DNA from: Bacteroidales bacterium
Lineage (GTDB): Bacteria; Bacteroidota; Bacteroidia; Bacteroidales; UBA12077
NCBI GenBank assembly: GCA_018334875.1
Contig: JAGXLC010000014.1
Span: 1-33,588 of the forward strand
DNA length: 33,588 nt
Reading direction: 5' to 3'
Part shown: in pieces, positions 1-33,588 of the stretch
How the letters are laid out: every line of letters begins with the position of its first letter
Numbering within the stretch: the stretch's first letter is position 1
Position numbers and translations under genes: made by a program
Notes under the pieces: model-generated
Seen by the model: the letters and a program-made list of their open reading frames with translations, nothing else
Database searches by the model: none
Told to the model about the DNA's origin: nothing

Positions 1-69
1 GAACAGAGAAGTTAAGCCCACCAGCGCCGATGGTACTACGACAAGTGGGAGAGTAGGTCATCGCCGTCT
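1..69 (+). rRNA. rrf: 5S ribosomal RNA, 3' part (5' end outside window)
   Basis: The first ~69 bases match the 3' half of a bacterial 5S rRNA: the GTTAAGCCC segment, then GATGGTACT and finally GTGGGAGAGTAGGTC, in the usual order and spacing. The gene is cut by the window edge. It is followed immediately by a strong intrinsic terminator, so this is probably the end of an rRNA operon lying to the left. The exact 3' end is estimated from the family pattern. Confidence 0.9.
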
Positions 70-73
70 TTTT

Positions 74-119
74 AAAAAATCCCGTCCCGCCTCTGAGGCA
101 GGACGGGATTTTTTTTATT
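74..119 (+). terminator. Intrinsic terminator of the rRNA operon
   Basis: The arms AAAAAATCCCGTCC (74-87) and GGACGGGATTTTTT (101-114) pair perfectly over 14 bp. The hairpin is capped by a second small stem, GCCT/AGGC, and is followed by a run of T. It sits directly after the 5S rRNA and ends about 11 bases before the next start codon. Because the A and T runs flank the GC stem on both sides, it could also work on the opposite strand. Confidence 0.9.
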
Positions 120-129
120 TTTATACCCT

Positions 130-2157
130 ATGAGAAAACTTGTTTTAATCTGGTGTTTCCTTATTTATGCGGCTTGTCCTCTTTTGTCCCAGGAACAGAA
201 TGATACGATTCAAACTCCGCAAATCTATTCCTGGTATGTGGACTCCATCGGTCAAACTGTACGCCATCCTATAGATACGAACCTATACGACAGCCACCGG
301 TTCAATCAGGGACTGGGGAATATCAATCTTGGACATCTGGGTTCCCCGGTCCAACACCACCGCTTTTTCCAAAGAAAGCATACTTCTTTCTTATTTTCCG
401 AACCTTACCAGGGTTATTTTCGAAATAACAACAATGCCCACTATTTTAAAACCAAAACCCCTTTTACTTTTCTTAAGTTTGCTACCGGCGGGCAGCAAGA
501 TACGGAGGCCCGCTTGTGGGTAAAACATACCCAGAATATAAACCAGGCCCTGAATTTGGGATTGGATATCAGTTTAATCGGCTCACAAAAGTTTTATGAA
601 AACGATAGAAGCTTGAGAGGTAGATATTTGAATTTTTTTGGCAGCTATAAAAAAAATAATTATTCTCTGTATGGAAATATAAACCTCAATAAGATTATGT
701 ATAATGAACTGGGTGGTATCCAGAATAAGGAAGATTTTGAGCTGGTTGAACAACGCTACCTCCCGGGGAATCTTGAGGGAGCCAAAACCCTTTTAAAGGA
801 CCAGTCATTTAATCTTATCCAAAAGCTTTCATTAAAAGAAACCAGCCTTTCCGATTTGAATATTTTTGAAAAGCTCGGTCAGCGGGAAACTTTCCAGAAA
901 ACTCCTCCGGCTGAAGAGGCAGATACACTGGAAAGTGATACGACCGGACAGGGCCCCGAAGCTTTATCTCCTCAGGATACCCTACAAACCGGAAAAGAGG
1001 AGGAGGTCGGTGAAAAAAAGAAAGATACAACCCGTTTTTATGCTTATCACAGACTAACTTTTTCCAACAATGTAAAAAGTTACACCGATGAAAGTCCGCT
1101 CTCGCCTTATTATAATGAATTTCCAGTTTATATGGATTCTACGGCAACCCGGGACAGTGCAAGGCAAAGAAGTCTTCGGAACCGGTTTAAACTTGTTTAT
1201 GCCAATAATTTTCTGACAGTGCACGCCGGAATGAATCACAGCTTTATCAATTATTCCTATGTTTATCCTTATCAAACACCTGATATGGCGGTAGATTATG
1301 ACAGGTTATTAACCCGTAACTACAACAACCTGTCTGTTTCCGCCGGCTGGGAATTTCGGTCCGATAGCATATTTAGCCTCCGGGCAACAGGCGAGTATTA
1401 TCTGCTGGGTTTTAGGGCAGGGGATTTTAACCTGCAAGGTGGACTTAATTTGGCTATTGATAACAATACCCTCGCTGTTGAAGCGGATTATAGATACCAA
1501 GAACCTGATTATTTTTATCAATACTACAATTCCAATTACTTCAGATGGGATCAAAAACTTTCGAAAACCAGCAGGTTGGATATTAAAGGACATTTTGACA
1601 TAGAAAGTATAAACACCCGGCTTTCATTAAAATCGTTAATAATGAACAACTATACCTATCTGGACACCAGTTCATTGCCAGCCCAATATTCCCAAAACCT
1701 GGAATTGATTACTGCATCGGTTAGGAAAGACTTTCAGTTCTGGAAGTTTCATTCAATGAACAAATTGGTTTTTCAATATACAGATCAATACGATGTATTG
1801 GGAATTCCCAGGTTTTATCTGCATCACAGATTTGCATTCAGGCATAAATTCCACTTTGCTATCACAGGCGGGAATTTATATACCCAACTGGGATGGTCGT
1901 TGTATTATTACCCTTCCTATTATACGGATGATTACATGCCTGCCCTGGGTCTTTATCACAGGCAGAGAGATGAAAAAATAGGAGATACACCTTTATTCAA
2001 TCTTTTTGCCAATTTCAGGGTAAAGCGTGTGAATATTTTTGGTAAGTTGTATCATCTGAGCAGCTTCATTCAGGAAAGAAATTATTATACTGCCCCATTG
2101 TATCCTATGTCGCCAATGATGGTAAAATTCGGAGTCTCATGGTCTTTTTATGATTAA
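130..2157 (+). CDS. Putative outer-membrane porin (Porin_10-like beta-barrel)
   Basis: This 675-residue protein has a Sec signal peptide (residues 1-20, cleavage probably after LLSQ). The mature chain is rich in aromatic residues and alternating beta-strand patterns, and ends in an aromatic residue near the C-terminus (GVSWSFYD), as barrel proteins recognised by the BAM complex do. Length and overall pattern match the Bacteroidota putative-porin family (Porin_10); the substrate is unknown. A low-complexity acidic, Thr/Glu-rich stretch around residues 260-300 probably forms a loop or periplasmic linker. The ATG lies only about 11 bases after the T-run of the rRNA terminator and no clear promoter fits between, so transcription may rely on terminator read-through or on an atypical promoter overlapping the terminator. 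Confidence 0.75.
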   Translation: MRKLVLIWCFLIYAACPLLSQEQNDTIQTPQIYSWYVDSIGQTVRHPIDTNLYDSHRFNQGLGNINLGHLGSPVQHHRFFQRKHTSFLFSEPYQGYFRNNNNAHYFKTKTPFTFLKFATGGQQDTEARLWVKHTQNINQALNLGLDISLIGSQKFYENDRSLRGRYLNFFGSYKKNNYSLYGNINLNKIMYNELGGIQNKEDFELVEQRYLPGNLEGAKTLLKDQSFNLIQKLSLKETSLSDLNIFEKLGQRETFQKTPPAEEADTLESDTTGQGPEALSPQDTLQTGKEEEVGEKKKDTTRFYAYHRLTFSNNVKSYTDESPLSPYYNEFPVYMDSTATRDSARQRSLRNRFKLVYANNFLTVHAGMNHSFINYSYVYPYQTPDMAVDYDRLLTRNYNNLSVSAGWEFRSDSIFSLRATGEYYLLGFRAGDFNLQGGLNLAIDNNTLAVEADYRYQEPDYFYQYYNSNYFRWDQKLSKTSRLDIKGHFDIESINTRLSLKSLIMNNYTYLDTSSLPAQYSQNLELITASVRKDFQFWKFHSMNKLVFQYTDQYDVLGIPRFYLHHRFAFRHKFHFAITGGNLYTQLGWSLYYYPSYYTDDYMPALGLYHRQRDEKIGDTPLFNLFANFRVKRVNIFGKLYHLSSFIQERNYYTAPLYPMSPMMVKFGVSWSFYD

Positions 2158-2175
2158 TTTTTTGATAAGATGTAA

Positions 2176-2204
2176 TTGAATAAATATATATTCTTTTAAG
2201 TTTG
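2176..2204 (+). promoter_or_regulatory. Bacteroidota-type promoter for the MltF gene
   Basis: A TTG at 2176-2178 (-33 position) and TAAGTTTG at 2197-2204 (-7 box, consensus TAnnTTTG) are separated by 18 bases, close to the known Bacteroidota spacing. Transcription would start near 2211, about 20 bases before the TTG start codon at 2233. This is the best match to the consensus noticed in the window. Confidence 0.6.
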
Positions 2205-2232
2205 CATCGTTGTTATCAAAAATTTAACTAAT

Positions 2233-3669
2233 TTGATAAAGACTCATAATTTTCTTAAAAAAGCTGTTCCCTTTTCTCTATTGCTTTTCTTTTTATTTTC
2301 TTCTTGCCAAACGGATTCTGTAAAAGAAGAGCCTGAGAGCCGGTTAGATAAAATCCGGCAAGAAGGTAAGTTGGTTGCGATAACGGATTACAATTCTACC
2401 AACTATTTTATTTATAGAGGCAGGACAATGGGCTTTCAGTATGAATTACTGAAAAAATTTGCCAACCATCTGGATGTGGAATTGGAAATACAGGTGAATA
2501 AGGAACTTGAGAAAAGTTTTCAGCTCATGGAGGATGGAAAATGCGATGTTTTGGCCTTCAGTTTAACCATAACCGAAGCCAGGAAAAAGCGCATGGATTT
2601 TACTGTTCCGTATGCTCAGACCCGGCAGGTGCTGGTACAACGAAAGCCGGAAAACTGGCGTGAAATGTCAAAACGGGAGATTGAACGCAATCTTGTTAGA
2701 AACCAGTTGGAATTGGACAATAAAGTCATTTATGTCAGGGCGAATTCTTCCTATGTAACCCGTCTTAAAAATCTTTCGGAGGAAATCGGCGGGGGAATAA
2801 GAATCATTGAAAAGGAAAACTACTCCGAGGAACAACTTATTGCACTTGTTGCTCAGGGTGAGATAGATTATACGGTGTGTGATGAGAATGTTGCCAAAGT
2901 GAATGCAACCTATTATCCGAGGCTGGATGTGGAAACAGCCATTAGTTTTCCTCAGAATCTGGCATGGGGAGTTCCCAGGAAGGCCGATTCTCTTTTGGCT
3001 GAAGTCGATAGCTGGCTTACAGAATACAAATCCACTATTGATTATGCCATGTTATACAACAAATATTTCAGAAACAGGAAATCGGCCTTTATTCGTAAAA
3101 GCGATTATTATACAATAAGCAGCGGTAAAATTTCCCCGTATGATGACCTGATTAAAGCTTACAGTGATGAAATAGACTGGGATTGGAAGCTTTTGGCTTC
3201 TTTGATTTTTCAGGAATCCCGTTTTAATCCCACAGCCAGGTCATGGGCTGGTGCGTACGGATTAATGCAATTGATGCCTTCCGTTATAGGAAGATTCGAT
3301 GTAAATAACAAGTCCTTGCCGGAACAAAATATTCGGGGCGGAGTGAATTTTCTCGAGTGGCTGGAAGAACAGGTAAAAAAACAGGGCATTAAGGATGAGG
3401 AAGAGCTGATTAAATTTGTTTTGGCCTCATATAATGTGGGTTTGGGACATGTACTTGATGCACGTAGGTTGACGGAAAAGTATAACGGGAGTCCGGACAA
3501 GTGGGAAAACGTTAAAGAATATATATTGAAGAAATCAAATCCCGAGTATTATAACGATGAAGTGGTATATTACGGTTATTGCAGGGGAATAGAAACCTAT
3601 AATTACGTGGACCAGATTTTGGACCGCTACGAGCATTATAAGAATATCATTGAGGAAGGAGAGGAATAA
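2233..3669 (+). CDS. mltF: MltF-type membrane-bound lytic murein transglycosylase (lipoprotein)
   Basis: A 478-residue lipoprotein that should cleave peptidoglycan glycan strands, giving 1,6-anhydro-muramyl ends. Domains: a lipoprotein signal with lipobox FSSC (Cys25), a periplasmic substrate-binding-protein-like domain (SBP_bac_3, about residues 40-280), and a C-terminal SLT domain (about 310-470). The SLT domain shows FQESRFNP with catalytic Glu328, then GAYGLMQLMP and ASYNVG. This two-domain order is that of MltF. The start codon is TTG: no in-frame ATG precedes the signal peptide, an upstream in-frame stop lies at 2197, and a good promoter ends at 2204. A monocistronic unit is likely. Confidence 0.88.
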   Translation: MIKTHNFLKKAVPFSLLLFFLFSSCQTDSVKEEPESRLDKIRQEGKLVAITDYNSTNYFIYRGRTMGFQYELLKKFANHLDVELEIQVNKELEKSFQLMEDGKCDVLAFSLTITEARKKRMDFTVPYAQTRQVLVQRKPENWREMSKREIERNLVRNQLELDNKVIYVRANSSYVTRLKNLSEEIGGGIRIIEKENYSEEQLIALVAQGEIDYTVCDENVAKVNATYYPRLDVETAISFPQNLAWGVPRKADSLLAEVDSWLTEYKSTIDYAMLYNKYFRNRKSAFIRKSDYYTISSGKISPYDDLIKAYSDEIDWDWKLLASLIFQESRFNPTARSWAGAYGLMQLMPSVIGRFDVNNKSLPEQNIRGGVNFLEWLEEQVKKQGIKDEEELIKFVLASYNVGLGHVLDARRLTEKYNGSPDKWENVKEYILKKSNPEYYNDEVVYYGYCRGIETYNYVDQILDRYEHYKNIIEEGEE

Positions 3670-3676
3670 GGATTGG

Positions 3677-3704
3677 CCCGGTGGTTGGGTTTTTCGTCAC
3701 CGGG
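3677..3704. terminator. Weak hairpin between convergent genes
   Basis: CCCGGTG (3677-3683) pairs with CACCGGG (3698-3704) across a 14-base loop. It lies between the convergent ends of the mltF-like gene and the Nudix gene, where a terminator is expected. There is no clean T-run after the stem, so its function as an intrinsic terminator is uncertain. Confidence 0.35.
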
Positions 3705-3727
3705 ATTGGGGAATTATCGGGTATGGT

Positions 3728-4378
3728 TCAGGGACCAGACTTCAATCCTGGTTTTATATTTTGATGTAATTCAATGAATTCAGACAAAATCATAGCTGTG
3801 GCTCCCCAGATTTTAAATTGTTTGTAATGAAAATAGGGGGCTTTAATGTACCGTTCGTTTTCATAAATTTCACCATTGTAAATTATACACCCCGGCCTCG
3901 TTAGTGTTTCCAGTTTAACGGAAAATATTTCTTCCACTTCTTTATTATTTCTTTCAAAAGCAGGCTCTGAAGTTAAAGCTCCAACCACAGGATGGACGAT
4001 ATAATTGCTTACCGGGATTAAAAGCGGAGTTAATTTGCCTATCACTTGAATTTCATTCGCGGATACGCCGATTTCTTCATCTGTCTCTCTTAATGCAGTA
4101 TAGATTAAATCCCCGTCACGGGATTCATATTTTCCACCGGGGAAACTTATTTGGCCGCTGTGAACTCCGTCATATAATGATCTCCTGATTAAGATAATAT
4201 AATGTTCCTCCTCCACCGGATATAAAAGAATAAGCACTCCTGCATATTTGGCCTCCCGTTTTGAAGGGGTTTCAGGCATGTTTCTTTTCAAGGGAGCCAT
4301 CTTATACTGTGCAGTTTTGCCAGGTAGCTCAGCATTCAGAATCCTCTCAAGTTTTTTGTAATACTCGGGAAATGTCAT
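3728..4378 (-). CDS. Nudix hydrolase, CoA pyrophosphatase type (NudL-like)
   Basis: Predicted to hydrolyse a nucleoside-diphosphate-linked substrate, probably coenzyme A or its derivatives, to 4'-phosphopantetheine and 3',5'-ADP. The 216-residue protein carries a Nudix box read as GGKYESRDGD...ALRETDEEIGV. The first acidic position is Asp rather than Glu, as is common in the CoA diphosphatase subfamily, while the REx2EE metal-binding core is intact. The preceding FPGG also fits that subfamily. The reading frame stays open upstream to a GTG at 4390, but the ATG at 4378 (MTFPEYYKKL) is the more natural start. The gene is single and convergent with the MltF gene. Substrate assignment is by family only. 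Confidence 0.8.
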   Translation of the reverse strand: MTFPEYYKKLERILNAELPGKTAQYKMAPLKRNMPETPSKREAKYAGVLILLYPVEEEHYIILIRRSLYDGVHSGQISFPGGKYESRDGDLIYTALRETDEEIGVSANEIQVIGKLTPLLIPVSNYIVHPVVGALTSEPAFERNNKEVEEIFSVKLETLTRPGCIIYNGEIYENERYIKAPYFHYKQFKIWGATAMILSEFIELHQNIKPGLKSGP

Positions 4379-4712
4379 ACACCCTGTCACTGTATTGATT
4401 ATCCGGTAGCTCTGTTAACAAAACAAAAACGTTCCAATAAATACTCATGATTTCAAAAAGGGGCAAAATCGTTATTTCGAAATTGCCCCATATTAACCTT
4501 TATTTATAATATAAACAGATGCCGATTTTGTCTGGTTTAATGTTTTAACCCGAATAATTCTTATTCCTGTCTCCGACAGCGACTAAGGGTCACTAAAATT
4601 CTTTTCAAAAATTTAAGTTTCCCGAATCAAGTTCGGGACAGGCTACCTAAGTCGGGGTTAACCTGCATTTTATTCATTTTTATAAAAATTTATGAATAAT
4701 GCAGGTTAACTT
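4379..4712. other. Gene-free intergenic region with palindromes
   Basis: No coding region is supported here. It holds a small hairpin, CCCGAA/TTCGGG with a 5-base loop (4621-4637), and a long AT-rich inverted repeat at 4657-4710, listed separately. A degenerate copy of the CCCGAATnATTC motif is seen near 4551. The upstream part would contain the promoter of the Nudix gene, but no clear TAnnTTTG box was found. Confidence 0.6.
4657..4710. repeat. Long inverted repeat downstream of the glycosyltransferase gene
   Basis: The outer arm GTTAACCTGCATT (4657-4669) pairs with AATGCAGGTTAAC (4698-4710). The pairing continues inward through ATTCAT/ATGAAT, with a small bulge, into an AT-rich centre. The element starts 2 bases beyond the stop of the minus-strand glycosyltransferase gene and may act as its 3' end or terminator. 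The arm segment GAATAATGCAGG recurs at the hairpin at 23136-23177, so it may belong to a dispersed family. Confidence 0.6.
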
Positions 4713-5987
4713 TTAAATATTGAAATTGTTGTAGTACTTTTTATATAGATTGATGTGATGGGTAGCCATGGCCTCCCAACTGTAGTGATCAACAATCAGT
4801 TTGTTGGCTTCTTTTCCTAGTTTGGCCCGGTAATCCTCATCTTTCAACAATTTGATAATGGCATCGGCAAATTCTTCAGAATCTTCCGGGTTAATCAGCA
4901 TTCCGTTCTTTTCATGTGTGATCACATGTTTAATTCCTCCGTATTTTGAGGCTACAACAGGTGTTCCACAAGCCATTGCTTCCTGGGATGTCATGCCAAA
5001 AGGTTCAAAAGTGGAGGGCAGGACAAAAAGTTCTGCCTGCTGATAATATTGAACCAGTTTTTCATCGGGTACGTATCCGATGATATGGGCCCTGTCCATG
5101 TCCTTCTCTTTGATAATTTCTTTCATTTTGTTAAAGACCGACTGCTCTCTGGGTTTGGGATTTGGTGAACCCCCGCCGATTACAAGATGAATGTCGTCAA
5201 TTTCTTTCCTTACCTTATCAAAGGCATATAACAGCAAATCATGCCCTTTATTGCTGTCAATGCGGCTTAAACAGAATATGTATTTATCTGGCAGATCGGT
5301 TTCTTTTTTTTGCTCTTCTTCCGTGGGTATATGATAGGTTTGAATGTTTACCCCCGGAGGTATGATTTCAATATTAGACGCATCATAATCATAGAGCTCA
5401 TTGAGCTTTTCTTTCTGAGTGTTTGAAGTAAGCGTCTGGGCATTAGCCGATTTGAATAACCGGAGTTCCTCGTTGATGCGTTTTTCGAAATTAAACTTCT
5501 CTTCCATTTCTTCGGGATCTCCCCCCATCTGATCTTTTTTCCAGGCTCCTAAACTATGTGCGGTGAAGAAAACCGGCTTATTGAATGCTTTTGCCATATC
5601 CAGTGCAACAATGCCTGCATCCACATAATGCCCGTGAAATAGATCATAATCCAGATCATTGTCTTTGATAAACTGGATCATGTTATCCGATAATTCAGGC
5701 AGGACATCGTAGATAAATTCTTTGGGAATAAACTCCCAGGGCCCGGCCGGTATTCTGATAACCCTGACATTGGGATGTCCGGGCACCGGATCGATTTGTT
5801 TTCTGGATTCATCAAACCACCGGGTATAGATGTCGACTTTATAGCCTTTTTTTCCCAAAGCTTTTGATAATTCCAATACGTAAACCACCTGACCTCCGGT
5901 ATCGGTTTGTCCAAGCTGAGGTACAGGATCAAAATAGCCATGGGTACTGAGCATTGCAATGCGGTTGATATCTTTTTGTTGGTTCAT
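4713..5987 (-). CDS. Sucrose-phosphate-synthase-like glycosyltransferase (GT4)
   Basis: A 424-residue cytosolic GT4 glycosyltransferase. Residues 26-33 read GQTDTGGQ, the nucleotide-sugar-contacting motif typical of sucrose-phosphate synthases, followed by FHGHYVDAG and FTAHSLG. The C-terminal Rossmann domain has the family ExxxxxxxE element (EPFGMTSQEAMACGTPVVAS, about residues 325-345). A retaining transfer of glucose or mannose to a sugar phosphate, as in sucrose- or mannosylfructose-phosphate synthases, is the most likely reaction, but donor and acceptor cannot be read from the sequence. It is 4 bases downstream of a P-loop kinase gene and surely co-transcribed. No HAD-type sugar phosphatase is nearby, which would normally complete such a pathway. 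Confidence 0.8.
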   Translation of the reverse strand: MNQQKDINRIAMLSTHGYFDPVPQLGQTDTGGQVVYVLELSKALGKKGYKVDIYTRWFDESRKQIDPVPGHPNVRVIRIPAGPWEFIPKEFIYDVLPELSDNMIQFIKDNDLDYDLFHGHYVDAGIVALDMAKAFNKPVFFTAHSLGAWKKDQMGGDPEEMEEKFNFEKRINEELRLFKSANAQTLTSNTQKEKLNELYDYDASNIEIIPPGVNIQTYHIPTEEEQKKETDLPDKYIFCLSRIDSNKGHDLLLYAFDKVRKEIDDIHLVIGGGSPNPKPREQSVFNKMKEIIKEKDMDRAHIIGYVPDEKLVQYYQQAELFVLPSTFEPFGMTSQEAMACGTPVVASKYGGIKHVITHEKNGMLINPEDSEEFADAIIKLLKDEDYRAKLGKEANKLIVDHYSWEAMATHHINLYKKYYNNFNI

Positions 5988-5991
5988 ATGT

Positions 5992-6630
5992 TTAAGTTTT
6001 TAGTTCATAATCCTTTGAAATGACTAAGTCGGCTTTTTTACTTTGTCTGGTAATGATTTCATGCTCAATTTTTAGTATTTTTTCCAGAAATTCATCCTGC
6101 TTTTCACGGCTCCTTTCAGCTCTGGTTTCTTTGGTATCGAAATAGTTCCGGGCAATGAACACCCTTTTGTGTGCATTGTTAAGCGCAGTTGTATAGGTTC
6201 CTTCAGCAATAACTACTTTTATTCCTTCCAGATTGACCGTTTCCTTTTCTATTTTGTCTTCCTCGAAAAAAACAAGGGGCTTTTCAATATTGTTTTTGCC
6301 TTCAATGGCATCTTTAAGGTTCTGATCCAACAGATCAAGCTTTACTTCGGAAGTTCCTACATGATTGATGTCTTTTTCACGCATTTTCGCATTGCTCTTC
6401 GGGGGATAATGAAAGTAGTCATCCTGCTGAAAGATAAAAGATCTGATCCCCTGCTTTTCCAATTCCTGTTTTAAACTTTCAGCGGTTTCGGATTTTCCGC
6501 TACCCGATTCACCGGCAATGGTAATGGCATATCTACTCTTGGTTTCTTTGATTTCGGGTAAAACCACTTCTGCCACCTGCCTGGCTGCCCTAATGTGGTG
6601 TTCTTTGATAACTAGCTTATCACCTCTCAT
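5992..6630 (-). CDS. Uridine-kinase-like P-loop kinase
   Basis: A 212-residue P-loop NTPase of the uridine kinase/phosphoribulokinase superfamily. The Walker A motif is GESGSGKSET, followed by the FQQDDYFHYPP segment (family substrate/Mg-binding DDFY-type element). A hydrophobic strand ending AEGTYTTAL acts as the Walker B-like region, and an Arg-rich lid segment (ETRAERSREKQ) follows. The frame is open up to 6702, but the ATG at 6630 is preferred: the extension would cover a -7 promoter box at 6692-6699. It forms a two-gene operon with the SPS-like glycosyltransferase, so its substrate may be a sugar or nucleoside connected with that reaction. This link is inference. Confidence 0.72.
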   Translation of the reverse strand: MRGDKLVIKEHHIRAARQVAEVVLPEIKETKSRYAITIAGESGSGKSETAESLKQELEKQGIRSFIFQQDDYFHYPPKSNAKMREKDINHVGTSEVKLDLLDQNLKDAIEGKNNIEKPLVFFEEDKIEKETVNLEGIKVVIAEGTYTTALNNAHKRVFIARNYFDTKETRAERSREKQDEFLEKILKIEHEIITRQSKKADLVISKDYELKT

Positions 6631-6691
6631 AATTGTTATATTTTGGGTTATTATTTCATGCTTAAAAGTCCCTGTTTGATCGAAATGGTTC

Positions 6692-6699
6692 CAAAAGTA
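6692..6699 (-). promoter_or_regulatory. Possible -7 promoter box for the kinase/glycosyltransferase operon
   Basis: On the minus strand this reads TACTTTTG, a full match to TAnnTTTG. It lies 62 bases before the chosen ATG of the kinase gene. No convincing -33 TTTG was found at the right spacing, so support rests on the -7 box and its position. Confidence 0.4.
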
Positions 6700-6737
6700 C
6701 AAAATCTGAAAGAAAAATGTAATGAAGACTTGGATTT

Positions 6738-6800
6738 TACCCCGAATTATTCAAGAATAATTCTGAGGCTATTGAAAACCCTGGCTATTGCGAATCATTC
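6738..6800. repeat. Inverted-repeat element with GAATTATTC palindrome
   Basis: GAATTATTC-AA-GAATAATTC (6744-6763) is an almost perfect palindrome. The wider element starts with ACCCCGAATTATTC and ends with GAATCATTCGGGT, which pair with each other apart from a few bases. Closely similar sequence (CCCGAATTATTC then GAATAATT) occurs at 22851-22871. The internal phrase GCTATTGAAAA recurs near 23010. It sits between the stop of the permease gene and the kinase promoter. Confidence 0.5.
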
Positions 6801-6803
6801 GGG

Positions 6804-8048
6804 TTAGTTGAATCGAATGGTTTTGATCGGGTTTATCTTAGCAATAAGATATGACGGAATCACCAGCATTAAAACGGTGACGAGCAAACTTCCAATATTG
6901 AGCAGCAAAATGTGCATAATGTTTAGGTTAATGGGTACGGCTTCAAGATAGTAACTGGCAGTATCCAGTTTGGCCAATCCCAATTCTTGTTGAATCAGGC
7001 ACAGGGATATCCCGATCAGATTCCCCCAGAGCAGACCTTTTCCTATAAGAAAAGAAGAAAGATAGAGAAAAATCTTTCGAATGTTCCAGTTCCTTGAACC
7101 CATAGCTTTGAATAAGCCAATCATATTGGTTCGCTCCAGGATAAGGATCAGGAGTCCGGAAATCATGTTGAAACCGGCTACCAAAAGCATCAGTATCAGA
7201 ATGACCCATACGTTAATGTCGGTAACATTCAGCCAGTCAAATATCTGGGGGTGCGTTTCGGTAACGCTTTCTACCTTCAGTTTTGTCCCGTCCGATAAAA
7301 CCTGATAGGTGTAATTGTTTCTAATGAAAGAAGTTATTTCAGGTATTTTGTTGAACTCTTCAATCAGCACTTCAAATCCGCTCACCTGATTTTCCTGCCA
7401 GTTGTTAAGACTCTGTACGTGTTTGATATCTCCCAAAATATAGCGTTTGTCAAATTCCTGAAGACCCGTATCATAAATGCCCGCTATTTGAAACCTGCGC
7501 ATTCTGGGAGGATCTTCCACGAAATACATGCCTATATAATCGCTGGTGTCCAGTTTCAACAAATCAGCCATGTACTTTGAAATGAGAATGTTGTTTGTAG
7601 TAGAGGTATCCGAAATCTGAATGACCTCGCCTTTCACAATGTTTTTCCGAAAGAAGTTCAGGTTGAATTCGGAATCCACTCCTTTCAGAACCGCACCCTG
7701 AATGTTGTCTTTGGTTTTCAGAATACCTGCCTTGATGCCAAAAACCTGTATGTGTTCTATACCGGAAATTGAATCAAGACCGGGATAGAAAGGCTGGTTT
7801 TTATCTACCGGAACTGTTTCAAAGGAGGTGTTGGTATCATGGTTGACGATCTTTATGTGGGAGCCAAAGCCTATGATTTTTTCTCTTATCTCCGATTTGA
7901 AACCGGTTACGATAGCCACAGACAGAATCATAACGGCTAAGCCCAAAGAGATGCCTACTACGGCAATGGAAACAATGGGCTTGGAAATTTTTTTGTCATC
8001 CGATTTCTCCGAATATAACCGCTTTGCTATGTATAACTCTGTGTTCAA
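6804..8048 (-). CDS. ABC transporter permease, LolC/LolE (FtsX) family
   Basis: A 414-residue inner-membrane permease of the MacB/LolE type, expected to act with a LolD-like ATPase in lipoprotein release or export. The layout is the usual one: a first membrane segment (about residues 30-50), a large extracytoplasmic domain of some 200 residues, then three membrane segments in the FtsX domain. The cytoplasmic coupling stretch LILERTNMIGLFKAMG lies in the FtsX domain. The N-terminus is best placed at the TTG at 8048, giving MNTELYIAKRL, the usual start of Bacteroidota homologues. The open frame upstream to 8129 overlaps the divergent promoter region. No LolD gene is in the window. Confidence 0.82.
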   Translation of the reverse strand: MNTELYIAKRLYSEKSDDKKISKPIVSIAVVGISLGLAVMILSVAIVTGFKSEIREKIIGFGSHIKIVNHDTNTSFETVPVDKNQPFYPGLDSISGIEHIQVFGIKAGILKTKDNIQGAVLKGVDSEFNLNFFRKNIVKGEVIQISDTSTTNNILISKYMADLLKLDTSDYIGMYFVEDPPRMRRFQIAGIYDTGLQEFDKRYILGDIKHVQSLNNWQENQVSGFEVLIEEFNKIPEITSFIRNNYTYQVLSDGTKLKVESVTETHPQIFDWLNVTDINVWVILILMLLVAGFNMISGLLILILERTNMIGLFKAMGSRNWNIRKIFLYLSSFLIGKGLLWGNLIGISLCLIQQELGLAKLDTASYYLEAVPINLNIMHILLLNIGSLLVTVLMLVIPSYLIAKINPIKTIRFN

Positions 8049-8066
8049 TGCAGCATCCGTTTTCCG

Positions 8067-8083
8067 CAAATGTATCAAAATTA
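8067..8083 (-). promoter_or_regulatory. Two possible -7 boxes before the LolE-like gene
   Basis: On the minus strand, TAATTTTG (8083-8076) and TACATTTG (8074-8067) both match TAnnTTTG and lie 19-35 bases before the proposed TTG start. They support the downstream start at 8048. A -33 box at normal spacing is not evident. Confidence 0.35.
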
Positions 8084-8128
8084 TCTTGTTTCTCTTTTGT
8101 TTTACGTAACAAAGTGTGTTTCGAACCA

Positions 8129-8136
8129 TATATTTG
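8129..8136 (+). promoter_or_regulatory. Possible -7 promoter box for the NamZ-type gene
   Basis: TATATTTG matches the TAnnTTTG consensus and lies about 40 bases before the ATG at 8178. A TTTG at 8096-8099 is too far upstream to be a standard -33 element, so the assignment is moderate. Confidence 0.4.
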
Positions 8137-8177
8137 GCGGGGAATTTTTATATTTATGCATTTAAAAACGATCTATT

Positions 8178-9380
8178 ATGCGACATTTAACAGCAGTTTC
8201 ACTCTTGATTCTAATCGGTATTGTTTCTTGCTCTACCCAATCAGCTAACCAGGAAGGAATTATAACAGGTTCTGAACGCACGGGTTTTTATATTCCCAAG
8301 CTGGAGGATAAAAGCGTTGCCCTCGTGGCCAATCATACGTCACTGGTCGATTCGGTCCATCTGGTGGATACTTTGCTTTCCCAGGGAATTCAGATAAAGA
8401 AAATATTCAGCCCGGAGCATGGATTCAGGGGCGATGCCGGAGCGGGTGAAGGAGTGAAAAGCTATCGGGATGAAAAAACCGGTTTGCCTGTAATTTCTCT
8501 TTATGGAGACAAAAAGAAGCCAGATCCCGATGATTTGAAGGATGTGGATGTTGTTGTTTTTGATATCCAGGATGTTGGAGTGCGTTTTTATACATATATT
8601 TCGACCATGCATTATGTGATGGAAACATGTGCGGAAACCGGGACTGAATTCATGGTATTGGACCGGCCCAATCCCAACGGCTTTTATGTTGACGGACCGA
8701 TCCTGGATACACAGTACCGGTCCTTCGTAGGGATGCATCGCATACCTATTGTACATGGTATGACCATTGCAGAACTGGCCAGGATGATCAATCAGGAAGG
8801 ATGGCTGGAAGATGGAAAGAAATGCGATTATGAATGGGTATCCTGTAAAAATTATACCCACGATTCACTCTATGAACTTCCCGTGAAACCTTCTCCCAAT
8901 TTGCCCAATATGAGAAGCATATATCTGTACCCTTCTCTTTGTTTGTTTGAGGGTACCATAATGAGTGTAGGAAGGGGCACCGATTTTCCTTTCCAGGTTT
9001 TTGGTCATCCCGACATGAAAAATGCTGAAATGGAATTCACTCCCCGGTCTATTCCAGGAGCCAGCACAAATCCCAAATATAAAGGTCAGCACTGCGGGGG
9101 TATTGATTTGAGAGATTATCCGCTTGATTCTTTATTGCATAAACCCCGGATCAGGTTGAGCTGGCTTATGTTTGCCCATAGAAATACCCCCACGGATGAG
9201 TTTTTTCGTCCCTATTTCAAAAAATTAGCGGGAAATGATGAGTTATTGGAACAGATCAAAAACGGGAAATCCATTCAGGAAATAAGAGCGGGTTGGGAAG
9301 ATGGATTGGAGCAGTTCATGAACAAGCGCCAACAATATCTGATTTATGAAGATTTTACCGGAGACACCCCGGAGCAATAG
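8178..9380 (+). CDS. namZ: Exo-beta-N-acetylmuramidase, NamZ/DUF1343 family (GH171) lipoprotein
   Basis: A 400-residue lipoprotein with a signal ending IVSC (Cys18). The body matches the DUF1343 family, now known as GH171, whose characterised members release MurNAc from the non-reducing end of peptidoglycan fragments. Landmarks are FSPEHGFRGDAG, VVFDIQDVGVRFYTYI, LDRPNPNG, and LYPSLCLFEGT followed by SVGRGTDFPFQVFG, all in the usual order and over the usual length. It probably acts in the periplasm or at the outer membrane in cell-wall recycling, which fits the MltF-type transglycosylase encoded 4.5 kb away. It is divergent from the permease gene and likely monocistronic. Confidence 0.85.
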   Translation: MRHLTAVSLLILIGIVSCSTQSANQEGIITGSERTGFYIPKLEDKSVALVANHTSLVDSVHLVDTLLSQGIQIKKIFSPEHGFRGDAGAGEGVKSYRDEKTGLPVISLYGDKKKPDPDDLKDVDVVVFDIQDVGVRFYTYISTMHYVMETCAETGTEFMVLDRPNPNGFYVDGPILDTQYRSFVGMHRIPIVHGMTIAELARMINQEGWLEDGKKCDYEWVSCKNYTHDSLYELPVKPSPNLPNMRSIYLYPSLCLFEGTIMSVGRGTDFPFQVFGHPDMKNAEMEFTPRSIPGASTNPKYKGQHCGGIDLRDYPLDSLLHKPRIRLSWLMFAHRNTPTDEFFRPYFKKLAGNDELLEQIKNGKSIQEIRAGWEDGLEQFMNKRQQYLIYEDFTGDTPEQ

Positions 9381-9482
9381 GGGAAGTGTTTTTTGCTTCT
9401 CAAAACATTTTGTACTTTGAAAGATTTTTCCGAAACAATACATTGCTGATGCGTATTATTAATATTTACAAAGGAAGTCCTT

Positions 9483-9923
9483 ATGAGTAAGTTGTCTCCG
9501 GATAAATATTTTAAGTCATTGAGCAAACTCTATATAAACCTTATTTTCATACAATTGGTTTTTATACTGATGGCCCTGTATTTACGAACCGAACAGTTTG
9601 TTGGCCATGAATTCGGTGATTTTGAGTTTTTTAAAATCATTGTTCCTTTGTTTGCAGGAGTGGGAATATATGAAGGCAACGTTTTATACAAACGAAGGAT
9701 CAAAGAAGCGAGGAAAAAGCCTACATTGGCAGAGAAACTGGCAGATTACCGCCTGGGGCTCATATTGCGCTATATTTTATGGATTGCCCCTTCACTATTT
9801 GCCATAGCTGCTTATTTTCTGACCGGAACCTGGATATATCTGGCCATATCGGGGCTGATCATATTGGTTTTCTTAATTAACCGCCCGGGGATGGATAAAA
9901 CAAAGGAAGACCTCGGACTTTAG
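9483..9923 (+). CDS. Small hypothetical membrane protein
   Basis: A 146-residue protein with about four predicted membrane segments: roughly residues 18-34, 48-64, 95-113 and 117-132. A basic loop (KRRIKEARKKP, about 70-80) lies between the second and third. No enzymatic motif is seen and the family is not recognised. A purine-rich AAAGGAAG stands about 6 bases before the ATG. The gene follows the NamZ-type gene by 102 bases on the same strand and may have its own promoter. Confidence 0.65.
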   Translation: MSKLSPDKYFKSLSKLYINLIFIQLVFILMALYLRTEQFVGHEFGDFEFFKIIVPLFAGVGIYEGNVLYKRRIKEARKKPTLAEKLADYRLGLILRYILWIAPSLFAIAAYFLTGTWIYLAISGLIILVFLINRPGMDKTKEDLGL

Positions 9924-9976
9924 TAAACCGAGAGACCATTTCTTTTGGAGTAAGTCCTAAGTTTGCCCGATTGGTT

Positions 9977-10145
9977 TTAATTAGAGTCTGTCTATAATAT
10001 CCGCTGGCGGCGTTACGCTCGTTTTTCATGCCAGTCGATTACATTAAGTAAACTCCTGGCATTCAAAACTCGCAAGCCTTGCCAGCGAACATTCCAGACG
10101 AGACTCTTTCAATTCTTCTTGACTTTATGGACAAACACTAATTAA
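9977..10145. mobile_element. MITE-like repeat, copy 1
   Basis: This ~169-bp non-coding element begins TTAATTAGAGTCTGTC and ends GACAAACACTAATTAA, imperfect terminal inverted repeats of about 25 bp with some 20 matches. Inside, CGTTTTTCATGCCAG and CTGGCATTCAAAACTCG form the top of a long imperfect hairpin, continued by GCTGGC/GCCAGC. A second copy lies at 22360-22529 and is about 85-90% identical except for the hairpin loop. No open reading frame is present, so it would have to be moved by a transposase encoded elsewhere. Confidence 0.75.
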
Positions 10146-10176
10146 TTCGGGCTCTGTAATACATAACCTGCCGAAG

Positions 10177-11409
10177 CTACTGTCTGTTTCTATATTCTGA
10201 GACGGGCTGTTCGACCGTTCTTCCCGGATAAGCCTTTAATGCTTCCTCAAGTGTTTCCATGGCGTTTTTAAGGTCGTCGATGTTGAGCACATAGGCAATA
10301 CGGGCTTCGTTCCTGCCCAGCCCCGGAGATGAATAGAAACCGGAAGCGGGAGCGATCATTACGGTTTGATTTTTATGGTGAAAATCATTCAACATCCATT
10401 GCGCGAATCGTTCGGTATCATCCACAGGAAGTTTCACCACCGTATAAAAAGCGCCTTTGGGCATGGGAGAATATACACCTTCCATTTTGTTTAACCGCTC
10501 CACCATAAAGTTTCTGCGTTCGATGTATTCATTATACACCTCATCAAAGTATTCGTCAGGGGTGTCCAGTGCAGCTTCACCTGCTATCTGGCCAAATGCC
10601 GGAGGACATAGTCTGGCCTGTGCAAGTTTCATGGAATTGGCAATGATATCCTTGTTTTTAGATATCAGGGCGCCGATGCGTGCACCACACATGCTGTATC
10701 TCTTGGAGACGGAATCTATTAACACAACATTGTTTTGGATTCCTTTTAGATGCATGGCCGATATGTGCGCTTTTCCATCATAGCAGAATTCCCGGTACAC
10801 TTCATCGGAAAAGAGAAAGAGATCGTGACGCTGGACAAGGGTTTTCAGTTTTTGCATTTCTCCTTCAGAATACAAATATCCTGTGGGATTGTTGGGATTA
10901 CAGATCACGATCCCCTTGGTTTTTTGCGTGATCAGTTTCTCAAATTCTTCAATCGAAGGAAGCGCAAAATCATGCTGTATGGACGAAGTCACAGGCTTAA
11001 CATTGACCCCGGCTGTTATGGCGAAACCATTGTAATTGGCATAGAAAGGTTCCGGTATGATTATTTCATCGCCGTGGTTCAAACATGTATTAAAAGCAAA
11101 AAGCACAGCTTCTGAGCCTCCTGTGGTTATTAACATATCGTTATGATCTATGTCAATGCCTTGATTTTGATAATATCCGGCAAGCTTTTTCCGGTAAGAC
11201 TCATTCCCCGCCGAATGGGTGTATTCCACCACCTTAATATCCGTATTTTTAACGGCATTCAACGCCTCTTTGGGTGTCGCAATATCAGGCTGACCAATAT
11301 TTAAATGGTATACTTTTCTGCCTTTCTTTTTTGCGGCTTCTGCATAAGGTACCAATTTTCTGATCGGAGACTCAGGCATCAGATTGGCTTTATTCGAAAT
11401 TTCGGGCAT
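10177..11409 (-). CDS. PLP-dependent class I/II aminotransferase (aspartate aminotransferase-like)
   Basis: A 410-residue fold-type I aminotransferase. The PLP lysine is K236 in DSVSKRYSMCGARIG. Other landmarks are GQPDIATPKE near the N-terminus, NPNNPTGYLYS, FSDEVYREF, and the C-terminal carboxylate-binding Arg in NEARIAYVLN. It most resembles cytosolic aspartate/aromatic aminotransferases of the I-gamma type; the amino-acid specificity cannot be read. It follows the DUF1573 gene by 17 bases on the same strand, so the two may be co-transcribed, with no evident functional link. Confidence 0.85.
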   Translation of the reverse strand: MPEISNKANLMPESPIRKLVPYAEAAKKKGRKVYHLNIGQPDIATPKEALNAVKNTDIKVVEYTHSAGNESYRKKLAGYYQNQGIDIDHNDMLITTGGSEAVLFAFNTCLNHGDEIIIPEPFYANYNGFAITAGVNVKPVTSSIQHDFALPSIEEFEKLITQKTKGIVICNPNNPTGYLYSEGEMQKLKTLVQRHDLFLFSDEVYREFCYDGKAHISAMHLKGIQNNVVLIDSVSKRYSMCGARIGALISKNKDIIANSMKLAQARLCPPAFGQIAGEAALDTPDEYFDEVYNEYIERRNFMVERLNKMEGVYSPMPKGAFYTVVKLPVDDTERFAQWMLNDFHHKNQTVMIAPASGFYSSPGLGRNEARIAYVLNIDDLKNAMETLEEALKAYPGRTVEQPVSEYRNRQ

Positions 11410-11426
11410 GAGCGTATGGGCTTTTT

Positions 11427-11852
11427 TTATTCTTTACTGGCTGTGCTCTCTGTTACTACTTTCCCTTTAATTCTTAATAATAAGGGAGAATTCTTTGCAT
11501 TGGAATAAACCCTGATGGATTTGGAAAAATTGCCTTTGATCCGCGTATTGTATTTTACTTCAATGCTTGCGGTGTCACTTGGATTAATGGGCTCTTTGGG
11601 CCACGAAGGGGTGGTGCAGCCACAGGAAGCCCTTACCTTGGTCAATAGCAGAGGCTCCTGACCCTTGTTTTCAAATTTAAAGCGGCATGTACCATCTCCC
11701 TTGTAATTAATTTCCCCGTAATTATAGGTTTTCTTTTCGAATTCGATGACGGGTTTGTTTTCCTTTTCTCCGGATGCATTATCGGTGCCCTGTGCGAAAC
11801 TTGTTGATACGGCAAAAACGATCAATAAAGATAATAAAGCTGTTCGTTTCAT
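11427..11852 (-). CDS. DUF1573 family secreted protein
   Basis: A 141-residue protein with a Sec signal peptide (residues 1-20, ending SFAQ) and one DUF1573 domain, an Ig-like fold frequent in Bacteroidota. The signature SCGCTTPSWPKEPI is present, with YNTRIKGNFSKSIRVYSN in the second half. The molecular function of the family is not established; periplasmic or surface location is expected. It is the first gene of a possible two-gene unit with the aminotransferase. Confidence 0.85.
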   Translation of the reverse strand: MKRTALLSLLIVFAVSTSFAQGTDNASGEKENKPVIEFEKKTYNYGEINYKGDGTCRFKFENKGQEPLLLTKVRASCGCTTPSWPKEPINPSDTASIEVKYNTRIKGNFSKSIRVYSNAKNSPLLLRIKGKVVTESTASKE

Positions 11853-11873
11853 AGAATCTTTGATTTTAGTTTA

Positions 11874-11881
11874 CAAATATA
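11874..11881 (-). promoter_or_regulatory. Possible -7 promoter box for the DUF1573 gene
   Basis: On the minus strand this reads TATATTTG, a match to TAnnTTTG, 21 bases before the ATG. No -33 element is evident at standard spacing. Confidence 0.4.
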
Positions 11882-12016
11882 ATTCTACGTAAGCAATTAT
11901 AATATGTTTTATATTATTAAAATGATTTTTTAAGAACTTTCCCCAATGAAATCTGCTTGTTTAGAGATTAATTTATAATTTTACGCGATTTTTAAATTTA
12001 TAACGCCGCTGAGATT

Positions 12017-14638
12017 ATGGATATTGCAAAGAAATATGATCCTTCGAAAGTTGAGCAGAAATGGTATCAGTATTGGATGGATAAAGAATTTTTTCATTCC
12101 GAACCGGATGAACGCGAACCTTACACCATTGTAATCCCGCCTCCTAATGTGACAGGCGTATTGCATATGGGACATATTCTGAACAATACCATTCAGGATA
12201 TTCTTATCCGGCGTGCAAGAATGCTTGGTAAAAATGCGTGTTGGGTTCCGGGTACCGACCATGCCTCTATTGCCACAGAGGCTAAAGTGGTGGCTAAACT
12301 CAAAAAAGAAGGCATTGATAAATATTCTCTTACCAGGGAAGAATTTCTGAAGCATGCCTGGGAATGGAAAGAAAAACATGGGGGAATTATACTCGAGCAG
12401 TTGAAGAAGCTGGGGGCCTCATGTGACTGGAATCGCACCAAGTTCACCATGGATGACGATATGTATGAAAGCGTCATTAAAGTCTTTATTGATCTTTATG
12501 AAAAAGGTTATGTTTACAGGGGTGTGCGGATGGTTAACTGGGACCCTGAAGCGAAAACAGCCATTTCTGACGAAGAAGTGGATTATAAAGAAGTCCAGTC
12601 AAAACTATATTATATAAAGTATCCTGTTGACGGGACGGATGAATTTATTGAAATTGCCACCACCCGGCCTGAGACCATACTTGGTGATACCGCTGTTTGT
12701 GTAAATCCCGGTGATACCAGGTATACCCATCTACAAGGCAAAGAAGTCATCGTTCCTGTGATTAACAGGAAGGTTCCTTTAATAGTGGATGACTATGTAG
12801 ATATGGAGTTTGGCTCCGGCGCCTTAAAAATTACTCCGGCTCACGATGAAAACGACTATGAAATTGGCCTTCGGCATAACCTTAAAACCATTGATATATT
12901 CAATGACGATGGCACACTGAATGAAAATGCCGAAATTCATATTGGTGAGGATCGCTTTGAAGCAAGGGATAACTTTGTCAGGGACCTGGAAAATGAAGGC
13001 TATCTGATTAAGGAGGAAGATTATACCAATAGCATCGGCTTTTCAGAACGAACCGATGCGGTGATCGAACCCAAGCTTTCCACACAATGGTTCTGCCGGA
13101 TGAAAGAAATGGCAAAGCCGGCCCTCGAAAATGTGATCAATGATAACATCCGTTTTCATCCTTCCAAATTCAAAAATATTTACAAGCATTGGATGGAAAA
13201 CATTAAGGATTGGTGTATTTCCAGGCAATTGTGGTGGGGCCAGCGGATACCTGCTTATTATCTTCCCGATGGCAATTATGTAGTAGCAGAAAATGAAACC
13301 GAAGCGCTGAAAAAAGCCAAAGAGAAAACGGACAATTATGAATTGACCGTAAATGATCTGAAACAGGACCCGGATGTGCTCGACACGTGGTTCTCTTCAT
13401 GGCTGTGGCCCATATCTGTATTCGACGGCATAAGAAATCCGGATAACGAGGATATCAATTATTATTATCCCACCGATGACCTGGTAACCGCACCGGAAAT
13501 CCTCTTCTTTTGGGTAGCCAGGATGATCATGGCCGGTTATGAGTACAGAGGTAAAAAGCCTTTTGGGAATGTGTATCTTACAGGTGTTGTCAGGGACAAT
13601 CAGAGAAGGAAAATGTCTAAATCCCTGGGCAATTCACCCGATCCGCTTCGTTTGATCAATCAGTACGGGGCTGATGGAGTACGTGTGGGTATGCTGCTTT
13701 GCTCCCCGGCAGGAAACGATTTGCTTTTCGATGAAAGCCTGACCGAACAGGGCCGAAATTTCGGCAATAAGATATGGAATGCTTTCCGGCTGGTGAAAAA
13801 CTGGAATGTGGATGAAAACATTGATCAGCCTGCACATTCCGCGGAAGCCATCGATTGGTTCAGGAACCGGTTGAATAAAGCCATCGGCGAACTCGATGAG
13901 CAATATGCCAAATTCAGGCTTTCCGATGCTTTGATGAATTTATACAGATTGTTCTGGGATGAATTTTCCTCCTGGTACCTGGAGATCGTTAAACCCGGAT
14001 ATCAGCAGCCTGTGGACAAGAAAACCTTTGAGGCTACACTATCCTTTTTTGAGCAGCTTATGGTGCTGTTGCATCCCATTATGCCTTTTATTACGGAGGA
14101 AATATGGCAGTTGATTTATGACAGGGGAAGCGATGAAAGCATTATGGTTACGGAAGTGCCACGAAAAGGACCCTCTGATGCGGAGCTGCTCACTTCCTTT
14201 GAAAAGGTTAAGGAGCTGATCACTTCAGTCAGAAATATCCGAAAAGATAAGGAAATTCCCAATAAAGAGGCGCTTTCCCTTAAAGTGAACGGAGAGCATA
14301 TGGCCAAATATGATCCCATTGTACGAAAAATGGCCAATATCGATCATATTGAAGGAATCTCAGGCAAGCCGGATAATGCTGTTTCTTTTATGGTAGGAAC
14401 CACTGAATATTATATTCCGGTGGAGAATTTGCTTGATAAAGAGGAGGAAATCAAAAAACTGGAAGAGGAGTTGGAATATACCCGGGGTTTCTTGCAATCC
14501 GTTTTGAAAAAGCTCGATAATGAACAATTCGTCCGCAATGCACCGGAAAAAGTGATTGATCGTGAACGTAAGAAGAAAGAGGATGCTGAGCAGAAGATAA
14601 AAACCCTCGAGGAACGAATCAGCAGTTTAAAGGGGTGA
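12017..14638 (+). CDS. valS: Valyl-tRNA synthetase
   Basis: A full-length 873-residue class Ia aminoacyl-tRNA synthetase that charges tRNA-Val. The HIGH-type signature is HMGH at residues 50-53 within [13 protein letters not shown], and the KMSKS loop is around residue 532 ([14 protein letters not shown]). The CP1 editing domain lies between them, with [13 protein letters not shown] and the HDENDYE segment. [11 protein letters not shown] strand and the anticodon-binding domain follow. The C-terminal ~65 residues form the Glu/Lys-rich coiled coil typical of ValS. Start and length agree with the family. Confidence 0.97.
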
Positions 14639-14701
14639 TCGGAAGGAACACCAATTTATCCCGGTCAGCGGTTATGCTGAGGTGAAAATCCAAAGTACCT
14701 G

Positions 14702-16687
14702 TCAAACGATTTTAAAGAGTTTATCCGCTTTCATGGATTTTTTCCCGAAGAAATGCACAACAAGGAACATTAAGAGTAATCCGGCCGGGAAAGTAAAGTA
14801 GGCGGGTATTCCATAGGCCGAAGGTATGGTGCCGATTCCCGTGGCAATTCCCCCGACTGTCAAGGCATAGGGCAGCTGGGTGCGCACGTGGTCAATGTGA
14901 TTGCAGGAACTAGCCAGGGAGCTGAGAATGGTTGTGTCCGAGATGGGCGAGCAGTGGTCGCCCATAACAGAACCGGCAAGCACACAGGAAACCACATTAT
15001 AAAATATCGACAGGGACATGGCCTTTTCCAGTCCGGCTTCTTGCGCAATAAGCCATGAAGCAGGCAATATCAACGGATAAAGGATGGCCATTGTCCCCCA
15101 TGATGAGCCTGTTGAGAAAGCTACCAGGGCAGCAAGGATAAAGGTCAGGGCCGGAACCAGAAATGGTGCCAGGTTGATGCTTACAAGCGTTTGGGAGATA
15201 AAATCGGCCGTATGCAAATGTTTGGTGAGTAATGCCAGCGACCAGGCCAGTACAAGGATGATAATGGCGGTTAACATGGTTTTAAATCCATCGATAAGGG
15301 TTTCGACGGCTTTTTTCAGATTCAGCAATTTTTTTGTTATGGTAAGTACCAGTGCTATAATAACCCCTAAAATAGAAGACCACAATAAAGCTTTAAATGA
15401 ATCCGAATTTCCGATGATAACGGAAATTTTCTTGGAAAATGTGAGTTCCGGATCTCCCCAGATCTGCGGGTCCCATCCCGTATAAAGCAAACCGATAAAG
15501 GTGCCGAAAATCACAATTGCTACAGGTATAACCGCATTATACGCCCTGGGTTTGATATGTTCAGGGATGTCTATTTCGTTTTCCTGACTGTTGTTGTTCT
15601 TTTCATCATCCCGGATGATCTTCCCTGTTCGTGCCCTTTGTTCAGCCCGGAACATGGGTCCGAAATCCCGCCCTTTATAGGTGAGCATTAAAATAAATAA
15701 TAGGGCGAATATGGGGTAGAAGGAGTAAGCAAGCGAATTAATGAATACATTATATGGACTTTGATCCAGCCCCAGTGTATTGATGCCGTCCTGTATATAG
15801 CTGAGCTCCGCTCCGATCCAGGTTGTCACAAAGGCGATGGCAGCAATGGGTGCCGCAGTGGAGTCAACAATATAGGCCAGTTTTTCCCGTGAGATCTTTA
15901 AACGGTCGGTTACAGGACGCATGGTATTTCCCACCACCAGCGTATTGGCATAGTCATCAAAGAAAATGGCCATGCCCAGAAGCCAGGTGACGAATTGCCC
16001 CGAACGGGCACTTTTGGCATATTTTGAGAGAATTTTCACAACCCCTTTCATGCCTCCGTTTTTGGTGATGATACCCACCATTCCACCAATAAGCATTGAA
16101 AAGACAATGATCGAAAGATGCTCTTCATTCCCCAGAGATTGCAGTACGTAAGTGTCGGGTATGGCAAATATACCTTTGAAAAAAGCCGAAAAAATCCCTG
16201 CACCCTGATGTGCATAAATGGTAGTGGTTCCTAAAAGAATGCCGATAAAAAGGGCCGAATACACTTCTTTAAAAATAAGGGCAAATAAAATGGCGACCAG
16301 CGGCGGGATGATGGAGAACCACAAAGGAATGGGGTTGATATGGGTCTGGTATTCAAAATCCTGATAATTAATGGTAAAATCGGTTTCTTTGGTAAATTTC
16401 CGGGAAAAGGTGGCGTTACCTTTTGTGATCTCTACCGGTACAGGCTGACCGTTAACCTGTAAGGAAATTTTTTTCCCCTCATAAACTTCCCGGAATTCCT
16501 CGCTCCGGAATTGGAGGGTGATCTCGTGCTCAATATTCCTGACAATGATGTCCGTATGTTCAACCCGGATATCTTTCGGGTTAATAGTGATTTCAGGGGA
16601 AACACTTGAGTGGCTAAATACAGATGGGGTATAAAACAAAGTCAGAAAAAGAAGCAAAACTGGCCCAATAAGAGACTTCCCTTTCAT
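14702..16687 (-). CDS. NhaC-family Na+/H+ antiporter with secreted N-terminal domain
   Basis: A 661-residue membrane protein. Residues ~120-650 form an NhaC-type transporter with about 11-12 membrane segments and family motifs such as FFDDYANTLVVGNTMRPVTD, STAAPIAAIAFVTTWIG and STGSSWGTMAILYP, plus VMGDHCSPISDTT. It probably exchanges Na+ (or an organic substrate) for H+ or Na+. Residues 1-25 are a signal peptide, and about 95 residues of predicted beta-rich extracytoplasmic domain come before the first transporter helix near residue 121. NhaC proteins usually lack this part. A cytoplasmic charged loop (RARTGKIIRDDEKNNNSQ) splits the two halves. Single gene. Confidence 0.85.
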   Translation of the reverse strand: MKGKSLIGPVLLLFLTLFYTPSVFSHSSVSPEITINPKDIRVEHTDIIVRNIEHEITLQFRSEEFREVYEGKKISLQVNGQPVPVEITKGNATFSRKFTKETDFTINYQDFEYQTHINPIPLWFSIIPPLVAILFALIFKEVYSALFIGILLGTTTIYAHQGAGIFSAFFKGIFAIPDTYVLQSLGNEEHLSIIVFSMLIGGMVGIITKNGGMKGVVKILSKYAKSARSGQFVTWLLGMAIFFDDYANTLVVGNTMRPVTDRLKISREKLAYIVDSTAAPIAAIAFVTTWIGAELSYIQDGINTLGLDQSPYNVFINSLAYSFYPIFALLFILMLTYKGRDFGPMFRAEQRARTGKIIRDDEKNNNSQENEIDIPEHIKPRAYNAVIPVAIVIFGTFIGLLYTGWDPQIWGDPELTFSKKISVIIGNSDSFKALLWSSILGVIIALVLTITKKLLNLKKAVETLIDGFKTMLTAIIILVLAWSLALLTKHLHTADFISQTLVSINLAPFLVPALTFILAALVAFSTGSSWGTMAILYPLILPASWLIAQEAGLEKAMSLSIFYNVVSCVLAGSVMGDHCSPISDTTILSSLASSCNHIDHVRTQLPYALTVGGIATGIGTIPSAYGIPAYFTFPAGLLLMFLVVHFFGKKSMKADKLFKIV

Positions 16688-16817
16688 GAGTAGCGATTTT
16701 GAATAAGCATCGAATGTAATTAAAATAATTTATTTCGTTATTAACATAATTTAAAAATTTAATTTTTGAAATGAAGCAAAAATTGTTGTAATTTGATAGG
16801 TGTTAAATTTTTGTACT

Positions 16818-17405
16818 ATGCAGATTCATTATGATTTTTTCAGAGTAGAAAACGATAATATGACGCCCGCACGGGGCCGTATATTGATCTCAGAGCCATT
16901 GCTCAATGACTCCTATTTTAAGCGTTCTGTGGTGCTGCTTACAGAACATTCTGAAAACGGATCTGTAGGATTCGTATTGAATAAGCCCATTGATATATCC
17001 ATCACCGAGGTTATCGAGGATTTTCCCTCTTTTGATACCACTTTGTATGTTGGCGGCCCGGTGGGTAAAGATACGGTACACTATATTCATACCTTGGGAG
17101 AACTTATACCCAACTCGGTTCAAGTTAAGGATGGCATCTATTGGGGCGGGGATTTTGAGCAGGTGAAGGAATACATCAGGGAAGGGTTAATACAACCCTC
17201 ACAAATCCGCTTTTTCCTGGGGTATTCAGGTTGGAACCCTCAACAACTGGAAGGAGAAATAGAAAATAATGCATGGCTGGTGTCTGAAGTGGATGGTTCA
17301 AAAATCATGAAGCCCGATGAAAATATGTGGGAAAAAATACTTCGGAGTCTCGGCAGTCATTATAAAAGCTGGACCAATTGCCCTGAAAATCCCACCCTCA
17401 ACTAA
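16818..17405 (+). CDS. YqgE/AlgH family protein
   Basis: A 195-residue cytosolic protein of the YqgE/AlgH (DUF179) family; the biochemical function is unknown. Family landmarks are GRILISEPLLNDSYFKRSVVLLTEH, GSVGFVLNKP, YVGGPV and FFLGYSGWNPQQLEGEI. The frame is open from a GTG at 16800, but the ATG at 16818 (MQIHYDFFRVE) is the better start. Its stop overlaps the stop of the convergent class IV aminotransferase gene by 4 bases, leaving no room for a separate terminator. Confidence 0.88.
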   Translation: MQIHYDFFRVENDNMTPARGRILISEPLLNDSYFKRSVVLLTEHSENGSVGFVLNKPIDISITEVIEDFPSFDTTLYVGGPVGKDTVHYIHTLGELIPNSVQVKDGIYWGGDFEQVKEYIREGLIQPSQIRFFLGYSGWNPQQLEGEIENNAWLVSEVDGSKIMKPDENMWEKILRSLGSHYKSWTNCPENPTLN

Positions 17406-18253
17406 TCGATGCGGGTTTTTTCATTGAGCAGGTTTGCCATTTTTTTAGCAGTATTTTTAAAATACCTTTTTTGCCTTATTCCTCCTACCCATTGAATTCC
17501 GTCAATGCTATTGGTCAGAAACATCTCATCGGCATCCGTGAGGTCTTCAAATGACACCGGATGTTGACGGGACATCTTATATCCAAGATGATGGGCAAAA
17601 TCAAAAATGTGCTTCCTGATAATTCCTTCCTTACAGCCTGATTTTAAAGGCGGTGTTTTGACCACATTTTTTCTGACCAGAAAAATGTTCGAGCCGGGAG
17701 CTTCAATTATTTCATTGTTTTGGTTGACCAGAAGGCAATCATCCAGATCATGTTCTCTCTTGAAATTCCCTGCCAGTATATAAAACAAGGCATCTGTGCT
17801 ATTAAGATTGGAAAGCGGCGTAATGGGCTTTTTCAGATTCTGGAAAACATCGACGATCAGTCCTTTTTTGTTTAATGTATAGATATCGGTTTCCAGTTTT
17901 TCGCTTTCAATGAAGTAAGAACAGGAATTGGTATTGGGGGTGTACTGTCCTCCGCCATTCCTGAATACTGTAACCCTTGCCTTCGCCCCTTTGAGGTGTT
18001 TGTTTTTGTTCAGCAGCTTAACGATCTCCTGTTGAATGCGATGGTTGCTGATAGGAGGAGGAATTTCCATGTTCAGGTAATTCATGTTTTTTATGAGCCG
18101 TTCCATGTGGTCCTGAAAAAACTGTAGGGTGGTACCGTTGGCATGCATCACTTCATACAAGGCATCTCCATACCTGAATCCCCTGTTACCGGCGGAGAAT
18201 ACGGGTTCTTTCGCATCAAGGTATTGACCGTTCAGGTTGATGTATTGATCCAT
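17402..18253 (-). CDS. Class IV aminotransferase-like protein lacking the PLP lysine
   Basis: A 283-residue protein of the branched-chain aminotransferase / aminodeoxychorismate lyase fold (fold-type IV). It has the N-terminal NRGFRYGDALYEVM segment and the C-terminal EAPGSNIFLV and CKEGIIRKHI phosphate-binding segments. Where family members carry the PLP lysine (LKTLNRLEQVL in E. coli PabC, as I recall it) this protein reads LSNLNSTDALFYIL, so Asn (N151, codon AAT) replaces the lysine. The position agrees with K140-K160 in known enzymes. It may be catalytically altered or inactive. It is the third gene of the holA-rhomboid operon, 9 bases after the rhomboid gene. Confidence 0.8.
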   Translation of the reverse strand: MDQYINLNGQYLDAKEPVFSAGNRGFRYGDALYEVMHANGTTLQFFQDHMERLIKNMNYLNMEIPPPISNHRIQQEIVKLLNKNKHLKGAKARVTVFRNGGGQYTPNTNSCSYFIESEKLETDIYTLNKKGLIVDVFQNLKKPITPLSNLNSTDALFYILAGNFKREHDLDDCLLVNQNNEIIEAPGSNIFLVRKNVVKTPPLKSGCKEGIIRKHIFDFAHHLGYKMSRQHPVSFEDLTDADEMFLTNSIDGIQWVGGIRQKRYFKNTAKKMANLLNEKTRID

Positions 18254-18262
18254 AATCTATTG

Positions 18263-18877
18263 TTAGAACACTTGACTGAAGAAATATCTTATTAAACTTG
18301 GTTCCAGCAAAATGGGATAAATGAATCCGAATATCGCCCCGATAAAGTGGGCGTCATGATTTACGTTACCGCCACTTTTTTTGCGCATATACTGACTATA
18401 AACAAGATATAGCACACCAAAAACAATGGCCGGAATGGGAATGATTCCCATCAGCAAAAGCGTGTTCCGTGGTGAAAAGAGAATAAATGCAAAAACAACT
18501 GCAGAAACTGCTCCGGAAGCACCGATGGCGTTGTAGTTGTAATTGTCTTTATATTTTCTGATGGTTGAAATGGTGGATATCATCATGCCAATAAAGTATA
18601 GCATCAAAAAGTGAAGGGTTGAATTGCCGAGCATGCCTTTGCTCTCCAGAATCTCAAACCGGTTTTCCACGGCGCTTCCGAATGAGAAAAGTACAATCAT
18701 ATTCACCAGCAGATGGATCCAGTCGGCATGAAGAAATCCATGGGTGACGATCCTGTGAAACTGATTTCTGTGGTGAATGAGATAGGGATTCAATTGCAGG
18801 CGCTCAAAAATATTGTCTTTTTGAAAAGCCAGAATCGAAATTCCAACTGTTATGGCTATAATAATGGGAGTGATCAT
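18263..18877 (-). CDS. Rhomboid family intramembrane serine protease
   Basis: A 204-residue protein with about six membrane helices. The catalytic serine is S121 in GASGAVSAVVF and the catalytic histidine H177 in HDAHFIGAIFGF. The L1-loop/helix-2 pattern HGFLHADWIHLLVNM is also in place. It should cleave transmembrane substrates in the inner membrane; targets are unknown. It lies 15 bases after holA and 9 before the class IV aminotransferase gene, all on the minus strand. Confidence 0.9.
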   Translation of the reverse strand: MITPIIIAITVGISILAFQKDNIFERLQLNPYLIHHRNQFHRIVTHGFLHADWIHLLVNMIVLFSFGSAVENRFEILESKGMLGNSTLHFLMLYFIGMMISTISTIRKYKDNYNYNAIGASGAVSAVVFAFILFSPRNTLLLMGIIPIPAIVFGVLYLVYSQYMRKKSGGNVNHDAHFIGAIFGFIYPILLEPSLIRYFFSQVF

Positions 18878-18892
18878 ACGCTTTCAAATTAT

Positions 18893-19894
18893 TTAGTGAA
18901 GGATTTTAAATATCAATTCTTTTAGCAATTCGCCCTGTGTGGCACTTACATTGTTTAAACCTTTTGATTTCAGGTCGTATTCTCTCAGATAAGAGATGAT
19001 TCTTGCAACCTTTTGATAGTTATATTTTTTGGCTGCTTTTTCATATTGCCAGGTCATATTTGGATAGACTTTCAGGGTAGATGCAACCTGTTTTTTGTTT
19101 TTGTTTGTTAAAAAGTGATAACCCAACAGTTTGGAAAAGAAAAAGTAAAGTGATCCTATGATCAGCGGTATGGGATATTCATTGGGATTTTTGCCAAAAT
19201 GCAGGATAATACGGTTTGCCTTTAATACATCTTTTTCAGCCAGTGCCTTGTTTAATTCAAAAGGATTGTAATCTTTGCTTATTCCTATATTGGTTTCTAC
19301 ATGGTTGGTGGTAATGGTGGTTTCCTTTTCCGGCAGTGTTAAGAGGAGTTTGTCAAGCTCATGAGCGACTTTGTTCAGATCATTTCCCAGATATTCCGTT
19401 ATCAGCATGGCTGCATCGTTATTTATGCTTTTTTTGTGATGTTCCAGGTATTTCGCGATCCATTCGGGAATCCTGTAATCCGGTATTTTCTTTGATTCAA
19501 ATACAACACCGTTTTTTTGAAGGGATTTGAATAACTTGGTTCTTTTGTCTAATGTTTTGTATTTATGACTAATAACCAGTATGGTTGATTTTTGAGGCTT
19601 CTCCAGATAGTAGTACAGGTCGTTGATCTCCTTCATCGTCTGGGCCTCCTTTAAAATGACTACCTGATGACTTGACATCATGGGATACCGCTTGGCTGTA
19701 TTGATCACTGTTCCGGCATCCGTGTCCTTTCCGTAAAGAATGGTTTGATTGAACGATTTTTCCGATTCTGAAAGTACGTTATCCTGAATGAACTGGGTTA
19801 ATTTATCAATAAAATACGGTTCCTCCCCGTGAAAAAGATAAACAGGTCTGTAGATTTTGTTCTTGAGTTCATCCAGTATTTGATTGTACTCCAT
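18893..19894 (-). CDS. holA: DNA polymerase III subunit delta
   Basis: A 333-residue HolA protein, the clamp-loader subunit that opens the beta sliding clamp. The N-terminus shows the family pattern of RPVYLFHGEEPYFIDKL with a degenerate nucleotide-binding region, followed by KRYPMMSSHQVVILKEAQ. The middle section matches the AAA-lid (TEYLGNDLNKVAHELDKL), and the C-terminal collar domain ends in LREYDLKSKGLN. It heads a three-gene minus-strand operon and is divergent from a PD-(D/E)XK protein gene 109 bases away. Confidence 0.93.
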   Translation of the reverse strand: MEYNQILDELKNKIYRPVYLFHGEEPYFIDKLTQFIQDNVLSESEKSFNQTILYGKDTDAGTVINTAKRYPMMSSHQVVILKEAQTMKEINDLYYYLEKPQKSTILVISHKYKTLDKRTKLFKSLQKNGVVFESKKIPDYRIPEWIAKYLEHHKKSINNDAAMLITEYLGNDLNKVAHELDKLLLTLPEKETTITTNHVETNIGISKDYNPFELNKALAEKDVLKANRIILHFGKNPNEYPIPLIIGSLYFFFSKLLGYHFLTNKNKKQVASTLKVYPNMTWQYEKAAKKYNYQKVARIISYLREYDLKSKGLNNVSATQGELLKELIFKILH

Positions 19895-20003
19895 AGGCTT
19901 TATTTGTCTTTGCTCAACCTCGGTTTTTTAAACCTTTATTTGGATTTCATGGCAATCATTTATTTATTAGCTATCTTTATACAATGGAAATTACCATGTG
20001 TTT

Positions 20004-20456
20004 ATGAAGCAACTTAACTTGCCCCAATATTTCTTCAAAATTAAATCAAAGGAACAAAAAAAATACATTTTTGATACCATAAGGAAAAAGTTTGTTTTGT
20101 TAACACCCGAAGAATGGGTACGACAAAATTTTGTCCGGTATCTTGTTCAGGCAAAGCATTATTCTTCTCAGCTTATTGCCATTGAGATGACCCTGGAGTA
20201 TAACCGGTTGTCTTACAGGGCAGATGTTGTGGTATACAACAGAATGATGCAACCGGCCTTAATTGTAGAATGTAAGGCTCCCGAAGTGAAGCTCAAACAG
20301 GATCATTTTGACCAGATTGCCCGTTACAACATGCAGCTTAGGGTAGAATATCTTGTTGTTACCAATGGGATAAACCATTATTGCTGCCGGGTCGATTTTG
20401 AGGAAGGAAAGTATGCTTTTTTGAAAGATATTCCTGACTTCCGGGAAATCAATTAA
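20004..20456 (+). CDS. Stand-alone HsdR N-terminal-like (HSDR_N_2) PD-(D/E)XK protein
   Basis: A 150-residue protein corresponding only to the N-terminal nuclease-like domain of type I restriction R subunits. The PD-(D/E)XK core is visible as D74 (YRADVVVY), E89 and K91 (VECKAP), so the active site looks complete. No helicase domain, HsdM or HsdS is nearby. The frame opens at a GTG at 19998, but the ATG at 20004 (MKQLNLPQYF) is the likely start. The gene is divergent from holA; a housekeeping role in DNA metabolism rather than restriction is possible, but this is inference. Confidence 0.8.
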   Translation: MKQLNLPQYFFKIKSKEQKKYIFDTIRKKFVLLTPEEWVRQNFVRYLVQAKHYSSQLIAIEMTLEYNRLSYRADVVVYNRMMQPALIVECKAPEVKLKQDHFDQIARYNMQLRVEYLVVTNGINHYCCRVDFEEGKYAFLKDIPDFREIN

Positions 20457-20461
20457 AGCCA

Positions 20462-21013
20462 TTAATGCTCCGGATTGATCAGTTGCAGGAACAATTCGTT
20501 TTTCCATCCGTTTTTCGTGCGAATCCAGTCCTTTTTATTACCTGTAACCTGAAAGCCTTTTTTCCTGAACAGGTTAAGGCTTGGTTCGTTGTCTTCGTCT
20601 ATATTGCAGTAAAGCTGATGAAGCAAAAGCACCCCGAAGGCGTACTTTATCATGACATCAAGGGCCTGACCGGCATATCCCTTGTTCCTGTTTTTTTCCT
20701 TGTGTATCAATATGCCGATTCCTGCCTTCTGATGATAGCTGTCAATTTCAAATAGATCGACACTTCCAATGGTTTCTGCAGATTCTCCCATGCCGGATTT
20801 CAAGTCGATCATCAACCTTAGCTGTTTGGTTTGAAACAGATCGAGATGCGCCGTTTGAACGTATTGATTGATTATATGCCGGGAAAAAGGTTCAATGGTA
20901 TTTCCTGCATGCCATACAGATGAATCATTCTCCCACCGGTATATCAGGTCAGCGTCGGAGGGCTCTATAGCCCTGAGTTTGATGTCTCTTTCCTCCAGTA
21001 TATCCACGGTCAT
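20462..21013 (-). CDS. GNAT family N-acetyltransferase (RimJ/RimL type)
   Basis: A 183-residue GNAT acetyltransferase using acetyl-CoA. It has the N-terminal LRAIEPSDADLIYRWEND of RimJ/RimL-like members. The acetyl-CoA-binding motif A region is GIGILIHKEKNRNKGYAGQA, and the C-terminal NEPSLNLFRKKGFQVTG segment is typical. The substrate could be a small amine, an aminoglycoside-like molecule or a protein N-terminus. The start overlaps the stop of the upstream aminotransferase by 4 bases, implying translational coupling. Confidence 0.87.
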   Translation of the reverse strand: MTVDILEERDIKLRAIEPSDADLIYRWENDSSVWHAGNTIEPFSRHIINQYVQTAHLDLFQTKQLRLMIDLKSGMGESAETIGSVDLFEIDSYHQKAGIGILIHKEKNRNKGYAGQALDVMIKYAFGVLLLHQLYCNIDEDNEPSLNLFRKKGFQVTGNKKDWIRTKNGWKNELFLQLINPEH

Positions 21014-22224
21014 TGGGTTTTCATTTCTTCTTTAATGGCATGGGCCAGTCGTTTTATTCCTTCTGTAGCCCTTTCCTCATCAACATAAGAGAAATTGATA
21101 CGCAAGGTATTTTTGCCTGAACCATCACAATGGAATACATCTCCCATAACGAAGGCAACTTCTTTTTTTATTGCCGTATAAAATAGTTTTTGGGAATCCA
21201 TATATTCAGGCAAATATAGGAACAAAAACAAACCACCGTGCGGTTCGTTCCATGTTACGCCTTCAGGCATATATTTTCTGAAGGCTTCAATCATATTATC
21301 CCGTTTTCTTTTGTACTGTCGGGTGGTTTTTTTCAGATGTTCATCGAGGTATCCTTCCTTAATGTATCGGGCTGCCAATTTTTGTGTTAAGGTGGGCGTG
21401 CACAGATCGAGAGATTGTTTGGCGACGACCATTTGATCGATAATGTTCTTATCCCCGATTGCCCAACCTAGCCGAAGTCCGGGCGAGAATGTTTTGGAAA
21501 GGCTGCCCAGTGTGATCACCTGCCAGCTATTATCCAGCTCGAATATGGTTCTTTGGGGTTCACCTTCAAACCGGATTTCGCGGTAAGGATTGTCTTCAAC
21601 AATAAGCACATCATATTCCCGGGCAAGATTAATGATTTCCTTTCTCCGGGATTCCGGCATGGTAATTCCCGTGGGGTTTTGAAAATCGGGAATCACATAG
21701 ATGAATTTTGGTTTGGTCCCCTGTTTCCTGAACTCCTTAAGTTTCTCTTCAAGGTGATCGCTTCGCATTCCTTTTTCATCGGTTCTGATGCCATGCATAT
21801 CGGCACCGAAAGTGCGAAATGCGCTGATGCCACCCAGATAGGAAGGCAATCCGCAAACTACTTTATCGCCCTTGTCCAGAAAGATTTTGCCCAGTATGTA
21901 CAATGCCTGCTGGGATGAGGTGGTTATGGCAAGGTTGTCAATGCCTATGTTAAGCCCTTCTTTTTGGTAACGTTCCATAAGAATTTTCCTTAATTCCTGG
22001 ACTCCTTCGGTAGCTCCGTATTGAAGGGCTTCGGGGCCTTCTTCGTCCATCAGTTCATTGAAGATTTGTTTAAGTTCTTTTACGGGGAAGGATTCAGGAG
22101 CAGGCAGACCTCCTCCAAATGAGATGATTTCGGGTTTCTGCAAAAACTTGAGTATTTCCCGGATGGCAGATCTTTTCATGTTTTTGGTGCTGTCCGAAAA
22201 AATGTGTTCCAGATCGGATATCAT
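21010..22224 (-). CDS. PLP-dependent aminotransferase, MocR/2-aminoadipate type
   Basis: A 404-residue class I aminotransferase with PLP lysine K244 (LGSLSKTFSPGLRLGW). It also has ISFGGGLPAPESFP at the N-terminus, YVIPDFQNPTGITMP and VEDNPYREIRFEG, the pattern of LysN/2-aminoadipate and related broad-specificity aminotransferases. A DNA-binding MocR domain is absent. The ATG at 22224 is fixed by a full AGGAGG Shine-Dalgarno 6 bases upstream; the open frame further upstream to 22296 is not needed. It is coupled to the GNAT gene by a 4-base overlap. Confidence 0.88.
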   Translation of the reverse strand: MISDLEHIFSDSTKNMKRSAIREILKFLQKPEIISFGGGLPAPESFPVKELKQIFNELMDEEGPEALQYGATEGVQELRKILMERYQKEGLNIGIDNLAITTSSQQALYILGKIFLDKGDKVVCGLPSYLGGISAFRTFGADMHGIRTDEKGMRSDHLEEKLKEFRKQGTKPKFIYVIPDFQNPTGITMPESRRKEIINLAREYDVLIVEDNPYREIRFEGEPQRTIFELDNSWQVITLGSLSKTFSPGLRLGWAIGDKNIIDQMVVAKQSLDLCTPTLTQKLAARYIKEGYLDEHLKKTTRQYKRKRDNMIEAFRKYMPEGVTWNEPHGGLFLFLYLPEYMDSQKLFYTAIKKEVAFVMGDVFHCDGSGKNTLRINFSYVDEERATEGIKRLAHAIKEEMKTQ

Positions 22225-22230
22225 AAGCAA

Positions 22231-22236
22231 CCTCCT
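22231..22236 (-). promoter_or_regulatory. Strong Shine-Dalgarno (AGGAGG)
   Basis: On the minus strand AGGAGG is followed by six bases and then ATG. Such a perfect site is unusual in this genome, where most genes have A-rich leaders without a Shine-Dalgarno. It decides the start of the MocR-type aminotransferase. Confidence 0.75.
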
Positions 22237-22359
22237 ATGGTTTGTACCTTTGGGAATTTTTCTAAAGATACAAAAAATTCGGGTTCGAGAGGTCATTAAT
22301 AGCCAAAAAATCCCTTGTTAAAGGCCTGTTTTATAACATATTGTTATTGGCAGCAGATT

Positions 22360-22529
22360 CTAATTAGAGTCTGTCTATAATATCAGCTGGCTGCGTTACG
22401 CTCGTTTTTCATGCCAGTCATCCGGCAGCCGCCGGACTCCTGGCATTCAAAACTCGCAAGCCTTGCCAGCGAACATTCTAGACGAGACTCTTTCGAATCT
22501 CTTTGATTTTATGGCTAAACACTAACTAA
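22360..22529. mobile_element. MITE-like repeat, copy 2
   Basis: Second copy of the element at 9977-10145, in the same orientation. It shares TAATTAGAGTCTGTCTATAA at the left, GTTACGCTCGTTTTTCATGC in the middle and CTCGCAAGCCTTGCCAGCG further right. The tip of the internal hairpin differs completely: here it is a GC-rich ATCCGGCAGCCGCCGG, in copy 1 an AT-rich GATTACATTAAGTAA. No coding sequence. Confidence 0.75.
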
Positions 22530-22611
22530 CTATTAGTCTCACCCTTAGCTTCTGTCTAATAATGGTATAATGTAACCAACCCTCAGTTGACCGGCAATCT
22601 TGTCTTATCTG

Positions 22612-22828
22612 CTCTTAGCCTTCTCCTCAGCCTTTGCCTCAGCCTTCTTTTAACAAGTTGGTCCCGCCTATATCGGCGGGAGCAATGGGCAGTTGGCAAA
22701 ATTTGCCAGAATATTCTAATTCTTGTGCTTATAATTAACAATTTGACAATGTAATCATTTAGCAATTATCCAATCTACCGCAGACGTTCTTTTCTTAGCC
22801 TTAGCCTTAGCCTTAGCCTTTGCCTTTA
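22612..22828. repeat. Two hexamer tandem arrays (GCCTTn type)
   Basis: Array 1 (22612-22651) consists of degenerate units built on GCCTT(C/T) and CTCAGC. Array 2 (22794-22828) has four exact CTTAGC units, then CTTTGC and a broken unit. Between them lie the TCCCGCC/GGCGGGA hairpin and AT-rich sequence. The matching unit on both sides suggests slippage or duplication of one ancestral array. Confidence 0.6.
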
Positions 22829-22852
22829 TTCAACAATGTAATCATCTAACCC

Positions 22853-22871
22853 GAATTATTCTTGAATAATT
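22853..22871. repeat. GAATTATTC palindrome, second copy
   Basis: AATTATTC-TT-GAATAATT is preceded by ACCCG, the same context as the element at 6738-6800 (ACCCCGAATTATTC). The central TT is the complement of AA in the other copy. Confidence 0.45.
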
Positions 22872-23135
22872 AATTCTTGTTCAAGTTTATTAAAATTCTG
22901 TAATACAATATAATATAACTGCACAACTTGAGTAATTCAGATCAATCCCCATTGAACCCGCATGTTAATTATTTTCTTGTGGCAAAACTTAGTGGATGCG
23001 GGTTTCTGACGCTATTGAAAAACCTGGCTTTTTGCTTCAATAAATTTCGCAAAAATCCGGTTTTTCTAATGCGGGGTTGCCTGCCCACCGAAGCTAGCGC
23101 AGGCGGGCCTGCATCCATCCCACAAACCATCCCAC

Positions 23136-23177
23136 ATTCAAAAACTTTCCCGCTAACCAGCGGGAAAGTTTTTGAAT
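23136..23177. repeat. Perfect 19-bp hairpin with 4-base loop
   Basis: ATTCAAAAACTTTCCCGCT (23136-23154) pairs with AGCGGGAAAGTTTTTGAAT (23159-23177) without mismatch around the loop AACC. It is about 70 bases beyond the stop of the minus-strand acyltransferase gene and could end its transcript. The right flank GAATAATGCAGG is shared with the inverted repeat at 4657-4710. Confidence 0.75.
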
Positions 23178-23246
23178 AATGCAGGCTAAAGCGTTCCTTT
23201 ATCTTCCAATTCAATCAACCAATTCCACCTGTGGGCGGACAGGCAT

Positions 23247-24128
23247 TCAACCATTGTTCTTTGTGTGTTTCCACCGCCTGTGCGACCACAGCCAGTACTC
23301 CGGTTTTTCCCGGATGAGGTCTTCCAGCGCTCTTACATATTTTTCGGTGATTTCAGTTTCTTTGGTTTCTGCGGCATTTTCAATCAACAGACGGGAGCGA
23401 ATTTCATAGGAACCCCTTTTTATCTTTTTTACTGCCGGAAATATTACGGTGTGGTTGAACTTTCTGGCGATTTTTTCAGATCCCAAAAAAAATAAAGTCT
23501 CCTGGTTAAGAAAGGTGGTTCGGTAATTCCTGCCGCTTTTTGGCGGGCTCTGATCGGCTACCATGCCCACAATATAGGGCTGACCCTTCTTTTGATAACG
23601 CGCTATGGATTTGTAGGCTTGCCGCATGGGTATGGGAATTTCATCAAATCGCCTGCGCATCTCATATATTTTTCTGTCGAAAAATTGGTTTTTAAGCGGC
23701 TTATATACGGTTAATATGGTGTATGAGGTATGAAGCGGAATGGTGGTCAGTAATTCCCAGTTCCCGTAATGCCCGAGAATACCCATGACATTTTTATTGC
23801 GTTGATAAAGCGCATCCAACAAGTCCAGATCTTTCACACTGACAAATTGATTGAGCCTTTTGGGGCTCATATGAAGCATGGCTACATCCTCAATCATCAC
23901 ATCGCTCAGGTGTTTGTAGAATCTTTTGGCTGTTTTCCTGATTTCTTTGTATGATTTTTCCGGAAAAGCATTGCGGAGGTTTTCATATACCACCTTTTTC
24001 CTGTAGCCAAGAAGGTAATACCCCACGAGGAAAAGTAGATCGGCAAATGAATACATCGCCCGTTTGGGCAACATGGAGAGAAACCGGCTAAAGGCATCAA
24101 AAAGTATGAATCCCGGATGCTTCATCAA
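23247..24128 (-). CDS. LpxL/LpxM-like lipid A biosynthesis acyltransferase
   Basis: A 293-residue membrane-associated acyltransferase expected to add a secondary acyl chain to lipid A, or a related acylation. It carries the HxxxxE-type catalytic motif as HYGNWE, the VADQSPPK segment and the C-terminal YWLWSHRRWKH, which are family hallmarks. A hydrophobic N-terminal segment anchors it to the inner membrane. It lies 7 bases after the inositol monophosphatase-family gene in the same direction, so the two are co-transcribed. Confidence 0.88.
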   Translation of the reverse strand: MMKHPGFILFDAFSRFLSMLPKRAMYSFADLLFLVGYYLLGYRKKVVYENLRNAFPEKSYKEIRKTAKRFYKHLSDVMIEDVAMLHMSPKRLNQFVSVKDLDLLDALYQRNKNVMGILGHYGNWELLTTIPLHTSYTILTVYKPLKNQFFDRKIYEMRRRFDEIPIPMRQAYKSIARYQKKGQPYIVGMVADQSPPKSGRNYRTTFLNQETLFFLGSEKIARKFNHTVIFPAVKKIKRGSYEIRSRLLIENAAETKETEITEKYVRALEDLIREKPEYWLWSHRRWKHTKNNG

Positions 24129-24135
24129 CCATTGA

Positions 24136-24936
24136 TTACTTGTTGTCGATCATGTAACGCTTTATGTCTTCAAGAATCCGGTTGAAAACATTGCTGTTGG
24201 CCGCCAGTATTTCCTGGTTGAAAAGGTAACCGTTTCCACCGTTGAAATCCGAAACTTTCCCGCCGGCCTGTTTCAGAATGAAGGATCCCGCTGCCACATC
24301 CCATGGTTTGAGGCTGTATTCAAAGAATGCTTCAAATCTTCCGCTGGCTGTATAGCAAAGGTCGGCGGCTGCTGAACCAAATCTTCTGATGCCATGCGAA
24401 TTGCGCATAAAATGTGTTAAAAGTGCCATATAAGAGTCCAGCCTGTTGAAATTTTTGAACGGAAACCCGGTAGCCACAATGCTCTCCTCAAGTGTAGCGG
24501 TGCTGGAAACCTTTATTGGAACTCCGTTCAGATAAGCCGGGCTGTCCGTCCAGGCAGTAAATATTTCATTGCTTCCCAGTTCATTGACCAAACCCAGTAT
24601 GATCTCTTCATCCTTTTCCAATGCAATGCTGATGGAGAAGGGTTTTATTCCGTGAATGTAATTGGTGGTCCCGTCCAGCGGGTCGATAATCCAGTTATAC
24701 CGCTCTCCCTTTTTCTGTGTGGTGTTCTCTTCCACAATAAATCCCGCTTCCGGGAGAATTTCATCCAATCCCCTGACAAGCTTTTCTTCTGACGTTTTAT
24801 CCACATAGGTTACAAAATCATTATGACCTTTTGATTCTATATTGTCAGAAGAAAGTTTATGCCGCTCATTCATGATAAATTTTCCTGCTTCTTCCGATAA
24901 ATCCTTAACTTCTTCCGTTAGTTTTTCAAGATCCAT
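24136..24936 (-). CDS. Inositol monophosphatase family protein (SuhB-like)
   Basis: A 266-residue metal-dependent phosphatase. The catalytic motif is IDPLDGTTNYIHG preceded by the metal-binding Glu in VEENTT, and the second motif is KPWDVAAGSFIL. Substrates in the family include inositol-1-phosphate, other sugar phosphates and, for CysQ-type members, PAP; the specificity is not clear. The frame opens at a TTG at 24951, but the ATG at 24936 (MDLEKLTEEV) is the likely start. It stands between mtaB (93 bases upstream) and the LpxL-like gene. Confidence 0.9.
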   Translation of the reverse strand: MDLEKLTEEVKDLSEEAGKFIMNERHKLSSDNIESKGHNDFVTYVDKTSEEKLVRGLDEILPEAGFIVEENTTQKKGERYNWIIDPLDGTTNYIHGIKPFSISIALEKDEEIILGLVNELGSNEIFTAWTDSPAYLNGVPIKVSSTATLEESIVATGFPFKNFNRLDSYMALLTHFMRNSHGIRRFGSAAADLCYTASGRFEAFFEYSLKPWDVAAGSFILKQAGGKVSDFNGGNGYLFNQEILAANSNVFNRILEDIKRYMIDNK

Positions 24937-25029
24937 ATGTTGTATTTTCAATTCTTTGTTATTGTTGTATAATGGGAAGCCAATGTTATTAAAAATTTAT
25001 GAATATAAGACAATTCCTCGGTCATAAAG

Positions 25030-26322
25030 TTATACCGGAATGATCTTTCCTGTTACATTGCCTTGATTATTAATCTTTTTTAGAACCGTATTCCTGATTT
25101 TCCCGTGAAGGTTCTCGTTACCATCCGCTTCCACCTTGATATAATTATCTGTGAAACCTGTTATGCTGCCATTGTCGCTTGTGTTTTCGAACAGCACTTT
25201 TCTCTTTTCCCCCAGATGTTGTCTGTAGAACTTTTGTTTTTTTTCCTCTGCCAGTTGCTGAATTTCTCTGCTTCTGTGTTTTATTTCATTGCCCGGTACC
25301 TGTCCGCTCATTTCGGCAGCTGAAGTACCGGGTCTCTGAGAATAGGAGAATACGTGATAATAGCTGGCATCCAGATTTTCGAGGAATTGAAAGGTTTCTC
25401 TGAATTTATCCCTGTCTTCTCCCGGGAAGCCCACGATCACATCAACTCCAATAAAGGCACCGGGAATGTGCTTTTTGATTTGTGCTATCCTGTCTTCGAA
25501 AAGCTCCCGCCTGTATCGTCTTTTCATCTTGCCAAGGATCTCGTTGCATCCGGATTGCAAAGGAATATGAAAATGAGGCAGGAACTTTTCTGATCGGGCA
25601 ACAAAGCGGATGATTTCATCATTCAGCAGATTGGGCTCAATGGAAGAGATGCGGAATCTATCGATCCCCTCAATCTTTTCCAGTTGATTGATCAGATCAT
25701 AAAAGGATTCGCCGGTGGATTTGCCAAAATCTCCAATATTCACACCTGTAAGCACCACCTCCTTGATGCCGGACCCGGCTATGCAGCGGGCTTCGTCCAG
25801 GATGCTCCCGATGCTTTGATTCCGGCTTTTACCTCTTGCCAGCGGCACCGTACAGTAAGAGCATGCATAATCGCATCCATCCTGTATTTTCAGAAACGAG
25901 CGGGTTCGGTCGCCCAAGGAAAAGGAGGGATAATATTTTACAGCGTTGTCCAGGGCACACGTGTGGATTTCCGGCTGTTCTTGTGATTCATGATTTTTAA
26001 GATATTCAAGAATACGGAATTTTTCATTGCTTCCCAGAATTATGTCCACTCCTTCTATGCCGGCTATTTTTTCAGATTGAAGCTGGGCATAACAGCCTGC
26101 TACAACAATTTTAGCCTCCGGATTCTGGTTCCTTGCCTTTTTAATGGCCTCTTTGCTTTTTCTGTCGGCCTTACTGGTTACGGAACAGGTGTTGATCACA
26201 TAAACATCGGCTTCTTCATTGAAATCTACACGTTCATATCCCTGGTCCAGGAATTTCCCGGCCAGTGTGGAAGTTTCCGCAAAGTTCAGTTTGCATCCCA
26301 GTGTATGAAAGGCCACCCGCAT
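25030..26322 (-). CDS. mtaB: tRNA ms2t6A methylthiotransferase MtaB
   Basis: A 430-residue radical-SAM methylthiotransferase that adds a methylthio group to t6A37 of tRNAs, giving ms2t6A. The three N-terminal cysteines for the auxiliary 4Fe-4S cluster are in HTLGCKLNFAE, INTCSVTSKAD and VAGCYAQL. The SAM cluster motif CxxxCxxC is CDYACSYC (about residues 147-154), and a TRAM RNA-binding domain makes up the last ~60 residues. HTLGCKLN and the NTCSVT sequence place it in the MtaB rather than MiaB or RimO branch. The ATG at 26322 (MRVAFHTLGC) is the natural start; the frame upstream to 26367 is spurious. Confidence 0.92.
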   Translation of the reverse strand: MRVAFHTLGCKLNFAETSTLAGKFLDQGYERVDFNEEADVYVINTCSVTSKADRKSKEAIKKARNQNPEAKIVVAGCYAQLQSEKIAGIEGVDIILGSNEKFRILEYLKNHESQEQPEIHTCALDNAVKYYPSFSLGDRTRSFLKIQDGCDYACSYCTVPLARGKSRNQSIGSILDEARCIAGSGIKEVVLTGVNIGDFGKSTGESFYDLINQLEKIEGIDRFRISSIEPNLLNDEIIRFVARSEKFLPHFHIPLQSGCNEILGKMKRRYRRELFEDRIAQIKKHIPGAFIGVDVIVGFPGEDRDKFRETFQFLENLDASYYHVFSYSQRPGTSAAEMSGQVPGNEIKHRSREIQQLAEEKKQKFYRQHLGEKRKVLFENTSDNGSITGFTDNYIKVEADGNENLHGKIRNTVLKKINNQGNVTGKIIPV

Positions 26323-26354
26323 TAAATTTAAATTAATTTTTTTTACCAGGGGCA

Positions 26355-26362
26355 CAAAATTA
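26355..26362 (-). promoter_or_regulatory. Possible -7 promoter box for mtaB
   Basis: On the minus strand this reads TAATTTTG, matching TAnnTTTG, 32 bases before the mtaB ATG. It would lie inside the longer open frame, supporting the downstream start. No -33 box is clear. Confidence 0.4.
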
Positions 26363-26478
26363 AACAATATAATCTACATTTACGTTTTATTTTATCTTTC
26401 TCTAAAAAATATGTTACTAATAAACAGGATATAGTATCACCCTGACATAAGAAAATTCAACTTTAAAAAATCAAAGCT

Positions 26479-28065
26479 ATGAGACAAGTTTTATTTATTT
26501 CTATCGCGGCAGTTTTTTTCCTGCTCCCAGGTTTGCAAAACAATTCAACCCTTTATGCACAAACCGGATCGACCGTTAAAGGGATCGTTTATCATGACAA
26601 AACAGAAAACGGCTCCTTTGATCCTTCCGGGGACGAACCCCTTGAGGGTATTGCCGTTTCCAATGGACGTGATGTGGTAGTTACAAACAGTGATGGTGTT
26701 TATGAGCTGCCGGTTATAGAGAATTCGCCCGTATTCGTTATTAAACCCCGCAACTGGCGGTTACCGGTAGACGAAAATCAAATGCCCCGTTTTTACTATA
26801 TGCATAGCACAGAAGGTGCATCCGGCGAAGATTTTGAAGGTTTGTCCCCTACAGGGCCATTGCCCGAATCGGTTAATTTCCCGCTTTATCCTGCTGAAGA
26901 GCCGGATGATTTTGATGTTCTTGTTTTTGGCGACACCCAGCCCCGGGATCACAAGGAAATTGGATATATTGAACGGGATGTACTCTCTGAATTGACAGAC
27001 ACAGATGCAGCCTTTGGTGTAACGCTTGGCGATGTGGTATTTGATGATCTCAACCTGTTTGATCATTTAACATCCAGCATTTCAACCATTGGCATTCCCT
27101 GGAAATATCTTACGGGTAATCACGATATTGATTTTTCAGGCAACAACAACACAGATGCCCGCGGTGCTTGGTACAGAACCTTTGGACCGTCTTACTATTC
27201 ATTCAGCTATGGTCCTGCCCATTTCATTGTGCTCGATGATGTAAGATGGATCGTTGAGGAGGACGAGCGTTATTACAGAACCGGCCTGGGTGAGGATCAG
27301 ATGGAATTTTTAAGGAATGAGATTGAACGTCTGGAGAATGATCGGTTGCTGGTTCTACTTGCTCATATACCCTATGAAGGATCAACGGGATGGCAGGATG
27401 ATGGTGAGAAAGAAGCTTTTTATGACCTTCTGGCAAGTCACCCCAAAAGTGTTACCCTGGCCGGCCATACACACAGGCATTATCACCATTTTATTGGCAA
27501 TGAATACGGATATCCGGGGAATGAACCGCATCATATGATCAGTGTGGGAACCGTTTGCGGCTCATGGTGGTCAGGTGCTCCCGGTGAATTTGGAATACCT
27601 CATGCCATGATGTCGGATGGGACACCAAACGGGTATGCTACGCTTCATATTGATGGGAACGACTGGAAATTAAGTTGGAAGACAGCCGGAAGGCCAGCGG
27701 ATTTTCAGATGCACATTCATGCCCCGGAATCTGTGATTGCTGATGATACTGAGACAATAAAGGTAACTGCCAATATCTATAATGCTTTGCCTTCGGCGGA
27801 GGTGCAAATGAGAATTGGAAATGAGGGTGAATGGGTCGATATGGAAAGGAGCCGGGAGAAGGCTCCGGAAAGGCTGAAAGTTATGGAACGGGAAGAGCAG
27901 CTTGATGAGGTGCCCTGGCGAAAGTTGGGTGGTGCCCATGATTCAGAACATATCTGGGTAGCCGAACCTGAGGTTTTACCCGATCCCCGTGTGCACCTGA
28001 TACAGGTGAAAGCTGAGGACAAATGGTGGAAATACGAGGGGAATCAACTCCTGTTCGTTAAATAG
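26479..28065 (+). CDS. Secreted calcineurin-like phosphoesterase (MetallophosN/C type)
   Basis: A 528-residue secreted protein with a signal peptide (residues 1-28, ending LYAQ). An N-terminal Ig-like/SdrD-B-like domain (KGIVYHDKTENGSFDPSGDE) corresponds to MetallophosN. The central calcineurin-like domain has the full metal-ligand set: FGDTQPRDH, LGDVVFDD, GNHDID, LLAHIPYEG and AGHTHRHYHH. The C-terminal ~130 residues correspond to MetallophosC. It probably removes phosphate from a phosphomonoester or phosphodiester in the periplasm; the substrate is unknown. It is divergent from mtaB and stands alone. Confidence 0.9.
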   Translation: MRQVLFISIAAVFFLLPGLQNNSTLYAQTGSTVKGIVYHDKTENGSFDPSGDEPLEGIAVSNGRDVVVTNSDGVYELPVIENSPVFVIKPRNWRLPVDENQMPRFYYMHSTEGASGEDFEGLSPTGPLPESVNFPLYPAEEPDDFDVLVFGDTQPRDHKEIGYIERDVLSELTDTDAAFGVTLGDVVFDDLNLFDHLTSSISTIGIPWKYLTGNHDIDFSGNNNTDARGAWYRTFGPSYYSFSYGPAHFIVLDDVRWIVEEDERYYRTGLGEDQMEFLRNEIERLENDRLLVLLAHIPYEGSTGWQDDGEKEAFYDLLASHPKSVTLAGHTHRHYHHFIGNEYGYPGNEPHHMISVGTVCGSWWSGAPGEFGIPHAMMSDGTPNGYATLHIDGNDWKLSWKTAGRPADFQMHIHAPESVIADDTETIKVTANIYNALPSAEVQMRIGNEGEWVDMERSREKAPERLKVMEREEQLDEVPWRKLGGAHDSEHIWVAEPEVLPDPRVHLIQVKAEDKWWKYEGNQLLFVK

Positions 28066-28188
28066 CTGAGGATGTAATTCGACTAAAAATGTATTAAAAT
28101 ATTTCACCCTGAAATTATGCGCAACGAACACTAAGCGTTTCTGGCTCGTCTCAATCCAAGCTGAAATTAAATAATTTCTTTTTGTTGA

Positions 28189-28692
28189 TTATTTTTTCTT
28201 TTTGGGATAATTAATTTCCACCCGGTCCACATTGTCTTTGTCAGTATCTTTCCAGGAATCCGTATTAAAATAGACCATGGCGATTCCGGAAGTAGGCAGT
28301 TTATCCAGTTTTTCCGAAAGGAAATGGTTTGCTGTATCGGTAAAAGCCGGGTTGTGCCCGAATATCATCACCGAATTCACATGTTCATCCAGTTCTTTGA
28401 TTGTGTCGATGATTTCACTGTCATCTCCCGGATAAAAATGATCCCGAATTGTAATATCCTCGGACGAATAATCCAGTGTTCTGGCAAATATGCTTGCCGT
28501 GTGAAATGCCCGTGCTGCCGGGCTACTGATTATCAGATCGGGCTTAATCTTTTTATCTTTAAGCCGTTTCGCCATGGTGTAGGCATCCTGGATGCCCTTT
28601 TCCTTCAAATGGCGGTCTATATCTTCAATGCTTTCGTATTTCCAGGAGGATTTTCCGTGACGTACGATAAAAAGCTGCTTTTGATTGCTCAT
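28189..28692 (-). CDS. SixA-like histidine phosphatase
   Basis: A 167-residue phosphatase of the histidine-phosphatase (PGM-like) superfamily. The catalytic histidine is H12 in the RHGKSSW motif. The second histidine lies in IFGHNPAFTD, with SSPAARAFHTASIF and the DHFYPGD segment between. The RHGxS and GHNP pattern is that of the SixA branch, which in E. coli removes phosphate from histidine in phosphotransfer proteins; the target here is unknown. It follows the PIN-PhoH gene by 18 bases and is likely co-transcribed. Confidence 0.88.
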   Translation of the reverse strand: MSNQKQLFIVRHGKSSWKYESIEDIDRHLKEKGIQDAYTMAKRLKDKKIKPDLIISSPAARAFHTASIFARTLDYSSEDITIRDHFYPGDDSEIIDTIKELDEHVNSVMIFGHNPAFTDTANHFLSEKLDKLPTSGIAMVYFNTDSWKDTDKDNVDRVEINYPKKKK

Positions 28693-28710
28693 AATATTAA
28701 TTATTTGGTT

Positions 28711-30033
28711 CTACAATAGATTGCTGGCCATTTCTGCCAGGTAACTTCTCTCTCCTTTAACGAGATTCACGTGGGCAAAAATATTCTGCCCAAGCAATTT
28801 ATCCGTCAGATAGCTCAAGCCGTTGGATTTCATATCAAGATAAGGGGAATCGATTTGTTGTATATCCCCTGTAAAGATCATCTTTGTACCTTCTCCCGCA
28901 CGGGTGATGATGGTTTTTATTTCATGGGGTGTCAGATTCTGGGCTTCGTCCACTATGAAGTAGACGTTGGAAAGGCTTCTTCCCCTGATATATGCAAGCG
29001 GGCTGATCACCAGCTTCTCTTTCTCCAGCATCTCCTCAATTTTCTTATATTCCCTGCTGTTTGGCTTGTAGTTGTTTTTGATCACGGACAGGTTATCATA
29101 CAGGGGAGTCATATAAGGGGAGATTTTCTCATTGACATCTCCGGGCAGGTAGCCCAGATCACGGTTAGCCAGGGGAACAATGGGGCGTGCCAGAAGAATC
29201 TGGTGGAACTGTTTTTCAAGATGAAGCGCCGTAGCCAGGGCCAGCAGTGTTTTTCCCGTACCGGCTTTGCCTGTGAGCGCAACTAGCTGAACTTCGGGCC
29301 TGGAAAGGGCATCGATGGAAAAAGTCTGTTCGGCGTTTCTCGGACTGATGCCATACATCCTTTTTTTCTCTACTCTGTTAAACAGATTCTCAAAAGGATC
29401 AAAATGCGCCAAAGCACTGGATTTATTGCTTTTAAAGATATAATACTGATGGGCAAATGGCTCCAATCCAAATTCATCCGCCGGGATACCTGGCTCTTCG
29501 TTATATAACCGGTTGATCAGTTCGGGATCGACATTTTCTGGAACTTCGATGTTCCGGTTCAATGGTTCTATATTGGTAACTTTGTCCGATTCGTAATCCT
29601 GGGCGTTTATCCCCAAGGATTTGGCTTTTAGCCTGAGGTTGATGTCTTTGCTGATCAGTATGACCTCTTTGTCCTGGTTTTTGTTTTTCACATGTTCGGT
29701 AATGGAAAGGATCCTGTGATCGGGAGTATTCTCAGGAAAGGATTCGGTAACGTGGTTGGAGAATGGCTTTCCGGTTTCCACCGTGAGTTTGCCGAGTCCC
29801 TTTCCAAGAGAAATTCCACCGTTAAAAAGCTGGTCGCCCGTTACATCGTTCAGCTCCCTGGTGAACTCCCTTGCGTGAAAATTGATGATGTCGTTTCCCT
29901 TTTTCAGTTTATCCAGTTCTTCCAGAACCACGATGGGCAGTACGATGTCGTTTTCCTGGAAATTATAAATACAGTGAAAATCATGAAGGATGACATTGGT
30001 ATCAATAACGAAAATTTTTTTGGAGTCTGCCAT
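28711..30033 (-). CDS. PIN domain / PhoH-like ATPase
   Basis: A 440-residue fusion of an N-terminal PIN ribonuclease domain (residues 1-135, FVIDTNVILHD with acidic residues in VVLEELDKLKKG) and a C-terminal PhoH helicase-like ATPase. The ATPase has Walker A TGKAGTGKTLL (about residue 250) and Walker B YFIVDEAQNLTP, with the TGDIQQIDSPYLD segment. PhoH2-type proteins of this architecture unwind and cleave RNA. The ATG at 30033 (MADSKKIF) is preferred over the open frame to 30066. It heads the unit with the SixA-like gene. Confidence 0.9.
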   Translation of the reverse strand: MADSKKIFVIDTNVILHDFHCIYNFQENDIVLPIVVLEELDKLKKGNDIINFHAREFTRELNDVTGDQLFNGGISLGKGLGKLTVETGKPFSNHVTESFPENTPDHRILSITEHVKNKNQDKEVILISKDINLRLKAKSLGINAQDYESDKVTNIEPLNRNIEVPENVDPELINRLYNEEPGIPADEFGLEPFAHQYYIFKSNKSSALAHFDPFENLFNRVEKKRMYGISPRNAEQTFSIDALSRPEVQLVALTGKAGTGKTLLALATALHLEKQFHQILLARPIVPLANRDLGYLPGDVNEKISPYMTPLYDNLSVIKNNYKPNSREYKKIEEMLEKEKLVISPLAYIRGRSLSNVYFIVDEAQNLTPHEIKTIITRAGEGTKMIFTGDIQQIDSPYLDMKSNGLSYLTDKLLGQNIFAHVNLVKGERSYLAEMASNLL

Positions 30034-30050
30034 ATTACAATTTAATTTTG
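30019..30050 (+). promoter_or_regulatory. Possible promoter for the nitroreductase-folC unit
   Basis: TTTG at 30019-30022 and TAATTTTG at 30043-30050 are separated by 20 bases, near the Bacteroidota -33/-7 layout. Transcription would begin near 30057 and give a leader of about 73 bases. The -33 box lies inside the divergent PhoH gene's first codons, which is acceptable but lowers confidence. Confidence 0.4.
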
Positions 30051-30129
30051 CATATAAATGTAGCAAATTTTACATGTTGTATTGTTAATAAAATCTGAAG
30101 TTTTCAACCACAAATAAAAAATATTTTTT

Positions 30130-30639
30130 ATGGAATTATATGAAGGATTGTTAACCAGGCGAAGCATCAGGGCTTACAAACCCGACAAGATAGAATACCG
30201 GGAAGTGGAGGATATCGTTAAGGCCGGAATGTATGCGCCTTCAGCAGTAAACTGTCAGCCCTGGCATTTTATCATCATCGATGACCGGGAAATCTTTCAG
30301 CAGATCATGGACATTCATCCCTATTCCAAGATGCTGAAGGATGCCCAATATGCCATAGTGGTACTGGGCGATGAAAAATTGCAGCACGGTCCGGGCTACT
30401 GGGTGGTGGATTGTGCCGCTGTCACCCAAAATATCCTCCTTGCAGCTCATTCAAAAGGCATCGGCTCGGTATGGCTCGGATTGCATCCCAGGGAGCAAAG
30501 AAAGCAGGGCATCAAAGAGTTGTTCAACCTTCCGCAGCATATTCAGCCGTTTTCCATTATTGCGCTTGGTTATCCGGATGAAGAGAAAGAGCAGCCCGAA
30601 CGGTTCAAAAAAGAGCGGATACATTATAATCGGTGGTAA
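30130..30639 (+). CDS. Nitroreductase family protein
   Basis: A 169-residue flavoprotein of the nitroreductase superfamily, probably FMN-bound and dimeric, reducing nitro compounds, quinones or related substrates with NAD(P)H. It has LTRRSIRAYKPDKIE at the N-terminus, MYAPSAVNCQPWHFIII, and the C-terminal GIGSVWLGLHP and IALGYPDEE flavin-binding segments. The length suits the short branch of the family. It is 26 bases before folC on the same strand. Confidence 0.88.
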   Translation: MELYEGLLTRRSIRAYKPDKIEYREVEDIVKAGMYAPSAVNCQPWHFIIIDDREIFQQIMDIHPYSKMLKDAQYAIVVLGDEKLQHGPGYWVVDCAAVTQNILLAAHSKGIGSVWLGLHPREQRKQGIKELFNLPQHIQPFSIIALGYPDEEKEQPERFKKERIHYNRW

Positions 30640-30665
30640 TCATTTACTTATTGAATAATGCAGAT

Positions 30666-31955
30666 ATGACCTATGAAGAGATTCTGGAGTGGATGTACCG
30701 CCAGATACCCATGTTTCAGCGGAACGGATCGGCTACCTACAAGATCGACATGGAAACCACCGAGCAGTTGGATGCCCGTTTCGGGTATCCCCATCAATCT
30801 TTTAATACCGTTCATGTAGGCGGGACCAACGGCAAAGGTTCTGTTTCCCATATCCTGGCCTCTGTTTTACAGACGGCAGGCTACCGGACGGGCTTGTATA
30901 CCTCGCCCCATCTGAAAGATTTCAGGGAGCGCATCCGTGTAAATGGGAGGATGATAGAAAAAGATTTTGTGGTGGACTTTATTCGGGAAAACGGGGATTG
31001 TTTTGAAGCACTCAAATCTTCCTTTTTTGAGATGGCCGTGGCCATGGCTTTTCAATATTTTAAAGAGCAAAGGGTAGATGTTGCTGTGGTTGAGGTGGGA
31101 CTGGGCGGCAGGCTGGATTCCACCAATATTGTTTATCCCGATCTTTCTGTAATTACAAATATCAGTCTGGATCATACCCGTTTTTTGGGAGATACCCTTG
31201 AAGCCATCGCCGGTGAGAAGGCAGGGATTATCAAACCTTCCAGACCGGTGGTTATTGGAGAATACCAATCTGCTACGGCGCCTGTTTTTAAAGATAGGGC
31301 ACAGGAATGTAACGCGCCCGTTTGTTTTGCCGATAAGGAATACCGGGTGGAACCGCTGACAAAAGAAAAACCCGGAGAAGCCATTTACCGGGTAAGCAGG
31401 GCAGGGGAGGTACTGTTTGAAAAGCTGCGGACCGATCTCACCGGAAGCTACCAAAGCAAAAACCTTGCAACAGCCCTGAAGACCATTGATATACTTAATT
31501 CCCTTAATTATGGTCTAAGCCGGAAAAGCATCACGGACGGACTGGCCCATGTAAAACGAAATACCTCCCTTTTGGGGCGATGGCATATCCTGCAGCAATC
31601 CCCTCTGATCATCTGCGATACGGCCCACAACGAAGCAGGACTGGAATGGAACCTCCGGGAGCTGAAGTCCATGGATATCCAAAACCTGCATTTTGTGCTG
31701 GGATTTGTCAACGACAAGGACCTGGATACCATACTGCCGCTGTTCCCCAAAACGGCAAGCTATTATTTTACAAAAGCGGATATTCCCAGAGCGCTGAACG
31801 AGAAGAAACTGGAGGCAAAGGCCGGGGAGTACGGTCTGATGGGAAATGCTTTCCCCCGTTCTGCCCAGGCTTTGGAGGAAGCACGTCAGCAAGCCGGCCC
31901 CAATGATTTGATTTATGTGGGTGGCAGCACCTTTCTGGTGAGTGAGGTGATCTGA
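30666..31955 (+). CDS. folC: Folylpolyglutamate synthase / dihydrofolate synthase
   Basis: A 429-residue Mur-ligase-like enzyme that adds glutamate to dihydropteroate or folates using ATP. The P-loop is VGGTNGKGSVSH, the Mur-ligase centre is EVGLGGRLDSTN with ITNISLDH, and the C-terminal domain has the ICDTAHNEAG signature. The frame opens at a GTG at 30633, which overlaps the nitroreductase stop. The ATG at 30666 (MTYEEILEWM) gives the family N-terminus and is preferred. It is the last gene before the repeat block. Confidence 0.93.
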   Translation: MTYEEILEWMYRQIPMFQRNGSATYKIDMETTEQLDARFGYPHQSFNTVHVGGTNGKGSVSHILASVLQTAGYRTGLYTSPHLKDFRERIRVNGRMIEKDFVVDFIRENGDCFEALKSSFFEMAVAMAFQYFKEQRVDVAVVEVGLGGRLDSTNIVYPDLSVITNISLDHTRFLGDTLEAIAGEKAGIIKPSRPVVIGEYQSATAPVFKDRAQECNAPVCFADKEYRVEPLTKEKPGEAIYRVSRAGEVLFEKLRTDLTGSYQSKNLATALKTIDILNSLNYGLSRKSITDGLAHVKRNTSLLGRWHILQQSPLIICDTAHNEAGLEWNLRELKSMDIQNLHFVLGFVNDKDLDTILPLFPKTASYYFTKADIPRALNEKKLEAKAGEYGLMGNAFPRSAQALEEARQQAGPNDLIYVGGSTFLVSEVI

Positions 31956-31968
31956 CTGGCGGTCAGTA

Positions 31969-31990
31969 GAGACACGCCGCGGCGTGTCTC
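31969..31990. repeat. REP-like palindrome 1
   Basis: A perfect 22-bp palindrome: arm GAGACACGCC, then a GC centre, then its complement. It is preceded by GGTCAGTA. The 8-bp tandem array begins at the next base. Confidence 0.85.
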
Positions 31991-32166
31991 CACGACGGCA
32001 CGAAACCACGACGGCACGACAGTACGACGGCACGGAAGAACGATGGCAAGATAGCGCGATGGCACGACGGCGCGACGGCGCGAATGCACGATAGGGCGAA
32101 GGAATGAGAAGAGGAGAAGACGGGAAGACGAGAAAACGGGAAGATGAGAAAATGAGAAAACGGGCA
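31991..32166. repeat. 8-bp-period tandem array (22 units)
   Basis: Read in eights from the end of palindrome 1, the sequence gives 22 successive degenerate octamers. The first fourteen resemble CACGACGG (cacgacgg, cacgaaac, cacgacgg, cacgacag, tacgacgg, and so on). The last eight resemble GACGGGAA/AATGAGAA. The phase is never broken. Because 8 is not a multiple of 3, all reading frames share the same 24-bp coding period, which explains long meaningless open frames here. Confidence 0.8.
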
Positions 32167-32190
32167 GGGTAGATAGAGGCGCGTTTTGTA

Positions 32191-32212
32191 GAGACATGCC
32201 ATGGCATGTCTC
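32191..32212. repeat. REP-like palindrome 2
   Basis: A perfect 22-bp palindrome with arm GAGACATGCC and centre AT. It is preceded by GTA as in palindromes 1 and 3. Compared with palindrome 1 the arm and its partner change together (ACACGCC to ACATGCC, GGCGTGT to GGCATGT). Confidence 0.85.
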
Positions 32213-32286
32213 ATTGGTTGTTATGTCGATGATTAACCTGGCAGCCTCTGGATCAAATTGGAATGGTAACGAATTGACGCCATGCT

Positions 32287-32314
32287 GGTCAGTAGAGAGG
32301 CAATGCATTGCGTC
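32287..32314. repeat. Degenerate REP-like palindrome
   Basis: GCAATGCATTGC (32300-32311) is a perfect 12-bp palindrome within the wider, imperfect GTAGAGAGGCAATGC...TTGCGTCC. The 5' flank GGTCAGTAGAGA is identical to that of palindrome 1, so this is probably another, decayed member of the family. Confidence 0.6.
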
Positions 32315-32383
32315 CTGGAAAAGATGAAGCCTAGCCGGAGACAGAATAGACCGGTATGATTGGCAGGTGGACCTTATCCCCGA

Positions 32384-32846
32384 GGTACCCCTACCTTGTT
32401 AAATACAAGGTTAGGGTAGTTCCGAACCTACCTTGACTATGTTCCGAACCTACCCTGACTATGTTATGAACCTACCCTGACCAGGTAAAAAGGAAATCAA
32501 GCCTTGCTTCGAACCTACCCCCACCAGGTAAAAAACCGGGTAAGGGTAGGTCCAGACCTACCCTCACCCGGTAAAAAAGAAGGTAGGGGTAGGTTCCGTA
32601 CCTACCCCTACCAGGTATAAAAGAAGGTGGAGGTAGTAAAAAACCTATCTCAACCAGGTTAAAAACATCCCCGGACTTGTTCAGAGCAACCCCATGATAT
32701 ATAAAAAGGAAGGCCGGTTTTGTTCTGAACCTAACCCAACCAGGTGTAAAACAAGGTCGAGGTAGTTCCGAACCTACCCATGTCAGATATAAAAGAAGGT
32801 GAGGGTAGTAAAAAACATCCCCGAACCAGGTTAAAAACATCCCCAA
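32384..32846. repeat. 43-bp-period hairpin-forming tandem array
   Basis: The phrase CCAGGT(A/T), or a decayed form, recurs at 32481, 32524, 32567, 32611, 32654, ~32697, 32740, ~32783 and 32826, a steady 43-44 bp step. Each unit joins a 22-bp part like GTTCCGAACCTACCCTGACC to one like GTAAAAAAGAAGGTAGGGGT; the two are partly complementary. Good stems result, such as GGTAGGGGTAGGT/ACCTACCCCTACC (32582-32612) and ACCGGGTAAGGGTAGGT with its partner (32535-32572, one mismatch). Two 22-bp half-units stand at the left end. No unique spacers separate the units. Confidence 0.82.
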
Positions 32847-32890
32847 TCTATACCGGAACCTGCCTTTATGATGTATAATATCCGGTTATG

Positions 32891-32968
32891 TAGAACTACG
32901 CCCCCTGTCCGTAGAATCACGCACGTCCCTGGAGACACGCCCACTATCCCTGGAATCACGCACATCCG
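32891..32968. repeat. 39-bp dimer tandem repeat leading into palindrome 3
   Basis: Four units alternate in length 21-18-21-18: TAGAACTACGCCCC..., TAGAATCACGCACGTCCC, TGGAGACACGCCCAC..., TGGAATCACGCACATCCG. Each starts like the left arm of the REP-like palindrome (TAGAgcCACGCC), and palindrome 3 follows immediately as if it were the next unit. Confidence 0.7.
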
Positions 32969-32995
32969 TAGAGCCACGCCGCGGCGTGGCTCTAC
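32968..32995. repeat. REP-like palindrome 3, next to the transposase gene
   Basis: A perfect 28-bp palindrome with arm GTAGAGCCACGCC and centre GC, the longest of the family here. A half-site ATGGCTCTAC follows 9 bases later. It lies about 60 bases beyond the stop codon of the RAYT gene, the usual place for REP elements relative to their transposase. Confidence 0.85.
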
Positions 32996-33057
32996 ATACA
33001 TGCATGGCTCTACAAACGCGGCTACGGATGGGGATGCCATGCGAAAGGATTATCGAT

Positions 33058-33579
33058 TTATGTTTTGTAAAATTTATCCTGGTCCCAATTTTTCGGGTTG
33101 TTAATGATGTATTGTTGTATTCGTTTAAATTCATCTTCGTCATGAATCATATGATCATGGAAACGTGATTGCCATGCAAACGGTAGATTTTCCTTTTTGG
33201 CATATTTGGTTACCCTGCCTTTGAAATGATTGATAACTGATGAAATGGAATTTTTTACCATCCGTTGGAATGCATTGGGTTGGTATACAGACCGACCGGG
33301 GTTATCAATTCCAATCAAACAATGAAAATGATTGGGCATAATGATCCATGTATCCATGATCAATACCTGATAAACCCTGAACATGGCCAACCAGTTTCCG
33401 GCAGCAATATATCCCAGTTCTGATAAATACATTTCGCCATTTTGTATTTTTCCGAAATACATCTCATGATCTTTGGTACAAGCCGTTATAAAATAACAGC
33501 CGGATGATGAATAATCCCATCCCTGCAAACGCATCGTTTGGGTTCGGTATTTGTTGTTGAATAAATGATCGGTGGCCAT
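33058..33579 (-). CDS. REP-associated tyrosine transposase (RAYT, Y1/HUH family)
   Basis: A 173-residue HUH-superfamily single-strand nuclease related to IS200/IS605 TnpA. The HUH motif is MPNHFHCLIG (H84 and H86), the strand before it is WIIMP, and the catalytic tyrosine is Y157 in RIQQYIINNPKNW. GCYFITACT near the N-terminus and WQSRFHDHMIHDEDE are also typical of RAYTs. All catalytic residues seem intact. The ATG at 33577-33579 gives a normal N-terminus, but the window ends 9 bases upstream so a longer start cannot be excluded. No terminal inverted repeats or partner gene are visible. RAYTs usually act on REP palindromes in their own genome, and such palindromes lie immediately downstream. 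Confidence 0.9.
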   Translation of the reverse strand: MATDHLFNNKYRTQTMRLQGWDYSSSGCYFITACTKDHEMYFGKIQNGEMYLSELGYIAAGNWLAMFRVYQVLIMDTWIIMPNHFHCLIGIDNPGRSVYQPNAFQRMVKNSISSVINHFKGRVTKYAKKENLPFAWQSRFHDHMIHDEDEFKRIQQYIINNPKNWDQDKFYKT

Positions 33580-33588
33580 GGTGGTTGT

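Follow-up and report, generated by a model that had tools for sequence, protein, structure and literature searches.

A two-part array of degenerate octamers is one copy of a dispersed, polar intergenic repeat family in a Bacteroidales genome

Here, we analyse a stretch of 33,588 nucleotides from a Bacteroidales bacterium (hereafter the window), which is one whole contig (G000:C14) of its genome (G000; 4.72 Mb in 533 contigs). At 31991-32166 it carries an array of degenerate octamers that follows a gene which we interpret as folC from its two Pfam families (Table 1), FolC matches being present in all 24 genomes searched. The stop codon of this putative folC ends 10 bases 5' of the first of three GTAG palindromes and 35 bases 5' of the array. 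A sequence-only reading of this DNA had placed the start of the array exactly after the palindrome, but the inverted repeat reaches three bases into the first octamer: 11 perfect pairs extend out to 31990 and are followed by a mismatch (31968/31991) and by two further pairs (31966-31967 with 31992-31993). Close to the end of the contig stands a gene resembling REP-associated tyrosine transposases (RAYT-like), a call that is below threshold for both models, with 72.5 bits against a cut-off of 80 for NF047646 and an E-value of 0.00068, under the gathering score, for PF01797. Two further repeats lie between the array and this gene. Degenerate 43-44-base repeats (ACCTACCC...CAGGTAAAAA) with inverted copies occupy 32386-32880 and form a separate repeat family 3' of the array, and two 39-base copies, 79% alike, occupy 32898-32980, immediately 5' of the third palindrome and extending into it.

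Table 1. Features around the octamer array in the window
Feature	Position	Strand	Basis
Putative folC, Mur-ligase-type folylpolyglutamate/dihydrofolate synthase	30633..31955	+	Pfam PF08245, PF02875
Palindrome 1, GTAG-tagged REP-like inverted repeat, 13/14 pairs, reaching three bases into the array	31966..31993	+	
C-type half: 14 CACGACGG-like octamers (words RCGANNGN)	31991..32102	+	autocorrelation, unit listing, TRF, lexicon
G-type half: 8 GACGGGAA-like octamers with a purine fraction of 0.875	32103..32166	+	TRF, unit listing, pattern search
Palindrome 2, same family and orientation as palindrome 1	32188..32212	+	
Palindrome 3, GTAGAG...CTCTAC form, adjoining the transposase gene	32968..32995	+	
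RAYT-like gene (below curated cut-offs)	33058..33579	-	NCBIfam NF047646, PF01797

The listing of units gives 22 octamers in a single phase, with no phase break, as the sequence-only reading had described over 176 bp. Autocorrelation, the check which that reading proposed, returns a period-8 signal: identity is 0.673 at lag 8 and 0.719 at lag 16, and no first-order Markov shuffle out of 20,000 attained the lag-8 value, neither at that lag nor anywhere between lags 2 and 20, where the null peaked at 0.506. Nearly every unit differs, as was also claimed, with 19 distinct sequences among the 22 units (CACGACGG three times, AATGAGAA twice), and the reported shift in composition along the array is real: 14 CACGACGG-type (C-type) units are followed by 8 GACGGGAA-type (G-type) units, the purine fraction climbs from 0.67 in the first half to its higher value in the second, and TRF splits the array into two calls (31991-32091 and 32106-32162). 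Divergence is unevenly distributed over the octamer. The first 13 units hold 21 minority letters, and columns 6 and 7 of the eight account for 13 of these, an unevenness matched by 48 of 20,000 random placements; the anchor columns (3, 4, 5 and 8) of these units keep 49 of their 52 letters. Neither strand of the array holds a G-quadruplex motif (four runs of at least three G with loops of 1-7 bases).

The window array belongs to a dispersed, polar family of octamer arrays that lie between genes. A BLAST search of the array against its own genome found 57 places at E<=1, of which 51 reach E<=0.001, counting the query itself and some places within the same array. Three in-phase CGANNGNR units matched 76 times on the forward and 108 times on the reverse strand (overlapping matches counted), and the reversed control pattern gave none; the G-type pattern matched 26 times forward and 11 times reverse, its control once and not at all. 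We collected 41 stretches of the genome (149.7 kb of the 4.72 Mb), in which arrays have periods of 8 (54 arrays), 7 (19), 21 (9) and 6 (7), counts that favour octamers since the stretches were selected around array or palindrome hits, and that are given as such because the corresponding null counts were distorted, probably by runs of N in two stretches. The family is polar, in that 75 of 78 neighbouring feature pairs lie on one strand and, among directly adjacent modules, C-type precedes G-type 9 times and the reverse order is never seen; heptamer arrays often come next after the G-type. None of the 78 C-type or G-type features carries a G-quadruplex motif on its purine-rich strand. Several contigs, e.g. 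C415, C87, C162, C303, C160 and the pair C255/C419, begin or end in or near octamer arrays, and hence such arrays may break the assembly and be under-counted.

The strict, uninterrupted phase that had been emphasised for the window copy stands for that copy and fails as a special trait. Across the family, anchored units follow one another at 8, 16 or 24 bases in 301 of 325 steps; because the other 24 are off phase, including steps of 9, 10 and 6 bases in sister arrays, the phase of the family is well kept yet not strict. At this rate, 21 clean steps would be expected about once in five (0.926 to the 21st power).

Units of the C-type are drawn from a small lexicon, 48 chains with 365 words having been found in this genome. 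In the phase RCGANNGN, the commonest of 375 words are ACGACGGC (58), ACGAAAGA (46), ACGACAGC (24) and ACGACTGC (20), figures that lean towards the anchors R, CGA and G because the chains were found with the pattern RCGANNG; the column test on the window array is free of this bias. Within words, positions 5 and 8 are coupled (0.334 bits above the shuffle mean, shuffle maximum 0.056), and between successive words position 5 carries almost no mutual information (0.032 bits, shuffle maximum 0.055). Word order is near random with a weak excess of repeats: identical words occur at lag 1 in 28 of 317 cases (within-array shuffle mean 18.4, maximum 30) and at lag 2 in 26 of 269 (mean 15.7, maximum 28). 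Strings of three words common to at least two arrays number 13 (global shuffle mean 3.6, maximum 9) and shared strings of four number 4 (mean 0.16, maximum 2), two of the latter inside contig C303. Along 37 chains of G000, the 5' third is the most uniform (35 distinct among 114 words) and the 3' third the most diverse (52 among 99), a gradient equalled in none of 1000 permutations, and first letters of the GCGA type climb from 4% to 40%. In the other genomes the gradient was not significant (249 of 2000), nor was a longer 3' extension (19 versus 17).

Where do these arrays lie with respect to genes? The neighbouring "genes" are here mechanical open frames of at least 110 or 90 amino acids. Among 45 array clusters of G000, 20 have both neighbouring frames, of which 7 are convergent, 11 tandem and 2 divergent (raw counts). 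Between tandem frames, 5 arrays are sense and 6 antisense. Termination of the facing gene of the Rho type, which predicts antisense arrays in tandem pairs, is disfavoured by these counts. The 5' edge of a cluster is nearer its frame than the 3' edge in 15 of the 20 (p 0.04), an asymmetry that comes partly from extra 3' modules outside the C/G labels, and 12 of the 23 clusters with an upstream frame on the same strand start 4-41 bases past the end of that frame. In other genomes the edge rule is followed by 30 of the 35 rows with both neighbours, and by 20 of 23 in a subset chosen by hand out of 56 rows after these had been seen (omitting rows without both neighbours, near-perfect repeats, arrays in large frames and second arrays per locus). 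The rows that go against it are one array of L134, together with L138, L142, L182 and L188.

Outside this genome the distribution is patchy. Among 147 relatives, with the own genome counted, 8 from scattered families hold four in-phase CGANNGNR units, and the reversed control matched G044 alone; in a phylum sample of 395 genomes, 5 genomes matched (own genome included), at least two of them with uniform repeats, and the control matched G312 and G470. Among the 80 of 118 stretches listed in a scan of named genomes, which serve as examples and not as rates, most heterogeneous arrays belong to Bacteroidota, with isolated ones outside that phylum, and near-perfect octamer repeats turn up across many phyla. 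The reversed control pattern matches 18 times in G044 and 10 times in G312, so that other octamer grammars may exist there. Heptamer arrays of the TGAGTNN kind accompany the octamers, being present in 7 of the 8 octamer-array genomes and in 20 of the 139 others (Fisher p 2.4e-5, a guide given that the genomes are related); the reversed-pattern control is uninformative here, as TGAGT reads the same backwards. Two genomes, G070 and G093, hold exceptionally high numbers of TGAGTNN matches, 226 and 130 (overlapping ones counted), and no match to the octamer pattern. Carriage of the array by plasmids or phages is disfavoured, neither collection giving a match at E 0.001, though the low-complexity filter of BLAST may hide some.

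Comparison with congeners bears on how the arrays are inherited. In one of them (G004, 80% FolC identity), an array of about 18 octamers, C-type and then G-type, directly follows the folC stop codon with no palindrome. Downstream of folC in the three remaining congeners (57-62% identity) no array is present. By flanking genes, four of the five array stretches of G004 pair with array stretches of G000: C6 with C255 and C419 (two contigs ending in arrays), C45 with C74, C18 with the window contig C14, and C118 with C34, the last matched by its downstream gene and 3' flank only. The fifth (L129) has no counterpart among the 41 stretches of G000, a set chosen by hits in which array-free counterparts of the G004 stretches could not appear. 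Fourfold-degenerate sites of six flanking genes are identical between the two species at 308 of 518 positions (0.595), where random expectation is 0.26-0.28. The units at folC number 22 in the window and about 18 in G004, and their alignment is equalled by 970 of 2000 alignments of shuffled units; neither end of the array emerged as an older, register-aligned part (1825 of 5000 shuffles as good for the G-type half, the C-type half being no better). Thus, array position and word grammar appear to outlast individual units, unless the arrays arose independently in both species. The "continuing expansion" that the sequence-only reading had suggested finds support as unit turnover, since both the number and the order of units at folC differ in the congener.

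In light of these observations, we propose that the window array is an inherited, polar array whose units turn over in register, that it is tolerated at the edges of genes, and that the GTAG palindromes belong to a separate REP-like family; we give this reading a probability slightly above one half (about 0.55). Units would be copied in register by slippage or unequal exchange inside an array, together with exchange of units between the arrays of one genome, and such copying would let the words change without loss of the ACGA..G anchors or of the 8-base phase. Selection may act mainly by confining arrays to sites of low harm, which are those that closely follow a stop codon and are remote from divergent promoters. 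As a rule, the purine-rich strand of an array has its 5' end closer to a gene than its 3' end. Several observations sit less well with this proposal. Exchange between arrays is not seen directly, and half of the shared four-word strings come from the one contig noted above; there is some local similarity, both in the lag-1 repeats and in the distance between words, which averages 2.39 (Hamming) within arrays and 2.51 between them (2 of 500 permutations as low). Moreover, the lower variability of the anchor columns is not required of a neutral array, the arrays at folC show no older register-aligned part, the gradient from 5' to 3' lacks significance outside G000, and arrays at a common place in two species could have arisen twice.

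A rival reading, which we consider unlikely, is that of a binding array, in which a DNA- or RNA-binding protein would read ACGA..G every eight bases and selection would hold the phase and the anchors while leaving the middle two positions free. The heterogeneity of columns, with anchors kept at a distance where fourfold sites have fallen to 0.595, and the coupling of positions 5 and 8 are as such a protein would predict, and conserved anchors with coupled positions leave room for a putative binding role. Against it stand the off-phase steps of the family and the differing number of units between species; the sequence-only reading had offered a "constraint on spacing", to which these 9-, 10- and 6-base steps lend no support, though some columns do vary less. 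Eight bases also differs from the DNA helical repeat of about 10.5 bases, and an element acting in mRNA is hard to reconcile with the balance of sense and antisense arrays between tandem genes. Plus-strand RNA and minus-strand DNA fold no better than shuffles (z +0.92 and +0.90). That folding result also tells against a coding sequence or a structured RNA, a highly improbable reading: minus-strand open frames do cross the array (31515-32207 and 31913-32308), but neither has a Pfam match at E<=0.01, no Rfam family is found in the window at gathering score, and the array is missing downstream of folC in three congeners; gene, RNA family and folded RNA are all disfavoured. Could the array instead be a common short tandem repeat that arose by replication slippage and is now in decay? 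Arrays of this sort are indeed subject to slippage, as G075 and G126 show by the local homogeneity of theirs (identical words 0.340 and 0.346 within arrays, 0.095 and 0 between them), and the near-perfect octamer repeats of many phyla and the weak local similarity in G000 speak for it as well. In G000, however, a unit resembles its neighbours hardly more than it resembles units from distant arrays, which agrees, for this genome, with the earlier claim that the array is not a fresh slippage product. Loss of MutS is disfavoured as a cause, since each of the 15 genomes tested, among them all 8 with arrays, has MutS1 above cut-off. Independent slippage is further disfavoured because a shared lexicon, a common polarity and the succession from C-type to G-type recur at unrelated loci, and we regard slippage as an improbable origin. 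A speculative and, in our view, rather unlikely variant is that one common source serves to rewrite every array of a genome, units being replaced directionally from the gene-side end and copied from other arrays or from a template, such that places are inherited, one genome has one "dialect", and octamer and heptamer arrays are products of one genome-level process. It is suggested by dialects at position 8, which is T in all 49 words sampled from G075 and, for G000, either C or A in 312 of its 365 words, and by the co-occurrence with heptamer arrays.

It might also be that the array is part of a REP/BIME-like composite spread by the neighbouring RAYT transposase, which we hold to be quite unlikely. 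The window itself invites this view, having a RAYT-like gene and a third palindrome, and in G000 the link between palindromes and arrays is close: 10 of its 12 distinct exact GTAG palindromes lie within about 180 bp of an octamer array (that of C71 by BLAST hit), the exceptions being C201, with only another kind of period-8 stretch nearby, and C229, with none. A second palindrome type (GTAGAGACGCAATGCTTGCGTCTC) with shared flanks (GATGTAGCTACAG-like 5' and TCTCGGAGATTGGGG-like 3'; the succession B-P2-L) also repeatedly leads into C-type arrays (C255, C86, C175, C188, C419, C74 and C34). Across the 147 genomes, 2 of the 8 with arrays and 5 of the 139 without have the exact palindrome, so that the two are weakly associated (Fisher p 0.048). 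As a requirement, the link fails. The congener array that directly follows the folC stop codon has no palindrome, nor do several G000 clusters, as regards the types searched; hence the palindrome is dispensable, and it was rejected as a necessary seed. RAYT as a driver of the arrays is disfavoured, as relatives (E<=1e-10) occur in 54 of the 139 genomes without arrays and in 5 of the 8 with them (Fisher p 0.27), the array genomes with none being G110, G126 and G004 (57% complete). The palindromes resemble GTAG-tagged REPs and their RAYTs (PMC3733652) in starting with GTAG, in being inverted repeats at 12 distinct exact sites and in having a RAYT-like gene, below curated cut-off, beside one of them, a likeness that concerns the palindromes and not the array; arrays are not consistently bounded by them, given the congener locus and the clusters just mentioned. 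In the available part of that source, GTAG repeats are listed for Proteobacteria, Cyanobacteria, Chloroflexi and the PVC group, and the repeats given for Bacteroidetes are of the CGTC type alone (PMC3733652). The GTAG palindromes are a second, REP-like family, often found beside arrays, and one of them separates folC from the array in this lineage.

Returning to inherited arrays with units that turn over, several known systems are comparable. STRR (short tandemly repeated repetitive) heptamers of heterocystous cyanobacteria form dispersed tandem arrays that serve as genome fingerprints; like the octamers they are dispersed short tandem arrays, but they have a period of 7 and an unrelated sequence. 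The closest likeness is to the heptamer arrays GGGAATC and GGGGA(C/T)T of Xanthomonas and Nostoc, which, as far as the available portion of the report goes, are intergenic and degenerate, have fixed and free positions and are of no known function (Rehm et al. 2015, PMC4692102). The 5' edge of their G-rich strand lies near a gene whatever the orientation of that gene, they are scarce between divergent genes, two species have them at common sites with varying length and sequence, and their G-runs form quadruplexes (same portion, PMC4692102). The octamer arrays share with those described in that portion (PMC4692102) the dispersed intergenic copies, units with fixed and free positions, the gene-edge rule, low numbers between divergent genes and an inherited location with unit variation (order having been tested at folC only); they differ in having a period of 8, no quadruplex motif and another phylum as host, and they alone show the two-part succession from C-type to G-type and REP-like palindromes nearby. 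TAACTGA direct repeats are reported from Beggiatoaceae, Cyanobacteria and five Bacteroidetes, related heptamers rarely forming repeats, and the excerpted report mostly discusses them relative to downstream start codons (PMC4679880); by that excerpt they are, like the octamers, dispersed, intergenic and patchy over phyla including Bacteroidetes, and, unlike them, little degenerate (PMC4679880). More widely, the part of a survey at hand describes heptamers as the most abundant periodic intergenic repeats of many and varied prokaryotes and sees nothing that clearly points to their function (PMC6344855). Among the open-licence papers listed, no title or abstract opening dealt with degenerate octamer arrays in Bacteroidota.

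The octamer arrays are a period-8, two-part, polar version, in Bacteroidota, of this known kind of heptamer array. An octamer family with heptamer-like placement and turnover in another phylum suggests that the specific sequence, the quadruplex and the number seven are all inessential, and its two distinguishable word types allow the direction and the source of unit turnover to be measured by comparison of strains. The heptamer arrays of G000 are separate neighbours of the octamer arrays, and those of the TGAGTNN, CAGTNRR, CAGTTCY and GGGACTC kinds lie near them, as at C180:7779-7956, C113:621-709 and C7:33281-33344.
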